64,000 nt of DNA. It comes from Gilliamella bombicola. GTDB lineage: Bacteria > Pseudomonadota > Gammaproteobacteria > Enterobacterales > Orbaceae. This document shows positions 1-64,000 of this stretch, one piece after another. The DNA lies in contig NZ_FMAQ01000002.1 in NCBI RefSeq assembly GCF_900094945.1, positions 247,231 to 311,230 on the forward strand. The letters run 5' to 3'. The stretch's first letter is position 1. Each line of letters opens with the position of its first letter. The notes beneath the pieces were generated by a model, which saw only the letters and a list, made by a program, of their open reading frames with translations, ran no database searches and was not told where the DNA came from. The position numbers were made by a program, and so were the translations under genes.

Positions 1-1
1 T

Positions 2-424
<423 letters not shown>

Positions 425-460
425 AAAGTTAATTTAAGTGTAATAAATAAGGATAATAGA

Positions 461-1429
461 ATGATTGATTTTGGTGATTTTTACCAGATTATCGCAAAAA
501 ATAAACTGAGTCGCTGGCTAGAAGTATTACCAGCACAACTGGCAAACTGGCAAAATCAAAATATTGATAACCGTTTTAATCAATGGATCAACAGTATTAA
601 ACACTTACCGTCTATCATTCCAGATCAAATTGATTTACTCCATAGTGTATCTGTCAATAGTGAACAACCTATCTCGATAGGTGAACAGCAACGAATTACT
701 CAACTACTAAAAAACATGATGCCATGGCGCAAAGGCCCTTTTCACTTATATGGTATTGATGTTGATACAGAATGGCGTTCAGATTGGAAGTGGGAACGCT
801 TAATTAATCACATTGATAGTTTAGAAGGTAAAATTGTTTTAGACGTGGGGTGTAATAGTGGTTACCATTTATGGCGCATGATTGGTGCAGGAGCAAAACT
901 CGCTGTTGGAATTGATCCTATGGCACTTTACCTATGCCAATTTGAGGCTATTCGCAAATTACTGGGTAACGATCAAAGAGCGCATTTATTACCACTTGGC
1001 ATTGAGCAGCTACCCAAACTTGGTGCTTTTGATACAGTCTTCTCAATGGGTGTTTTATATCATCGCAGATCGCCACTTGATCATTTATTTCAATTAAAAG
1101 ATCAACTCGTTGAAGATGGTCAATTAGTACTTGAAACATTAGTCATTGATGGTGCTGAACATACAGCACTCATGCCGGGCGAACGCTATGCTCAAATGCG
1201 GAATGTTTATTTTATTCCATCTGTTCCAACAATGATTAATTGGTTAGAAAAATCTGGATTTTCTGATGCAAAACTGGTTGATATATCACTCACCAGTTTG
1301 GATGAACAACGTAAAACAGAATGGATGACATCGGATTCACTTGCAGACTTTTTAGATCCAATCGATTTAACCAAAACCATTGAAGGCTACCCTGCTCCAA
1401 TGCGGGCTGTTTTTATTGCTAAGAAATAA
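461..1429 (+). CDS. cmoB: CmoB, tRNA U34 carboxymethyltransferase
   Basis: CmoB transfers the carboxymethyl group of carboxy-SAM to 5-hydroxyuridine 34, giving cmo5U34 in tRNAs that read four-fold degenerate codons. At 322 aa it matches the E. coli enzyme (323 aa). The methyltransferase fold is visible from about residue 126 ([20 protein letters not shown]), followed by [29 protein letters not shown] and the end [11 protein letters not shown]. The ATG at 461 has a GGA-containing ribosome site just upstream (aaggataatag). It lies directly downstream of cmoA. Nothing unusual was seen. Confidence 0.97.
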
Positions 1430-1652
1430 AGTGAATTAATAATTATAAATGCCGAGGATTTCAAATGATTATCCAATCCCTTTTAATATTTACATTTTAT
1501 GTATTGTAAGTGGTATTTTTATGTAGAATGTTATAATATTAAAAGTAAAATATAAAAAAATTGTTAAAATTTTGAAAAGTATGCGTATTTAAATATAAAA
1601 CATAATAAAAAAAATGATTTTTAGATCTTTATATGAGGAATAGGAATAAATA

Positions 1653-4600
1653 ATGGAATTACTAAAATTAATCTTGCAACTGCCTTTCTATATTTTGCAA
1701 AAGGCTTGGGAAATAATCAGTTATTTTCTGCTTTTTTTATTAATTTTAGCAAAAGGATTTTTTTGGTTATTTAGTCCAATTATCGGTGATATAAAATGGT
1801 CAACACCAGATTGGTTACCTAATGCAAAAAGATTTTACTATGCAGTAGGTTCTACATTAAAAAAAATAAAAACTTTAATTGGTACAAGTATTATTTTGGG
1901 ATTTATTGCTTACTTTTCTGGTAATTACGCCTATCATTGGTATTTAAATCGTCCAAAACCGATTGAACCAGCACCTGTAGTAATAAATACCTATTCAGCT
2001 GAATTAACCCCACCAAGTACAAGTGACGGTATAATATATATCCAATTCATCGGTGCTAAACGCCCACCAATTCCTCTAGAATCAATCAACAAAGATGAAA
2101 TAACAGAAGGTATTACCATTTCACCAAACATTGAGGGGAAATGGACATGGTCAAATGATTCAATAATAAGATTCATACCAAAAGAGAGAAAGTGGCCACT
2201 TGGTATCGAATATACAGTCATATTGGATAAGTCAAAATTATTTGCTGAAAACAACGAACTAGAAAAAAATAGTGCAACCTTATCCTTTATTTCTCCTGAT
2301 TTCGAATATAAGTTCAAAAATCGAGGTGAGCTTTATTCCAATCCTACAGAAACTAATGTTAGGAATGTCATAAATACAGTCAAATTTAGTCATCCTGTTG
2401 ATAAGCAAAGTTTTGAAAAAAATATTGTTTTATCACTTTATGAAAAAGACAATAAATATGACAGTTTTTACGAAAAAAACTATGATAAATTCTTAAACCA
2501 TGTCGATTTTACTATAACCTATGGTGATAATGACAAAATTGCATATATAAAGAGTGCACCTATTCCCTTACTTGATAAAGAAGGTTATTTAAAAATGACA
2601 ATTAACAAGGGGGTTATGTCAGCTGTAGGTGGTAGCGCAATGAATTACGATATAAATAATAATGTAACTGTACCCGATAAATATCATTTAAGCGTTACAA
2701 AAACAGAGCTTACATTGGTCGAAAAAAGCAACGAAAAAATACAGCAGGTATTAGTATTATCATTAAGTCATGCAGTAAGATCTGAAGATGTATCAAAAGC
2801 AATCAAAGTTTGGCAATTACCTGAAAATAAAAATGGTTCGTATAATGAAAAATATAACAATAGCACTTCTGGTAGATACGAAATAAAATATAATGTAACA
2901 CCAGAAATACTCGAAAAAGCAACACCAATATCAATGAAACCAATTGATACTGAACTTACTTATCAGAATCAAATTAGCTTTGAATTCAAAACCGAACAAA
3001 ACTCAAAATTATATATTGAGGTTAATCAACCTTTATCTTCTCAAGAAGGGTATTTTTTAAAACAAGATTATCAGACAATATTGACAGTTCCTAGTTACCC
3101 AACTTATCTTGATTTTGCTGCATCAGGTTCTTTACTATCCTTATCAGGCGAAAAAAAATTACCAATCGTTTCACGTAATTTAGAACAAATGAAGTTAGAA
3201 ATGGATCGCGTTATTCCTTCACAACTTCAACATCTAGTAGCGTTTAATCAAAGCTACGAATTTAAAGATATGGATTTTGGTGAACTTGATAATGATCATT
3301 TTGTTGAAAAATATAGTATAACTAAAGATTTTACAGGAGCTCCAGAGGAAGTAAAATACACCAATGTCGATTTAACTCGTTACTTAACAGCCGATACAAA
3401 CGGTAATAAAAATCGGGGTGTCTTTTTATTAAGACTTTATGGGAAAAAAACGAAAGATACTCAATATGAGTTCATGGCATCTCGTTTTATTGTTGTGACT
3501 GATTTAGGAATTATAGCTAAAAAATCGCTTGATCAATCAAATGATCTATTTATTCAATCAATAAGCTCAGGTGAACCAATTAGTAATGCTAAAGTTTCAG
3601 TATTGGGAATGAATGGAATCACTATTACTTCACAAAAAACTGATAGTAACGGCCATGTCCACTTTTCACCATTATCTGAATATTATCAAGGTATTAAACC
3701 ACTTTTATATGTTGTTGAAAAAGGACGTGATTTATCATTTTTACCAATCAAAAGTTATGAAAGAAATTTAAATTTATCTCGTTTTGATATAGGTGGTATT
3801 CGTGAAACCATAGAAGGTGGAGAATTACGTTCACATATTTTTTCAGATAGAGGTATTTATCGTCCAGGTGATACATTCCACATTGGCACCATAGTTCGAG
3901 CACAAAATTGGGAAAATTCCTTGGAAGGGATCACTGTAGAAGCAGAAATTTATGATCCAAAATCCAATTTAGTACTAAAACAACCAATTGTACTAGATAA
4001 ATCAGGATTTAATGAGCTTAGCTATAAAACCAACTATGAGTCCCCTACTGGTGATTGGTATATTAATTTATATTTAAAAAATGATGATGATGAATCTCGG
4101 GTATTGTTAGGTTCTAGTTCAATTGTTGTTCGTGAATTTGAACCCGATAAAACAACCGTATCCCTAAAATTATTACCAGAGATAAAAGATGGGTGGTTAA
4201 AACCTCAAGATATTCAGGCTGAAATCAAAGCCAAAAACTTATTCGGTACAGATGCTGCTAATCGACGAGTAACAAATACATTGATTCTTGAACCTTCAAC
4301 CCCTTATTTTAAAAAATATGAGGACTACTATTTTTATCAAAACATTTCAGGGGGAAGAAATAGTTTTAAAGTTGAATTAGATGACAAAACAACAGATGAA
4401 AATGGTGTAGTAAAAATCGATCTTAATGAAAATATGCAAAGCTTTGAAGGCAACTATACATTAAGAATGTTAACAGACGTTTTTGAACCAGATAGCGGTC
4501 GAAGTGTTGCTGCAACAGCAAGCACCTTTGTATCACCAAATGATTATTTGGTTGGTGCAAAAGCTGATGGTAATTTAAGATACATTAATAAAGATTCGGT

Positions 4601-7600
4601 TCGTCATCTTGATTTTATAGCTATTAATCCTGCCCTAGAAAAAATAGAGTTATCTGATCTAAAACTTGTTTTAATTGAAGAAAAATATCTTTCAGTATTA
4701 GTCAAACAACCTTCGGGGGTTTATAAATACGAGTCACGCCGTAAAGAATCGGTACTATTAGAACAGCCATTTAAGATTAGTTCTGAAAAAACAACATACG
4801 AATTAGATAGCAAAAATCCAGGTAATTATATTATCCAAATTAGAAATAAAGACGATGAGTTACTTTACCAAAGCAAATACTCTATTGTGGGTACAGCTAA
4901 TATTACTCGTGATTTAGATCGTAATGCAGAACTAACATTAAAGATTAAAGATGCACAATATAATCCGGGTGACGAAATAGAGGTTTCAATCACTGCACCA
5001 TATGTAGGTAGTGGTATTATTACCATTGAACGCGACAAAGTGTATTCTTGGAAATGGTTCCATACAGACACCACAAGCTCAGTACAAAAAATAACACTTC
5101 CGAAAGACATTAGTGGCAATGGTTATATTAATGTCCAATTTATTCGTGACCCAAATTCAGATGAAATTTTTATGAGTCCACTTAGTTATGGTGTTATACC
5201 ATTCAAAATTTCAAATGAGCAATTTAACGATAAAATCGTATTACAAGCACCATCATTAATAAAACCTGGAGATAAACTGCCAATTACGTTACATACAAAT
5301 ACGCCACAAAAAGCGGTTGTATTTGCTGTAGACGAAGGAATTTTACAGGTCTCAAATTATAAACTTAAAGATCCATTGAATAGCTTTTTACGCAAAAAAG
5401 CACTATCAGTAAGAACTTCACAAATTTTAGATCTTATATTGCCAGAATTTCGTCATTTGTTGACAGCTTCCGCTCCTGGTGGTGATGGTGATAATGATGA
5501 TGTATTATCAAATCATTTAAATCCATTTAAACGCAAAGTAGACGAACCTGTATCCTATTGGTCAGGTATTATTGATGTAGATGGCGATAAAACCTTTGAA
5601 TATAAAGTGCCTGATTATTTTAATGGCAAAATTCGTATCATGGCTGTATCGGTTGGTGATAAAACAATGGGACATACTCAAATGTCAACAACTGTACATA
5701 ATGATATTGTTTTACAACCTAATGCCCCATATTTTGCTGCACCAGATGATGAGTTTGAAGTGTCACTAAATGTAACTAATCTGATTGAAAATATTGGAGA
5801 CAAAGTCATTCCGATCGATATTAAGGTTTCAACATCCCCTAACCTATCAATTATTGGCGACAGTAACAAAGCTATTGAATTAGCTAATGGCAAAACTGGA
5901 GTTTTAAAATTTAATTTTAAGGCAACCGACAAACTTGGTAATAGCGATCTTCACTTTTCAGCCAACTATAATGATATTACAATCACACGTGATGTTAGCC
6001 TTTCAATAAGGCCATTAACTGAATACAGATTAATCACAAAAATGGGAAGAATGGAAGATCATAAACAAACGTTTACTGATTTTAGAAACATGTATAGTAA
6101 CTTAAGTAAACGAGAAGCTGCCGCATCTTATTCACCATTTATACTAAGTAAAGGCCTAAGCACCTATTTACAAGACTACCCACACTATTGTTCAGAACAG
6201 ATTGTAAGTCGAGCAATTCCTGCTTTAATAGCGAGTAAATATCGTGATTTTGATCTGGCTTCGAAAGAAGGGATAGCACCATTATCAGAACTATTCCAAG
6301 TGTTGCAATCTCGTCAAAATAGTGAGGGTGCAATTGGTTTATGGTACTCAACTTACAATGTTAATCCTTTTATTACATTATATGCAGTAAACTTTATGCT
6401 TGAAGCAAAAGAAATGGGCTATAAAGTACCTAAAAAAATGCTTGATAATGCTAATAAATATCTGCAAACAATTGCTGTATCTAGAGATAATAGTACTTAT
6501 GGTTTAAGAGTCCGTGCTTATGCTATCTATTTATTAACAAGGCAAAATAAAGTAACAACAAGCTATTTAGCCTCTACCATGAGCGATCTTAATCGAAAAG
6601 AAGATTCATGGAAAAAAGATATAACGGCAATGTATTTAGCTTCATCTTATAAAATGTTAAAAATGGATAAAGAGGCAAATAAATTAATCAAACCTGTTTG
6701 GCAACAATTAGAAGCTGCATATGATCGTGCTTGGTGGCTAAACAACTATTATGATCCACTAGTCGTTAATGCAGGAAAAATCTATTTAATCGGCAAACAT
6801 TTTCCTGAAAAAGTAAAAGATATTCCTGCGCAAGCATTAGAAAATATGGTTATCATGCTGAATGAACAAAAATATACTACTCAATCATCAGCAATGACAA
6901 TATTGGCTTTAAGTAGTTATTCGCAGAGCATTGAACAATCAAATTTATCTAAAGATACCCTTCAAATTAATGCAATATCAAAAGATGGAGAAAAACAAAG
7001 AATTATTGCAAGTTTAAATGGAATTTTGACTAAAGGTAGGTTTAATGTTCAAGATACGCAATTAAACATAACTAATAAATCAAGCTTACCTGTTTGGTAT
7101 ATGTTTTCTGAACAAGGTTATGACAAAGATATCCCTAAAGAGCCAATTAAAGAGGGGCTTGAAGTATATCGTGAATTTACTGATCTTGATGGCAAACCTG
7201 TTGAACAAGTCAAACTTGGCGATAAAATTAACGTAACAGTTAGAATCCGAGCACTAGCAGATGAAGGTGCAACTAATATTGCCATTGTTGATTTACTACC
7301 AGGTGGTTTTGAAGTAGTACAACAACCAATAGATTCTCAGGAAGACGATTCTGACGAATATATTCAAGATAATGAAGAATACGATGACTATGAAGAAGAT
7401 GATTATGAAGAAGGTGATTATGATGAAAATTATGGTTGGGTTTCACCAATTGGTATAAAAACAGGAAAACATACTTGGTATCCTGAATATACAGATGTAC
7501 GTGAAGATCGTGTTATTATTTATGGTTCAACTTATAATAATAAAATACAAGAATTTACCTATCAGATCAAAGCAACCAATATAGGAACTTACAGTATTCC

Positions 7601-7688
7601 TCCTGCATTTGGAGAAGCAATGTATAATCGTGAGATTCAAGCTGTATCAAAAGGTGGACAAAAGATAAGCATCATCCCACAACAATAG
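1653..7688 (+). CDS. Large alpha-2-macroglobulin-like protein, membrane anchored
   Basis: A 2011-aa bacterial alpha-2-macroglobulin homologue. Such proteins trap attacking proteases in the periplasm through a reactive thioester. The thioester motif CSEQ is intact with Cys at residue 1513, inside DYPHYCSEQIVSRAIPAL. The bait region and macroglobulin beta domains precede it (FSDRGIYRPGDTFHIG near residue 735; VFAVDEGILQVSNY near 1225). The helical thioester domain and a C-terminal domain follow. The N-terminus has no lipobox: residues 20-42 and 74-92 are hydrophobic, so it is probably held in the inner membrane by transmembrane helices. It is longer than the E. coli homologue YfhM (1653 aa). 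Residues 1897-1930 are a run of Asp/Glu/Tyr. No penicillin-binding pbpC lies beside it, unlike in E. coli. Confidence 0.9.
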   Translation: MELLKLILQLPFYILQKAWEIISYFLLFLLILAKGFFWLFSPIIGDIKWSTPDWLPNAKRFYYAVGSTLKKIKTLIGTSIILGFIAYFSGNYAYHWYLNRPKPIEPAPVVINTYSAELTPPSTSDGIIYIQFIGAKRPPIPLESINKDEITEGITISPNIEGKWTWSNDSIIRFIPKERKWPLGIEYTVILDKSKLFAENNELEKNSATLSFISPDFEYKFKNRGELYSNPTETNVRNVINTVKFSHPVDKQSFEKNIVLSLYEKDNKYDSFYEKNYDKFLNHVDFTITYGDNDKIAYIKSAPIPLLDKEGYLKMTINKGVMSAVGGSAMNYDINNNVTVPDKYHLSVTKTELTLVEKSNEKIQQVLVLSLSHAVRSEDVSKAIKVWQLPENKNGSYNEKYNNSTSGRYEIKYNVTPEILEKATPISMKPIDTELTYQNQISFEFKTEQNSKLYIEVNQPLSSQEGYFLKQDYQTILTVPSYPTYLDFAASGSLLSLSGEKKLPIVSRNLEQMKLEMDRVIPSQLQHLVAFNQSYEFKDMDFGELDNDHFVEKYSITKDFTGAPEEVKYTNVDLTRYLTADTNGNKNRGVFLLRLYGKKTKDTQYEFMASRFIVVTDLGIIAKKSLDQSNDLFIQSISSGEPISNAKVSVLGMNGITITSQKTDSNGHVHFSPLSEYYQGIKPLLYVVEKGRDLSFLPIKSYERNLNLSRFDIGGIRETIEGGELRSHIFSDRGIYRPGDTFHIGTIVRAQNWENSLEGITVEAEIYDPKSNLVLKQPIVLDKSGFNELSYKTNYESPTGDWYINLYLKNDDDESRVLLGSSSIVVREFEPDKTTVSLKLLPEIKDGWLKPQDIQAEIKAKNLFGTDAANRRVTNTLILEPSTPYFKKYEDYYFYQNISGGRNSFKVELDDKTTDENGVVKIDLNENMQSFEGNYTLRMLTDVFEPDSGRSVAATASTFVSPNDYLVGAKADGNLRYINKDSVRHLDFIAINPALEKIELSDLKLVLIEEKYLSVLVKQPSGVYKYESRRKESVLLEQPFKISSEKTTYELDSKNPGNYIIQIRNKDDELLYQSKYSIVGTANITRDLDRNAELTLKIKDAQYNPGDEIEVSITAPYVGSGIITIERDKVYSWKWFHTDTTSSVQKITLPKDISGNGYINVQFIRDPNSDEIFMSPLSYGVIPFKISNEQFNDKIVLQAPSLIKPGDKLPITLHTNTPQKAVVFAVDEGILQVSNYKLKDPLNSFLRKKALSVRTSQILDLILPEFRHLLTASAPGGDGDNDDVLSNHLNPFKRKVDEPVSYWSGIIDVDGDKTFEYKVPDYFNGKIRIMAVSVGDKTMGHTQMSTTVHNDIVLQPNAPYFAAPDDEFEVSLNVTNLIENIGDKVIPIDIKVSTSPNLSIIGDSNKAIELANGKTGVLKFNFKATDKLGNSDLHFSANYNDITITRDVSLSIRPLTEYRLITKMGRMEDHKQTFTDFRNMYSNLSKREAAASYSPFILSKGLSTYLQDYPHYCSEQIVSRAIPALIASKYRDFDLASKEGIAPLSELFQVLQSRQNSEGAIGLWYSTYNVNPFITLYAVNFMLEAKEMGYKVPKKMLDNANKYLQTIAVSRDNSTYGLRVRAYAIYLLTRQNKVTTSYLASTMSDLNRKEDSWKKDITAMYLASSYKMLKMDKEANKLIKPVWQQLEAAYDRAWWLNNYYDPLVVNAGKIYLIGKHFPEKVKDIPAQALENMVIMLNEQKYTTQSSAMTILALSSYSQSIEQSNLSKDTLQINAISKDGEKQRIIASLNGILTKGRFNVQDTQLNITNKSSLPVWYMFSEQGYDKDIPKEPIKEGLEVYREFTDLDGKPVEQVKLGDKINVTVRIRALADEGATNIAIVDLLPGGFEVVQQPIDSQEDDSDEYIQDNEEYDDYEEDDYEEGDYDENYGWVSPIGIKTGKHTWYPEYTDVREDRVIIYGSTYNNKIQEFTYQIKATNIGTYSIPPAFGEAMYNREIQAVSKGGQKISIIPQQ

Positions 7689-7698
7689 TTATTTACAA

Positions 7699-8048
7699 CT
7701 AACCATTCACTAAAACGGGCTTATGCCCGTTTTTCAATAAAAGAACCATTATATAGTTACTTTGAGTTGAATTAATTAACCCAGAACTATCAGTTGTTGA
7801 AGGTTTTGCTATAAAATTTAACGATTGATTACCGTAAGACAATGTATGCTTACTGTACTCAAATGTATAATTCACACTTGATTTTGCTGGAATGGTTAAT
7901 TCCTTCACATCAACAATCACTTTAATTTCATTCGGGGTTGGGTTGTCAATCATACGATCAACTAAGCTAGACTAAAAGTTATCTGAACCAAAACAACCAA
8001 CCAATGTTATATTGCAGACTAGCAACAAAAAATGTTTTATTTTTTCAT
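7699..8048 (-). pseudogene. Decayed lipoprotein gene (start-proximal frameshift plus nonsense codon)
   Basis: Reading the minus strand, ATGAAAAAA at 8048 is followed, in a shifted frame, by a lipoprotein signal (IKHFLLLVCNITLVGC, lipobox LVGC). The same frame runs FGSDNF, a TAG stop at 7972-7974, then SSLVDRM and a further 83 codons to 7699. Two lesions are therefore visible: one base missing from the A6 run after the ATG, and an in-frame TAG. The remaining 84-codon frame (from 7953) could be translated from its internal ATG but would have no signal peptide. I do not recognise the mature part (IDNPTPNEIKVIVDVKEL, then a beta-rich stretch). It is convergent with the macroglobulin gene. Confidence 0.6.
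7712..7737. terminator. Intrinsic terminator after the macroglobulin gene
   Basis: The hairpin AAACGGGC-TTAT-GCCCGTTT followed by a T run lies 24 bases after the macroglobulin stop. On the other strand it is also A/T flanked, and it overlaps the 3' end of the decayed lipoprotein gene, so it may work in both directions. Confidence 0.75.
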
Positions 8049-8169
8049 CGCATTAATTTTTAAAGGTTTTAAAAAGAGCCAGATGTTATCATAAATTTGA
8101 AATGAGGTTGGGTCAGTTAATAATAAGCTAAATATAGCAGAATACTGTTTTGGAAGGCTTTATACATAA

Positions 8170-8197
8170 AAAAACAACTTCAAGCTGAAGTTCTTTT
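8170..8197 (-). terminator. Terminator downstream of tRNA-Leu
   Basis: Hairpin AACTTCA-AGC-TGAAGTT (8176-8192) is followed on the minus strand by a T-rich run (the complement of aaaaaaac). It lies 13 bases beyond the tRNA 3' end. A T run on the other side makes it symmetrical. Confidence 0.7.
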
Positions 8198-8205
8198 TGT
8201 GGACT

Positions 8206-8292
8206 TGGTGCCAGTGGTCGGACTCGAACCGACACGCTTTTAAGGGCGGCGGATTTTGAATCCGCTGCGTCTACCAATTTCGCCACACTGGC
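8206..8292 (-). tRNA. tRNA-Leu (anticodon CAA)
   Basis: The minus strand folds as a class II tRNA with acceptor GCCAGTG/CACTGGC, discriminator A and an encoded CCA. The D-loop region GGCGAAATTGGTAGACGC is typical of tRNA-Leu. The anticodon loop is TTCAAAA (anticodon CAA, reads UUG). A long variable arm and the T arm GTCGGTTCGAGTCCGAC follow. Length is 87 nt including CCA. Confidence 0.97.
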
Positions 8293-8390
8293 ATTAAACG
8301 TGTAAATAAGTAAACGTTAGCATTATACTTAGCTTTGCAATATCTGCAACAAGTATTATCGTAAAGTGCTTTATATGCCTAAAAAACAAA

Positions 8391-8633
8391 CTAATATCTA
8401 GGTTTCCATGCGGGTAATTTTTTAAGGATTATATAAGCCGTCTGCTTAGCTATTGCATTATCAATATTGTAATTTTTAGCATATTGTAATGTGACTTCAT
8501 GCCATTTTTCATTAAATGTTTTCATTGTGCCATCTTTATGAGCACAATGCTTACAATATCTTTTAGACATATCAAGCAACGGATAATCAGCAATAGCCAT
8601 CATTGGCATGCCACAAGCAATACACATTTTCAT
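8391..8633 (-). CDS. Small zinc-ribbon domain protein
   Basis: An 80-aa protein starting MKMCIACGMPM and carrying a second pair YCKHCAH about 18 residues later, so four cysteines form one likely zinc ribbon of the type found in a family of small uncharacterised proteins. The rest (residues 38-80) is helical and basic, with AIAKQTAYIILKKLPAW. No enzymatic motif is visible and the function is unknown; protein or nucleic-acid binding would be a guess. It stands alone between the tRNA-Leu gene and the DUF1289 gene on the same strand. Confidence 0.75.
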   Translation of the reverse strand: MKMCIACGMPMMAIADYPLLDMSKRYCKHCAHKDGTMKTFNEKWHEVTLQYAKNYNIDNAIAKQTAYIILKKLPAWKPRY

Positions 8634-8753
8634 ATTCTAAATTCCAATAAAATTAAAAAAGTGACTCAATAATTGCCATCTTTATACGTATAAAAAATCC
8701 TACTCTTAGTTACACAAGATTACAATATACAATTAAAAAGAGATAAATAGATT

Positions 8754-9005
8754 TCAAAAATTAAGATCAAATTGTGATGTAAGTGGATCTAATTGTGGTT
8801 GTGGTTGCTGTGATAATAAATAACGGCGCCTTGCTGCCCGTTGTTTGCATAAACGCAAAACATCTTGCTTTTGACTATCACTCAAAGTTAACCACTTAAA
8901 GCGTTCGTCTCTTGAGCGATAGCAGGTAATACAATAGCCTTGTTTATCAGTTTCACAAACTCGTTTACAAGGGCTTGGAATATCAAAAAATTCAATCTGA
9001 TCCAA
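8754..9005 (-). CDS. DUF1289 (YdhL-like) small cysteine-rich protein
   Basis: An 83-aa member of the DUF1289 family, which includes E. coli YdhL. The diagnostic block is SPCKRVCETDKQGYCITCYR (four Cys) followed by RDERFKWLTLSDSQKQDVLRLCKQRAARR. The start is a TTG at 9005, supported by a GAGGA ribosome site six bases upstream; no in-frame ATG precedes the Cys block. The C-terminal tail (QPQPQLDPLTSQFDLNF) is low complexity. Function is unknown in the family. It lies 36 bases downstream of hemA on the same strand, so it may be co-transcribed. Confidence 0.8.
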   Translation of the reverse strand: MDQIEFFDIPSPCKRVCETDKQGYCITCYRSRDERFKWLTLSDSQKQDVLRLCKQRAARRRYLLSQQPQPQLDPLTSQFDLNF

Positions 9006-9041
9006 TTTATTCCTCGTTTTTTAGACAAAGCGATATATTTA

Positions 9042-10313
9042 CTAATGTTCTTTTAAGCCCAAACCTTTACTAAGCACTTTGAAACAGTCATCACAATCAT
9101 GTGTAGCGGCATGGAGTAATGTTTGAGTCGGTGCGTGGATTAATTTATTGGTTAAACGATGGGAAAACTCAGCAAAAACATCGTCAATATTAGCACCCTG
9201 CTTGATAGCATTTAAAGCTTTTATTTGTAATTCACGCTTAATACTTTCCGCATTACTACGATACTGCTTAACATAAGCAACTGCATGTCTAGTTTTAATC
9301 CAATCAATGAAATGTTCAGCTTGTTCTTGAATAAGATATTGTGCTTCTTTAGCGGCAATAGCGCGTTGCTCTAAATTACTTTCAACCGTTTTTTGTAAGT
9401 CATCAATAGTGTAAAGATGCACATTATCAAGCTGATTAACCTCTTCCTCAACATCGCGAGGCACTGCTAAATCAATAAACAGCATTTGACGGTAATTCCT
9501 AGCGTGTAAAGTGCGTTCAACCATCCCTTTACCTATGATAGGTAAAGGGCTTGCTGTTGAACTAATCACAATATCAACATCTTTAAGTCGATTAGCAATA
9601 TCAGGCAATGAAATGATTTCTGCATCAATACCAGCCGCAAGTTTTAATGCCTTTTCACGGGTACGATTGGCAATAATCACGTGATTAAACCCATGCGGTT
9701 TTAAGTAGCGAGAGATAAGTTCTATCGTTTCCCCTGCTCCAACAAGCATAATATTTAAATGAGAAGTATCAACAAAAAGATTGCGAGCAACTAAACAAGC
9801 GGCATAGGCAACAGATGCTGTATTAGCACCAATATTAGTTTCACTGCGGACAATTTTTGCTACATGAAACACGGTTTGAAATAGTTTTTTTAATTGGACG
9901 GATAAACAGTTTTGTTTTTGAGCAAAACTATATGCCTGCTTAACTTGTCCTAAAATTTGTGGCTCACCAATGATCATTGAGTCCAAACCGCTAGCAACCG
10001 ACATCAAATGCTCAACAGCGTGTTGGTCGTCATACCAATAGAGTGAGTCTTGATATAACTCAATATCAAGATCATGAAATTGCCCCAACCAACTTTCTAC
10101 AGACTGTTTTAATCTAAGATAGTCAGTTTGATGCTCATAACTCAAATAAATTTCTGTTCGATTGCAGGTAGACAAAATGACACATCCTTCAACCAAAGGA
10201 TGTTGGTATAGGCTGTATAGCGCTTTATCGACAATCTCAGTAGGAAAAGCAAGTCTCTCCCTTAAAGCGACTGGCGCAGTTTTATGATTAACACCAAAAA
10301 TTGTAATGGACAT
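9042..10313 (-). CDS. hemA: HemA, glutamyl-tRNA reductase
   Basis: First committed enzyme of C5-pathway tetrapyrrole synthesis: it reduces glutamyl-tRNA(Glu) to glutamate-1-semialdehyde with NADPH. At 423 aa it matches the family. The start MSITIFGVNHKTAPV is typical, and the catalytic cysteine is Cys50 in STCNRTEIY. The NADP domain shows MLVGAGETIELISRYL and VIIANRTREKA. Further landmarks are SGLDSMIIGEPQILGQVKQAY and FIDLAVPRDVEEEV. It is divergent from lolB across 191 bases, the same arrangement as in E. coli. Confidence 0.97.
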   Translation of the reverse strand: MSITIFGVNHKTAPVALRERLAFPTEIVDKALYSLYQHPLVEGCVILSTCNRTEIYLSYEHQTDYLRLKQSVESWLGQFHDLDIELYQDSLYWYDDQHAVEHLMSVASGLDSMIIGEPQILGQVKQAYSFAQKQNCLSVQLKKLFQTVFHVAKIVRSETNIGANTASVAYAACLVARNLFVDTSHLNIMLVGAGETIELISRYLKPHGFNHVIIANRTREKALKLAAGIDAEIISLPDIANRLKDVDIVISSTASPLPIIGKGMVERTLHARNYRQMLFIDLAVPRDVEEEVNQLDNVHLYTIDDLQKTVESNLEQRAIAAKEAQYLIQEQAEHFIDWIKTRHAVAYVKQYRSNAESIKRELQIKALNAIKQGANIDDVFAEFSHRLTNKLIHAPTQTLLHAATHDCDDCFKVLSKGLGLKEH

Positions 10314-10504
10314 TGCATCGCTTCTTTTTTGAAGGTTATATATTGATATAATTATTTTATTTATATTAAACGAGCTCTAAACCTATATTATACATAAAAA
10401 AAGAATAAAGATTAATTTACATAGTTACTTTTTCTTATTCAGATAATTATCGGTTATAATACACTCATCGTTGACAACAAACACTAACAACTAAGAGTTA
10501 CTTC

Positions 10505-11125
10505 ATGTCTAAAATCAAATATGCTTTTATTATCGTGTTATCTTTATTTATTGCCGCTTGCCAATCAACTAAATCACAAAATTCAACTTCAGTTGAGCAA
10601 CAATGGCAAGCTCACCAACAGAATCTACAACAAATAAATGCGTTTCAAGTAAACGGCAGTATTGCTTATATGAGTAATAAGTCTCGTAATTATGGTCGAT
10701 TTTTAATTACCCAACAGTCAACAGATAATTACGAAGTCAAATTAACCACCCCCGTTGGTACCAATATTTTAAGCTTAAAAGCCGAGCCTAATTATGCACA
10801 ACTGATTGATAAAAATGGTGAAAGTTATCAAGATGTCAACGTTGAAAATCTAATGAAAAAAATCTCTAACGTAAATATACCATTAAATTCTTTACATAAT
10901 TGGTTAAAAGGATTTTCAGACAACAATAATGCTGACAAATTAGACAATTCAGGGCGCTTAATATCAACCGTCTTTATGCAAGGCAATAATAAATGGGCAT
11001 TAAAAATTTCCAGTTATACAAATTATACCTATAAAAATAAAGAAATTTATTTACCTACAATCATTGAACTTACCCATGATGATGTAGTGGTTCGATTAAA
11101 AATTAGCAACTGGGTTTTACGATAA
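10505..11125 (+). CDS. lolB: LolB, outer-membrane lipoprotein receptor
   Basis: LolB accepts lipoproteins from LolA and inserts them into the outer membrane. The 206-aa product starts with a lipoprotein signal, LSLFIAACQSTKS (lipobox IAAC, Cys at residue 19). The mature part has the family features WQAHQQNLQQINAFQVNGSIAY, GTNILSLKA and LHNWLKGF. It sits 12 bases before ispE and opposite hemA, the conserved neighbourhood for this otherwise poorly conserved protein. Other Lol components (lolCDE) are at 23073-26233. Confidence 0.93.
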   Translation: MSKIKYAFIIVLSLFIAACQSTKSQNSTSVEQQWQAHQQNLQQINAFQVNGSIAYMSNKSRNYGRFLITQQSTDNYEVKLTTPVGTNILSLKAEPNYAQLIDKNGESYQDVNVENLMKKISNVNIPLNSLHNWLKGFSDNNNADKLDNSGRLISTVFMQGNNKWALKISSYTNYTYKNKEIYLPTIIELTHDDVVVRLKISNWVLR

Positions 11126-11137
11126 CGGATAATATTT

Positions 11138-11977
11138 ATGAAACAATGGTTATCACCCGCTAAATTAAATTTATTCTTATATATTACAGGCCGTCGTGCT
11201 GATAATTATCATAACCTACAAACGCTGTTTCAATTTGTAGATTATTGTGACATTTTGACCTTTACAGTCCGTCAAGATGACAACATAAAATTATTAACAC
11301 CATTTGCTAACATTCCCGACGATAAGAATTTAATTACGATCGCCGCAGAACGATTAAAGTCGTATGCTAACAAAAAAAATATTGGTGTAGATATTACAAT
11401 TAATAAAAAAATCCCAATGGGTGGTGGACTAGGCGGTGCTTCTTCCAATGCAGCCACTGTATTAGTCGCACTAAATCAGTTATGGCAACTGAACTTATCG
11501 ACTGACGAATTAATTGAAATAGGTCAAACAATCGGGGCTGATGTGCCAATTTTTATTTATGGACATGCTGCTTTTGCTGAAGGCATTGGTGATCAATTCC
11601 AAAGCATCGATATTCCTGAACACTGGTACCTAGTCGCCTACCCCAATATTGAAATATCAACAGCAAAAGTCTTTAACGACCCAAAACTATGCCGTGATAC
11701 GCCCAAGCTCAGTATGCAAGAACTTATCACTTTACCGTTTGATCAGTTTAAAAACGATTGTGAAAATGTAGTACGCGAGCGTTATCCTGAAGTTGGTAAA
11801 CTCATAACTTACTTATCACAATTCGCTCCTAGTAGATTAACAGGTACTGGGGCTTGTGTTTTTACACAGTGTGAATCAGAGCAGCAAGCATTGGACATTC
11901 AAGGCAAACTTAAAACACTATCAGTCAATAGTTTTGTAGCAAAATCATTAAACAATTCACCATTATACAAAAAGTAA
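11138..11977 (+). CDS. ispE: IspE, 4-diphosphocytidyl-2-C-methyl-D-erythritol kinase
   Basis: GHMP-family kinase that phosphorylates CDP-methylerythritol in the MEP isoprenoid pathway. The 279-aa length fits the family. The N-terminus SPAKLNLFLYITGRRADNYHNL holds the substrate-binding residues. The ATP loop is PMGGGLGGASSNAA around residue 95, and the C-terminal motif is SRLTGTGACVF. It follows lolB closely. The prs gene that follows ispE in E. coli is absent here; a terminator and ada come next instead. Confidence 0.96.
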   Translation: MKQWLSPAKLNLFLYITGRRADNYHNLQTLFQFVDYCDILTFTVRQDDNIKLLTPFANIPDDKNLITIAAERLKSYANKKNIGVDITINKKIPMGGGLGGASSNAATVLVALNQLWQLNLSTDELIEIGQTIGADVPIFIYGHAAFAEGIGDQFQSIDIPEHWYLVAYPNIEISTAKVFNDPKLCRDTPKLSMQELITLPFDQFKNDCENVVRERYPEVGKLITYLSQFAPSRLTGTGACVFTQCESEQQALDIQGKLKTLSVNSFVAKSLNNSPLYKK

Positions 11978-11985
11978 ATAAAAAG

Positions 11986-12023
11986 AACTTAACCAACACA
12001 TCATTAATTGGTTAAGTTTTTTT
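11986..12023 (+). terminator. Intrinsic terminator after ispE
   Basis: An 11-bp stem AACTTAACCAA/TTGGTTAAGTT (11986-11996 and 12008-12018) is followed by TTTTTTTA. It begins nine bases after the ispE stop and ends the lolB-ispE transcript. Confidence 0.88.
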
Positions 12024-12155
12024 ATTCTAACGTCTTTATTTATGACAAATTTTCAATATAAAAAATAGTTGTCGTTTTTTCGGTTGCAGCCGCTACTATA
12101 TTATTTAATATGCATACTAATTATTAGATGTAATAAAATTAAGGCTTAAAAAATT

Positions 12156-13216
12156 ATGGTTATTAGTAATGCGGACAAAATAAGAGAATATTATCAAGCT
12201 TTACTCACAAAAGATCAAAAATATGTGGGAATCTTTTATGCAGGGGTTAAAACGACATCAGTATTTTGTATTGCGACTTGCAGAGCAAGAAAACCAAAAT
12301 TTGAAAATGTTGAATTTTTTAATACATTTAAAGCTGCACTTGATGCAGGATATCGACCTTGTAAAATTTGCAAACCAACTGAAAATGCTAATGAAGCACC
12401 TATTGACGTTACTAAAGCCGTCACATTAATTACAGAAAATCCTAAAACAAAAGTATCAGATACCATATTAAAAAAACATCAAATAAGCCCTGAAATGGTA
12501 AGACGCTGGTTCAAAAAACATTATGGAATCACCTTCCAAACTTATCAAAGGATGTACCGAATTAACCAAGCTTTTCAAGAGCTTAAAGTCAAAAAAATGT
12601 TATTAATACTGCTTATAATACGGGGTATGAATCTTTAAGTGGTTTTGGATATACCTATAAAAAAATCATCAAAAACACGCCACTAGAAAGTATCAATCAA
12701 GACATTATTTTAATTAATCGTTTAACAACGCCATTAGGGCCCATGTTTGTATGTTCTACCAATCAAGGGATTTGCTTATTAGAATTTGTAGATAGAAGAA
12801 TGCTAGAAACTGAATTCGAACAACTACAAAAACAGCTAAAAATGAAAATTATTTTTGGTGATAATAACCATATAAAACAGACAAAAAAAGAAATTGAAGA
12901 ATATTTCCAAGGGAAAAGGCAACATTTTAATATCAAATTGCATACACCAGGAACAGATTTTCAAAACAACGTTTGGGATTGTTTAAAACAAATTCCTTAC
13001 GGAAAACTAACCACCTATAAACAACAAGCAGAAAAGATTAATAATCCACAGGCTATACGTGCAGTGGCAAGTGCAAATGGATTTAATCGAGTTGCGATTA
13101 TTGTACCTTGTCACCGAGTCATTGGCTCAAATGGCGAATTAATGGGATATGGTGGAGGCTTAGAGCGAAAACGTTGGTTAATTGAACACGAAAAAAAATA
13201 TTCAAATCAAAACTAA
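12156..13216 (+). pseudogene. ada: Ada-type bifunctional regulator/alkyl-DNA transferase, split by one frameshift
   Basis: Two frames together encode a normal-sized Ada (about 353 aa; E. coli 354). The first (12156-12638) gives the zinc/phosphotriester domain with Cys38, Cys42, Cys69 and Cys72, the same spacing as E. coli Ada, then an AraC-type helix-turn-helix ending FQELKVKK. It then runs off-frame after the A7 run at 12594-12600. The -1 frame continues without a stop as NVINTAYNTGYESLSGFGY, the expected second half of the AraC domain, into the O6-alkylguanine transferase domain with active site IVPCHRVIGSNG. One extra A would restore the gene. It may be a true pseudogene, a sequencing error in a homopolymer, or a gene expressed through slippage. 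The second domain could also start alone at ATG 12743. Confidence 0.8.
12743..13216 (+). CDS. Methylated-DNA--cysteine methyltransferase domain (3' half of split ada)
   Basis: If the frameshift upstream is real, this 157-aa frame from ATG 12743 could still give a free Ogt-like transferase. It removes methyl groups from O6-methylguanine by suicide transfer to Cys in PCHRVIG. Family landmarks are FQNNVWDCLKQIPYGKLTTY (with the W-x-x-L/IPYG block), AIRAVASANGFN and the end YGGGLERKRWLIEHE. No clear ribosome site was found before 12743, so independent translation is uncertain; read it together with the entry for the whole split gene. Confidence 0.6.
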   Translation: MFVCSTNQGICLLEFVDRRMLETEFEQLQKQLKMKIIFGDNNHIKQTKKEIEEYFQGKRQHFNIKLHTPGTDFQNNVWDCLKQIPYGKLTTYKQQAEKINNPQAIRAVASANGFNRVAIIVPCHRVIGSNGELMGYGGGLERKRWLIEHEKKYSNQN

Positions 13217-13322
13217 ATGTATTTACCTCAAACAAACTGTGTGAATATTGTATTTATTTGTAAAAAAAAGTAAAAAAAACAAGTCAACGATTCTATTTTA
13301 CTGCGATATTGTCTTTTGTTTA

Positions 13323-13352
13323 TTGCCATGCCAAACGACGAGAGTATATAAT
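13323..13352 (+). promoter_or_regulatory. Candidate sigma-70 promoter for apt
   Basis: TTGCCA (13323-13328), an 18-bp spacer and TATAAT (13347-13352) lie 46 bases before the apt start. This is consensus matching only. Confidence 0.45.
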
Positions 13353-13397
13353 GAAAAATTGTCCATTCTTATAGAAATGATATAGAGAACATTTAAT

Positions 13398-13949
13398 ATG
13401 ACTCAATTACAAGAAAAACTCGCACTAATTAAAAATAGTATTATCACCATACCCGATTACCCTAAAAAAGGGATTCTATTTCGTGATATTACTAGCCTGC
13501 TTGAAGATCCTGTTGCATTTCGATCTTCGGTTGAGCTATTAATCGATCACTATAGAGATAAAAAAATAGATAAAGTGGTTGGCACCGAAGCGCGTGGGTT
13601 TATCTTTGCAGCTCCAATTGCATTAGCATTAAATGTTGGTTTTGTGCCAGTAAGAAAACCAAATAAGTTACCGCGTCACGTATTTAGAGAGGAATATCAA
13701 TTAGAATATGGTACTGATACACTCGAAATTCACTCAGATGCTATTAATCCCGGTGAACGCGTATTAATTATCGATGACTTATTAGCAACTGGCGGTACAG
13801 TTGCAGCAACAGCAAAATTGATACAAAAAGCAGGCGGCATTGCTGAAGATGCAGCTTTTGTAATTAATTTACCCACTTTAGAGGGTAAAACTAAACTCAC
13901 TGATATGGGAATTAATTGTTTTACATTAGTGGATTTTGAAGGTGAATAA
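13398..13949 (+). CDS. apt: Apt, adenine phosphoribosyltransferase
   Basis: Salvages adenine with PRPP to give AMP. The 183-aa length is normal. The PRPP loop is [16 protein letters not shown] near residue 119. The substrate loops are [17 protein letters not shown] and [14 protein letters not shown], and the flexible loop is VRKPNKLPR. It is a single-gene transcript with a promoter-like sequence upstream and a terminator downstream. The dnaX that often follows apt in relatives is not here. Confidence 0.97.
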
Positions 13950-13977
13950 CCCATCTATTTAAAAAACATTTTTTTAG

Positions 13978-14002
13978 GGGTAATTTATATTACCCTTTTT
14001 AT
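13978..14002 (+). terminator. Intrinsic terminator after apt
   Basis: Stem GGGTAAT/ATTACCC with loop TTAT, followed by TTTTTAT, 29 bases after the apt stop. Confidence 0.8.
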
Positions 14003-14116
14003 ATATCCTCTATCACTTCTATACCGCTGTATAATCATCAATCGATAATTTACTCACAATATCCGCAACAATTTAGAATCAACAATAATTCAACGCCAAC
14101 ACCATAAAAACAAAGT

Positions 14117-14171
14117 TGAATAAAAAATCAAATTTAAACTTGATTTAGTCCATTTAGTGAATTATTATTCA
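14117..14171 (+). promoter_or_regulatory. ARG-box pair (ArgR operator candidates)
   Basis: TGAATTATTATTCA at 14158-14171 is a perfect match to the ARG-box palindrome TGAATwwwwATTCA. A second, imperfect copy, TGAATAAAAAATCA, lies at 14117-14130, with centres 41 bp apart, close to four helical turns. Both are 39-93 bases before the hydrolase start. This suggests control of the operon by ArgR and arginine. The match is seen directly; the function is inferred. Confidence 0.6.
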
Positions 14172-14209
14172 AAAATACAGCATAATTATAAAACAAAAGT
14201 GAGTTAAAA

Positions 14210-14980
14210 ATGAAAAAATTTAGTCATATTATTGCAAGAACACCAGCTAAATCACTAATCAACGGTTTAACATCAGCTAACTTGGGTAAACCGGATTATC
14301 AAAAAGCCTTAGATCAGCACAACAATTACATCCGAGCATTACAACTGTGCGATGTTGATATCACAATTTTACCCGCCGATGAACGCTTTCCAGATTCGGT
14401 ATTTGTTGAAGATGCAGTCCTTTGTACGCCATATTGTGCCATTATTACAAGACCGGGAGCCGAAAGCCGCAGAGAAGAAACTGAAATTATTGCTGATACC
14501 ATCGAAAGATTTTATCCAAATAAAGTGGAAAGAATTAACGCACCTGGTACAGTTGAAGCGGGCGATATAATGATGGTTGAAAACCACTACTACATTGGCT
14601 TATCGGCTCGAACCAACCAAGCTGGTGCTAACCAAATGATAGCTATTTTAGAAAAGTACGGATTAACTGGCTCAGTAGTTAAGCTCGAAAAAGTGTTACA
14701 TCTAAAAACGGGTCTTGCTTATTTAGAGAATAACAACTTATTAGCAGCAGGCGAATTTATCACTAAACCCGAATTCCAACACCTTAATATTATTGAAATC
14801 CCTGAGCAAGAAAGTTATGCGGCTAACTGCATATGGGTTAACGACCGCGTTATTATGCCTGCAGGCTACCCAATCACAAAAGGTAAAATTGCAAAGCTTG
14901 GTTACCAAGTTATCGAAGTGGATACCTCTGAATATCGAAAAATAGATGGTGGCGTAAGTTGCATGTCATTACGATTTTAA
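14210..14980 (+). CDS. DDAH-family amidinohydrolase (dimethylarginine dimethylaminohydrolase)
   Basis: A 256-aa guanidine-modifying hydrolase. DDAH hydrolyses N-omega-methylated arginines to citrulline plus dimethylamine or methylamine; near relatives act as arginine deiminases. The catalytic triad is recognisable: Glu116 in GTVEAGD, His164 in VLHLKTG and Cys251 in DGGVSCMSLRF, each two residues along from the positions I recall for the P. aeruginosa enzyme (114, 162, 249). Substrate residues Glu67 and Asp68 sit in SVFVEDAV. The true substrate cannot be fixed from sequence. It lies 49 bases before a basic amino-acid antiporter and just after ARG boxes, so a role in arginine-derivative breakdown is likely. 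Confidence 0.85.
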   Translation: MKKFSHIIARTPAKSLINGLTSANLGKPDYQKALDQHNNYIRALQLCDVDITILPADERFPDSVFVEDAVLCTPYCAIITRPGAESRREETEIIADTIERFYPNKVERINAPGTVEAGDIMMVENHYYIGLSARTNQAGANQMIAILEKYGLTGSVVKLEKVLHLKTGLAYLENNNLLAAGEFITKPEFQHLNIIEIPEQESYAANCIWVNDRVIMPAGYPITKGKIAKLGYQVIEVDTSEYRKIDGGVSCMSLRF

Positions 14981-15029
14981 AATGATTGAATGAAAACCTA
15001 CTAATACTCAACTTAACAATAAGCGAACT

Positions 15030-16430
15030 ATGAATACACCAATACAAAAAAAGCTAGGCATACTTCCCCTTACTCTATTAGTTGTTGGCAGTATTGTAGG
15101 AAGTGGAATTTTTAGCCTACCGCAAAACATGGCCGAAGGGTCAGGGACTGCAGGGATTTTAATTGCATGGACAATAACCCTTTTAGGCATGTTCATGCTA
15201 ACACGGGTATTTCAATATTTATCGATCCGATTTTACAAAATCAATGATGGATTATACGGCTATGTACGAGAAGGATTTGGCGATTATATCGGCTTTAATG
15301 CAGCATGGGGATACTGGATATCGGCATGGATGTCGTGTACTAGCTACTTAGTTATTTTATTTAGCGCATTAGGATCTTTTGATAGCTTAAACTTCTTTGG
15401 TCATGGCACCACATTACCGGCAGTTATTGCAGCTATTTTATTGTTATGGATAGTACATTATTTTGTATTGAAAGGAATATATCGCGCCTTTTTATTAAAT
15501 TGTTTAGTTACATTAGCTAAAATTGTGCCTATTGGTTTATTTATTGTTTGTGTTAGCCTCGCCTTTAAAATCTCGACATTTAAGATCGACTTTTGGGGAA
15601 CACCGCAATTAGGATCAATTATTGATCAAGTTGAAAACACCATGCTTTATACCGTTTGGGTCTATTTAGGAATTGAAAGCGCAACGGTTTATGCCAAAAG
15701 AGCCAAAAATATTATCAGTATTAGTCGCGCAACCTTTTTTGGCTTTGCCATTACCAGTTTATTACTTATTTGCGTATCTGTGTTATCGCTTGGCATTGTG
15801 CCACAGCAAGAACTGGCACAAATGAAAAACCCATCAATGGCCTTAGTCATTGAACGTGTCATTGGTAGTTGGGGGGCGACCTTGATCAACATCGGCTTAA
15901 TCGTATCGGTCAGTGGAGGATTATTATCGTGGCTAATGCTAGCTGCCGAAATGCTATTTTTAAGCGGTCAAGGCAAACAGCACACGGTGCCAAGTTGCTT
16001 TGGTAAACTCAACAAAGCGGGTACACCTTCCAACGCATTATGGTTAACAACAAGCTTAATAACGGTATTAATTATCCTTGCTCATTTCAATCAATCGGGC
16101 TACAACACCTTAATCCAGTTATCAACATCAATGGTGCTGATCCCCTACTTGCTTTCGGCACTTTTTGTTTTCAAATTGGCTATTCAACAAGGCAAAGCCT
16201 ATTTAATTATGATTGGCGCTTTAGGATCGATTTATGGAGTATGGTTGATTTATGCTGGTGGTACAACTTATTTATTACTTTCCATGATACTCTATAGTGT
16301 AGGACTATGTTTTTATCTCTATGCCAGAAAGGAACGATCTTTACCAGCATTTAGTTACTTACACGACAAAGTGTATGCTATTGCAATTATCCTATTAGCT
16401 GTCATCGCTATTTTATACTTCTTGATCTGA
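15030..16430 (+). CDS. Basic amino acid/polyamine antiporter (APA family, ArcD/AdiC-like)
   Basis: A 466-aa inner-membrane transporter of the APC superfamily with about 12 transmembrane segments. The signature near the N-terminus is LLVVGSIVGSGIFSLPQNMA (residues 17-36), containing the substrate-binding GSGIF loop. Other family landmarks are AWGYWISAWMSC and YTVWVYLGIESATVYAKRAKN. Relatives exchange arginine for ornithine, agmatine or citrulline. Pairing with a DDAH-type hydrolase suggests import of arginine or a methylated arginine and export of citrulline or ornithine; this exchange is inference. The gene closes a two-gene operon. Confidence 0.85.
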   Translation: MNTPIQKKLGILPLTLLVVGSIVGSGIFSLPQNMAEGSGTAGILIAWTITLLGMFMLTRVFQYLSIRFYKINDGLYGYVREGFGDYIGFNAAWGYWISAWMSCTSYLVILFSALGSFDSLNFFGHGTTLPAVIAAILLLWIVHYFVLKGIYRAFLLNCLVTLAKIVPIGLFIVCVSLAFKISTFKIDFWGTPQLGSIIDQVENTMLYTVWVYLGIESATVYAKRAKNIISISRATFFGFAITSLLLICVSVLSLGIVPQQELAQMKNPSMALVIERVIGSWGATLINIGLIVSVSGGLLSWLMLAAEMLFLSGQGKQHTVPSCFGKLNKAGTPSNALWLTTSLITVLIILAHFNQSGYNTLIQLSTSMVLIPYLLSALFVFKLAIQQGKAYLIMIGALGSIYGVWLIYAGGTTYLLLSMILYSVGLCFYLYARKERSLPAFSYLHDKVYAIAIILLAVIAILYFLI

Positions 16431-16442
16431 TCATATTTAGTC

Positions 16443-16471
16443 GAGGCTTTTTGACAATCTCAAAAAGCCTC
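16443..16471 (+). terminator. Hairpin after the antiporter gene
   Basis: A 12-bp stem GAGGCTTTTTGA/TCAAAAAGCCTC with a 5-nt loop lies 12 bases after the stop codon. The T tract is inside the stem rather than after it, so its terminator strength is uncertain. Confidence 0.55.
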
Positions 16472-16657
16472 ATATGAGCAAAAAATAAAAATATATAAAA
16501 GGAATACAAGCGACTTAAATAATAAATTATATTTGTATATAACATTAATTTTATGCTTTAACTTTTGAGGATGAAAATTTCTTTTATCAAGATTTATTAC
16601 TTACTATTAAATAAATTAGATTCACTATGAAATTAAAAATAAGTAAGCATCTAAGCG

Positions 16658-17404
16658 TTATTTTCGAAACAGATAAAAATCAGCTAACAACCGTCTAAAC
16701 TCTTGTGAATAACGTCCATCATCATCTCGCATACACAATTCCTGCGAATTAATCTTATTAGACTGAATTAATGAAAAAGCCATCAACGACAACGAAAAGC
16801 CTTTATCTGCACTATATCTAACATTCATCAATTGGTGTAAATATAACTGATTAGATTCACATAATAACCTAAACTGATTGGATAAATGATAAGGCAAAAC
16901 TAAACAAAATTGACCTGCCGGGTTTAATAAACGCTTAACCGTGTCAATAAGCTGTTGAAAGTTTAAACTTTCGGTATAGCGTGCTAATTGCCTTTGCGGA
17001 TTACGACAATCAATGGCGGATTCAAAATAAGGGGGATTGGTCACAATCAAATCATAGCCCACGGCATGACTTGGCTCAAATTGATTAATATCGATATTAA
17101 TCGCATTAACCGAGGTAAACCCAGCTTGTTGGCTATTTTGCTGGCATTGTGCCACTGCCTGCACATCAATATCAATCGCATCAATTTGACAATGATTATG
17201 TTCTAATCGCTGGGCTAACATCAACGCAATTACGCCACAACCACAGCCAATATCCAGTATTTTTTGCGGAACAGAACGAATGGGCGCCCATGCGCCTAAC
17301 AAACAACTATCGGTTGTTACCTTCATTGGACTTTTGTCATGCCCAACAAAAAAACGTTTAAAGGTAAAGCCACCTTTTTTTAATGGTAATGGATTATTGT
17401 GCAT
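16658..17404 (-). CDS. trmN6: TrmN6 (YfiC), tRNA1(Val) A37 N6-methyltransferase
   Basis: SAM-dependent methyltransferase that makes m6A37 in tRNA-Val. The start was chosen at ATG 17404 ([20 protein letters not shown]), which aligns with the E. coli start and overlaps the nfi 3' end by 11 bases; the frame is open further upstream but that part is antisense-like filler. The product is 248 aa (E. coli 245). Motifs: [14 protein letters not shown], the SAM-binding [17 protein letters not shown] and the catalytic NPPYF in [12 protein letters not shown]. It is translationally coupled to nfi. Confidence 0.93.
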
Positions 17405-18065
17405 GTTTAAAATTTTTAAACAAAGGTTTATTTGACGCAATCGCATCAGCCCAGCGAGTGGGTTCAGGCAAGCGATAGCCACGCAAACATAAATTAACCC
17501 ATTTTAAAGCACTATCTTGACTCACTCGGTGACCGGCCGAAATAAATAAAGGATTGCAATTATTTTTACTGCATAGCACCCAACCTATCTGCTCTTGCTT
17601 ATCTTGCAAAGGTGTGACACTACCCGCTTGTTTTGGTAATGATTCATACTGACCACACAACTTTTTTTTAGCCACTCCAATCGTTGGCATATCTAGCAAC
17701 AAACCTAAATGACTAGCAATACCTAAACGTCGAGGGTGAGCAACACCTTGCCCATCAACGAACAATAAATCGGGTTTCTGAGTTACCTGCTGCCATGCCT
17801 CGATCAATGCGGGATACTCACGAAAAGATAAATAACCGGGAATATAAGGAAACTGCGTTTTTATTCGAGCAATATGGTATTCAACAACTTTAAAATCAGG
17901 ATAAGTAAGAACAACAATTGCAGCTTTAGTCACATGACCATCATCCTCAAAGCCTACATCGGTTCCACCAATAAATTTAACCGACTGACAAAACGCATCG
18001 GTTAATATAACTTGTTTTGCTAACGTCTGTTGTGTTTGCCTTAATTGTTCTAAATTAATAGACAT
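17394..18065 (-). CDS. nfi: Nfi, deoxyinosine 3' endonuclease (endonuclease V)
   Basis: Cuts DNA at the second phosphodiester bond 3' of deoxyinosine to start repair of deaminated adenine. The start at 18065 ([13 protein letters not shown]) gives 223 aa, the E. coli length; an upstream GTG/ATG extension of ten codons is open but unlikely. Catalytic landmarks: [61 protein letters not shown] and GHRVS, ending [12 protein letters not shown]. It is divergent from yigZ by 54 bases and overlaps trmN6. Confidence 0.95.
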
Positions 18066-18119
18066 TTTGATTCTGTTCAGTATTATTATCCACAATAAAT
18101 TGATTTTACCAGAATTAGC

Positions 18120-18701
18120 ATGCCATATACATTAGCAAATCCCGTTGAACTAACAGAAGAAATAAAAAAAAGCCGCTTTATTGTCAATGCTGCGCCAGTT
18201 ACAACAGCCGAACAAGCCACCGACTTTATTAACCAAATCAGTGATCCCAACGCTACTCACAACTGCTGGGCATGGAAGATTGGACAACAATATCGATTTA
18301 ACGACGACGGCGAACCCACCAGCACTGCCGGTCGCCCTATCCTTTCGGCCATTGAAGGGCAAGATTGTGACCAAGTGGTTGTGGTGGTAACTCGCTACTT
18401 TGGCGGTATAAAGCTGGGTACTGGCGGGTTAATTCGTGCTTATGGTGGTTCGGCTAGCCACTGCTTGCAACAAGCTGAGCTGATTGAACTTATTGCCCGT
18501 ATTCCGTTGCAATTTCACTGCTATTATAGTGAATGGCCAATTATTGAAAATCGTCTAAAGGAGCTTGATGCCATTATTGAAAATCAAGAGTTTGATGCTG
18601 AAGGTGTCAAAGTCACAACAGGCATAACACAAGATAAATCGCAATTACTGCAAAAAAATATCAGCGACATCACCCGTGGACGCGTTATTATTGAGTTGTA
18701 A
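18120..18701 (+). CDS. yigZ: YigZ, IMPACT-family protein
   Basis: A 193-aa member of the YigZ/IMPACT family. The N-terminal domain shows the family block [37 protein letters not shown] and [25 protein letters not shown]-terminal ferredoxin-like domain follows. The eukaryotic homologue blocks GCN1-GCN2 signalling; the bacterial role is unsettled, with a ribosome- or peptidase-related role proposed. It is a monocistronic gene with no visible terminator before the EexN tandem. Confidence 0.93.
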
Positions 18702-18730
18702 AAAACAATACTATATAATCAAATAATTAA

Positions 18731-19210
18731 CTAACAACCATAAGGAATTATATGAAAAAAATACTAATATTGATTACTGCCGTGTTTTTATTCGGATGTA
18801 ACGAAAAGACTTATACAGTAGAAGATTTTAAAAATAATAAAGAACTACTAGATGAATACCGTAAAAAATGTGAGAACGGTGAAATAGATGGTGATAGTTT
18901 AAATTGTCAAAATTCTCATAAAGCAATTATTTCAAAAAATAGAGTTGGTAATGCAAGCTGGAATTAATACAAATTTTAGTATTAACTAGCAACCATAAGG
19001 AATTATATGAAAAAAATACTAATATTGATTACTGCCATGTTTTTATTCGGATGTAACGAAAAGATTTATACAGTAGAAGATTTTAAAAATAATAAAGAAC
19101 TACTAGATGAATACCGCAAAAAATGTAAAAACGGTGAAATAGATGGTGACAGTTTAAATTGTCAAAATTCTCACAAAGCAATGATTGGACTTAGTAGACC
19201 AACTAATACT
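18731..19210 (+). repeat. Tandem duplication of the EexN-like lipoprotein unit
   Basis: The leader (caaccataaggaattatatg) and the first 60 or so codons occur twice, offset by 255 bp. Identity is very high in the 5' part and drops sharply after the codons for NSHKA. Confidence 0.8.
18752..18967 (+). CDS. EexN-like small lipoprotein, copy 1
   Basis: A 71-aa lipoprotein. The signal MKKILILITAVFLFGC ends in a lipobox (FLFGC). The mature part is TYTVEDFKNNKELLDEYRKK followed by C, then a later SLNCQNSHKA; this K-E-L...C...NCxN-xxA pattern is the signature of the EexN family of entry-exclusion lipoproteins on conjugative plasmids and integrated elements. The gene has its own ribosome site (aaggaattat). 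The last nine residues differ from copy 2. No conjugation genes lie nearby, so an exclusion role here is only a suggestion. Confidence 0.75.
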   Translation: MKKILILITAVFLFGCNEKTYTVEDFKNNKELLDEYRKKCENGEIDGDSLNCQNSHKAIISKNRVGNASWN

Positions 19211-19228
19211 GGAAAATGGACTGATTAA
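19007..19228 (+). CDS. EexN-like small lipoprotein, copy 2
   Basis: The second gene of a tandem pair, 73 aa. Its first 57 residues differ from copy 1 at only a few positions (V/M11, T/I20, E/K41), and its 5' leader (accataaggaattatatg) is the same, showing a recent duplication of a unit of about 255 bp. The C-terminal tail after NSHKA is unrelated (MIGLSRPTNTGKWTD). The lipobox and Cys pattern are kept. A hairpin terminator follows, so both copies are probably one transcript. Confidence 0.75.
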   Translation: MKKILILITAMFLFGCNEKIYTVEDFKNNKELLDEYRKKCKNGEIDGDSLNCQNSHKAMIGLSRPTNTGKWTD

Positions 19229-19239
19229 TTTAAATGAAT

Positions 19240-19262
19240 AAAAGCCACTCATGTGGCTTTTA
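19240..19262 (+). terminator. Terminator after the EexN-like pair
   Basis: Stem AAAAGCCAC/GTGGCTTTT with loop TCAT, 11 bases after the second stop codon. Confidence 0.75.
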
Positions 19263-19427
19263 AAATTTCAATATGTAGAATAAATTTTATTAATTAACTT
19301 CAACAGCACGAAGCATGCAGTCCTAGCCGACTCAGCGCCCAAAGCGGGACTGTTTGTTGCTATATTATCCTCTATTAGCACCGTAACCACCTCTGCGGTC
19401 CAAGGATTAAGGACTAAGATATAAAAG

Positions 19428-20966
19428 CTAAGGTGTGGTGCAAATAGAGGAATAGGTGTTGTAGCCTATCCTGCCGTCGGACGAGGGGGTGCCGACGCTT
19501 TGGTCCCTGAGGATCACGATGCCCCAGTTAAAAAGAAGAGAGGAGGCCTTAGATTCATTCAGCCAGAAGGAGTAGCCGAAGTCGCTATTATGGTAGAATT
19601 CCATATTGCCCCACTCCGAGAAAAAACCAGCTCCGATATGACGCATGTAATAATTACCAGATGACCTAGGCGTGGCGCCATCTATACCATTTTGACATGG
19701 GAAATTAGTATTATCAACACCACACTTTGAGTTAGTTAAATCCCTGAGCCGTGCTACACGATAACCCAAACGACTACACCAAGACATCATTTCGTCAGAC
19801 CAAAAATACCCTTTATTCCCCCGACTTACGAACCACTTCTGTAAGACAAATCCATACCTCACCTCACGACCATCACCATCCCTACCCACCAACTCAAACT
19901 TCTGTGGCAAAGATGGACGTTCAAGTGGACTAGGATTAGCTGACTGTTGTTGAGTATAAGTCGCCACAGGACCGCTTAACCATACCCTTGTTACATAACT
20001 GGATTTATCAGTAATCCATTTATCGTAGCTACTGCTTCGGCTTGGTCGCACCCAACGCACATCTGCCCTTATACGACCACTAGTGTTAACAGTCCAACTC
20101 AACTGGCTTCCATCCACTCCTGCAGGCATCTCTAAGTCAAAATACCCCCCATTAGTACCCGTTGTAGGAAAATTTTGGCCATAAGATGATGAACGCGTTG
20201 ACTGAGTTAAAAAACCCTTTGTAGGATTCCATATGTTAGATGGACCGGCATATTGAGGACGATATTGACGGCCAGTAGTACCACCATATAACAAATTCGG
20301 CCTTACCGACTGCACAAAAAAGAAACAATTTTCATTTGGACTGAAATAATAAGTCTCTCTGTCATTAGTGGTTGAAAATACACGACGATTTGGCACGCCA
20401 TACTGTGTAGTTAAACTACCACCATCAGAGCTAAGACCTATTGTTAACTGATAAGGCGCCTTACATGCATCTAATGTATCATTAAGACGTACAGTATCTC
20501 CATTCTTATCATGTAACGAAAGCCATAAAGTCCCTGTCGCCGTTACACCTCCATCTCCATCATCATCTCCCCAATAATGATAACGATTGACTAAATCATT
20601 TAAACTCAAATAAGTGGTCGATGGTGGAAAAATAGTCTTTATATCACCCAAAGTACGCCATGTTGATAATACTATTGGATTTGTCCTACTTGATGTATTC
20701 GTTGACGGCGAGACCTTTACACCATGAGGCAACGTAATGGTGAGCAACGATTCAAGGTCTGTTACCTTGGTTTGGCCTCCATCAGATGTTAAATACGGCC
20801 CACTACCCTCAATAACCCTTGAGGTTTGCGCTGTTAAGGCCTGTGCACCAAATGAACACAACCAAAACAATAACGCCGCAATGCATAACGAAGACCTTAA
20901 TAAGAACGATAAAAGATTGAAACTCTGCCTCGACAACAACCCTACCGATAAACTCGGCGAGTTCAC
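19428..20966 (-). CDS. Secreted protein with invasin-tail-like C-type-lectin domain, paralogue A
   Basis: A 512-aa protein, start GTG at 20966 (no in-frame ATG exists), with a signal peptide (RSSLCIAALLFWLCSFGAQA, about residues 25-44). A beta-rich region follows (SRVIEGSGPYLTSDGGQT; YAGPSNIWNPTKGFLTQS). The last 150 residues resemble the lectin-like tip of Proteus/Providencia-type invasins: YGFVLQKWFVSRGNK, WCSRLGYRVARLRDLTNS, NYYMRHIGAGFFSEWGNM and the end SICTTP. No LysM or beta-barrel anchor is present, so how it is held at the surface, if at all, is unclear. Base composition looks richer in G+C than its neighbours. A paralogue lies at 49452-50921 with similar flanks. An adhesin or ligand-binding role is inference. 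Confidence 0.65.
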   Translation of the reverse strand: MNSPSLSVGLLSRQSFNLLSFLLRSSLCIAALLFWLCSFGAQALTAQTSRVIEGSGPYLTSDGGQTKVTDLESLLTITLPHGVKVSPSTNTSSRTNPIVLSTWRTLGDIKTIFPPSTTYLSLNDLVNRYHYWGDDDGDGGVTATGTLWLSLHDKNGDTVRLNDTLDACKAPYQLTIGLSSDGGSLTTQYGVPNRRVFSTTNDRETYYFSPNENCFFFVQSVRPNLLYGGTTGRQYRPQYAGPSNIWNPTKGFLTQSTRSSSYGQNFPTTGTNGGYFDLEMPAGVDGSQLSWTVNTSGRIRADVRWVRPSRSSSYDKWITDKSSYVTRVWLSGPVATYTQQQSANPSPLERPSLPQKFELVGRDGDGREVRYGFVLQKWFVSRGNKGYFWSDEMMSWCSRLGYRVARLRDLTNSKCGVDNTNFPCQNGIDGATPRSSGNYYMRHIGAGFFSEWGNMEFYHNSDFGYSFWLNESKASSLLFNWGIVILRDQSVGTPSSDGRIGYNTYSSICTTP

Positions 20967-21060
20967 TAAACTAGATGATTTCGGTGATAAAAATAAGAAT
21001 GGAGTCTGATTTTGACTACGATGATATTGAAAAAGATTTAGGGCGTAGGTTTGGCAGGCC

Positions 21061-21081
21061 AGATGCCAGATGCCAGATGCC
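21061..21081. repeat. Three 7-bp tandem repeats in the leader of lectin-like paralogue A
   Basis: AGATGCC occurs three times in a row. The same array occurs in the leader of paralogue B (51022-51042). The unit is not a multiple of three and sits just after the predicted transcription start. Confidence 0.85.
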
Positions 21082-21085
21082 GATT

Positions 21086-21114
21086 ATGATAGCGCATTTC
21101 GATTATCCTGTCAA
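21086..21114 (-). promoter_or_regulatory. Strong sigma-70 promoter of lectin-like paralogue A
   Basis: On the minus strand TTGACA (21114-21109) is followed by a 17-bp spacer and TATCAT (21091-21086). An identical arrangement precedes paralogue B. Transcription would start near 21080, giving a leader of about 110 nt before the GTG. Confidence 0.75.
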
Positions 21115-21340
21115 GTAAATTTTTGTTTTATTTGAATTTTTTATAATTGACCGCTCAACTAATGAGCACTCCCTTGCTTTAAAAGCGCTTAAATTATAGT
21201 CGGTTGATTAATAATGCGCTAGTTTTTTTGTTAAAAATTTGTAAAGTTTTGTTAAAGGCTGCGTCAATCTACGTTGGTATACTGCTAGAAGCTGGTTTTG
21301 GGTGGTGTTTTTCGCCTAAAAACCACAGAATAAAAACTTC

Positions 21341-21373
21341 AATAAAATCAATACCTTTCCTGACCGATTTTTG
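21341..21373 (+). repeat. Dispersed 33-bp intergenic element, copy 1
   Basis: Begins AATAAAATCAATA and ends ACCGATTTTTG. The ends can pair as a 9-bp stem (AAAATC with GATTTT plus G-T pairs). Other copies are at 35654-35686 (minus), 48907-48939 and 51303-51335. Confidence 0.7.
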
Positions 21374-21744
21374 GCAAAAAATAAAGTACTTTTTGTTATA
21401 TGTGATTAGAATTAATTAAGTGTGTAGGTTTCGGAAGTTTGCTTTGGGTGTTCAAAGTAACTACCGTGATCACGTCCGATCTAAGCGGATTAGCAAATCT
21501 TCTGAGCAATCATCCTGCGCTTGACTGCAGATTGATAAAAAGGGTTAAATGAATTTTTGTTTTTTTGACAATGAGCAAATTTAATCATTAAAAACAGCCA
21601 TATAATTAATTGATTTTATTTTTATTTTTAGTTTAATAATAAACCATTGTTACGCTGTGTTTTCTTCATGATAAAAATATCCCTTATTGCCTACATTCAA
21701 TAATAAAATTACAATAATTTCTTTTAACCACTTACAGCAAAAAC

Positions 21745-22239
21745 ATGATCACTTACCACAATGCTACGTTAGAAGATTTACCATTTATTGTCGATGTCTA
21801 TAATTCAACAATTGCTAGTCGTCAAGTGACTGCTGATACGGTACCTGTTTCTGTTGAAAGCCGATTAGAATGGTTTTACCAGCATAACCCTCAAAATCGT
21901 CCGCTTTGGTTAATTAAATATCAAGATCAACCTTGTGGTTGGATCAGTTTATCTTCGTTTTATGGGCGCCCTGCTTTTTATAAAACGGTTGAGATTAGCT
22001 TATATCTTGATCAGGATTTTCGAGGTAAAAAAATTGGTCAATTTATGGTAGATAAAATTGAACAATTTGCAAAACAAGCAGGAATTGAGGCAATTTTTAG
22101 TTATGTGTTTCGACATAATTTACCCAGTGTTAATTTATTTAAAAAAATGCAGTACCAACAATGGGGGCTTCTTCCAAAAATTGCTGAATTGGATAATGTT
22201 CAGCGTGATTTAGTAATATTGGGTAAACGATTAGATTAA
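21745..22239 (+). CDS. GNAT-family N-acetyltransferase (phosphinothricin/amino-acid acetyltransferase type)
   Basis: A 164-aa acetyl-CoA-dependent acetyltransferase. The N-terminus YHNATLEDLPFIVDVYNSTI and RLEWFYQHNPQNRPLWLI match the phosphinothricin/L-amino-acid N-acetyltransferase subgroup. The acetyl-CoA loop is LDQDFRGKKIGQFMVDKI (residues 93-110, RxGxK/IG pattern). The end of the fold is SYVFRHNLPSVNLFKKMQYQQWG. The exact substrate is unknown. It lies 44 bases before the rhomboid gene and is probably co-transcribed. Confidence 0.82.
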   Translation: MITYHNATLEDLPFIVDVYNSTIASRQVTADTVPVSVESRLEWFYQHNPQNRPLWLIKYQDQPCGWISLSSFYGRPAFYKTVEISLYLDQDFRGKKIGQFMVDKIEQFAKQAGIEAIFSYVFRHNLPSVNLFKKMQYQQWGLLPKIAELDNVQRDLVILGKRLD

Positions 22240-22282
22240 CCCGCCTATTACCAATAAATTCAACTATTCAAAAGGAATTTTA

Positions 22283-23014
22283 ATGAGCACCTTAAATGAT
22301 ATTAAATATTACGCCAGTCAATCTAAAATCACCACGGCGCTAGTAGTAATCAACATTCTGTGTTTTTTTGCATTTCGGCTACTTGATAGCCGTGGGTTTT
22401 CGCCACTAAATGAAAATCGCTTTTTAATTGATTGGGGTGCCGATATTGCGGAGCTAACTTTTTCTGGCCAGTATTGGCGGATGTTTACTAATTTATTTAT
22501 GCATGTCAGTTTTACGCATTTAGCCATGAATATGCTGGCATTATGGAGCACTGGACCAATTTTAGAAAAGCGCATTCCCGCCATGGCTTTTTTAGGTATT
22601 TATCTTTTTTCAGGCTTAGTTGGAAGCTTATCAAGTGATATTGCAACTATCAATCACAATGTGATTAGCTGTGGGGCATCGGGGGCAATTTTAGGGATTA
22701 TTACCGCTTTACTAGCTTATTGTTTGGTGTTTAAAACCAATATACAAGAAATGCCAGTCAAAGCAATGCTAGTTAGTTTGGTATTAACTGCAGGATTAGG
22801 CTTATTACCTTCAATCGATAATATGGCACATATCGGTGGCGCTTGCGCTGGGTTTGTGCTTGGTGGGCTGATTTCGTTATGCCTTAAAACATTCAAATAC
22901 CCAAGTAAGCTAAGTTGGCTTATTATTAGCCTTGTATTTATTGTCACTGCATTGGGGATCTATGCACAATATATGCGCTATGCTTTACCTAGTGGTTATT
23001 ACGTCTATTATTAA
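22283..23014 (+). CDS. Rhomboid-family intramembrane serine protease
   Basis: A 243-aa polytopic membrane protein. The rhomboid catalytic dyad is present: Ser in SCGASGAILGII (residues 132-143) and His in MAHIGGACAGF (about residue 184). The oxyanion helix motif is FMHVSFTHLAMNMLALW. It cleaves transmembrane substrates inside the inner membrane; natural substrates are not evident. There are about seven hydrophobic segments. The GlpG cytosolic N-terminal domain is absent, so it is a GluP/short-type rhomboid rather than GlpG. A bidirectional terminator follows. Confidence 0.88.
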   Translation: MSTLNDIKYYASQSKITTALVVINILCFFAFRLLDSRGFSPLNENRFLIDWGADIAELTFSGQYWRMFTNLFMHVSFTHLAMNMLALWSTGPILEKRIPAMAFLGIYLFSGLVGSLSSDIATINHNVISCGASGAILGIITALLAYCLVFKTNIQEMPVKAMLVSLVLTAGLGLLPSIDNMAHIGGACAGFVLGGLISLCLKTFKYPSKLSWLIISLVFIVTALGIYAQYMRYALPSGYYVYY

Positions 23015-23023
23015 CAATAAAAA

Positions 23024-23055
23024 GGCGCTGATTATCATCAATCAGCGCCTTTTTT
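23024..23055. terminator. Bidirectional terminator between the rhomboid gene and lolE
   Basis: A 10-bp stem GGCGCTGATT/AATCAGCGCC is followed by TTTTTT on the plus strand and AAAAA before it, so it can end both convergent transcripts. Confidence 0.9.
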
Positions 23056-23072
23056 ATGCAAACTTGATACGA

Positions 23073-24311
23073 CTAAAAGCTATTTAAAATCCGTGCAGGA
23101 TCGATTTTACAAGCCCGTTTAGCTGGATAGTAACTAGCAATTAAGCTGAGTAACATAGCGGTAATAAACACTATTACTACATCAAATAGATGGATTTCAG
23201 AGGGTAAAAAGTCGATAAAATAGATATTACTATTTAGGATTTTATGCCCCAGCAATGACTCAACTCCACCCATAATATTCGACAGTTGCCAAGACAATAT
23301 CACACCTAAAACAACACCCATTAAGCTACCAATTAATCCTGATATCACACCATACCAAATAAAGATATGCCGAATTAATTGATTAGTTGCACCTAGCGTT
23401 TTTAATATGGCGATATCTCGCTGTTTGTCTTTGACGGCAATGACAAGCGTTGACACAATGTTAAAACAAGCCACGCCAATCACTACAATCATGGCTAAAT
23501 ACATGATTTGCCGGATCATTTGAATATCGCGATACATAAAGCCAAAGGTCTGTTCCCAACTATTAAATGTTAGGGGTTCATCAAGGGCTAATACAGCCTG
23601 CCCTATAAGATTATTAGCTTGATAGACATCATTCACATTGACCATAATGCCTGTAACACTATCGCCCATACTTAGAAGTTTTTGTGCATCGGTTAAGGGG
23701 ATCAATGCAATATTGTTACTTAAACTACCGCTTAACTCTAAAATGCCCACCACTTGCAAACGAACGCGTTTAGGCGGTTTGAGTTGGTTTGGCCCACTCG
23801 ATACAGGAATTAATAAAGAAACCCATCCCCCTTCATTTATCGACAAGCTCTTAGCTAGCCCAGCTCCAATAATCACTTGCTGGCTATCGGGCTTAAACTC
23901 TTGCCATTTATTATTCAGGACATAATTAGGCAGTGCGCTAACTTGCACTTCTTGTTCGGGATCTAGCCCTTGTACTTGTACTGCGGCTAGTTTGCTGCCG
24001 TTTTCGATTAATCCGGTAAAATTAACAAACGGTAAGGCCGATACAATATGGCTATTACTTTTGAGTTCTTGTTGAATATGTTGCCAATTATCTAAATTGC
24101 CGTATTCAGGATATAGTTGCCCATGTGGCACCACAGATAAAACCCGATTATGTAACTCGCGCTCGAAGCCGTTCATGGCGCTTAACCCTATAATTAAAGC
24201 GGCAATGCCAATGGCGATACTGAGTGTTGAAATGATCGAAATCAACGATACCATACCACTTTTACGGCGACCTTTACGGAATTTAATGGCGGTAATTAAA
24301 GATAAATTCAT
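23073..24311 (-). CDS. lolE: LolE, lipoprotein-releasing ABC transporter permease
   Basis: Membrane subunit of LolCDE, which extracts outer-membrane lipoproteins from the inner membrane and passes them to LolA. The 412-aa product has an N-terminal transmembrane segment (SLISIISTLSIAIGIAALII), a large periplasmic domain (residues about 45-260) and three C-terminal transmembrane segments, with the FtsX-type block VAVKDKQRDIAILKTLGATN. It is the last gene of lolC-lolD-lolE on the minus strand, 13 bases after lolD. Having both LolC and LolE, rather than a single LolF, is typical of the Enterobacterales type. Confidence 0.95.
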   Translation of the reverse strand: MNLSLITAIKFRKGRRKSGMVSLISIISTLSIAIGIAALIIGLSAMNGFERELHNRVLSVVPHGQLYPEYGNLDNWQHIQQELKSNSHIVSALPFVNFTGLIENGSKLAAVQVQGLDPEQEVQVSALPNYVLNNKWQEFKPDSQQVIIGAGLAKSLSINEGGWVSLLIPVSSGPNQLKPPKRVRLQVVGILELSGSLSNNIALIPLTDAQKLLSMGDSVTGIMVNVNDVYQANNLIGQAVLALDEPLTFNSWEQTFGFMYRDIQMIRQIMYLAMIVVIGVACFNIVSTLVIAVKDKQRDIAILKTLGATNQLIRHIFIWYGVISGLIGSLMGVVLGVILSWQLSNIMGGVESLLGHKILNSNIYFIDFLPSEIHLFDVVIVFITAMLLSLIASYYPAKRACKIDPARILNSF

Positions 24312-24324
24312 ACTAATTACCTAT

Positions 24325-25029
24325 TCATTGATTATCTGATGATGAGTTATCAGATAGTTGCCCATCTCTCATCACCATTTGTTTATCAAGCTTATTAGCG
24401 AGCTCAAGATCATGCGTCACCACCAAGAACGCAGTGCCATGTTCGCGATTTAGTTTAATAAGTAAATCAAAAATCGCATCAGCAGTTGATTTATCAAGGT
24501 TTCCTGTTGGCTCATCAGCCATGACTAGTGCAGGGTTATTAATTAACGCACGCCCAATTGCCACACGCTGACGCTCACCGCCTGATAGCTCAGATGGACG
24601 ATGATTAGCTCGTTTAGCCAAATTAACCGATTCAAGCATCGCCATGGCACGTTTTTTTGCTTCATTTGGGGATACACCACCAATTAATAATGGCATTGCG
24701 ACATTTTCTAGCGCTGTAAAATCGGGCAATAAATGATGGAATTGATAAACGAAGCCGATTTCTTGATTACGTAGCTGCGCCTTTTCGACCTCGGATAATT
24801 GGTTAAGTTGTTTGGACTTAAACATAATTTCGCCCGAAGTGGGTTTATCAAGCCCACCTAATAGATGTAATAACGTGCTTTTACCTGATCCTGAACTACC
24901 AATAATGGCGAGTAATGATTTTGGGTAGATATCAAACGAGACATTTTTTAACACCTCGGTCACCATTTTGCCTTCGTTATAGGTTTTATAAAGGTTCTTG
25001 GCGCTTAGAAGTATTTGTGGATTATTCAT
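24325..25029 (-). CDS. lolD: LolD, lipoprotein-releasing ABC transporter ATPase
   Basis: ATPase driving LolCDE. The start was chosen at ATG 25029 ([17 protein letters not shown]), which overlaps the lolC stop by eight bases (ATGAATAA) and gives 234 aa; an open frame of 12 codons upstream lies inside lolC. Walker A is [19 protein letters not shown], the signature is [15 protein letters not shown], and Walker B is [11 protein letters not shown]. The Q-loop is [17 protein letters not shown]. It is translationally coupled to lolC. Confidence 0.96.
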
Positions 25030-26233
25030 AACGTAAAGCCTCGGCTGGTTGTATATTGGCTGCACGATATGCAGGATAAATAGTTGAAATTAGCGATAAC
25101 ATAAGCAATCCAATAATAATAAAAACAACTTGTGTTGGCTCAACCAATGATGGCAATTGAATGCCAGCAAACGATAAACCAAGCACTTGCATAATTTCGT
25201 TTAGATAACAAGCAAGTAACAGGCCAAATGCACTACCTAATAACGTGCCAATTACCCCTGAACTTGCTCCTTGAATAATAAAAATCAGCATGATTTTAAA
25301 ACGAGACAAGCCCTGCGTCTTCAAAATCGCAACTTCGCCTTGTTTTTCCATAACGAGTAAACTTAGCGAGGTGATAATGTTAAAAGCGGCAACAATGACA
25401 ATTAAACTAATCAATAAGCCCATAACATTTTTTTCCATTTTAATCGCTTGAAACAGCTCACCACGTTTAACACGCCAATCATTAAAAACTAACCCGTCTG
25501 GTAATGGAGTATTTGTTACAGAAGCGATATCAAGCGGTTTATCTAAAAATAAACGCCAACTTGTTATCATATTAGCAGGGTAACGTAACAAATTCCGAGC
25601 ATCGGACTGATGAACATAAATTAGAGATTGATTAATATCATGATTAACTGAAAATAGCCCAACAATATTAAATAAGCGCTGTGAAGGAATGCGTCCAACA
25701 GGCGTAATTTGACTAGCATCTGTCACCATTAAGCGAATTTTGTCGCCAACGGTTACGCCTAATTGATTGGCTAATGTTTGCCCAATAATGACATTATACT
25801 GCCCTGCCTGCAAGTCCAAAACAGAACCACTATAGATATAATCATTGATTGGGTCATTATCTTCTGGCGTAATACCCATTAAGGTGCTCACAGTGATACT
25901 TTGCTCACTTTGCAAAACCACATCACCAGTAACTAAAGGGCTTATATGATTAACGCCTTGAATATGGATAAACTGTTCACGAGTAACAACATTAGGATCA
26001 ATACGCCCCTGTGGAGTTGTGATCTGCGCTTGAGGTAGAAACTTCAAAATACTACCTTGCATTTGATCTTCAAGCCCATTCATGACCGATAAAACGACAA
26101 TCAAGCCAATGGAACCAAGCATAATCCCAATCATCGACAACCATGACACAAAGCGACCAAACCCATCCGTTTTTTGCCCATACACATAGCGCAAACCAAT
26201 AAAAAAGACTAATGGACGAAATATCTTTGACAT
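25022..26233 (-). CDS. lolC: LolC, lipoprotein-releasing ABC transporter permease
   Basis: Second membrane subunit of LolCDE; it contains the periplasmic hook that recruits LolA. The 403-aa product starts [20 protein letters not shown]. The first transmembrane segment is [24 protein letters not shown] (read in two parts: residues 26-50), and three more lie near the C-terminus. The FtsX block is [17 protein letters not shown] and the end is [17 protein letters not shown]. It heads the operon and is divergent from mfd across 149 bases, the same arrangement as E. coli. Confidence 0.95.
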
Positions 26234-26382
26234 AAACGTATATATTACCTAAAACTTTTTGACAAAGTTCTGCTAGTTAATTGCAAGGTGCTTATCATAC
26301 AGGATTAAACAGTTATAGAAAACAACCACGTAATTACGTTATAATCTGTTGATAATTTTTCAGCAATATCAACAAATTCATC

Positions 26383-29300
26383 ATGTCAAAAATACAACCT
26401 AGTTCAACATTAATTCCTCAAAAATCGGGTGAAGTAAAGCAAATTGGACAACTCATCGGTTCATCGTTGTCACAATTTTGTGCCCAAGTAATAGACGCAC
26501 ACGATGGTTTAGTGGTGATTATTACTGATGATATGCAACAAACCGCCCGCATACATGGAGAGCTTAAGCAGTTTTCGCCGTTTCCTGCTATCTTTTTTCC
26601 CGATTGGGAAACGTTACCTTATGATAGTTTTTCACCACATCAAGATATTGTATCAGAACGTTTATCCTGCCTTTATCATCTTGGTCATTTAACCAAAGGT
26701 GCTTTGATTTTACCCATCAATACCTTAATGCAAAAAGTCTGCCCTCAAAGCTATTTAGGCGGGCATGTGTTTATGATGAAAAAGGGTCAGCAAATTAGTC
26801 GTGAACACTTACGTTTACAACTTGAAAATGCAGGCTATCGCTCAGTCAGCCAAGTCATGGAGCATGGCGAATATGCTACTCGCGGCGAGCTGTTTGACAT
26901 CTATCCAATGGGCAGTGATAAGCCTTATCGTATCGACTTTTTTGATAACGAAATCGACAGCATACGCACCTTTGATGTTGAAAACCAGCGAACGCTTAAC
27001 GAAATTGAAGAAATCCAGCTACTACCTGCACATGAATTTCCATTTGATAAAGCATCAATTGAGCTGTTCCGCAGTAAATGGCGTGAACAATTTGAAGTAA
27101 GATTAGATGCAGAAAGCATCTATCAACAAGTTAGCAAAAATATTTTGCCAACCGGCATTGAATATTGGCAAGCTCTCTTTTTTAACGAACCATTAACACC
27201 ACTATTTTCTTATTTTTTAGCAAATACCTTAATTATCAATACCGTTAATATTGAGCAATATGCTAACAAATATTGGCAAGATATTACCCAACGTTATGAA
27301 AGCCGTAAAGTCGATCCAATGCGTCCATTGCTTGAGCCTGCAATTATTTGGTCTAAAACTGATGAAATTTTTGCCCATTTCAAAAACTACCCAAGAATAG
27401 TAATATCAAATTCGACAATCGTAGAATCGAATAGAAATATTAATTTACCTTATTCTGCATTACCTGAAATCGCCATTCAGATCCAACAAAAAGATCCTTA
27501 TTGGCAATTTCAACAATTTGCTGATAATTTTTCGGGTAAAATCATCTTTTCGGTTGAGTCTGAAGGACGCAAGGAAGCGTTACAAGAAATTCTTGGCAGA
27601 ATTCGTATTCATCCAACCACCATCAATCAGCTTGATGAACAAACCAATACGGATAACCGTTTTTGTTTAATGATTGGTACCAGTGAACAAGGCTTTATTG
27701 ATCAACAAAAAAATTACGCTTTTATTACCGAAAACGAACTATTAGGTCGGCGCATTATTCGTCGTAAAAAAGAAAATAAACAAGCGATTAATACCGACTC
27801 ACTCATTCGTAGTCTAGCTGAATTAACACCAGGAAAACCCGTTGTACATTTAGAGCACGGTGTGGGTCGTTATGCAGGTCTTACAACGTTAGAAACAGGC
27901 GGTATTACGGCAGAATATCTAATTTTGTTGTATGCCAATGATACCAAACTTTATGTTCCCGTTTCGTCATTAAACTTAATAAGTCGTTACTCAGGTGGCG
28001 ATGAAGAAAACGCCCCACTGAATAAATTAGGCACTGATGCTTGGAGTAAAGCTCGGCAAAAAGCGGCCGAAAAAGTGCGTGATGTCGCAGCGGAGTTACT
28101 CGATATCTATGCCGAACGTGAAAGTAAACCCGGATTTCAATTTCAACAAGATCGTGAGCAATATGAACTATTTTGCCAAGGATTCCCTTATCAAGAAACT
28201 GATGATCAACAAAATGCCATTGGCGCTGTAATTGGCGACATGTGCTCGCCTTATGCCATGGACCGATTAGTCTGTGGTGATGTGGGGTTTGGTAAAACCG
28301 AAGTTGCCATTCGTGCAGCCTTTTTAGCTGTTATTAATCATAAACAAACAGCCGTTTTAGTGCCAACAACTCTACTTGCTGAACAACACTACGAAAGCTT
28401 TTGTGATCGTTTCGCCAATTGGCCTATTCGTATAGAGAGCCTGTCTCGCTTCAAAACAGCTAAACAACAAAAAGCCATTATAGAGGCTCTTGGCGAAGGC
28501 AAAATTGATATTGTGATTGGTACGCATAAATTGCTACAAGAAGATATCAAATGGAAAGATTTAGGTTTACTAATTGTTGATGAAGAACACCGCTTTGGCG
28601 TTCGTCAAAAAGAACGCATTAAAGCAATGCGAGCAAATATCGATATTTTAACGCTAACAGCAACCCCAATTCCACGAACACTAAACATGGCAATGAGTGG
28701 TATGCGAGATCTTTCGATTATCGCAACGCCACCTGCTCGACGACTGGCGGTAAAAACCTTTGTTCGAGAATATGATGATCTTGTGATTAGAGAAGCCATT
28801 TTGCGTGAAATTTTACGTGGTGGTCAGATTTATTATTTACACAATGACATTTCTGATATCGAAAAAGTCAGCGAAAAACTGGCAGAATTGGTGCCCGAAG
28901 CACGCATTACCATTGGTCATGGACAAATGCATGAACGCGACTTAGAGCGTGTGATGAATGACTTTCATCATCAACGCTTTAACATACTTGTTTGTACTAC
29001 CATTGTTGAAACTGGTATCGACATTCCTAACGCTAATACCATTATTATTGATCGTGCCGATAAATTTGGTTTAGCTCAGTTACATCAACTCAGGGGGCGA
29101 GTTGGGCGTTCTTACCATCAAGCCTATGCTTATTTGTTAACGCCACATCCTAAATTACTCACTAAAGATGCTAAAAAGCGCTTAGATGCGATCGCATCCC
29201 TTGAAGATTTAGGAGCCGGCTTTGCCCTAGCCACACACGATCTTGAAATTCGGGGTGCAGGCGAGCTATTGGGTAGTGATCAAAGTGGACAAATTGAAAC

Positions 29301-29841
29301 TATTGGCTTTAACCTTTATCTTGAACTGCTTGATGATGCGGTCAAATCATTAAAAGAAGGCAAAGAACCGACACTAGAATCATTACTTAATAGCCAACAA
29401 ACAGAAGTGGAATTAAGATTGCCGACATTAATTCCTGATGACTTTATTCCCGATGTCAATACACGCTTATCGCTTTATAAACGCATTGCTAGCATTGATG
29501 ATCTAGACGAGCTAACCGACATTCAAGTGGAAATGCGTGATCGCTTTGGGAAATTACCTGATGCAGTACTATTTTTATTAGAAACCACTAAAATCCGTTA
29601 TCATGCAAGCCAATTAGGCATTACCAAAATCGAATTTGGCGAAAAAGGTGGTTATATAGAATTCGGCAGTAATAATAAGGTATCAGTCGATTATTTAATT
29701 CAAATAATTCAAAAAGAACCAAAAAATTATCGCCTAGAAAGCTCAAATCGATTAAAATTACAAAAATCAGAATTACAACGCAATGAACGTATTGAATATA
29801 TTAAAAATTTGTTGACTAATTTTGCAGATCATCAAGAATGA
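26383..29841 (+). CDS. mfd: Mfd, transcription-repair coupling factor
   Basis: SF2 DNA translocase that removes stalled RNA polymerase at lesions and recruits UvrA. The 1152-aa length matches E. coli (1148). Domains in order: UvrB-homology region (FPDWETLPYDSFSPHQDI, residues about 70-88), RNA-polymerase interaction domain with LEHGVGRYAGL near 490, Walker A GDVGFGKTEVAIRAA near 632, DEEHRFGVRQKER, LTATPIPRTLNMAMSG, then motifs TTIVETGIDIPNANT and HQLRGRVGRSYHQAYAYLL. The C-terminal autoinhibitory TRCF domain is present. It precedes the DUF945 genes by 36 bases. Confidence 0.97.
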   Translation: MSKIQPSSTLIPQKSGEVKQIGQLIGSSLSQFCAQVIDAHDGLVVIITDDMQQTARIHGELKQFSPFPAIFFPDWETLPYDSFSPHQDIVSERLSCLYHLGHLTKGALILPINTLMQKVCPQSYLGGHVFMMKKGQQISREHLRLQLENAGYRSVSQVMEHGEYATRGELFDIYPMGSDKPYRIDFFDNEIDSIRTFDVENQRTLNEIEEIQLLPAHEFPFDKASIELFRSKWREQFEVRLDAESIYQQVSKNILPTGIEYWQALFFNEPLTPLFSYFLANTLIINTVNIEQYANKYWQDITQRYESRKVDPMRPLLEPAIIWSKTDEIFAHFKNYPRIVISNSTIVESNRNINLPYSALPEIAIQIQQKDPYWQFQQFADNFSGKIIFSVESEGRKEALQEILGRIRIHPTTINQLDEQTNTDNRFCLMIGTSEQGFIDQQKNYAFITENELLGRRIIRRKKENKQAINTDSLIRSLAELTPGKPVVHLEHGVGRYAGLTTLETGGITAEYLILLYANDTKLYVPVSSLNLISRYSGGDEENAPLNKLGTDAWSKARQKAAEKVRDVAAELLDIYAERESKPGFQFQQDREQYELFCQGFPYQETDDQQNAIGAVIGDMCSPYAMDRLVCGDVGFGKTEVAIRAAFLAVINHKQTAVLVPTTLLAEQHYESFCDRFANWPIRIESLSRFKTAKQQKAIIEALGEGKIDIVIGTHKLLQEDIKWKDLGLLIVDEEHRFGVRQKERIKAMRANIDILTLTATPIPRTLNMAMSGMRDLSIIATPPARRLAVKTFVREYDDLVIREAILREILRGGQIYYLHNDISDIEKVSEKLAELVPEARITIGHGQMHERDLERVMNDFHHQRFNILVCTTIVETGIDIPNANTIIIDRADKFGLAQLHQLRGRVGRSYHQAYAYLLTPHPKLLTKDAKKRLDAIASLEDLGAGFALATHDLEIRGAGELLGSDQSGQIETIGFNLYLELLDDAVKSLKEGKEPTLESLLNSQQTEVELRLPTLIPDDFIPDVNTRLSLYKRIASIDDLDELTDIQVEMRDRFGKLPDAVLFLLETTKIRYHASQLGITKIEFGEKGGYIEFGSNNKVSVDYLIQIIQKEPKNYRLESSNRLKLQKSELQRNERIEYIKNLLTNFADHQE

Positions 29842-29877
29842 TAATTTAAAATATAATAAATAACTAAGAGAACAGGA

Positions 29878-31383
29878 ATGAAAAAAACAACACTCGCTAT
29901 GGGAATCGTTGCCGTATTAGGAGTTTCTTATGTTGGTACGGCATGGTACACAGGTAACATAATTGAAAGAGATATTGACAGCCAATTAGCGTTAATCACC
30001 AACAATGTTAACCAAATTCAAGACAAATTTACCTTTAATATTGAAAAGAGCAATTACGACAAAGGAATATTCTCAACTAAACTCCATCTAAAAGTGACAT
30101 CGTCACAAAATCAATCTTTGGATGAAATTGCTACCCCCCAAAAACTATTTGATGATGATATCACCATCCACCATGGTCCTTTCCCTATTGCAGCCCTTGT
30201 CAAAGGTACATTTGTTCCACAAATGGCTTGGTTAGAATACGAAATGACAGAACAAACTAACCAAAGACTTTGGAAATTAGCGGATAATCAGCCATTTATT
30301 TCTGGGCATATGGGAATAAGTTATGGTGAATATGTCACTGCTAAATTGACAAGCAAAGCGATAAAATTTATGGATAACGACTTTGATATTGGCAAAGGTT
30401 ATTTTACCTTTAGTGGCTATATTGATGGTACTGATATGACGGCTAATTTGCAATTAGATAGATTACCTTTTCTATCAGACGACACATACGACTTTAATGT
30501 TATCTTTAGTGACTTGAATCTGTCACTAACACCACTTAGCACACTAGATGAGGTAGATTACAAATTAAATATCGGTAATATAAAATACAGTTTTAGCACA
30601 TATTCAATAGCAGGTTTGGATATTGATAACATTAAATCAACAGGTAAATTTAATTACAAAACCCAAGATATGGATTCGCAAGGCAGTATCGATAAAATGA
30701 TATTAGAGTCCCCCCCATCATTATATACCCCAAATATCAAGCCATTGGTTTTTAATAATATCACTATGAAGCAAAAAAGTGTCTTAAATAAGGCTTCTAA
30801 TATAATTGATAATTCGTGTTTTGCTAATATTGATTCGATTATTTATGGTCAACAGAATCTAGGCAATATTCAGACCGATGTCGAGTTTCAAAGTTTGAAT
30901 AGAGGTTGGTCCAGTAACCTATTTGATATGAATGATATGAATTTAAACGATATCAATCCCAAACAGAATATCAAATTTTCACTCAATAAATTCAATTGGC
31001 ACACGCCTGCAGGTGATATTGATATTAATATTAACTTAATGTTAGATGTATTTGATATATATGGGATGTCTCTTGTTCAAGATCCTTACGAAAATATTAA
31101 TGCGATAAAATTCAAGCTTGAAGCACCATTTGACGCATTAGCGCGTCTATCAGCACAAATAGAAAACCCTAACGATAATAACGTAACACCACAACAAATC
31201 ACAAAAGCCAATCAAATGATACAATTGGCGGCTAACTTACTTAAATCTAAATCCAGCTTTTTAATGTTAAGCAATGGTAAAACTGATGGCTTTTATTTAG
31301 ACGTGAACTTAGCTAAAGATAGTGACGAAGTTGAAGTGAATGGTAAAACAATGTCAAAAGAAGAATTCTTAGACAATTTATAA
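29878..31383 (+). CDS. YdgA-like DUF945 protein, copy 1
   Basis: A 501-aa member of the YdgA/DUF945 family (E. coli YdgA, 502 aa). The N-terminus MKKTTLAMGIVAVLGVSYVGTAWYTGN is an uncleaved signal-anchor or signal sequence; the rest is a long beta-rich periplasmic domain. Family features: the YTGNxIE segment, SNYDKGIFSTKLHL, and DITIHHGPFPI near residue 95. Function is unknown; YdgA relatives are inner-membrane associated. It is 52% or so shorter in conserved motifs than in strict repeats with its neighbour, but the two are clearly paralogues. A hairpin separates it from copy 2. Confidence 0.82.
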   Translation: MKKTTLAMGIVAVLGVSYVGTAWYTGNIIERDIDSQLALITNNVNQIQDKFTFNIEKSNYDKGIFSTKLHLKVTSSQNQSLDEIATPQKLFDDDITIHHGPFPIAALVKGTFVPQMAWLEYEMTEQTNQRLWKLADNQPFISGHMGISYGEYVTAKLTSKAIKFMDNDFDIGKGYFTFSGYIDGTDMTANLQLDRLPFLSDDTYDFNVIFSDLNLSLTPLSTLDEVDYKLNIGNIKYSFSTYSIAGLDIDNIKSTGKFNYKTQDMDSQGSIDKMILESPPSLYTPNIKPLVFNNITMKQKSVLNKASNIIDNSCFANIDSIIYGQQNLGNIQTDVEFQSLNRGWSSNLFDMNDMNLNDINPKQNIKFSLNKFNWHTPAGDIDININLMLDVFDIYGMSLVQDPYENINAIKFKLEAPFDALARLSAQIENPNDNNVTPQQITKANQMIQLAANLLKSKSSFLMLSNGKTDGFYLDVNLAKDSDEVEVNGKTMSKEEFLDNL

Positions 31384-31412
31384 CTCATCAGTCAATTTAT
31401 CTAACTAATCTG

Positions 31413-31440
31413 ATCCGCCAGTCATACTGGCGGATATTAT
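31413..31440 (+). terminator. Hairpin between the two DUF945 genes
   Basis: A 10-bp stem ATCCGCCAGT/ACTGGCGGAT with loop CAT, followed by ATTATTC. The T run is weak, so it could attenuate rather than fully end transcription. Confidence 0.55.
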
Positions 31441-31586
31441 TCAGCTACCCTTTCCCCAAAAAATAAATTGATAAAAACCCACCTATTACCCTTAAAGAAA
31501 CTAAAATAATCAAAAAATTATCGCCTATAAACTGCAAATCAATTAAAATTACTACAATAAAATTCAATAAAAAAAGAGAAGAAACA

Positions 31587-33149
31587 ATGAAGAAAAGTGT
31601 AATCGCTATAGGCATTATTGCAATATTAGGATACGTTGGCTCATCTTGGTATACAGGGAACGTAATCAAAAACAACATTGACAAAAAAATAGAACAAATT
31701 ACACAAAAAATTGACAACGACCAAGATGGGTTTAGCATAACCATTGAATATAGTGATTATCGACAATCAATCTTTTCAACCAACCTACACCTTACTGTAA
31801 AGGTAATTCCAAAGAATTTTAGTTGGCTTATTGAAGACACAAAAACACTTTTTAATGACGATATCACCATCCACCATGGCCCATTCCCAATCATTGCCCT
31901 TTCAGAAGGGAAATTCACTCCACAGATGGCATGGATAGAATATGCAATGAGCGAAGCACTATCGCCAGAACTTTGGCAACTAGCTGGTAATCAACCATTT
32001 ATTACAGCTAAGCTCGGTATGAGCTACCAAGAAAATCTCACCATAAAATTAGCCAACAAAGCGCTTAATCTTGTTGATTCAGATTCCAATAATAATTCTG
32101 AGATTTTGAGTTTTATTGATGGCTCCTTAGAGGTGTCTGATGGTGATATTAATATTGAAGTCAATAAACATCTTTCCGATTTACATGCCCAAGTGAATAT
32201 AGATAAATTCATTTATAAAAACTATAAAAATTTCTCAAAACCACAAGTCACCCTACAGAAATTTAATTTATCAGCCTACCCAAATTCAGACAAAACAGGA
32301 ATACATTATAATATCAATGCCGATAAGATTGCATTAGGCTCTCACAATCACTATATCGAACCGCGAATTACTTTTGATAATCTAAAATATCAAGGCGATA
32401 TCCTTCATAAAACTGGTGTTATAATCCCAAATCATCATACCGAAATGGGAAAAATGACACTTGAATTTAATACCTCTTCGGAACCCGTTCCAGATGATCA
32501 AAAGATCATCATTAACAACCTAATGGTCGATCAAGAAAACATCTTCAACCCAACAAACAATACTGTTGATGGCTTATTAAAAGCCGATGCAGAATCGGTA
32601 TTACTCGGTTTGCCAAATGTAGGCAGTGTTAGTTTAGATCTTAGTTACCAAAATATTCCTGTCACAATGCTATCTAATAATTTTGATTACACCGACTTTG
32701 ATGACAAACAAACATCATTAAATTCCCAAATTTCACTAAATAAATTCCATTTTAAAAACACCATAGGTGAAGTTAATGCCAATGCTTTTGTAGCTTTATC
32801 AGGAATACGCTCAAGACTGGAACGTTTTATAATCAACATTAACAATATTGATAGCCTTAAACTAAACGTCGATGCACCATTTAACGTATTGGCTTATTTC
32901 TCAGCACAGCTCAAAACCCCAAATGAAGAAGCATTAACACCTGAACAAATTGAAAAAGAAAATTTATCAATAAAATCATCAATAGCGGAAAATAATTTTA
33001 TCAAAATCCCACTATTTACCTTTGAAAAAAATAACATTGAAGGGGTCTATTCTGAGGTGGATTATGCCAAAGATAAACAAGAAGCAACATTAAATGGACA
33101 AATATTACCAATACAGGATTTTTTACAAAAAGTTTTTGGAGATAATTAA
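31587..33149 (+). CDS. YdgA-like DUF945 protein, copy 2
   Basis: A 520-aa paralogue of the preceding gene. It shares the anchor (GIIAILGYVGSSWYTGNVI), the segment SDYRQSIFSTNLHLTV, DITIHHGPFPI and PQMAWIEYAMSE, then diverges but keeps the overall length and the C-terminal SxDFLQKVF-type ending. A ribosome site (aagagaagaaaca) precedes ATG 31587. The role is unknown; the pair probably arose by tandem duplication followed by long divergence. Confidence 0.8.
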   Translation: MKKSVIAIGIIAILGYVGSSWYTGNVIKNNIDKKIEQITQKIDNDQDGFSITIEYSDYRQSIFSTNLHLTVKVIPKNFSWLIEDTKTLFNDDITIHHGPFPIIALSEGKFTPQMAWIEYAMSEALSPELWQLAGNQPFITAKLGMSYQENLTIKLANKALNLVDSDSNNNSEILSFIDGSLEVSDGDINIEVNKHLSDLHAQVNIDKFIYKNYKNFSKPQVTLQKFNLSAYPNSDKTGIHYNINADKIALGSHNHYIEPRITFDNLKYQGDILHKTGVIIPNHHTEMGKMTLEFNTSSEPVPDDQKIIINNLMVDQENIFNPTNNTVDGLLKADAESVLLGLPNVGSVSLDLSYQNIPVTMLSNNFDYTDFDDKQTSLNSQISLNKFHFKNTIGEVNANAFVALSGIRSRLERFIININNIDSLKLNVDAPFNVLAYFSAQLKTPNEEALTPEQIEKENLSIKSSIAENNFIKIPLFTFEKNNIEGVYSEVDYAKDKQEATLNGQILPIQDFLQKVFGDN

Positions 33150-33234
33150 TAACAATTAACAAAAAAGCAGCCCACCCATTTATTGGTGGTATATTAATTT
33201 AAACATAATAACAATGAATTGAACAAAACGCCTT

Positions 33235-34638
33235 ATGAATACACAACAATCAATCTCATCAAACAAAAACCAATTCAAACGCACCATGAAAACTCGGCAT
33301 CTTATTATGCTATCACTTGGTGGCGTTATTGGTACTGGTCTCTTTTTTAACACTGGCTACATTATTGCGACCGCAGGTGCAATTGGCACAATTATCGCAT
33401 ATCTAATTGGTGCATTAGTGGTCTACCTAGTCATGTTATGCCTTGGAGAACTCGCTGTCGCCATACCAGAAACAGGTGCTTTTCATACTTATGCCTCGCG
33501 GTTCATTAGCCCTGCAACGGGTTATACTGTTGCTTGGTTATATTGGTTAACTTGGACTGTCGCACTCGGCTCAAGCATTACCGCAGCAGGATTTTGTATG
33601 AAGCATTGGTTTCCAAATACACCTATTTGGGTCTGGTGTTCTACTTTCTGTACCGTGATTTTGGCATTAAACATCGTTACCGCACAATTTTTTGCTGAGA
33701 GTGAATTTTGGTTTTCGATTATCAAAGTGATCACCATTATCATCTTTATTATTGCTGGTGCAGCAGCTATTTTTGGCTTTGTCCCAATGAAAAACGACAT
33801 CCCTGCGCCCTTTTTACACAATATTACCGATAATGGTTGGTTTCCTAATGGTGTTACCCCAATTATTATGACGATGGTATCGGTCAATTTTGCCTTTTCA
33901 GGCACGGAACTTATTGGTATTGCCGCTGGTGAAACAAAAGAACCAGAAAAGACCATTCCGTTAGCAATAAAAACCACAATTCTAAGACTTATCATCTTCT
34001 TTATTGGCACCGTTTTTGTCTTAGCAGCCTTATTGCCAATGGATCAAGCTGGCGTTATCGAAAGTCCCTTTGTTACCGTTTTTGAAAATATCGGCTTACC
34101 TTATGCTGCCGATTGTCTTAATTTTGTGATTTTAACCGCCATTTTGTCAGCTGCAAATTCGGGGCTTTATGCTTCTGGACGCATGTTGTGGTCGCTTTCC
34201 AACCAAGGTACATTACCAAAATGCTTCAGCAAACTTAATAAGACAGGCGTTCCAGCCTTTGCTATTTCCATCAGTATGTTAGGTGGCTTATTGGCATTAC
34301 TCACAAGCATTATTGCGCCTAACACGGTTTTTGTTGCCTTGACAGCTATTTCAGGATTTGCCGTGGTGGCCGTTTGGCTAAGTATTTGCGCTTCACACTT
34401 CTTTTTTAGAAAAAGTTTAACTCGTGAGGAGCAAGAAAATCTAAAATATAAAGCCCCATTTTACCCACTTGTACCTATTTTAGGCTTTATTTTATGTTTA
34501 ATTGCTTGTATTGGACTCGCATTCGATCCAGAACAACGTATTGCACTTTATTGTGGCATTCCTTTTGTGGTTGTCTGCTTTATTGCCCACCACTTTACCC
34601 AAGCTCATCAAAAGCGAGTGGCAAAAAATGAAAAATAA
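33235..34638 (+). CDS. mmuP: S-methylmethionine permease (MmuP-like APC transporter)
   Basis: A 467-aa amino-acid permease of the APC superfamily, about 12 transmembrane segments. The N-terminal block [20 protein letters not shown] and [21 protein letters not shown] are those of the MmuP/LysP group. Other landmarks are [20 protein letters not shown] and [20 protein letters not shown]. The assignment to S-methylmethionine rests on the overlapping mmuM gene: the 3' end overlaps the mmuM start by 11 bases. No MetJ box was found upstream. Confidence 0.88.
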
Positions 34639-35569
34639 TAATCCAATTGGTACACTGTTAAAGCAAAAAAAATACATCATTATTGATGGCGCACTAGCCA
34701 GCGAGCTACAACGTCGTGGTTGTGATCTTAACGACAGTTTATGGTCAGCAAAAGTATTAATCGAAAGGCCAGAACTGATCCGCCAAGTCCATTATGACTA
34801 TTTTAAAGCTGGTGCTGATTGTGCGATTACCGCTAGCTATCAAGCTACACCATTGGGGTTTGCTAAAAAAGGGATTACACTAGAGCAATCCATCAAGCTA
34901 ATAAAAACAAGCGTCGAGCTTGCCAAGCAAGCAAAGAGTCAATACCTAGATGAAACAAAACAAAATAAAACACTACTAATTGCTGGTTCAGTTGGTCCTT
35001 ATGGTGCTTATCTTGCAAATGGTTCAGAATATACTGGTGATTATCAACTTTCTGAATCAGAATTTATCGATTTTCACTATAACCGCATCAAAGCATTGGT
35101 TGACGCAGAAGTCGATCTGCTGGCTTGCGAAACACTGCCCTCTTTTGCTGAGATCAAAGCACTTACAAAGCTTCTGAAAGAATTTCCAACTGTAACAAGC
35201 TGGTTTTCGCTAACATTAAAAGATCCCAATCATCTTAGCGATGGCACCCCATTATCTTTGGTCATTGAGCATCTTAATCACTGTCAACAAGTAGTTAGTA
35301 TTGGTGTTAACTGCATTGCGCTAGAAAATGTCACTGCAGCGTTAGAATCGTTACAAAAACTTACACAAAAACCGCTGATTGTCTATCCCAACTCTGGTGA
35401 ACAATACGATCCAACCACCAAACAATGGCACAAAAATCATCACCACAGTTGCACCTTCACAAACCAATTACCCATCTGGATAAAACTAGGCGCAACATTA
35501 ATTGGTGGCTGCTGTCAAACAACGCCAAACGATATTAACGAAATTGCAACGTTATTAAAAGGTAGCTAA
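34628..35569 (+). CDS. mmuM: MmuM, homocysteine S-methyltransferase
   Basis: Transfers the methyl group of S-methylmethionine (or SAM) to homocysteine, giving methionine. The start was chosen at ATG 34628 ([20 protein letters not shown]), giving 313 aa (E. coli 310); the upstream extension lies inside mmuP. Zinc ligands are visible: Cys in [11 protein letters not shown] and the pair in [13 protein letters not shown]. Substrate landmarks are [36 protein letters not shown] and [12 protein letters not shown]. It lets the cell use plant- or diet-derived S-methylmethionine as a methionine source together with MmuP. Confidence 0.94.
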
Positions 35570-35653
35570 ATCACTTAATATTTGGGCGTAATAATTTATG
35601 ATGTTCAACCTATCACATTCAAAAACGCCCAAAAACCAATAACAAAAATGCAA

Positions 35654-35686
35654 TAAAAATCGGTCAGGAAAGGTATTGATTTTATT
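35654..35686 (-). repeat. Dispersed 33-bp intergenic element, copy 2 (reverse)
   Basis: Minus-strand copy of the element that begins AATAAAATCAATA and ends ACCGATTTTTA/G. It lies between the convergent mmuM and SIS-isomerase genes, where its hairpin could act as a terminator. Confidence 0.7.
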
Positions 35687-35719
35687 CAATTTTTTGTCGA
35701 CATTTAAAGTGCAAAAAAA

Positions 35720-36256
35720 TCACTCAATATTCGCATGCCGACACTTCATTATCTCTGGGGTCTGTTGTAAGCTTTCCATTAAACTATAAATAACACTGTC
35801 ATAAGTTAGTAATGAGAGTTGCTCAAATGTGCTACCCATTGGTTGGCTTAACTTATCAACTCTTATAGGAATAATAACTATATTATCGGCTAATTTTGCC
35901 AAGGTCGAGGTGCCGTTTGTTGTGAATAATATGACTTTGACGCCCAAGTCTTTTGCCTGCTGTGCGTAGGCAATTAAACTTTTGGTTTCGCCTGAATTAG
36001 ATCCTAAAATTAGCAAATCACCTTTATTGGCTTTGGGTTTACTAACTTCGGTAATTAAGCTGACCTTTAAACCTAAATGCATTAACCGATTGGCAAATGC
36101 ACTTATCATTAACCCTGAACGCCCTGTTCCCGCTAAAAATAGATGGTTTGCACCAATAATCGCATTTTTAAATTCGTGTAATTGTGCTTCGTTGATTGTG
36201 TCTATTTGTGCCGCTATTTCAGTTAATATATTACTTAATATTGTTTTTATGCTCAT
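35720..36256 (-). CDS. SIS-domain sugar-phosphate isomerase (6-phospho-3-hexuloisomerase-like)
   Basis: A 178-aa single SIS-domain protein. HxlB-type enzymes interconvert D-arabino-3-hexulose-6-phosphate and fructose-6-phosphate. Landmarks: LFLAGTGRSGLMISAFANRLMHLGLKV (residues 39-65), LLILGSNSGETKSLIAYAQQ with the sugar-phosphate-binding SNSGET, VILFTTNGTSTLAKLAD and QPMGSTFEQL with the catalytic-type Glu. The formaldehyde-fixing partner HxlA is absent; an epimerase gene precedes it instead, so it is unlikely to fix formaldehyde. It is the last gene of the PTS operon. Confidence 0.8.
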   Translation of the reverse strand: MSIKTILSNILTEIAAQIDTINEAQLHEFKNAIIGANHLFLAGTGRSGLMISAFANRLMHLGLKVSLITEVSKPKANKGDLLILGSNSGETKSLIAYAQQAKDLGVKVILFTTNGTSTLAKLADNIVIIPIRVDKLSQPMGSTFEQLSLLTYDSVIYSLMESLQQTPEIMKCRHANIE

Positions 36257-36266
36257 TGCACTTTCC

Positions 36267-36917
36267 TTAATTAGTTGCCACTTTTAATTTTTCAATATTG
36301 TTTGCAATATCATTATTTTTAAAGATAAACCCACCCGAAACAATATTATTAGCTCCGGCTTTTAAGCATAGTGATAGGGTTTTATCAGTAATATTTCCGT
36401 CGACTTGAATATCATAAGAGTAATTATTTTTTTGCCGTTCTAAACTCAGTTGTTCAATTTTTTGTAATGTGAAAGGCAAAAAGGTTTCGTTTTTTTGTCC
36501 GGGATTAACGGTCATAACAAGGACAAGATCAACAAGCGGCAATAGCATTTTAATGTGTTCAACCGGTGTGCTTGGGTTGATTGCCAAACCGACTTTTATA
36601 TTATTGTTTTTTATTTTATTGATGATAAACGAATGATGAACCGTTGCCTCATAGTGAAAAGTGATAATATCGGGTTTAGCTTCAATAAAATCGAAAATTG
36701 ATAATTCAGGTTTTTCAATCATTAGGTGGCAATCTAAAATAAAATGGGTATGCGATTTCAAATTTGATACAAAACCAGTATTAAAACCTAAATTTGGGAC
36801 ATAGTGATTATCCATTACATCAATATGTAAATGCGTAATGCCTAGTGATTCAAGCGTATCTAACGTTTCTTTGATCAGGTAAAGATCTGAATTAAACAAT
36901 GATGGAGACAAAATCAT
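36267..36917 (-). CDS. Ribulose-phosphate 3-epimerase-family sugar-phosphate epimerase
   Basis: A 216-aa TIM-barrel epimerase of the Rpe/AlsE family, acting at C3 of ketose phosphates. The start was chosen at ATG 36917 (MILSPSLFNSDL), which has an AAGGTG ribosome site eight bases upstream; a GTG nine bases earlier is less likely. Metal ligands are in place: His and Asp in HLHIDVMDNHYVPNLG, His in LDCHLMIEKP, Asp in IQVDGNI. Other features are VMTVNPGQ and the phosphate loop SGGFIF. Its place in a PTS operon suggests a hexulose-phosphate such as allulose-6-phosphate rather than ribulose-5-phosphate. Confidence 0.82.
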   Translation of the reverse strand: MILSPSLFNSDLYLIKETLDTLESLGITHLHIDVMDNHYVPNLGFNTGFVSNLKSHTHFILDCHLMIEKPELSIFDFIEAKPDIITFHYEATVHHSFIINKIKNNNIKVGLAINPSTPVEHIKMLLPLVDLVLVMTVNPGQKNETFLPFTLQKIEQLSLERQKNNYSYDIQVDGNITDKTLSLCLKAGANNIVSGGFIFKNNDIANNIEKLKVATN

Positions 36918-36931
36918 AATTATCACCTTTA

Positions 36932-37447
36932 TTAACAGCCCATCAACATAAAATTAACATTGCGGGTTCTTTCTCGTAATGAATCCCAGTCAACAAAATA
37001 AATTCGCCCAAGTTCGCCCATAAGAGGCTTGCCATTCTTGATGATTAATACCAATGAAAAACTACCAAATAGCGATGATTTGATATGAGCATCGGTATTA
37101 AGCATTACCCATTTTTTAGCAGGATAATTGGGATCATTTAGACTTAAACCAAACTCAATATGCTTTGGTCCAGGGCTATTGTATTGATTTTCGCTAGTCA
37201 TTTTAGGAACAATCTGCTCTAACACATTATTAATATCAACATGCAAATATTCGTCACCAAAAAAATTGGTGTCGTGCATACATTCATCAAAAAAAAGTGA
37301 ACATGTCGTATGCGTTGTGGCGATGGTCAGTTGACCATTTTGGATATTTGATTGTGCAATAAATTGGTTTAATTCATTAGTAATATCGTGATAAGAGTGT
37401 CGACCAGATACCGTTTCAATTTTTATGGCGTGGTGATAAATGTTCAT
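36932..37447 (-). CDS. YjbQ-family (UPF0047) protein
   Basis: A 171-aa member of the YjbQ family. Landmarks: QLTIATTHTTCSLFFDE (family THTT block), the GPKHIEFGLSLND segment, and LNTDAHIKSSLFGSFSLVLIIKNGKPLMG. The metal-type histidines (HTT, HIE, HIK) are kept, but the usual GTWQ-like turn reads GELG. Family members have weak thiamine-phosphate-synthase activity when overproduced; the physiological role is unknown. It sits inside the PTS operon between EIIB and the epimerase, 5 bases from the epimerase frame, which suggests a job in sugar-phosphate chemistry. Confidence 0.78.
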   Translation of the reverse strand: MNIYHHAIKIETVSGRHSYHDITNELNQFIAQSNIQNGQLTIATTHTTCSLFFDECMHDTNFFGDEYLHVDINNVLEQIVPKMTSENQYNSPGPKHIEFGLSLNDPNYPAKKWVMLNTDAHIKSSLFGSFSLVLIIKNGKPLMGELGRIYFVDWDSLRERTRNVNFMLMGC

Positions 37448-37553
37448 ATTGGTATTATTCCTTGTTTATATGCCCCATTTACTTGTTTGCCGTTGGGCTA
37501 AATAGCAATGTAAATGGGGCTTAGTTTTATACACCTTATTTAATTTGATAATG

Positions 37554-37838
37554 CTAGATGGCTAAACGCTTTTTTAGTTCAGCAAAAAATTCGTTTAAAC
37601 CAACGCCAGTCAACAAAGCTAAACCATTTATAACTTTACCCTTAATTGATTCTGGTACGATGGTAGTGCTAATAACTACGTCATATGTGTCTATTTTATT
37701 TAACTCATCGGCTATTTTTGATTGATAGATTTTGACACTTTCTGTTAATTTTTCATCATTTAGCCATTTAGTCACTTTACTAACAGCAATAGTTGATGTT
37801 GCATGCCCTGCACCACACATAATGAGTAATTTTTTCAT
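37554..37838 (-). CDS. PTS EIIB, galactitol type
   Basis: A 94-aa phosphocarrier of the GatB type. The phosphorylated cysteine is in KKLLIMCGAGHATSTIAVSK (Cys at residue 7). The start was set at ATG 37838, eight bases after AAGGA; an ATG two codons upstream is too close to that site. EIIB passes phosphate from EIIA to the sugar during uptake by EIIC. It is separate from EIIC, as in other galactitol-class systems, and lies 13 bases after it. Confidence 0.85.
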   Translation of the reverse strand: MKKLLIMCGAGHATSTIAVSKVTKWLNDEKLTESVKIYQSKIADELNKIDTYDVVISTTIVPESIKGKVINGLALLTGVGLNEFFAELKKRLAI

Positions 37839-37851
37839 AATCATGTTCCTT

Positions 37852-39189
37852 TTAGTACATTTCGATTTTTTTGATTTTATTGATATAAATTAGCGAGCAT
37901 AAAATCACTAGAGCTAAACCTATCAATCCGATATAACCAAGATAGTTTAATAACAACACAAATAAGGTGACTGGCCATAAACCACATAAAATAACTGTGA
38001 CAATGCCCGCAGTGCCCACATCATAGTTAGCTAAATGAAATACATCGGTAATAACCGGCGCTAGCCAAGTTGCCATATATAGGCAAATCACTAAATAAAT
38101 TGTGCCCCCAATAATTGATCGAACAATATTTCCTTTAAAAAACGGAACCATCAAACAGATACCAAAAGCGTAGAAGGCTAAATCACCAAAAGGTAACACT
38201 TTATTACCCGGCAAGATTAAGGCTAATAGGAGTGAAACCGGAACCATAATTAATGCCGTTGCCATAACAGCGGGATGTCCAACCGTTAATGCCGCATCCA
38301 TACCAATATTAACTTGCTTGCCATTAAGTTTTTTACTGGTGAATTCTCGAGCAGCTTCAGCAACCGGTAGTAAACCTTCCATAAACATGGCAACCATTTT
38401 GGGCATTATTTTCATAATTGCCGCAGTTGAAATTGCTAGCTTACCGATTTGCGGAACATCATAACCAGCTAAAATTCCCACAACTAAACCAATAATTAAA
38501 CCAATAACGACCGTATCACCAAAAATACCGAACCTTTTGGTTAAAGTTTCTGAATCGGCATTTAATTGATTAAATCCAGGAATACGATCAAAGATCCAAT
38601 TTAAAGGAATTGCCACAACAGCGCCCGACAAGGCCATTAAGTGAGTAATTGAAATACCTGGATAGCCAAAAAATGAACTTATCGGTTTTTGTAATAAGTC
38701 GGCTAAGAACCATTGCAACATAACAGCCGTGATACATCCAATAATCCCTACCCAATAAAATCCCGTTACTGAATAAGCCACTAGTCCTAAGAATATCGCA
38801 AACCAAAAATTCCAAATATCAACATTTAAAGTGCGCGTCCAACCGAGTGAAATAAAGATAAAGTTAATTATCAACGAAATAGGAATAAGCAGTAATCCTA
38901 ACGTAGTTGAAAACGCCAACGGTCCACCTACTCCACACCCAATATCCATGATGCTTAATGATGTTCCGTATTGTTCCCCCATTTTTTGAATTGCAACACC
39001 TAAAGTGTCAGACAATAACGTGATCACTAAACCTAAACCGACTATACCAATACCGACAGTAATACCGGCCATAATCGCTTTGGAAAACGGCACTCTAAAA
39101 AATAAGGCGATAATAAAGATAATGATAGGTAAAAATACTACCCCTCCTAAATTTATTAGCCATTGAAAAATGTTAATCACACTATCCAT
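37852..39189 (-). CDS. PTS EIIC, galactitol-type permease
   Basis: A 445-aa integral membrane component of a galactitol-class PTS permease (GatC/SgcC). Landmarks: FRVPFSKAIMAGITVGIGIVGL near residue 30, MGEQYGTSLSIMDIGCGVGGPLAFST, MVAMFMEGLLPVAEAAREFTSKKL and DAALTVGHPAVMATALIM. It has a ribosome site AAGGAG seven bases before its ATG. The substrate cannot be deduced; relatives carry galactitol, arabitol or unknown ketoses. The downstream hexulose-phosphate enzymes suggest a hexitol or ketohexose. Confidence 0.87.
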   Translation of the reverse strand: MDSVINIFQWLINLGGVVFLPIIIFIIALFFRVPFSKAIMAGITVGIGIVGLGLVITLLSDTLGVAIQKMGEQYGTSLSIMDIGCGVGGPLAFSTTLGLLLIPISLIINFIFISLGWTRTLNVDIWNFWFAIFLGLVAYSVTGFYWVGIIGCITAVMLQWFLADLLQKPISSFFGYPGISITHLMALSGAVVAIPLNWIFDRIPGFNQLNADSETLTKRFGIFGDTVVIGLIIGLVVGILAGYDVPQIGKLAISTAAIMKIMPKMVAMFMEGLLPVAEAAREFTSKKLNGKQVNIGMDAALTVGHPAVMATALIMVPVSLLLALILPGNKVLPFGDLAFYAFGICLMVPFFKGNIVRSIIGGTIYLVICLYMATWLAPVITDVFHLANYDVGTAGIVTVILCGLWPVTLFVLLLNYLGYIGLIGLALVILCSLIYINKIKKIEMY

Positions 39190-39218
39190 TTTAGGACTCC
39201 TTTATAAAAGTTAACTTT

Positions 39219-39674
39219 CTATTTCACACCAGCTACATTTAAAATAGCGATAAATTCGTTAATTGAATGACATTGTTCCAATAATTTTATTTGTTGTTCA
39301 TTTTGAAATAAGCCTATTAAGTTTTGTAAATTTTCAACTTGTTCATGAGGTTGTTTCATGGCAAGCATAAAAATAAATTTGACGGGAATTTTTTCGTTTT
39401 CATCAGTCATACATCTAAAAATGACTGGCTGTTTTAATGATGCAAAACAAATTTGTGATTGATTAACTCTTGATGAATCCGTATGTGGCAAAGCAAACCC
39501 AACAGAATTAACCAATAAACCAGTTGGATATTGTTGTTCTCTTTGTAAAATACCGTCTAAAAAATCTTGTTTAACTATCCCATTGCTAAATAACATTTGT
39601 GCCATCTGCGTGAGAACTTGTTCTTGATTTAATGCCTCGATATTTAAAAGGCATAGCTGTTTATCAAAGTACAT
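39219..39674 (-). CDS. PTS EIIA, fructose/galactitol type
   Basis: A 151-aa EIIA domain. The phosphorylated histidine is in SVGFALPHTDSSRV (about residue 68). Other family features are GILQREQQYPTGLL and KIPVKFIFMLAMKQPHEQVENL. It accepts phosphate from HPr and gives it to EIIB. The start ATG 39674 follows GAGGA, and the first 11 bases overlap the end of the regulator, so translation is coupled. Confidence 0.86.
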   Translation of the reverse strand: MYFDKQLCLLNIEALNQEQVLTQMAQMLFSNGIVKQDFLDGILQREQQYPTGLLVNSVGFALPHTDSSRVNQSQICFASLKQPVIFRCMTDENEKIPVKFIFMLAMKQPHEQVENLQNLIGLFQNEQQIKLLEQCHSINEFIAILNVAGVK

Positions 39675-41640
39675 TTTTGATTCCTCTTTGATTATCCAAA
39701 AATAATTTTAGTTGTTTAAAGCTGGTGATATTTTTTAATGCTGATATAGCATGCTTGTTCGAAACAATTTCGTAAATTTCAGTAAATACTTCATTGATAC
39801 TATTAATGTTTTTTTCAGAAAGGCTAACCATAATAATCACGCTAACATCAATAACACCCCATTTGATGGGTTTGCGTAAGGTCATAATGGATATACTAGA
39901 TTTAGTCACAAACATCGGTGAGCCATGAGGTAAAGCGATACCATTTTCGATAGCCGTGTCGCCTATTTCTTCGCGCTGTAAAACAGAATCGCGGTAGTGA
40001 GAAGTGACATAACCTTTATCTTCAAGACGATGTATTAATTTGTTAAGACATTCATTTTTATTATCAATATTGACATTTAATTGAATAAGGTCAGGATCAA
40101 CAAATTTTGCCATGGATGGATAACAATTCTGTTTTTCAGAAAAATCAGATTGTTTATTTAAGACATAATTGGCATATGCCTGAATAATATTTTGGTAGTC
40201 ATTAGTATTTAGCAGTGAAGATATTTTAACAACTGGCTTATTCAGATTATTGATATCAAGTGTAGTAATAAATAAATCAACATTACTAAGATTGGTCGAT
40301 GTCAATTTTGAAATCGAATAAACCTCAATATTATCTTTAGATGGTAATATTTTTCGAACTTTATTAAGAATTAGATTTGATGAACAGCAACCATATTGGC
40401 AAACAATCACAATATTATTAGCATCAGCAGCTTTATCTAACGCAATTTGAAAATGAATCAATAAAAATGAGATTTCGTGATCGTTTAAACAAATATCAAA
40501 TTTACGTTCTAAATCAGAAAGTGCATACCACAATACACTAAATAATTTTGAATATTCGTGTTTTATTTCTTTTAATATCGGATTAATAATACGTATTTGT
40601 TTTTGCAAACGGGTAATCATGGGTGGAAAGTGAGATAACAATGAATGGAACAATTTGCTATCTTTCGATAAATCGATTCCTTCAATTTCGCCAATTTTTC
40701 TTATAATCTTGCGGATGATTTGTTCATAAAAACTATCATCAACTTTTACCGATTCATCGATAATTCGATGTGCAAAAAACAACTTACTGAGATATTTAAT
40801 ATCATTCGTTGAAAACTCAATGTTAAACGTAACCTCAAGCAGTTGAGCAAGATCGGATGCAATCAAATACGATTGCATATAACGGATATGGTTAAATAAA
40901 AAATCATCTTCTTCATCGATGGTATAACCTAGCGTTAACCGTTTTAATTGTATTGCTATCGATATCAATAATGATAATAAATAATATTCAGAGGATCGCT
41001 GAACGATTGATTCGTAATGTTCAAATAATAATTGGCTAATTTGCTCAAAAGAATCATCATCCATCAATGACCTCATGAGTTGATTAAGATAATAACTGTC
41101 TTGTTTATGAATATATAACAATAAAAAATGCTTAATTGCGCGTTGAATTTGGTTTTCTTTACCCTCTACAACAATGGTTTTATGCGTGACATTTAGTAAG
41201 ACATTTTCAGATGCTAATGAACGGTTAATAAACTCAATATCTTTATGTAGCGATGTTTTACTTACAATATAATCATCAGAGAGCTGCTCTAATGAGACAT
41301 TTTCTTGATTTAATAAACAACGTTTTACAATATCTAATCGACGATATTCCGGTGTTAATCGACGTGAGTTTTTATTAAAATAGCCATGACTATTGTTTTG
41401 CTCTAAATAACCAATGACCGAATCAATACAGCCTTTATTTCCCTTCAGTATTAAGCCTTTGCGGGGGGATTTTTCGATATAAATATCGCTATTTGGGACG
41501 GTTAATAGCTGATCATTTAATTTCTCAATGTCAAAATAAATGGTTTTGGTCGAAATGGATAACTTTAAACTAAAATAGGCTGCTGGTCTAAATTCAGACT
41601 CTTTAAAAAGTAGTTTCAGTAACTCTATTTGTCTTTCCAT
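39664..41640 (-). CDS. PRD-containing transcriptional regulator with EIIB- and EIIA-like domains (MtlR/GatR-like activator)
   Basis: A 658-aa multi-domain regulator, start ATG 41640 (MERQIELLKLLFKESEF) after AAGGAG. Order: winged helix (residues 1-60), second helix-turn-helix with LEQLSDDYIVSKTSLHKDIEF (about 115-140), two PRD domains (about 180-400), an EIIB-like domain with IVCQYGCCSSNLILNK (about 415-430) and an EIIA-like domain with IENGIALPHGSPMFV (about 555-570). Phosphorylation by HPr and EIIB would set its activity according to sugar supply. It is the first gene of the operon it probably controls; an 18-bp palindrome lies about 95 bases upstream. Confidence 0.87.
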   Translation of the reverse strand: MERQIELLKLLFKESEFRPAAYFSLKLSISTKTIYFDIEKLNDQLLTVPNSDIYIEKSPRKGLILKGNKGCIDSVIGYLEQNNSHGYFNKNSRRLTPEYRRLDIVKRCLLNQENVSLEQLSDDYIVSKTSLHKDIEFINRSLASENVLLNVTHKTIVVEGKENQIQRAIKHFLLLYIHKQDSYYLNQLMRSLMDDDSFEQISQLLFEHYESIVQRSSEYYLLSLLISIAIQLKRLTLGYTIDEEDDFLFNHIRYMQSYLIASDLAQLLEVTFNIEFSTNDIKYLSKLFFAHRIIDESVKVDDSFYEQIIRKIIRKIGEIEGIDLSKDSKLFHSLLSHFPPMITRLQKQIRIINPILKEIKHEYSKLFSVLWYALSDLERKFDICLNDHEISFLLIHFQIALDKAADANNIVIVCQYGCCSSNLILNKVRKILPSKDNIEVYSISKLTSTNLSNVDLFITTLDINNLNKPVVKISSLLNTNDYQNIIQAYANYVLNKQSDFSEKQNCYPSMAKFVDPDLIQLNVNIDNKNECLNKLIHRLEDKGYVTSHYRDSVLQREEIGDTAIENGIALPHGSPMFVTKSSISIMTLRKPIKWGVIDVSVIIMVSLSEKNINSINEVFTEIYEIVSNKHAISALKNITSFKQLKLFLDNQRGIKNVL

Positions 41641-41733
41641 TACCAAACTCCTTTTTCATGTTTTGTCGCAATACATTTATAACTCTATGCTTTAAAGTAT
41701 AATTAGTTAAATAAATAAGACGATGACATTTTT

Positions 41734-41751
41734 TTCCAGATTAATCTGGAA
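41734..41751. promoter_or_regulatory. 18-bp perfect palindrome upstream of the PTS operon
   Basis: TTCCAGATTAATCTGGAA reads the same on both strands. It lies 94 bases before the regulator start, in a 400-base gene-free gap (41641-42048) that otherwise shows only AT-rich DNA. A dimeric regulator's operator is likely; which regulator is not known. Confidence 0.55.
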
Positions 41752-42048
41752 TTAGATGTAATTGAAGAAAACGGGAAAAAGAATATGTTGAAATAATAAT
41801 GATAAAAGATGGCGTATTTATTGGGATTTTTTCTATGATGTTTTAGTTGGTTTAGGATTTAATCACGACAAAATTTTGTAATGCAGTCATAGCATTTTAA
41901 AATAGCTAAAATCTAACTACATAAAAACATTTCATAAAAATCGGATAGCATTTTTCTTAAATTAATCAATTTTGTCAATATAAAGAATTTGAAATAAAGC
42001 TTAATTTATTATATTGTTGCGAATCTTTTAATAAATAAGGAGTATTAA

Positions 42049-42429
42049 GTGTTAAGTAAAGCAATTAATTCATGGCTTGATGGCTATAAAAAAATATTTT
42101 GTTATAAAGGACGTTCAACTCGTAGTGAATTTGGATTTTTTCTTCTTATCCAATTTATAGTAATGTACCTCTCTTTTTCATTGCTATTCAATCTGGACAA
42201 TATATTACCATCAGCTTTACTAGGGCTCTGTGTAATGTTGATTTTTATCACCACTTTTCTTGCAACATTGTCTTACAATGTTAGACGATTACATGATATA
42301 GGTCAAAGTGGTCTGTGGTGCTTTGTTTATCTTCTCTGTTCAGGAGCTATAATAATTGCATGTTTAATAATAAAACCAACTCCAGGTGAAAACCAATACG
42401 GACCTAACCCAAGAACATTGTCAAAATAA
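42049..42429 (+). CDS. DUF805 membrane protein
   Basis: A 126-aa inner-membrane protein of the DUF805 (YhaH/YhaI) family. Landmarks: the N-terminal KIFCYKGRSTRSEFGFFLL and the later NVRRLHDIGQSGLWCFVYLL, then a polar end KPTPGENQYGPNP. There are four hydrophobic segments. The start is GTG 42049 seven bases after AAGGAG. Function is unknown. It is convergent with ribE. Confidence 0.88.
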   Translation: MLSKAINSWLDGYKKIFCYKGRSTRSEFGFFLLIQFIVMYLSFSLLFNLDNILPSALLGLCVMLIFITTFLATLSYNVRRLHDIGQSGLWCFVYLLCSGAIIIACLIIKPTPGENQYGPNPRTLSK

Positions 42430-42435
42430 CAAAAT

Positions 42436-42463
42436 ATCCCTTCACCTCACAAGGTGGAGGGAT
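42436..42463. terminator. Terminator between DUF805 and ribE
   Basis: A 12-bp stem ATCCCTTCACCT/AGGTGGAGGGAT (one G-T pair), loop CACA, lies seven bases after the DUF805 stop, followed by a weak T run (GCAGTTTTAT). Confidence 0.65.
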
Positions 42464-42561
42464 TGCAGTTTTATCTATATTCAATTCCTCGTTCTTAACT
42501 ATTTTAAACCCTTTATTCTAGGTTTTAAAATAAGTCTCAGCTTGGCATTTTAATGATTTAA

Positions 42562-43176
42562 TTAATGCAAATTTTTTGTTGCTAATACTCGCTCAACGGT
42601 ATCAACAATCGCTTGAGTTTGTGAGTCGATTTCGATATTAACTTTATCTCCAACTTTTTTAGCGTCTAATGTAGTAATTGCAAGTGTTTCGGGGATTAGA
42701 TGAATATGAAAGCAATTATCGCTAACTTCGCCAACTGTCAAGCTAGCGCCATCGATGCCAATAAAGCCTTTGTATAATACATATTTGCTAAATTGTGGTG
42801 GTAACTGTAACGTCATTTGGCAATTGGTTGCAGTTTTTTCAATATTAACAATCGTTGCTGTGCAAGAAATATGACCAGACATAATATGCCCACCAACTTC
42901 ATCGCCATATTTAGCACTACGTTCAATATTGACAAAATCTTGGATTTTTTTATCACCTAATGTAGTTAATGCTAAGGTTTCTTGCATAATATCAAACGAC
43001 ACCCAATCTTGCCCAAAACCTGTCACTGTCAAACAACAACCATCATTGGCAACAGATGCACCAATTTCAAGGTGATACATTAATTTATTGGGTAATTTGA
43101 CTTTATACGTCCTTAATTTATCTTTATCTACAATATCAATAATCTGACCAACGCCTTGCACAATACCCGTAAACAT
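42562..43176 (-). CDS. ribE: RibE (RibC), riboflavin synthase alpha chain
   Basis: Condenses two 6,7-dimethyl-8-ribityllumazine molecules into riboflavin and a pyrimidine. The 204-aa length is normal. Two lumazine-binding repeats are visible: MFTGIVQGVGQI with NDGCCLTVTGF in the first half and GGHIMSGHISCTATI with GFIGIDGASLTVGEV and FHIHLIPETLAITTL in the second. No FMN riboswitch was seen in the 190 bases upstream. It is monocistronic. Confidence 0.96.
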   Translation of the reverse strand: MFTGIVQGVGQIIDIVDKDKLRTYKVKLPNKLMYHLEIGASVANDGCCLTVTGFGQDWVSFDIMQETLALTTLGDKKIQDFVNIERSAKYGDEVGGHIMSGHISCTATIVNIEKTATNCQMTLQLPPQFSKYVLYKGFIGIDGASLTVGEVSDNCFHIHLIPETLAITTLDAKKVGDKVNIEIDSQTQAIVDTVERVLATKNLH

Positions 43177-43367
43177 ATATATACCTCAATTATTCTTAAT
43201 ATTGAATATTCTATCGTAATCTGATTAGAATTTCCTATTTCTATTTTCTACTGGTATGATCGTTTTATATATTTATTGATCAATTACTATTAATATCGAT
43301 AACAAATTCTTATCTCACTTTTATAAAGTAACTTTCTATTTCAGTGTATGGGCAAGGATACATTATT

Positions 43368-43745
43368 ATGTTAAAACTAATTTTAGCCATTTCAATCGGC
43401 TCTGTGGCAGGTGGTTTATTGCGTTGGTTTTTATCGCTTAAATTGAATATTATCGCTTTTGCAATTCCACTAGGCACACTACTGTCTAATTTAGTTGCAG
43501 GTTATATTATTGGCTTTGCTATTGCCTTTTTTAACCACTCTAACCTTTCTGCCGAATGGCGTTTACTTGTCATAACTGGTTTTTGCGGTGGGTTGTCAAC
43601 CTTTTCAACCTTTTCAGCTGAAATTGTTAACTTTTTACAAGAAGGTCGAATATCTTGGGGCTTAGCAACAATATTGATCCATGTAATTGGTTCAGTTTTA
43701 ATGACATTTTTAGGTATTTTATCGTATCAATATTTACGTTCTTAA
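43368..43745 (+). CDS. crcB: CrcB/FluC fluoride channel
   Basis: A 125-aa dual-topology fluoride exporter. The start was chosen at ATG 43368 ([20 protein letters not shown]) with AAGGA upstream; a longer frame from 43344 is open but not supported. Family motifs: [30 protein letters not shown] (with the invariant Asn) and [17 protein letters not shown] (the phenylalanine-box and sodium-site turn). Four transmembrane helices. It works as an antiparallel homodimer in the inner membrane. No crcB-type riboswitch fold could be made from the upstream bases. Confidence 0.94.
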
Positions 43746-43820
43746 GATAATTCAATTGTAAATAATACAAAAAATAATCATAAATAGAGTTTACAACGCC
43801 AAAATACTGTATTAATATAC

Positions 43821-43838
43821 ACTGTATATATAAACAGT
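43821..43838. promoter_or_regulatory. LexA box (SOS operator)
   Basis: CTGTATATATAAACAG at 43822-43837 fits the LexA consensus CTG-N10-CAG with the alternating AT core, 14 bases before the sulA start. Confidence 0.88.
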
Positions 43839-43850
43839 ATTGAGGTTATT

Positions 43851-44243
43851 ATGTTAATTGAACATTCATCGCAACAACTTATGGCTATTCACTTTGAATC
43901 TCCTTTCCAACAACTATTACAACAACAGCGACCTTTATTAAAATCATTGAATAAAGCCAAAAAATGGCAATTATGGTTATCAGATCGTCCAATGTTAAAA
44001 CGTTCATGGATCAATACTGCTGGCCTAGACAAACAAAAAGTTGTCCATTTAAGTAATTTAAAAAATGAAAATTTAATATCGACGATAGAAAAGGCTTTAC
44101 GAAGCAAAACTTGTAGTTATATCGTTGCTTGCATTAACGATCTTAATGAACAAAACAAACAGCGATTACAGCAAGCCGTATTATCAAGCAATACCTGCTT
44201 GCTTTTAGTTCACGATGAACAGTGTGGACAACTAATTCAATAG
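43851..44243 (+). CDS. sulA: SulA, SOS cell-division inhibitor
   Basis: A 130-aa SulA homologue, shorter than E. coli SulA (169 aa) mainly at the ends. It blocks FtsZ polymerisation after DNA damage. The best-conserved block is KKWQLWLSDRPMLKRSWINTAGLDKQKVVHLSNL, shown here as two parts: WQLWLSDRPMLKRSW and INTAGLDKQKVVHLS (residues 41-72). It is followed by TIEKALRSKTCSYIVACI. A LexA box lies immediately upstream, which supports the call strongly. The C-terminal Lon-recognition tail cannot be judged. It is convergent with the AMP-ligase gene. Confidence 0.88.
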   Translation: MLIEHSSQQLMAIHFESPFQQLLQQQRPLLKSLNKAKKWQLWLSDRPMLKRSWINTAGLDKQKVVHLSNLKNENLISTIEKALRSKTCSYIVACINDLNEQNKQRLQQAVLSSNTCLLLVHDEQCGQLIQ

Positions 44244-44262
44244 CATCAAGCACAAAATATGG

Positions 44263-45771
44263 TTAAGAAGACAGATACAATTGAGCGAGTTTTTTCCGAT
44301 CAACTTTACCAATCCCTGTCATGGGTAATTGATCGATAATGACGATCTTTTTCGGCATTTGATAACGGGCAACTTGAGACTTTAACCAACCAACTAGTAC
44401 TGTTTCGGTTATTTTGGTATTAGATGCTAAAACAACAAAAGCCACTAACCGTTGCCCAAATTCTGTATCAAGAACACTAATGATGGCGATATCTTTTATA
44501 TCGGGATGCGACAGTAAGCTTTGCTCTAGTTCAAACGGATACACATTTTCGCCACCAGACACAATCATGTCATCTACTCGACCTTGTAGATAATAATACC
44601 CATTAGTATCCTTATCGGCTAAGTCTCCTGTTGCTATCCAACGATTACCTAGTGTTGACCAAGCACATTTGATATAGAGCTCGTTTCGCCCTTCTTTTGT
44701 CACTAATTTAGCACAAAGACCTCTAAGTGGTTTACCAATTGTAGTTGGCTCGATGGCTAAATCCTCTGGGGTGGCAATCATACAAACACCTGCCTCTGAT
44801 GTTCCATATAAATTAAACAAAATCTTACCAAGACAATTTATAGCTTGTTTAACCAACGTTGCTGTAATGGGAGCGCCACCGCTGATAATACAACGTAAGC
44901 TTTTAAGTTGATCTTCGGAATATGTTAGCATTCGATTTAACATTAATGGCACTAATGTAACCACTTCGATTTTATTGTAAGAAATTAATTGGCACGCTTT
45001 TGAAGCTTCAAATCGTTTGGTTAAAAACATGGTAGCACCTAACAATACTGACATACATAAAGTAGCTATCCCAAAACCATGATAAATCGGCGTTGCAATA
45101 TAGATTTTTTTATAATGACTAAGATTCAATTTAATTAGCAATTGGAAAAAAGGACTCATAAAATTTTGCGCCTTACTACTACGACCAGCTATTTTAAAGC
45201 GTCCTGTCGTGCCACTGGTTAAAACAGTTATTTTTGAAAAGTGTGTCACTTTAATTTTAGTTTGATGCATTAGCGGTAAGGCAGTTAACAAGGAATAAAC
45301 GGACTGTTTACTTTCATGGTAAGTCGGCAATGCTTTGATGGGTGGCAGATTGGTGATTTCTGGATCATGAATAATCCAATCAAATTGTACATTATTGTTA
45401 ATATCATTAAGTTGTGTTGCCGATAACTCCGTATTTAATAGATAAATATCAGCGCCAAGCCTTGCAACGGCAAATATTGTATGCACAAGATTAACGTGAT
45501 TACTTGCGATAATAGCAATTTTTTGATGAGGTTTAATACCACAATACATCGCTAATTGCGTTGCCAAATGTTGAGATTGAGAATAAAGCGTATGGTAATT
45601 AATGCAAACACCATCTTCGTTAATCGCAATTTGCTCAGGGCAAAGCTTTTGACGAACATAAAGTAAAGCCATTAAATTCATACCGACAAGGCGAATACTA
45701 GCTAATAAATGCCAAATACCTTTAAAAGTCAACAATTGCGTTTTATACAAGGCTAGAATCGATTTTATCAT
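44263..45771 (-). CDS. AMP-dependent acyl-CoA synthetase/ligase-like protein
   Basis: A 502-aa ANL-superfamily adenylating enzyme. Landmarks: P-loop LTSGTTGRFKIAGR near residue 189, where the usual Pro is Phe; NLYGTSEAGVCMIATPED; the ATP-binding TGDLADKDTNGYYYLQGRVDDMIVSGGENVYP region (given in parts: ATGDLADKDTNGYYYLQGR, DDMIVSGGENVYPFELE); and the catalytic Lys in MTGIGKVDRKKL. It probably adenylates a carboxylic acid and joins it to CoA; the substrate is unknown. The start overlaps the stop of the SDR gene upstream by four bases (ATGA), a coupled pair. Confidence 0.82.
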   Translation of the reverse strand: MIKSILALYKTQLLTFKGIWHLLASIRLVGMNLMALLYVRQKLCPEQIAINEDGVCINYHTLYSQSQHLATQLAMYCGIKPHQKIAIIASNHVNLVHTIFAVARLGADIYLLNTELSATQLNDINNNVQFDWIIHDPEITNLPPIKALPTYHESKQSVYSLLTALPLMHQTKIKVTHFSKITVLTSGTTGRFKIAGRSSKAQNFMSPFFQLLIKLNLSHYKKIYIATPIYHGFGIATLCMSVLLGATMFLTKRFEASKACQLISYNKIEVVTLVPLMLNRMLTYSEDQLKSLRCIISGGAPITATLVKQAINCLGKILFNLYGTSEAGVCMIATPEDLAIEPTTIGKPLRGLCAKLVTKEGRNELYIKCAWSTLGNRWIATGDLADKDTNGYYYLQGRVDDMIVSGGENVYPFELEQSLLSHPDIKDIAIISVLDTEFGQRLVAFVVLASNTKITETVLVGWLKSQVARYQMPKKIVIIDQLPMTGIGKVDRKKLAQLYLSS

Positions 45772-46607
45772 TGTTTTTTCTTAATATAATAAGAATTTAA
45801 TTTGCACCATACGCCATTAAAAATAACTGAAGCAAGTTGTCCAATAATAACCCACCATGGTTTATATTGACGTTTTTGGCTAACAAGCAAACGGCTAATA
45901 ATGGTTGCTGCTTGACAGGGTTGCAGTGCAGGTAGTTTTTTATAGATTTTGGTTGGCGCTATCATTCGGGTTTTAACCAAAGGCAAATAAGCTGTAGAAA
46001 CTTTTATTTGCCGGTTTTCAAGCTCACTACTGGCACAGCGTAGCCACTGATCAAAAGCAGTTTTAGACGCCTGATAAGCTGCCCAATTAACTGTTGGCGC
46101 TAACAGCACATTTATAGCCGACACATTAATAATGTGCCCTTTAGATTGTTGTAATTTAGGAATTAACGCCAAACACAATTTGACCGGTGCCAAATAATTT
46201 AGCTTGATGGTTCTTTCAAAATCATGCATACGATCTAGTGATTGCATAATTGGACGGCAAATAGATATGCCAGCATTATTAATAAATACATCAACATGGT
46301 AAGACGCTAAATAAGCAATAAAACTATCTAACTGTTCAACATCACGCAAATCGGCACAAAACAGATCGATTTTTGCTTTTTTGTTAGATAACGATTGCTC
46401 AATTAATTGTAATTTATCTGCAGTTCGAGCTACCAAAATAAGTTGACACTCAATATCGGATAAAAGATGGCACAAAGCTTCACCAATCCCAAAACTCGCC
46501 CCTGTAATAATAATAGTTTTATGCCGTAAACACTGCTCTAACTGACAAAAATTAGGTTTGCGTATGGGAAAAAGGAGACAATTAAGCAAGTTAGTCAAAA
46601 TCTTCAT
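45768..46607 (-). CDS. Short-chain dehydrogenase/reductase
   Basis: A 279-aa SDR. The NAD(P) motif is IIITGASFGIGEALCHLL (TGxxxGIG, residues 31-48), and NNAG is in FINNAGISICRP. The catalytic tetrad Asn-Ser-Tyr-Lys is complete, with Ser in INVSAINVLLAP and Tyr/Lys in WAAYQASKTAFDQWL. The N-terminal 28 residues before the fold are an extra, mildly hydrophobic leader, and the C-terminus is basic and hydrophobic, so membrane association is possible. It is first in a two-gene operon with the acyl-CoA ligase-like gene, which suggests lipid or fatty-acid chemistry. Confidence 0.85.
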   Translation of the reverse strand: MKILTNLLNCLLFPIRKPNFCQLEQCLRHKTIIITGASFGIGEALCHLLSDIECQLILVARTADKLQLIEQSLSNKKAKIDLFCADLRDVEQLDSFIAYLASYHVDVFINNAGISICRPIMQSLDRMHDFERTIKLNYLAPVKLCLALIPKLQQSKGHIINVSAINVLLAPTVNWAAYQASKTAFDQWLRCASSELENRQIKVSTAYLPLVKTRMIAPTKIYKKLPALQPCQAATIISRLLVSQKRQYKPWWVIIGQLASVIFNGVWCKLNSYYIKKKQ

Positions 46608-46676
46608 CTATCAATAGTCAGTATTTTAATATAACAGTATAAAATTAATGTTAAATAAGTCAATATGATAGACCCT

Positions 46677-47258
46677 TTAACAACGGCCTATTAAACAACC
46701 AACCATTATCAGTGGAACAAAAATTGGAAATATAATCAATCCAGCCACATCGCCTTTGATATCAAGATCCGAATCTATCTCGTGATTTGCTCTAACTAAT
46801 ACAGTTATTGATTTTGGCAATAAATATTGATCAGACAATGTATTGGCTTGCTTATAAACATTCCCTTGTGTTGTAAATAACACTTGATAATAACCATTTT
46901 TCAAAATCACATTTGATTTATACTTTTCGAGTAACTTTTTATCACTTAATCTCTTATTTTCTGGGATAAAATTGATATACTGAGCAGTAATTTCGCCATC
47001 TAAATTATCTTGATAAAAAATGATGGATACACTTTCAACATCATTTTTATATTCGGCTAAAAAATCACGATAATTTTTCAGTTTTTTTAACGCATCAGGA
47101 TGAGTAAATTGGTATGAGTATTGTTCAGACTCGGCAATAATACCGGTGTTTTCATCTACTTTTAATTTTATAATAGTGTCATTGGTTGGCAAAATTTTGA
47201 CTTGCTTATGTGCACAACCACAAAGACAAAAAATAAGAATAAAAATAAATCCTTTCAT
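46677..47258 (-). CDS. Putative lipoprotein of unknown function
   Basis: A 193-aa protein with a lipoprotein signal MKGFIFILIFCLCGCAHKQ (lipobox CLCGC, Cys 15). The mature part is beta-rich with no motif I recognise (QYSYQFTHPDALKKL, EKYKSNVILKNGYYQVLF), and it ends in a hydrophobic segment AGLIIFPIFVPLIMVGCLIG (residues 172-191), unusual for a lipoprotein and suggesting a second membrane contact. A good ribosome site (GGAAGG) precedes ATG 47258. No neighbour suggests a role. Confidence 0.6.
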   Translation of the reverse strand: MKGFIFILIFCLCGCAHKQVKILPTNDTIIKLKVDENTGIIAESEQYSYQFTHPDALKKLKNYRDFLAEYKNDVESVSIIFYQDNLDGEITAQYINFIPENKRLSDKKLLEKYKSNVILKNGYYQVLFTTQGNVYKQANTLSDQYLLPKSITVLVRANHEIDSDLDIKGDVAGLIIFPIFVPLIMVGCLIGRC

Positions 47259-47401
47259 TATAACCTTCCTGCTTTCAATATATTATATGCATCATTATTT
47301 TGTCCGTTTTTTACAATCCAAAATAGCCTAACAATATCTGCATAATTTTGATATAAATTATATGAACTTAAAAAATAATTCAAACAATCACTGTTGTTTT
47401 T

Positions 47402-48313
47402 TCAACTAACTGACCATTGATAATCTTTTAGCTCACTAATCAAAAAATCGATTAAACAACGCGTTCGGAGTGGTAACAATTTACGGCTTGGGTAAACCGC
47501 ATAAATGTTCAAATCCTCAACTTTATAATCCAACAAAACACGCACCAACCGCCCTATTTTAATATCTTGACCAATAATAAAATCAGGTTGCAACGAAATA
47601 CCGCCCCCTTGTAACATAATCTGACGACAAGTATCACCATTATTACAATAGATATTCGCCTTTAAATTAACCGACAGATCAATATTATCTTTATAAAAAT
47701 GCCATTGCTCCTTTTTAGCCCATTGGCTATACATCACAATTTTATGATTGAACAAATCATCAGGATCATTCGGCATGCCATATTTAGCGATATAATCGGG
47801 CGAAGCGGCAACTATAATTTGCGTGGTTGCCAGTTTACGACTAATTAGCGAGGAGTTTTCTAACCGACCAATTCGAACAGCAAGGTCGTAGCCCTCTTCA
47901 AGCAGATCAACTACACGATCTGACAGCGTAATATCTAGCTCAATCTTAGGGTACTTATCGATAAATTTTTGCCATAAAGGCGCTAAATGTAAAATTCCAA
48001 AACTAACGGGCACATTAACTCGAAGTATACCTTGTGGACTTGCGTGATCTAAAGTGAGGCTGTTTTCTGCTTCTGCAGTAGCATTAATTATGGCTTTAGC
48101 TTGCAAATAAAAAGTTTGCCCTTCAAGAGTGATAACCATTTTGCGAGTGGTTCGTTGTAATAACCGTACTTGCAAGCGATCTTCTAACGCTTGAAGGTAA
48201 CGTGACACCGCTTGCTTAGACATCTTTAACTTAACCGCAGCATCAACAAAGCTATTACAATCAACCACCGTCACAAAGACCATCATTTCTAGTAATTTAT
48301 TAGATCTATCCAT
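47402..48313 (-). CDS. LysR-family transcriptional regulator
   Basis: A 303-aa LTTR. Winged helix in residues 1-62: MVFVTVVDCNSFVDAAVKLKMSKQAVSRYLQALEDRL region, read as FVDAAVKLKMSKQAVSRYLQ. The substrate-binding domain follows from about residue 90 (GILRVNVPVSFGILHLAPLW; EEGYDLAVRIGRLENSSLI). It belongs to the group near AaeR/YhjC-like regulators. It is divergent from a DoxX gene with inverted repeats in between, so it probably controls itself and doxX. Confidence 0.9.
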   Translation of the reverse strand: MDRSNKLLEMMVFVTVVDCNSFVDAAVKLKMSKQAVSRYLQALEDRLQVRLLQRTTRKMVITLEGQTFYLQAKAIINATAEAENSLTLDHASPQGILRVNVPVSFGILHLAPLWQKFIDKYPKIELDITLSDRVVDLLEEGYDLAVRIGRLENSSLISRKLATTQIIVAASPDYIAKYGMPNDPDDLFNHKIVMYSQWAKKEQWHFYKDNIDLSVNLKANIYCNNGDTCRQIMLQGGGISLQPDFIIGQDIKIGRLVRVLLDYKVEDLNIYAVYPSRKLLPLRTRCLIDFLISELKDYQWSVS

Positions 48314-48341
48314 CTGCCTTCACCTACCAAACAATTGTTCC

Positions 48342-48414
48342 ACTTATTATGACAATAAGTCACATAATAGCTTATTTATCTATAAAAAAATAACTATTAA
48401 GATAAACAAATAGT
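48342..48414. promoter_or_regulatory. LysR-type operator candidates between lysR and doxX
   Basis: ACTTATT-ATGAC-AATAAGT at 48342-48360 is a perfect 7-bp inverted repeat containing a T-N11-A core. A second, ACTATT-N10-AATAGT, lies at 48393-48414. Both are in the 140-base gap between the divergent genes. Confidence 0.5.
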
Positions 48415-48453
48415 GCTAATCAATCACAATAATTAACTTACAGGAAAAATAAA

Positions 48454-48855
48454 ATGAAACAATATCAAACCGATCTAGCCTCACTCATGTTACGAGTTGC
48501 ATTAGGTGTCATGTTCTTGGCGCACGGATTAACCAAACTACTCGTCTTTACTCCAACAGGTACAGCACAATACTTTGAATCAATTGGCTTTCCGGGGTTT
48601 GTTGGTTATTTGACGATGGTATTTGAAATTGGCGGCGGCTTATTATTGCTTTTAGGCATCTTAACTCGCATTGTTAGTTCATTAACCGTAATTCAAATGG
48701 TTGTTATTGCTTTTATTCACTCGGTGAATGGCTGGTCATTTAGTAATGCTGGTGGCGGTTGGGAGTATCCTGCTTTTATGGCGCTAACAGCACTCAGTTT
48801 AGCATTGTTGGGGAGCGGTCGGTTTAGTGTGTTATCTAAAAATAGGGAATATTAA
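48454..48855 (+). CDS. DoxX-family membrane protein
   Basis: A 133-aa inner-membrane protein of the DoxX family, four transmembrane segments. Landmarks: LASLMLRVALGVMFLAHGLTKL (residues 9-30) and YFESIGFPGFVGYLTMVFEIGGGLLLLLG region (given in part as GFPGFVGYLTMVFEIGGGLL), then the aromatic WSFSNAGGGWEYPAF. Many relatives respond to electrophile or thiol stress; the exact role is not known. A ribosome site (caggaaaaat) precedes the ATG. It is divergent from a LysR gene. Confidence 0.87.
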   Translation: MKQYQTDLASLMLRVALGVMFLAHGLTKLLVFTPTGTAQYFESIGFPGFVGYLTMVFEIGGGLLLLLGILTRIVSSLTVIQMVVIAFIHSVNGWSFSNAGGGWEYPAFMALTALSLALLGSGRFSVLSKNREY

Positions 48856-48906
48856 TAGGTAAAACTAGCGTTTTTTAAGCTTAAAAGACAACAACAAAAA
48901 AAACCC

Positions 48907-48939
48907 AATAAAATCAATATCTTTTCCAACCGATTTTTG
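48907..48939 (+). repeat. Dispersed 33-bp intergenic element, copy 3
   Basis: A slightly diverged copy (AATAAAATCAATATC, then CCAACCGATTTTTG). It lies 52 bases after doxX in a 596-base gene-free gap (48856-49451). The rest of that gap holds no open frame I can support, only AT-rich DNA, the hairpin at 49351 and the shared 3' flank of the lectin-like gene. Confidence 0.6.
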
Positions 48940-49350
48940 CTATATTATTTTTTGTGGGTTATCGTGTAGTTTTTTAACTATGTTTTTAGGATCAAGTCAG
49001 TTGGTGTATTTTCATATAATTAAATCAAAAACATTCGCATCTTAGTTGGAAGGTTGTAACCTAAGATGTGTATGTCGCTGATTTAACCGTATTCCTTTAC
49101 TTTCTTCCTTTTTATCAGCAAGTTTGCGTGAAAATTTTAGGTTGAAAATCTTGGGTGATGAATAAGTATTGTGCTAGCAGTGTTAATTTTACTGTTAGGC
49201 GTATTATACCAAGGATTTAATAGATTCCATTAGTTGAATTAACACTACTGTGTCAAAGTACACAGCAAACACTTATCCTTACCACCAACTGCTTGGTTAT
49301 TCTTATTTATTTTATATTCATCATTAAATGACATCTAATTTTATTGATTC

Positions 49351-49373
49351 AGCGCCCCAACTGTTGGGGCGCT
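49351..49373 (-). terminator. Strong hairpin after lectin-like paralogue B
   Basis: AGCGCCCCAAC and GTTGGGGCGCT are perfect complements around one central base, 79 bases downstream of the stop. The T run is weak on the minus strand. A related but eroded G+C-rich sequence (cagcgcccaaagcggga) lies after paralogue A near 19336. Confidence 0.55.
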
Positions 49374-49451
49374 GTTCTTCGTTAGCTAATCCTTTTATTG
49401 GCACCTTAATCACCCACACAGCCTAAAGAATTAAGGACTAAGAAATAAAAG

Positions 49452-50921
49452 CTAAGGTGTGGTGCAAATACAGCTTCTGTTGTCATTGTAGTTTGGAATG
49501 TGGATGTTACCGCCACTAGAGTAGATATAAAAGAAGCGACGACCTGCAGGATCGCTTGTCCAATAGTAGGAGGTGAAGCCCGCATCGGCGTAATGACGCA
49601 TGTAGCCCCACTCCGTGAAAAAACCAGCACCTATGTGACGCTTATAATAATTACCAGATGAGGATGGTAAGGCGCCAGAAATAGAAGGACTACTTGTTTT
49701 CACCGAGTTAGTTAAATCCTTGGTATCTGACAAACGATAACCCAAACGACTACACCAAGTGGATTGGTTAGGCTGAGTATCAGCTTTATTACCCCGATGG
49801 ACGAACCACTTCTGTAACACAAATCCATACCTCACCTCATTACCTCGACTATCTTTACCGACCAACTCAAATGTCAGCGGCAAAAATGGTACAATTAGTG
49901 AACTAGGATTATCTGACTCTATCTGAGTACTATCAGCACTAGGACCACTTAACTTAACACGTGCGACAGTTTTTCTCCTTTCAACATTAGGAAGCCAACT
50001 ATCACCAGGTGTAACACTTGTCACTGTAGCTGTTATTCCCCCCCAAGTGACCGGAGACCATGTCAACTGACTCGCATCAACCCCATCTATGAGCAAATCA
50101 AAATACAAACCATCAGCACCCGTTGTAGGAAAATTTCGGTCGTAAAATAATGAATCATTAGACTGAGTTAAAAACCCCTTATCAGGATTCCATATGTTAG
50201 ATGGACCGGCGTAATTATCTCTGCCATTACCAAGATTCGGCCTTGCGTGACTCACAAAGTAACAAACGCTAGGCCCCCTACCATACGGATTAACATAATA
50301 TGTCACCGTCTGATCACTAAAATTGGTTCTATTAGGAACTCCGTACCGTGTTTGTAAATATCCCCTTGCACTACTTAATGTTACCCTATAAGGAGCCTTA
50401 CATTTATCTAATGCATCACTACGACTTACTGTATTACCATCATTATCCGTAAATGATACCGATAGACTCCCCGATGCCATAACACCATTTGTATCCAGTT
50501 CATCTCCATCATCATCACGCCAATAATTATATCTAGTGATCAAATCACTTAAACTCACTGAACTCACCGATGACGGAACTAATGTCTCTATATTACCCAA
50601 AGTACTCCCCACATAAGGCAAAACTATCGGATTTGCTATACTTGATGTATTAGTTGATGGTGTGATTACTTGGCCATCCTGCAACTTAATAGACAACAAA
50701 CTATCCGTTGATGTTGCCCTTGTCTGACCACCGTCGAACGTTAAGTATGGCGCACTACCCTCAATATACCTTGATGTATATGCCGTTAATGCCACAGAAC
50801 ACTGTGTGTATGACAACAACAGCACAAAGAACAACGAGAATCTAGGTAATCTAAGTAAGATAGAAAAATTAGAAAAGCTAAGTAAGCTAAATAAAAAACT
50901 TAACCCCGACGACCTCGCCAA
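49452..50921 (-). CDS. Secreted protein with invasin-tail-like C-type-lectin domain, paralogue B
   Basis: Paralogue of 19428-20966 (roughly half the residues identical by eye). There is no in-frame ATG; the TTG at 50921 aligns with the GTG start of paralogue A and gives a signal peptide (LRLPRFSLFFVLLLSYTQCS). A longer open frame to 51044 begins at or before the predicted transcription start, so it is unlikely. Shared blocks: YAGPSNIWNPDKGFLTQS, LVGKDSRGNEVRYGFVLQKW, TWCSRLGYR, NYYKRHIGAGFFTEWGYM, then YYWTSDPAGRRFFYIYSSGG and the end CICTTP. The Cys-containing loop of paralogue A (KCGVDNTNFPC) is replaced by VKTSSPSISG. Adhesin-like function is inferred. Confidence 0.65.
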   Translation of the reverse strand: MARSSGLSFLFSLLSFSNFSILLRLPRFSLFFVLLLSYTQCSVALTAYTSRYIEGSAPYLTFDGGQTRATSTDSLLSIKLQDGQVITPSTNTSSIANPIVLPYVGSTLGNIETLVPSSVSSVSLSDLITRYNYWRDDDGDELDTNGVMASGSLSVSFTDNDGNTVSRSDALDKCKAPYRVTLSSARGYLQTRYGVPNRTNFSDQTVTYYVNPYGRGPSVCYFVSHARPNLGNGRDNYAGPSNIWNPDKGFLTQSNDSLFYDRNFPTTGADGLYFDLLIDGVDASQLTWSPVTWGGITATVTSVTPGDSWLPNVERRKTVARVKLSGPSADSTQIESDNPSSLIVPFLPLTFELVGKDSRGNEVRYGFVLQKWFVHRGNKADTQPNQSTWCSRLGYRLSDTKDLTNSVKTSSPSISGALPSSSGNYYKRHIGAGFFTEWGYMRHYADAGFTSYYWTSDPAGRRFFYIYSSGGNIHIPNYNDNRSCICTTP

Positions 50922-51021
50922 GCGCGATGAGCTCGATAACTTCGGTGATAAAAATAAGAATGGAGTCTGATTTCGACTACGATGAAATTGAAAAAGATTT
51001 AGGGCGTAGGTTTGGCAGGCC

Positions 51022-51042
51022 AGATGCCAGATGCCAGATGCC
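51022..51042. repeat. Three 7-bp tandem repeats in the leader of lectin-like paralogue B
   Basis: AGATGCC three times, the same number as in copy A. Confidence 0.85.
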
Positions 51043-51046
51043 AAAC

Positions 51047-51075
51047 ATGATAGCGCATTTCGATTATCCTGTCAA
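51047..51075 (-). promoter_or_regulatory. Strong sigma-70 promoter of lectin-like paralogue B
   Basis: Minus strand TTGACA (51075-51070), 17-bp spacer, TATCAT (51052-51047), identical to copy A in both hexamers and the spacer. Confidence 0.75.
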
Positions 51076-51302
51076 GTAAATTTTTGTTTTATTTCAGTTT
51101 TTTATAATTGACTGCTCAATTAGCGAGCATTTCCTTGCTTTAAAAGCGCTTAAATTATAACCGGTTGATTAATAATGCGCTACTTTTTTTGTTAAAAATT
51201 TGTAAAGTTTTATTAAGAAGATAGAGTTAAGCTTTTGGTGGCATGCTTTGGAAAACGGTTTTGGTAGTGTTTTTGGGCTAAAAACAACCAAATAAAAACT
51301 TT

Positions 51303-51335
51303 AATAAAATCAATACCTTTTCTGACCGATTTTTG
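51303..51335 (+). repeat. Dispersed 33-bp intergenic element, copy 4
   Basis: AATAAAATCAATACC at one end and CTGACCGATTTTTG at the other; it differs from copy 1 at one base. Confidence 0.7.
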
Positions 51336-51444
51336 GATGAAAATAAAGACTTTTTTGTTTGTGGTGGTTATAGTGGATTAGATGCAGCGGTTTCGGACGT
51401 TTGTAGTTTAGTGTTCAAAATAGCGACGTCCGAAACTATTACCT

Positions 51445-52602
51445 TTATTGTTCTATTCGCATTTCCTCAAAAATTGATGTGACAATTTGATGGGCTTTTT
51501 GGGCTGCGGCTATTTGTTTGTCCATGTAAGACTGACTGTAGTTTTGGGGGGTAATTGTGAATTCATCTTTTTGTGTTTCGGTTAAATCGTAGGTGTAATC
51601 AATATACGCATTTTTTTGATATAGGTAGACAGCACGGCAATATTGGTTACCTTCATAATTAAGATTACAATAAAGAGTAAAAGGTTCTTTTTGTGGATGG
51701 AGCCAATTCGGATTGTTTATGATTATATTATAGATTTTGTTGTATTTATTTCGATCATAAGAAACATATAAAGCAACGCCATCATCAAACTCTTTGTAGT
51801 TTTTAAGATGATGATAATCAAGTGGCGCTAAGTCGGTGTTGCCTTGTGTTAGTTGCTTGTTTAAGTCTTCGTTTAGTTTTGTTTGTAAATCTGGCCATAT
51901 TCGATGACTAGGGGCCATATTGTTGGTTGCTTTGATTGTAACATCTGATAACAAGATCTCACCTTGTTTTATGTTATCGCAGTATGCTTTTTGATTCGGC
52001 GTTTCAGGATGCCTGCACATTTTTTTAAAGGAATATGACAGTTCAACAACGGGCTTCGGTTCTGTTGCTGAAAATTTGTCACAAAACTCTTTAGTTGTAA
52101 CATCTGTCATATTTACCCAAAATTCATTACCCCGACTATGTTGGGGATAAAGACGATAAACCGCATCATTCGCCAATGAAATCAAACGTCCATTTTGCTT
52201 GCATTCGCTACTTGGGAGGCTGTTCCAGTATTCAATAAGCATCGGCATTCCAATATAAATCGGCCAAAAAAAGGTTGCCAATAAGGGTAATACAGCATAA
52301 ACAACGGCAAGATTTAACTTTTGTTTTATGCCTTGGTAGTGTTTTTTGTGCATTTGGCAATAACGAAGACCAACTGGAAAGAGCGCTCCAGTTAACGAAA
52401 ACAAGAAAAAATGAATATCAGTTGGGGGAAAAATGTATACCAACCACGCACCCACTATAATCATAAAGCCGATTTTTACTTTTTTATTTAATTTAGTATA
52501 AACAATAATAGTAGAAAGCAAATAAACCAAATAGAAAAAGGGAAACATTAGCGCCCATAAAAAAGGGTATACTTCAATATTATGGTAATAAGGGTGTAAC
52601 AT
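51445..52602 (-). CDS. Membrane protein of unknown function with large extracytoplasmic domain
   Basis: A 385-aa protein, start ATG 52602 (MLHPYYHNIEVYPFLW); a TTG six codons upstream is less likely. Four hydrophobic segments lie in about the first 135 residues (ALMFPFFYLVYLLSTIIVYT, VKIGFMIIVGAWLVYIF, FFLFSLTGALFPVGL, LAVVYAVLPLLATFFWPIYI). A soluble domain of about 250 residues follows, with several cysteines (SECKQNG, KEFCDKF, KKMCRHP, AYCDNI, LYCNLNY, QYCRAVY), which suggests an oxidising extracytoplasmic location. I do not recognise the family. It ends nine bases from the outer inverted repeat of lectin-like cassette B. Confidence 0.6.
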   Translation of the reverse strand: MLHPYYHNIEVYPFLWALMFPFFYLVYLLSTIIVYTKLNKKVKIGFMIIVGAWLVYIFPPTDIHFFLFSLTGALFPVGLRYCQMHKKHYQGIKQKLNLAVVYAVLPLLATFFWPIYIGMPMLIEYWNSLPSSECKQNGRLISLANDAVYRLYPQHSRGNEFWVNMTDVTTKEFCDKFSATEPKPVVELSYSFKKMCRHPETPNQKAYCDNIKQGEILLSDVTIKATNNMAPSHRIWPDLQTKLNEDLNKQLTQGNTDLAPLDYHHLKNYKEFDDGVALYVSYDRNKYNKIYNIIINNPNWLHPQKEPFTLYCNLNYEGNQYCRAVYLYQKNAYIDYTYDLTETQKDEFTITPQNYSQSYMDKQIAAAQKAHQIVTSIFEEMRIEQ

Positions 52603-52820
52603 GATGACTAAGCCTTTCAATATTCTATATATAATTTATTGAATATAAATAACATAAATTAAATTAGACGTCAAAATTGTGTAGCTGTACTGCTGTTTTG
52701 AAGTTGTTAAGCTAATCACGCTGACTATTTTAAATAAAAAACTAGTTGCGAATAAACAAATTCTGTTATATTTTGTTCAGTAGCTTTAATTATCAACTCA
52801 GTTAAAGGTTTTTTATTTTT

Positions 52821-52886
52821 ATGAATTGTTTTTGCGTTTTTATTACTAATGCTATTAGTACACATCATCATCACCATCATTCCTGA
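52821..52886 (+). CDS. hisL: HisL, his operon leader peptide
   Basis: A 21-codon open frame beginning MNCFCVF and containing six consecutive His codons (52863-52880: CAT CAT CAT CAC CAT CAT), then Ser and TGA. It is followed by mutually exclusive hairpins. Translation of the His run senses charged tRNA-His: when it is short, the ribosome stalls and favours the antiterminator. This is too short for normal gene calling. Confidence 0.95.
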   Translation: MNCFCVFITNAISTHHHHHHS

Positions 52887-52909
52887 ATAGTCTTCGGGCG
52901 ATTGGTGCT

Positions 52910-52986
52910 GGAAGACATTGATCTTCCGGTGATATCGCAAAAGCAAGCAGAGAACCCTCGGAAGATCAAACTTCCGAGGGTTTTTT
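52910..52986 (+). promoter_or_regulatory. His operon transcription attenuator
   Basis: Three alternative structures are visible. The pause hairpin is GGAAGA/TCTTCC (52910-52915, 52922-52927). The antiterminator pairs TTGATCTTCCG (52918-52928) with CGGAAGATCAA (52959-52969), 11 perfect pairs. The terminator pairs AACCCTCGGAAG (52953-52964) with CTTCCGAGGGTT (52971-52982) and is followed by a T run. Confidence 0.95.
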
Positions 52987-53027
52987 GTTTGTGGTTTATA
53001 AATTTTTAGATAACTTTGGAGAAAGAT

Positions 53028-53927
53028 ATGTTGGATAATTCGCGTTTACGCATTGCAATGCAAAAGTCAGGTCGCTTAAGTGATGAGTCAAAAAAGCTAC
53101 TTGCCCAATGTGGCATTAAAATAAACCTTCAAGAACAACGTTTGATCGCTTTTGCCGAAAATATGCCCATCGATATTTTGCGCGTTCGTGATGATGATAT
53201 CCCCGGGCTAGTGATTGATGGCGTTGTTGATATTGGGATTGTGGGCGAAAATGTTTTAGAGGAAGAAGTATTAGATAGGCAAGCCGAAGGCGAAGATCCA
53301 CAATTTATAAAACTGCGCGCGCTTGATTTTGGTGGATGTCGGTTGTCGATCGCCGCCCCGCGTGATTTTGAGTATTCTGGTCCTGAGTGTTTAAATGACC
53401 TGCGTATTGCCACCACTTACCCTCATCTGCTCCGCCGTTATCTGGCACAATATAATGTTACCTTTAAAACCTGCTTACTTAATGGTTCGGTCGAAGTTGC
53501 ACCACGTGCGGGACTGGCTGATGTAATTTGTGATTTAGTATCTAGCGGTGCAACACTTGAAGCAAACGGTCTTAAAGAGATCGAAGTTATCTATAAATCA
53601 AAAGCCTGCTTAATTCAACGTCAAGGCGACATGTCACCAATAAAACAGGCGTTAATCGATAAAATCATGACGCGTATTCAAGGGGTTATTCAAGCTCGTG
53701 AATCAAAATATATTATGCTCCATGCCCCTACCGAGGTGTTAGATGATATTGTTGCACTATTACCCGGTGCTGAAAATCCTACCATTTTGCCTTTAACTGG
53801 CGAGCAAAATCGGGTTGCACTACATATGGTGAGCAGTGAATCGCTTTTTTGGGAAACGATGGAAAACCTAAAAGCGTTAGGTGCAAGCTCAATTCTTGTA
53901 TTACCAATTGAAAAAATGATGGAGTAA
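53028..53927 (+). CDS. hisG: HisG, ATP phosphoribosyltransferase
   Basis: First step of histidine synthesis: joins ATP and PRPP; feedback-inhibited by histidine. Long-form HisG (299 aa) with its own regulatory ACT-like domain. The start was set at ATG 53028 ([20 protein letters not shown]) after GGAG; a TTG 12 bases upstream is less likely. Landmarks: [58 protein letters not shown] with the PRPP loop, [12 protein letters not shown], and the end [14 protein letters not shown], near-identical to E. coli. Confidence 0.97.
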
Positions 53928-53931
53928 TAAT

Positions 53932-55227
53932 ATGAAACTCTCTTATTGGCAACAATGTACAAATGAACAACAAACAGCACTATTAACGCGTCCAGCAATT
54001 ACAGCCTCTGATTCGATTAGCAAAGCTGTTGCAGATATTTTGGCACAAGTTAAACAAGATGGTGATAAGGCATTAAAAGCACTAAGTAGCAAATTTGATA
54101 AAGTCCAAATTCAGCAGATCAAACTCACCAAACAGGAAATCAACACCGCCGCAAACCGCGTTAAGCCTGAATTAAAACAAGCAATGCAATTGGCAGTTGC
54201 GAATATCGAAAAGTTCCACCAAGCTCAAGTAAAACAGACCATTAAGCTTGAAACAATGCCGGGGGTAGAATGCCAGCTAGTTACTCGACCAATTGATTCG
54301 GTTGGGCTTTATATTCCGGGGGGATCAGCGCCTTTGTTATCAACGGTATTAATGCTTGCAATACCCGCTAAAATTGCTGGTTGTCGTCAGGTGATTTTAT
54401 GTTCACCGCCACCTATTGCTGACGAAATTTTATATGCAGCAGACTTGTGTGGTGTCAGCGAAGTATATCAATTAGGCGGTGCACAAGCGATTAGCGCAAT
54501 GGCACTAGGCACCGAGTCTGTTCCTAAAGTGGATAAGATCTTTGGTCCGGGCAATGCCTATGTTACCGAGGCTAAACGACAAATTAGCCAGCGACTTGAT
54601 GGTGCTGCGATTGATATGCCTGCAGGTCCGTCTGAAGTGCTAGTGATTGCTGATAGTTCGGCTAATCCTGCTTTTGTTGCCGCTGATTTACTTTCACAAG
54701 CTGAACACGGTCCTGATTCACAAGTGGTGTTGTTAACACCTGATGAAACTATTGCACAAGCGGTCTCGCAAGAAGTGGATAAACAATTAAGCACGCTATC
54801 ACGCCAAAGTATTGCTGAAAAGGCATTACAAGAAAGCCGACTAATTGTAACAAAAGACTTGGATGAATGCGTGGCTATTAGTAACCGTTATGGACCTGAA
54901 CATTTAATTATTCAAACCGCCAATGCCGATGAATTAGTTGAACAGATCACCAGCGCAGGTTCCATATTTTTGGGTAATTGGTCGCCAGAATCGGCTGGTG
55001 ATTATGCCTCTGGAACTAACCATGTTCTGCCAACTTATGGCTATACCGCAACTTATTCTAGTCTTGGGCTGGCCGATTTTCAAAAAAGAATGACAGTACA
55101 AAAATTATCACCAGAAGGCTTAAAAGCAATTGGAAATGCAGTTGAACTTATGGCCGAAGCCGAACAACTGACCGCCCATAAACAAGCGGTTACTTTGCGC
55201 CTTGCGGCATTAAATTCAATGGGTTAA
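53932..55227 (+). CDS. hisD: HisD, histidinol dehydrogenase
   Basis: Zinc enzyme that oxidises L-histidinol to histidine in two NAD-dependent steps. 431 aa. Landmarks: [23 protein letters not shown] region (given as [16 protein letters not shown]), [49 protein letters not shown] (metal/catalytic), [12 protein letters not shown] and [16 protein letters not shown] with the zinc ligands. It lies four bases after hisG. Confidence 0.97.
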
Positions 55228-55233
55228 AAATAG

Positions 55234-56301
<1,068 letters not shown>

Positions 56302-56309
56302 GAGCAAAA

Positions 56310-57377
56310 ATGTTACAAAAATACTTATTTATTGATCGAGATGGCACATTAATTACCGAACCTCCAGTTGACTTTCAAGTTGATCGTTTTGATAAGCTGG
56401 CTTTTGAACCGAATGTGATCCCTGCGCTTCTTAAATTGCAAGCCGCTGGCTATAAATTGGTGATGGTGACCAATCAAGATGGACTGGGTACTAAAAGCTA
56501 TCCACAAGTAGATTTTGATGGGCCGCATAATCTAATGATGCAGATTTTTAAATCGCAAGGCATTAATTTTGAAGATGTGCTAATTTGCCCTCACTTTCCC
56601 GAGGATAACTGCGAATGTCGTAAACCTAAAATCCAATTAGTGTTACCTTATCTTACTAGTGGTAAATTGGACAAACAAAATAGTTACGTTATTGGTGACA
56701 GGGTCACTGATATTCAGTTAGCTGAAAATATGCAAATCAAAGGGTTACGATATCATCCTGAACAGTTAAACTGGCTTGAAATCGCTCAGCGGTTAACCAC
56801 CGCAGATCGCTATGCTAAAGTTGAGCGTAATACTAAAGAAACCAAGATTTTAGTAGAAGTATGGCTTGATCGCCAAGGGGGGAGTAACATCAATACAGGA
56901 ATCGGTTTTTTTGATCATATGCTTGACCAAATTGCCACTCACGGCGGAATTAAGCTCAATATCCAAGTCGATGGTGATTTGCATATTGATGATCACCATA
57001 CCATCGAAGATACAGGACTAGCCTTGGGCGAGGCGTTAAAAACAGCACTCGGCGATAAACGCGGCATTACTCGCTATGCATCAGTAATTCCGATGGACGA
57101 GTGTTTAGCAAAATGTGCAATGGATATTTCAGGCCGCCCTTATCTTAAATTTAAAGCGGAGTTTACTCACCCAAAAGTAGGCGATATGAGTACACAAATG
57201 GTTGAGCATTTCTTTTATTCATTGAGTTATGCTATGGCTATTACGTTACATATTGAAACCGAAGGCAATAATGATCATCACAAAATTGAAAGCTTGTTTA
57301 AAGCCTTTGCGCGCACATTAAAGCAAGCAATTAAAATTGAAAGTGATCGACTTCCTAGCTCAAAAGGAGTGCTATAA
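56310..57377 (+). CDS. hisB: HisB, bifunctional histidinol-phosphatase/imidazoleglycerol-phosphate dehydratase
   Basis: A fused 355-aa enzyme, as in Enterobacterales. Residues 1-165 are a HAD phosphatase ([17 protein letters not shown] with the nucleophile Asp; [14 protein letters not shown]; zinc ligands in [15 protein letters not shown]). The rest is the dehydratase with two metal-binding His repeats, [34 protein letters not shown] and [18 protein letters not shown], then [15 protein letters not shown]. The fusion is the gamma-proteobacterial type. Confidence 0.97.
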
Positions 57378-59471
<2,094 letters not shown>

Positions 59472-59478
<7 letters not shown>

Positions 59479-60098
59479 CTCAAAATAGCGATATAAAATT
59501 AGATTTACAGCAACTCGATTGGCAAAAAGTAGATCATTTAATGCCGGTCATTATTCAGCATTATGTTTCTGGCGATGTACTAATGCTGGGTTATATGAAT
59601 CAAGATGCATTAGCTCAAACACAAAGTAGCGGTAAAGTCACTTTTTATTCACGCACCAAACAACGCCTTTGGACTAAAGGCGAAACGTCTGGCAACTTTT
59701 TAAATGTAGTGAGTATTTCCGCTGATTGCGATAATGATACGTTACTGATTTTAGTAAATCCTGTTGGTCCAACATGCCATACTGGTACAAATAGTTGCTT
59801 TGCTAATGCTAAAAGCGAATGGGGATTTTTGTTTGAATTAGAGCAATTAATTGCAGCACGCAAAAATGCCGATCCTAAATCATCCTATACAGCAAAACTG
59901 TATCATGACGGCACTAAACGTATTGCCCAAAAAGTGGGAGAAGAAGGTGTTGAAACCGCCCTTGCTGCGACAGTTCATGATCGAGAAGAGTTAAAAAATG
60001 AATCTGCGGATTTGGTTTATCATTTATTAGTATTACTCCAAGATCAAAATCTGTCACTACAAGATGTGATTGGCATTTTAAAAGCAAGGCATAAATAA
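59472..60098 (+). CDS. hisI: HisI (HisIE), bifunctional PR-AMP cyclohydrolase/PR-ATP pyrophosphatase
   Basis: Catalyses steps 2 and 3 of histidine synthesis. 208 aa, a fusion as in E. coli. The cyclohydrolase half (1-110) has [65 protein letters not shown] region (given as [20 protein letters not shown]). The pyrophosphatase half has [20 protein letters not shown] and [13 protein letters not shown], then [11 protein letters not shown]. It ends the operon. Confidence 0.97.
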
Positions 60099-60109
60099 TA
60101 AAAATAATC

Positions 60110-60137
60110 AAAGTGCGAATCATATCGCACTTTCCTT
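60110..60137 (+). terminator. Terminator after the his operon
   Basis: A 9-bp stem AAAGTGCGA/TCGCACTTT, loop ATCATA, followed by CCTTTATATC. It lies 11 bases after hisI. Confidence 0.75.
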
Positions 60138-60172
60138 TATATCTTTTTTATTATGATGAAAAATAAATTCAC

Positions 60173-61144
60173 TTAGTACACAGGCAATTTTACCCCATTA
60201 AACATAGCTAATACTTCGATATTATTTTCACATAACATGAGTTTATCGATAGTTTGTCGATGCAAATGTGGTGAAAACTGCTGAATAAAATCATACATAT
60301 AACTACGTAAAAATAACGAACGCGCAAAAACGATATAGGTTGTGCTGTAGGGGAATATATGGCCAGCATTCAATACAACAAAATCATCATCTGAAGTATT
60401 ACTCACCGCCATTTTTGCGACAATGCCAACGCCTACTCCCAACTTAACATAGGTTTTAATTAACTCTGCATCTGTTGTACTAAAAACAATATTAGGCGAC
60501 TGACGAGCTCGCAAGAAAGCTTGATTTAAATCTGAGCCATCGTTAGAAAAATCATAACTAACTAACGGAAATTTGGAAAGTTCTTCAATTGTAATTAAGC
60601 TGCTTTTGGCAAGCGGGTGATCTTTCATCACAATCACGGCTTGGTTCCAGTGATAGCAAGGTAAGGCAATCATATCATCGCTAAGCTGTGAAATGTCGGT
60701 CACAATAGCCAATTCGCTCTGTCCTGTTTGTGCTTGAGATATGCACTGTGGTGATGATCCTTGCTCCATATGCAAAGTAATATTCGGATATTGTTGCATA
60801 AACTGCCGGATCACAACAGGCAAGGCATAACGTGCTTGAGTATAAGTTGTGGTAATTGTTAATGAGCCTTGATTTGGCTGACTAAATTCTTTGGCAATAA
60901 TTTTAATATCGTTAGATTTGTTGAGGATTTCTCGAGCAAGCGCAATAATTTTTTCACCGACAGGCGTCACTTCTGAAAGGTGCTTACCCACTCGGGTAAA
61001 TATCTGAACGCCAAGCTCGTCTTCTAACAATTTTATTTGTTTGCTGATGCCTGGTTGAGATGTATACAGTTTTTCGGATGTTAACGATACATTGAGATCG
61101 TTATTGACGACTTCGACAATATAGCGTAATTGTTGTAATTTCAT
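60173..61144 (-). CDS. cysB: CysB, LysR-type regulator of cysteine synthesis
   Basis: Activator of the sulphate-assimilation and cysteine regulon, responding to N-acetylserine. The start at ATG 61144 (MKLQQLRYIVEVVNNDLNVS) is the invariant CysB start; three codons of open frame before it are ignored. 323 aa. DNA-binding helix in LYTSQPGISKQIKLLEDELG. Effector pocket: TTYTQARYALPVVIRQF, DKLA-type YHWNQAVIV and TTDAELIKTYVKLGVGVGIV. It is next to topA, as in E. coli. Confidence 0.96.
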   Translation of the reverse strand: MKLQQLRYIVEVVNNDLNVSLTSEKLYTSQPGISKQIKLLEDELGVQIFTRVGKHLSEVTPVGEKIIALAREILNKSNDIKIIAKEFSQPNQGSLTITTTYTQARYALPVVIRQFMQQYPNITLHMEQGSSPQCISQAQTGQSELAIVTDISQLSDDMIALPCYHWNQAVIVMKDHPLAKSSLITIEELSKFPLVSYDFSNDGSDLNQAFLRARQSPNIVFSTTDAELIKTYVKLGVGVGIVAKMAVSNTSDDDFVVLNAGHIFPYSTTYIVFARSLFLRSYMYDFIQQFSPHLHRQTIDKLMLCENNIEVLAMFNGVKLPVY

Positions 61145-61175
61145 GACAAACAAAAGCTCCTTTAACTGTATGCTT

Positions 61176-61206
61176 TCTCCCTTTTAATCACATCTTAAAA
61201 GGGAGA
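61176..61206. repeat. Inverted repeat between topA and cysB
   Basis: TCTCCCTTTTAA/TTAAAAGGGAGA with a 7-nt loop in the gap between cysB (start 61144) and topA (stop 61315). No T run follows on the minus strand. It may end or weaken topA read-through into cysB. Confidence 0.45.
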
Positions 61207-61314
61207 ATTGGTAAGGTAAGTCTTTTCACTGTCTAGCACAAACAATAATAACTATTTTTATACTAAAACATATACTTTCCTGAAACTTTTTAACAAAAGT
61301 TTAGTTGCTATTAC

Positions 61315-63924
61315 CTATTTTTTACTATTAATCCATTTGCCATCTACGTATTGCATCACCCAACCTGTCGATTTACCATTAACTTCAGAGGTAACATATT
61401 GTTGTTTGCTTTTACGACTAAAACGAACAATGGATGGATTACCGTCAGGATCTTTACTTGGTGCTTCGGTCAAGTAAATAAACTTTTCTGGCAGGCGATC
61501 TTTAAAACGTTGTAACTCTTCAATCAACGGTGCACGTGTTTCTCTTGATTTTGGAAAATTATGTGCTGCCAAAAAGATACCTGCGGCACCATCACGCAAT
61601 ACAAAATGTGCATCAGATTTACTACATTGAAGTTCTGGTAAATCAACCGGATCTTCTTTAGGGGGTGAAACATCACCATTTTTTAAGATCTTACGTGTAT
61701 TTTTACAATCAGGATTAGTACAGCCCATATATAAACCAAATCGCCCTGATTTTAAATGCATTTCTGAGCCACATTTTTCACATTCGATAATTGGTCCTTC
61801 GTAACTTTTTACTTTAAAGTTACCTTTTTCAATTAATGAACCATCACAAATTGGATTATTACCACATATGTGTAATTTACGTTCGTTATCAAGCAAATAA
61901 CTATCCATGGCTGTATGACATTTTGGACAGCGTTTACGTGCTCTTAATGCTTCGGTTTCGGCTGTTTCAGCTTCTTCCAAAATATTTAAAGTTTCGTGCT
62001 CCGGAATTAAGTTAATGGTTTGTTTGCAACGTTCTTTAGGCGGTAACGCATAGCCTGAACATGCTAAAAATACACCTGTACCCGCAGTTTTAATGCCCAT
62101 TTCACGACTACAATTAGGGCATTTAATTTCAGGCGTTAACACTAATGGATTTAGTTGCATACCACCTTTATCAGGCGCTTGTTCGGCAACCTCAAGATGC
62201 TGACTAAAATCATTGAAAAACTGGTCAAGTACTTCGCGCCATTCTTGTTTTTTATGGGCAATTTCATCCAATGCATGTTCCATACGTGCGGTAAAATCAT
62301 AACTCATCAGATCATTAAAGTTTTCGCTGAGTCTATCAGTAACAATTTCACCAATTTTTTCTGCATAAAAGCGACGATTTTCCAAACGCACATAGCCGCG
62401 ATCTTGAATTGTCGAAATAATGGTTGCATAAGTCGATGGGCGACCAATTTCACGTTTTTCAAGCTCTTTAACCAGTGATGCTTCGTTATACCTAGCAGGC
62501 GGTTTGGTAAAGTGTTGATTTGGATTTAAGCTGATTAAATCGAGTTTGTCGTTAACTGATAACGGCGGTAATATTTTATCTTCATTGCTTTTGGCTAGTT
62601 GCGGTTGTACTTTAGTCCAACCATCAAAGCGCAATGTACGACCTTTTGCTTTTAAGGTAAAATCGCCAGATTGGACTGTAATGGTAGTTGAGTTATATTC
62701 AGCCGATGTCATTTGACATGCCACAAATTGTCGCCAAATTAATTGATATAATTTACAAGCATCAGCATCAATATCACTAATTTTTTCGGCAAGAATGGTG
62801 ACATCAGATGGACGGATAGCCTCATGTGCCTCTTGAGAATTCTTTTTGCTGCTATATACATTGGCTGACGTTGGTAGATATTTATCACCAAAATTCTTAC
62901 CAATATAATCGCGTACCATTGTCAATGCATCCTGACTTAAATTGGTTGAGTCAGTACGCATATAAGTAATGTAACCAGCTTCGTACAATCGCTGCGCTAA
63001 TGTCATCGTTTTTTTAACACCAAAGCCTAAACGCGTGCTAGCGGCTTGTTGCAAAGTCGAAGTAATAAACGGTGCAGTAGGATTACTTTTGGTTGGTTTT
63101 TGCTCAATGTTTGTTACATGATATTGGTTTTTATTAAGCTCAGCTAAGGCTATATCAATCGCAACTTTATCTTTTGGTTCGAACGCTTTGTTTTTGTAAT
63201 TGGTGACCTGTAATGTTAATTGTTCTTTTTGAGCAGTCGTTAAATCAGCATAAAGATCCCAATACTCTTCAGGAATAAAAGCATGGATTTCGCGCTCACG
63301 TTCAACCACTAAACGCACCGCAACAGACTGAACACGACCTGCTGATAATCCACGTGCAACCTTTTTCCAAAGTAGCGGTGATAACATAAAGCCCACAACC
63401 CGATCCATAAATCGGCGTGCTTGTTGAGCATTGACTCGATCCATATCAAGCATTGATGGTTCATTAAAAGCGTTTTTAATTGCTGTTTTGGTGATTTCGT
63501 TAAAAACAACACGACGGTATTTACTCTCATCGCCACCAATAACATCTTTAAGATGCCAAGCTATTGCCTCTCCTTCTCTATCCAAGTCGGTTGCGAGATA
63601 GATCATATCAGCGTCTTTAGCCAATTTTTTAAGTTCAGAAACCACCCTTTCTTTGCCCGGTAAAATTTCGTAATGTGCTTTCCAACCGTTATATGGATCA
63701 ACACTCATACGATCAACTAAGGCTTGTTTTTCAGAACGTTTAACTTTTTTCTCTACTTTGTTTTTTGTATCTTTTGTGTTTTTTTCAGCTCGTTGGCTGC
63801 TACCACTCACGGGCAGATCACGAATATGACCGACACTTGATTTAACCACGAAATCTTTGCCAAGATATTTATTAATCGTTTTTGCTTTGGCTGGTGATTC
63901 CACAATAACAAGGGATTTTCCCAT
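61315..63924 (-). CDS. topA: TopA, DNA topoisomerase I
   Basis: Type IA topoisomerase that relaxes negative supercoils. 869 aa (E. coli 865). TOPRIM domain: [20 protein letters not shown] (residues 1-20) and [18 protein letters not shown] with the acidic triad. The active-site Tyr is in [13 protein letters not shown] (about residue 325). C-terminal zinc-binding domains: [28 protein letters not shown] with CTNPDC, followed by two zinc-less ribbons. A Lys/Glu-rich insertion ([19 protein letters not shown] region, about residues 45-66) is as in relatives. It is monocistronic; only 76 bases of upstream DNA are in the window. Confidence 0.97.
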
Positions 63925-64000
63925 AATAAAACCTTTTTATTCTGTTGTTTATATTATTTACTATCAAGCTTCACATCAAGAAGCGATAGTAAATCATCTT

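What the first reader, a model, noticed from the sequence alone, without database searches (positions are those of the whole stretch)
35720..41751. PTS operon coupling a galactitol-type permease to hexulose-phosphate isomerase, epimerase and YjbQ
Seven minus-strand genes with short gaps or overlaps: PRD regulator, EIIA, EIIC, EIIB, YjbQ, an Rpe/AlsE-like epimerase and an HxlB-like SIS isomerase. A galactitol dehydrogenase and a tagatose aldolase, expected for galactitol use, are missing, and so is HxlA. A sugar taken up as a ketohexose phosphate, epimerised at C3 and isomerised to fructose-6-phosphate would fit. The embedded YjbQ, a family with no settled role, suggests it works on a sugar phosphate here.
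Basis: partly seen in the sequence, partly recalled or inferred. Interest (0 to 1): 0.68.

Follow-up and report, generated by a model that had tools for sequence, protein, structure and literature searches.

The report
Sugar-uptake operon with orphan YjbQ enzyme
Bee-gut Gilliamella carry a seven-gene operon, also found in gut Firmicutes and on many Enterococcus faecium plasmids, that probably takes up an unidentified sugar; its conservation shows that one branch of the 'unknown function' YjbQ family is a working part of sugar-phosphate pathways and gives that branch a testable role.

Summary
Seven minus-strand genes (35720-41640) encode a PRD activator, EIIA, EIIC-GAT, EIIB, YjbQ, an Rpe-like epimerase and an HxlB-like isomerase. 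The same genes in the same order occur in other Gilliamella genomes, another Orbaceae genus, Anaerococcus, Streptococcus mitis and E. faecium megaplasmids (YjbQ 68%, EIIC 71%). A Lacticaseibacillus plasmid carries them plus one extra isomerase gene. YjbQ is present in every intact copy.

The YjbQ belongs to a distinct 'long form' (about 170 aa, two insertions, invariant C49/H58/D59). Across Clostridia, Fusobacteria and Bacilli this form sits beside sugar-phosphate enzymes, above all a TIM-barrel isomerase (39 of 46 loci). Short YjbQs do not (0 of 11).

Its pathway is not: the epimerase has the RPE-length, not the AlsE-length, phosphate loop. That points to C4 epimerisation of a 3-hexulose-6-phosphate, the HxlB substrate, not C3 epimerisation of a 2-ketohexose phosphate.

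My best model is that YjbQ moves a carbonyl along the chain and so delivers the 3-ketose to Rpe and HxlB, ending in fructose-6-phosphate. The imported sugar is unknown and no activity was measured.

The parts
41641..41819 (-). upstream region of the operon (probable promoter and activator site)
   Evidence: non-coding; DNA conservation with other Gilliamella copies ends at 41779-41819; promoter-like matches in the region are no more than chance
39664..41640 (-). PRD-containing transcriptional activator (HTH_11, Mga HTH, two PRD, EIIB-like, EIIA-like)
   Evidence: orthologues at the head of the operon in all intact copies
39219..39674 (-). PTS EIIA (PTS_EIIA_2)
   Evidence: below the galactitol EIIA equivalog cut-off (63 against 139)
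37852..39189 (-). PTS EIIC, EIIC-GAT family permease
   Evidence: TIGR00827 379 bits against cut-off 542; 63-71% identical in Anaerococcus, S. mitis and E. faecium
37554..37844 (-). PTS EIIB
   Evidence: 67-69% identical in Anaerococcus, S. mitis and E. faecium copies
37448..37553 (-). spacer with an 11-bp stem-loop (GCCCCATTTAC...GTAAATGGGGC), Gilliamella copies only
   Evidence: folds in all copies examined, 4 of 11 pairs with double changes; spacer absent in L044 and Anaerococcus; may set the ratio of transporter to enzyme expression (inference)
36932..37447 (-). long-form YjbQ/UPF0047, proposed sugar-phosphate isomerase
   Evidence: fold matches YjbQ structures; long-form-specific invariant residues; context in 46 loci
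36267..36917 (-). Rpe-like epimerase; metal ligands H34, D36, H67, D176 (numbered from the GTG at 36926) kept; ATG 36917 is the likelier start
35720..36256 (-). HxlB-like 6-phospho-3-hexuloisomerase (SIS)
   Evidence: TIGR03127 184.3 against cut-off 160; closest solved relative B. subtilis YckF

Best explanation
This is an inducible catabolic operon for an unidentified sugar that is not an alditol. The PRD protein senses PTS phosphorylation and activates the operon. EIIA, EIIB and EIIC import and phosphorylate the sugar at a terminal carbon. Long-form YjbQ then rearranges the sugar phosphate. Most likely it moves the carbonyl one carbon along the chain and delivers a 3-hexulose-6-phosphate (carbonyl on the fourth carbon from the phosphate end). 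The Rpe-like enzyme epimerises the carbon next to that carbonyl on the phosphate side (C4), and HxlB moves the carbonyl to C2, giving fructose-6-phosphate. Shown here: gene content, order, conservation, the separate YjbQ subfamily with its sugar-phosphate neighbourhoods, and the RPE-length loop. Inferred: each reaction, the end product, the carbonyl-shift role of YjbQ and the imported sugar.
For: Conserved order PTS-YjbQ-Rpe-HxlB in Orbaceae, Anaerococcus and S. mitis and E. faecium plasmids; in a Lacticaseibacillus plasmid the set is kept with an extra SIS gene. HxlB passes its curated cut-off in Gilliamella, E. faecium and L. paracasei. The Rpe-like protein keeps all metal ligands and the RPE-length loop, as do the relatives paired with HxlB. 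In a sister set the PTS and YjbQ are accompanied by a class II aldolase and a TIM-like isomerase instead, so YjbQ works between uptake and central metabolism whichever exit is used. The TIM-like gene lies next to long YjbQ in 39 of 46 loci, and the 9 TIM-like proteins aligned keep the catalytic Lys, His and Glu. In DXR-II operons (L111, L118, L122) the product expected of DXR-II carries its carbonyl on the fourth carbon from the phosphate end, while the aldolase needs it on the second; TIM can do one of the two shifts and YjbQ is the only other isomerase candidate.
Against: No activity is known for any long-form YjbQ, and the family has been linked only to weak thiamine-phosphate synthesis. 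If YjbQ shifts the carbonyl between the third and fourth carbon, the Gilliamella PTS product should carry it on the third carbon from the phosphate end, which no common ketohexose or ketopentose does. The L. paracasei copy has a second, KpsF-type SIS isomerase whose step the model does not explain. HxlB-like SIS proteins could act on pentose phosphates instead. The YjbQ model is weak around the conserved 108-122 segment.
Confidence: 0.42

Rival explanations
1. Pentose route. The sugar is a pentose; the SIS protein interconverts an aldopentose-5-phosphate and ribulose-5-phosphate, Rpe makes xylulose-5-phosphate, and YjbQ makes the pentulose-5-phosphate. Carbon enters the pentose phosphate pathway, not glycolysis.
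For: RPE-length loop and rpe-like scores (208 bits, just under the equivalog cut-off). KpsF-type (arabinose-5-phosphate isomerase) SIS in the L. paracasei copy and in many Clostridia loci. Pentulokinase-like FGGY enzymes beside long YjbQ elsewhere.
Against: HxlB model passed in most copies. The genome already has another Rpe. The S-to-G change (SGG) in the phosphate loop of most HxlB-paired Rpe proteins suggests a substrate other than plain pentulose-5-phosphate (the L. paracasei copy is an exception).
Confidence: 0.25
2. One reading: uptake of a 2-ketohexose (allulose, sorbose or tagatose type), C3 epimerisation by an AlsE-like enzyme, then isomerisation to fructose-6-phosphate, with YjbQ in an auxiliary role.
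For: Rpe-like protein has moderate similarity to AlsE (175 bits; 3ct7 E 3e-38).
Against: AlsE cut-off 271 not met; loop one residue shorter than AlsE; C3 epimerisation of allulose-6-phosphate gives fructose-6-phosphate directly, leaving HxlB and YjbQ without a task.
Confidence: 0.08
3. Long-form YjbQ catalyses another sugar-phosphate reaction: an epimerisation, anomerisation, lactone hydrolysis or rearrangement of a branched sugar such as hamamelose.
For: Strict linkage to sugar-phosphate enzymes fixes the substrate class, not the reaction. Very weak fold similarity to YjgK.
Against: In TIM/aldolase/DXR-II operons a carbonyl shift is the missing step, and no other candidate for it was found in those operons.
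Confidence: 0.2
4. YjbQ is a passenger (thiamine-phosphate synthase or other housekeeping function) that happens to sit in the operon.
For: Family annotation 'secondary thiamine-phosphate synthase'.
Against: Kept in every intact copy across Orbaceae, Anaerococcus, S. mitis and plasmids; retained even in a Gilliamella copy that lost the PTS (L035); short-form YjbQs show no such linkage (0 of 11 against 18 of 19).
Confidence: 0.05

Closest known systems
RuMP formaldehyde pathway (HxlA-HxlB)
   Same: HxlB-family isomerase turning 3-hexulose-6-phosphate into fructose-6-phosphate
   Different: HxlA is absent from the operon and replaced by an Rpe-like epimerase, with a PTS and YjbQ added; in all 20 Bacilli HxlB loci inspected the partner belongs to one cluster, and the three members of it that were tested pass the HxlA model
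Galactitol PTS operon (gatABC with GatD and GatY/Z)
   Same: EIIC-GAT type permease with separate EIIA and EIIB
   Different: Scores far below galactitol equivalog cut-offs; no dehydrogenase, tagatose kinase or aldolase
D-allose/allulose pathway (AlsE)
   Same: Rpe-superfamily epimerase in a sugar operon
   Different: RPE-length loop, AlsE cut-off missed, no kinase
S. uberis mannitol-type PTS operon SUB0285-0289 (PMC2657157)
   Same: PTS with Rpe and 6-phospho-3-hexuloisomerase
   Different: Has a mannitol-1-phosphate dehydrogenase in place of YjbQ; Gilliamella also has an SDR version (L045, L047)
YjbQ / UPF0047 (TIGR00149, PF01894)
   Same: Same fold and family
   Different: Long form with two insertions, its own invariant or nearly invariant residues (C49, H58, D59, P92, H96, D153, R162) and sugar-operon context

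Membership tests
6-phospho-3-hexuloisomerase (HxlB, TIGR03127) | curated equivalog score of at least 160 bits | tested here: met
   184.3 bits; E. faecium 208, L. paracasei 175; Anaerococcus 154.7, just below
6-phospho-3-hexuloisomerase (HxlB, TIGR03127) | activity on 3-hexulose-6-phosphate | not testable with these tools
   needs an enzyme assay
RuMP pathway | HxlA beside HxlB | tested here: not met
   no HxlA in the operon; the rest of the genome was not searched
Ribulose-phosphate 3-epimerase (TIGR01163) | curated score of at least 212.6 | tested here: inconclusive
   207.9, E. faecium orthologue 224; metal ligands and RPE-length loop kept
D-allulose-6-phosphate 3-epimerase (AlsE, PRK09722) | curated score of at least 271 and a phosphate loop one residue longer than in RPE | tested here: not met
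   175 bits; no extra residue
Galactitol PTS permease (TIGR00827) | curated score of at least 542 | tested here: not met
   379 bits; EIIB 27.8 against 95, EIIA 63 against 139
Galactitol catabolic operon | galactitol-1-phosphate dehydrogenase plus tagatose-6-phosphate kinase/aldolase | tested here: not met
   none among the seven genes
YjbQ/UPF0047 (PF01894, TIGR00149) | Pfam and NCBIfam cut-offs; YjbQ fold | tested here: met
   PF01894 81 against 27; TIGR00149 68.2 against 67.75, borderline, with some orthologues below; fold match to 1vph, 1ve0 and others

The most novel reading that the evidence does not exclude
Long-form YjbQ is a ketose-phosphate isomerase that moves the carbonyl between the third and fourth carbon from the phosphate end. 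It would be the missing link that lets SIS isomerases and Rpe (fourth/fifth carbon), TIM-like isomerases (second/third) and class II aldolases (second) act in series. Such carbonyl-walk pathways would include reverse use of DXR-II, for instance catabolism of 2-C-methylerythritol through 1-deoxyxylulose-5-phosphate to dihydroxyacetone phosphate and acetaldehyde, and would give a branch of a protein family of unknown function its role.
Probability: 0.3. Interest if true: 0.85.

Novelty: new variant of a known kind. Interest (0 to 1): 0.62.

Why it matters
UPF0047/YjbQ is widespread (hits in 10 of 14 control genomes) and has no settled function. A well-defined subfamily that travels with sugar-phosphate enzymes across three phyla turns this into a directly testable biochemical question. 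The same operon is on many E. faecium plasmid records (146 records with a YjbQ at 60-80% identity), most of the listed ones from people, so the substrate may be a gut sugar relevant to colonisation; it is also shared with bee-gut Gilliamella. The DXR-II/TIM/aldolase/YjbQ operons suggest a catabolic role for DXR-II, an enzyme described in the paper found here (PMC3847144) for isoprenoid synthesis.

Tried and rejected
(1) Viral contigs and phage records hold no relative, so there is no sign that it is phage-borne. (2) A TIM-like isomerase elsewhere in the Gilliamella, Anaerococcus or S. mitis genomes, which would have completed an aldolase route: only weak partial hits, which I take to be ordinary TpiA and unrelated barrels. 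(3) HxlB loci in Bacilli as a guide to the substrate: all 20 inspected have the HxlA-type partner, so they were uninformative. (4) The predicted YjbQ model could not be used to read the active site because residues 108-122 have low confidence. (5) Literature: searches for YjbQ/UPF0047, for 3-hexulose with PTS and galactitol, for Gilliamella with galactitol, for hexuloisomerase with PTS, and for E. faecium plasmids found no study of this operon. (6) Deducing the sugar from the carbonyl positions gave no common sugar that satisfies the YjbQ step; the substrate is left open.
Full report
WHAT IS THERE. The window lies in a Gilliamella genome (G000, contig C20); 13 of the 35 same-genus genomes listed carry the operon's epimerase at 73% identity or more. 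Seven minus-strand genes run from the PRD regulator at 41640 to the SIS gene ending at 35720. Pfam and NCBIfam give PRD/Mga regulator with EIIB- and EIIA-like domains, EIIA, EIIC-GAT, EIIB, UPF0047/YjbQ, ribulose-phosphate-3-epimerase superfamily, and SIS of the HxlB type. There is no dehydrogenase, kinase, aldolase or HxlA in the operon.

CONSERVATION. In the 13 loci compared with the window (12 Gilliamella genomes and another Orbaceae genus, L044), the order PRD-EIIA-EIIC-EIIB-YjbQ-Rpe-SIS is intact in 12. In the 13th (L035) a deletion joined the first codons of the PRD gene to YjbQ and left YjbQ-Rpe-SIS. The same seven genes in the same order occur in two Anaerococcus species and a Streptococcus mitis strain (YjbQ 57-59%, EIIC 63-65%). 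They also occur on E. faecium megaplasmids (two read in full; 146 plasmid records hold a YjbQ and 145 an EIIC at 60-80% identity; YjbQ 68%, EIIC 71%). A Lacticaseibacillus paracasei plasmid has the set with a KpsF-type SIS gene inserted after YjbQ. The E. faecium and L. paracasei copies lie among transposase genes, and the S. mitis copy has transposase-like frames beside it. In 369 genomes of the window's class the long-form YjbQ was found only in the window genome, which points to transfer from Firmicutes or Fusobacteria (inference).

THE YJBQ SUBFAMILY. The operon's YjbQ is about 170 aa. Compared with ordinary YjbQ (about 135 aa) it has two insertions and a set of residues invariant or nearly so only in the long form: C49, H58, D59, P92, H96, G147, D153, R162 (numbering with the initial Met). 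Shared residues include H46, D71, N117 and H121. The AlphaFold model matches YjbQ structures, though confidence is low around 108-122. Surveys with a long-form profile found it in 2 of 98 Fusobacteriota, 47 of 391 genomes of the Anaerococcus class and 4 of 398 of the Streptococcus class.

NEIGHBOURHOODS. In 46 long-form loci a TIM-barrel isomerase of the archaeal TpiA type lies next to YjbQ in 39; FGGY kinases are near in 18, KpsF-type SIS in 16, arabinose-isomerase-like enzymes in 11, class II aldolases in 10. One of the 39 (L119) is only a weak fragment. As a control, in a set of mixed genomes 18 of 19 long-form loci but 0 of 11 short-form loci have any of these genes within 1.5 kb (Fisher p = 2e-7). 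The profiles were built from long-form loci and the loci are not independent, so this shows specificity rather than a strict probability.

CARBONYL POSITIONS. Count carbons from the phosphate end (p1 = CH2OP). Class II aldolases of this type cleave p2-ketose phosphates; TIM interconverts p3 and p2; Rpe epimerises p3 next to a p4 carbonyl; HxlB interconverts p4 and p5 (general enzymology, my own knowledge). Fusobacterial and Bacilli operons (L109, L110) have PTS-aldolase-TIM-YjbQ, and L112 and L127 add Rpe. In L111, L118 and L122 a sorbitol-type PTS accompanies a Brucella-DRL-like enzyme. In L111 and L118 it keeps G121, T229, H250 and R320, positions that PMC3847144 ties to true DXR-II. If its product is 1-deoxyxylulose-5-phosphate (p4), two shifts are needed before the aldolase can cut. 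TIM can do p3 to p2, which leaves p4 to p3 for YjbQ. This is the main argument for YjbQ as a carbonyl-shifting isomerase; it is inference, not demonstration.

THE GILLIAMELLA VERSION. Its YjbQ clade (99/91 support) is sister to the fusobacterial clade of PTS-aldolase-TIM-YjbQ operons (100/99). The exit enzymes differ: Rpe and HxlB replace TIM and aldolase, and no TIM-like gene of that type was found elsewhere in these genomes. The Rpe-like protein has the RPE-length loop after the eighth strand (SGGFIF) and lacks the extra residue of AlsE (GTSGLF). From published work on AlsE (own memory, Chan and colleagues 2008) that loop length sets pentulose-5-phosphate against hexulose-6-phosphate registration. 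So the enzyme should act next to a carbonyl at p4, which is where HxlB's 3-hexulose-6-phosphate has it. The two enzymes would then work on the same intermediate: C4 epimerisation, then isomerisation to fructose-6-phosphate. A parallel Gilliamella operon has an SDR dehydrogenase in place of YjbQ (L045, L047), and S. uberis has a mannitol-phosphate dehydrogenase there (PMC2657157). Those would be alditol versions of the same exit.

LIMITS. The imported sugar is unknown. If YjbQ works between p3 and p4, the PTS product should have its carbonyl at p3, which is unusual for a free sugar; this is the weakest point of the model. A pentose route ending in xylulose-5-phosphate remains possible. The extra SIS gene in L. 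paracasei is unexplained.

VERDICT. The single system is a new variant of a known kind (PTS catabolic operon); the YjbQ subfamily is the interesting part.

Noticed in passing
window 37448-37553 (minus strand): An 11-bp stem-loop between EIIB and YjbQ is kept in Gilliamella copies although its sequence changes (4 of 11 pairs with double changes). No T-run follows it in the window; possibly an mRNA processing or stability element.
   Followed up: partly
window 35713-41819: The operon behaves as a cassette: 99.3% identical to the G. mensalis copy (L032), which lies in a different chromosomal context, while a nearby flanking match is 93%. DNA matches to L032 and L033 stop at the operon edges.
   Followed up: partly
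L035 8805-9299: One Gilliamella genome has lost PRD to EIIB; the PRD start is fused to YjbQ, and YjbQ-Rpe-SIS remain as open frames.
   Followed up: partly
L111, L118, L122: DXR-II (Brucella DRL-like) gene near a sorbitol-type PTS, class II aldolase, TIM-like isomerase and YjbQ: a candidate catabolic pathway for 2-C-methylerythritol or a similar branched polyol.
   Followed up: partly
L045 4199-10547, L047 4400-10554: Other Gilliamella genomes carry related PTS operons with an SDR dehydrogenase between Rpe and HxlB and no YjbQ.
   Followed up: partly
L191, L194 (E. faecium plasmids): The operon sits beside a uberolysin-type circular bacteriocin gene and several IS elements on megaplasmids. In strain E39 (L191) the PRD regulator is annotated only as its C-terminal piece, although a near full-length frame is present.
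   Followed up: no
L126, L128, L137, L139, L140, L145, L148 and relatives: Clostridia loci with two long-form YjbQ genes, many with an uncharacterised amidohydrolase and an arabinose-isomerase-like protein: an unassigned sugar pathway.
   Followed up: no
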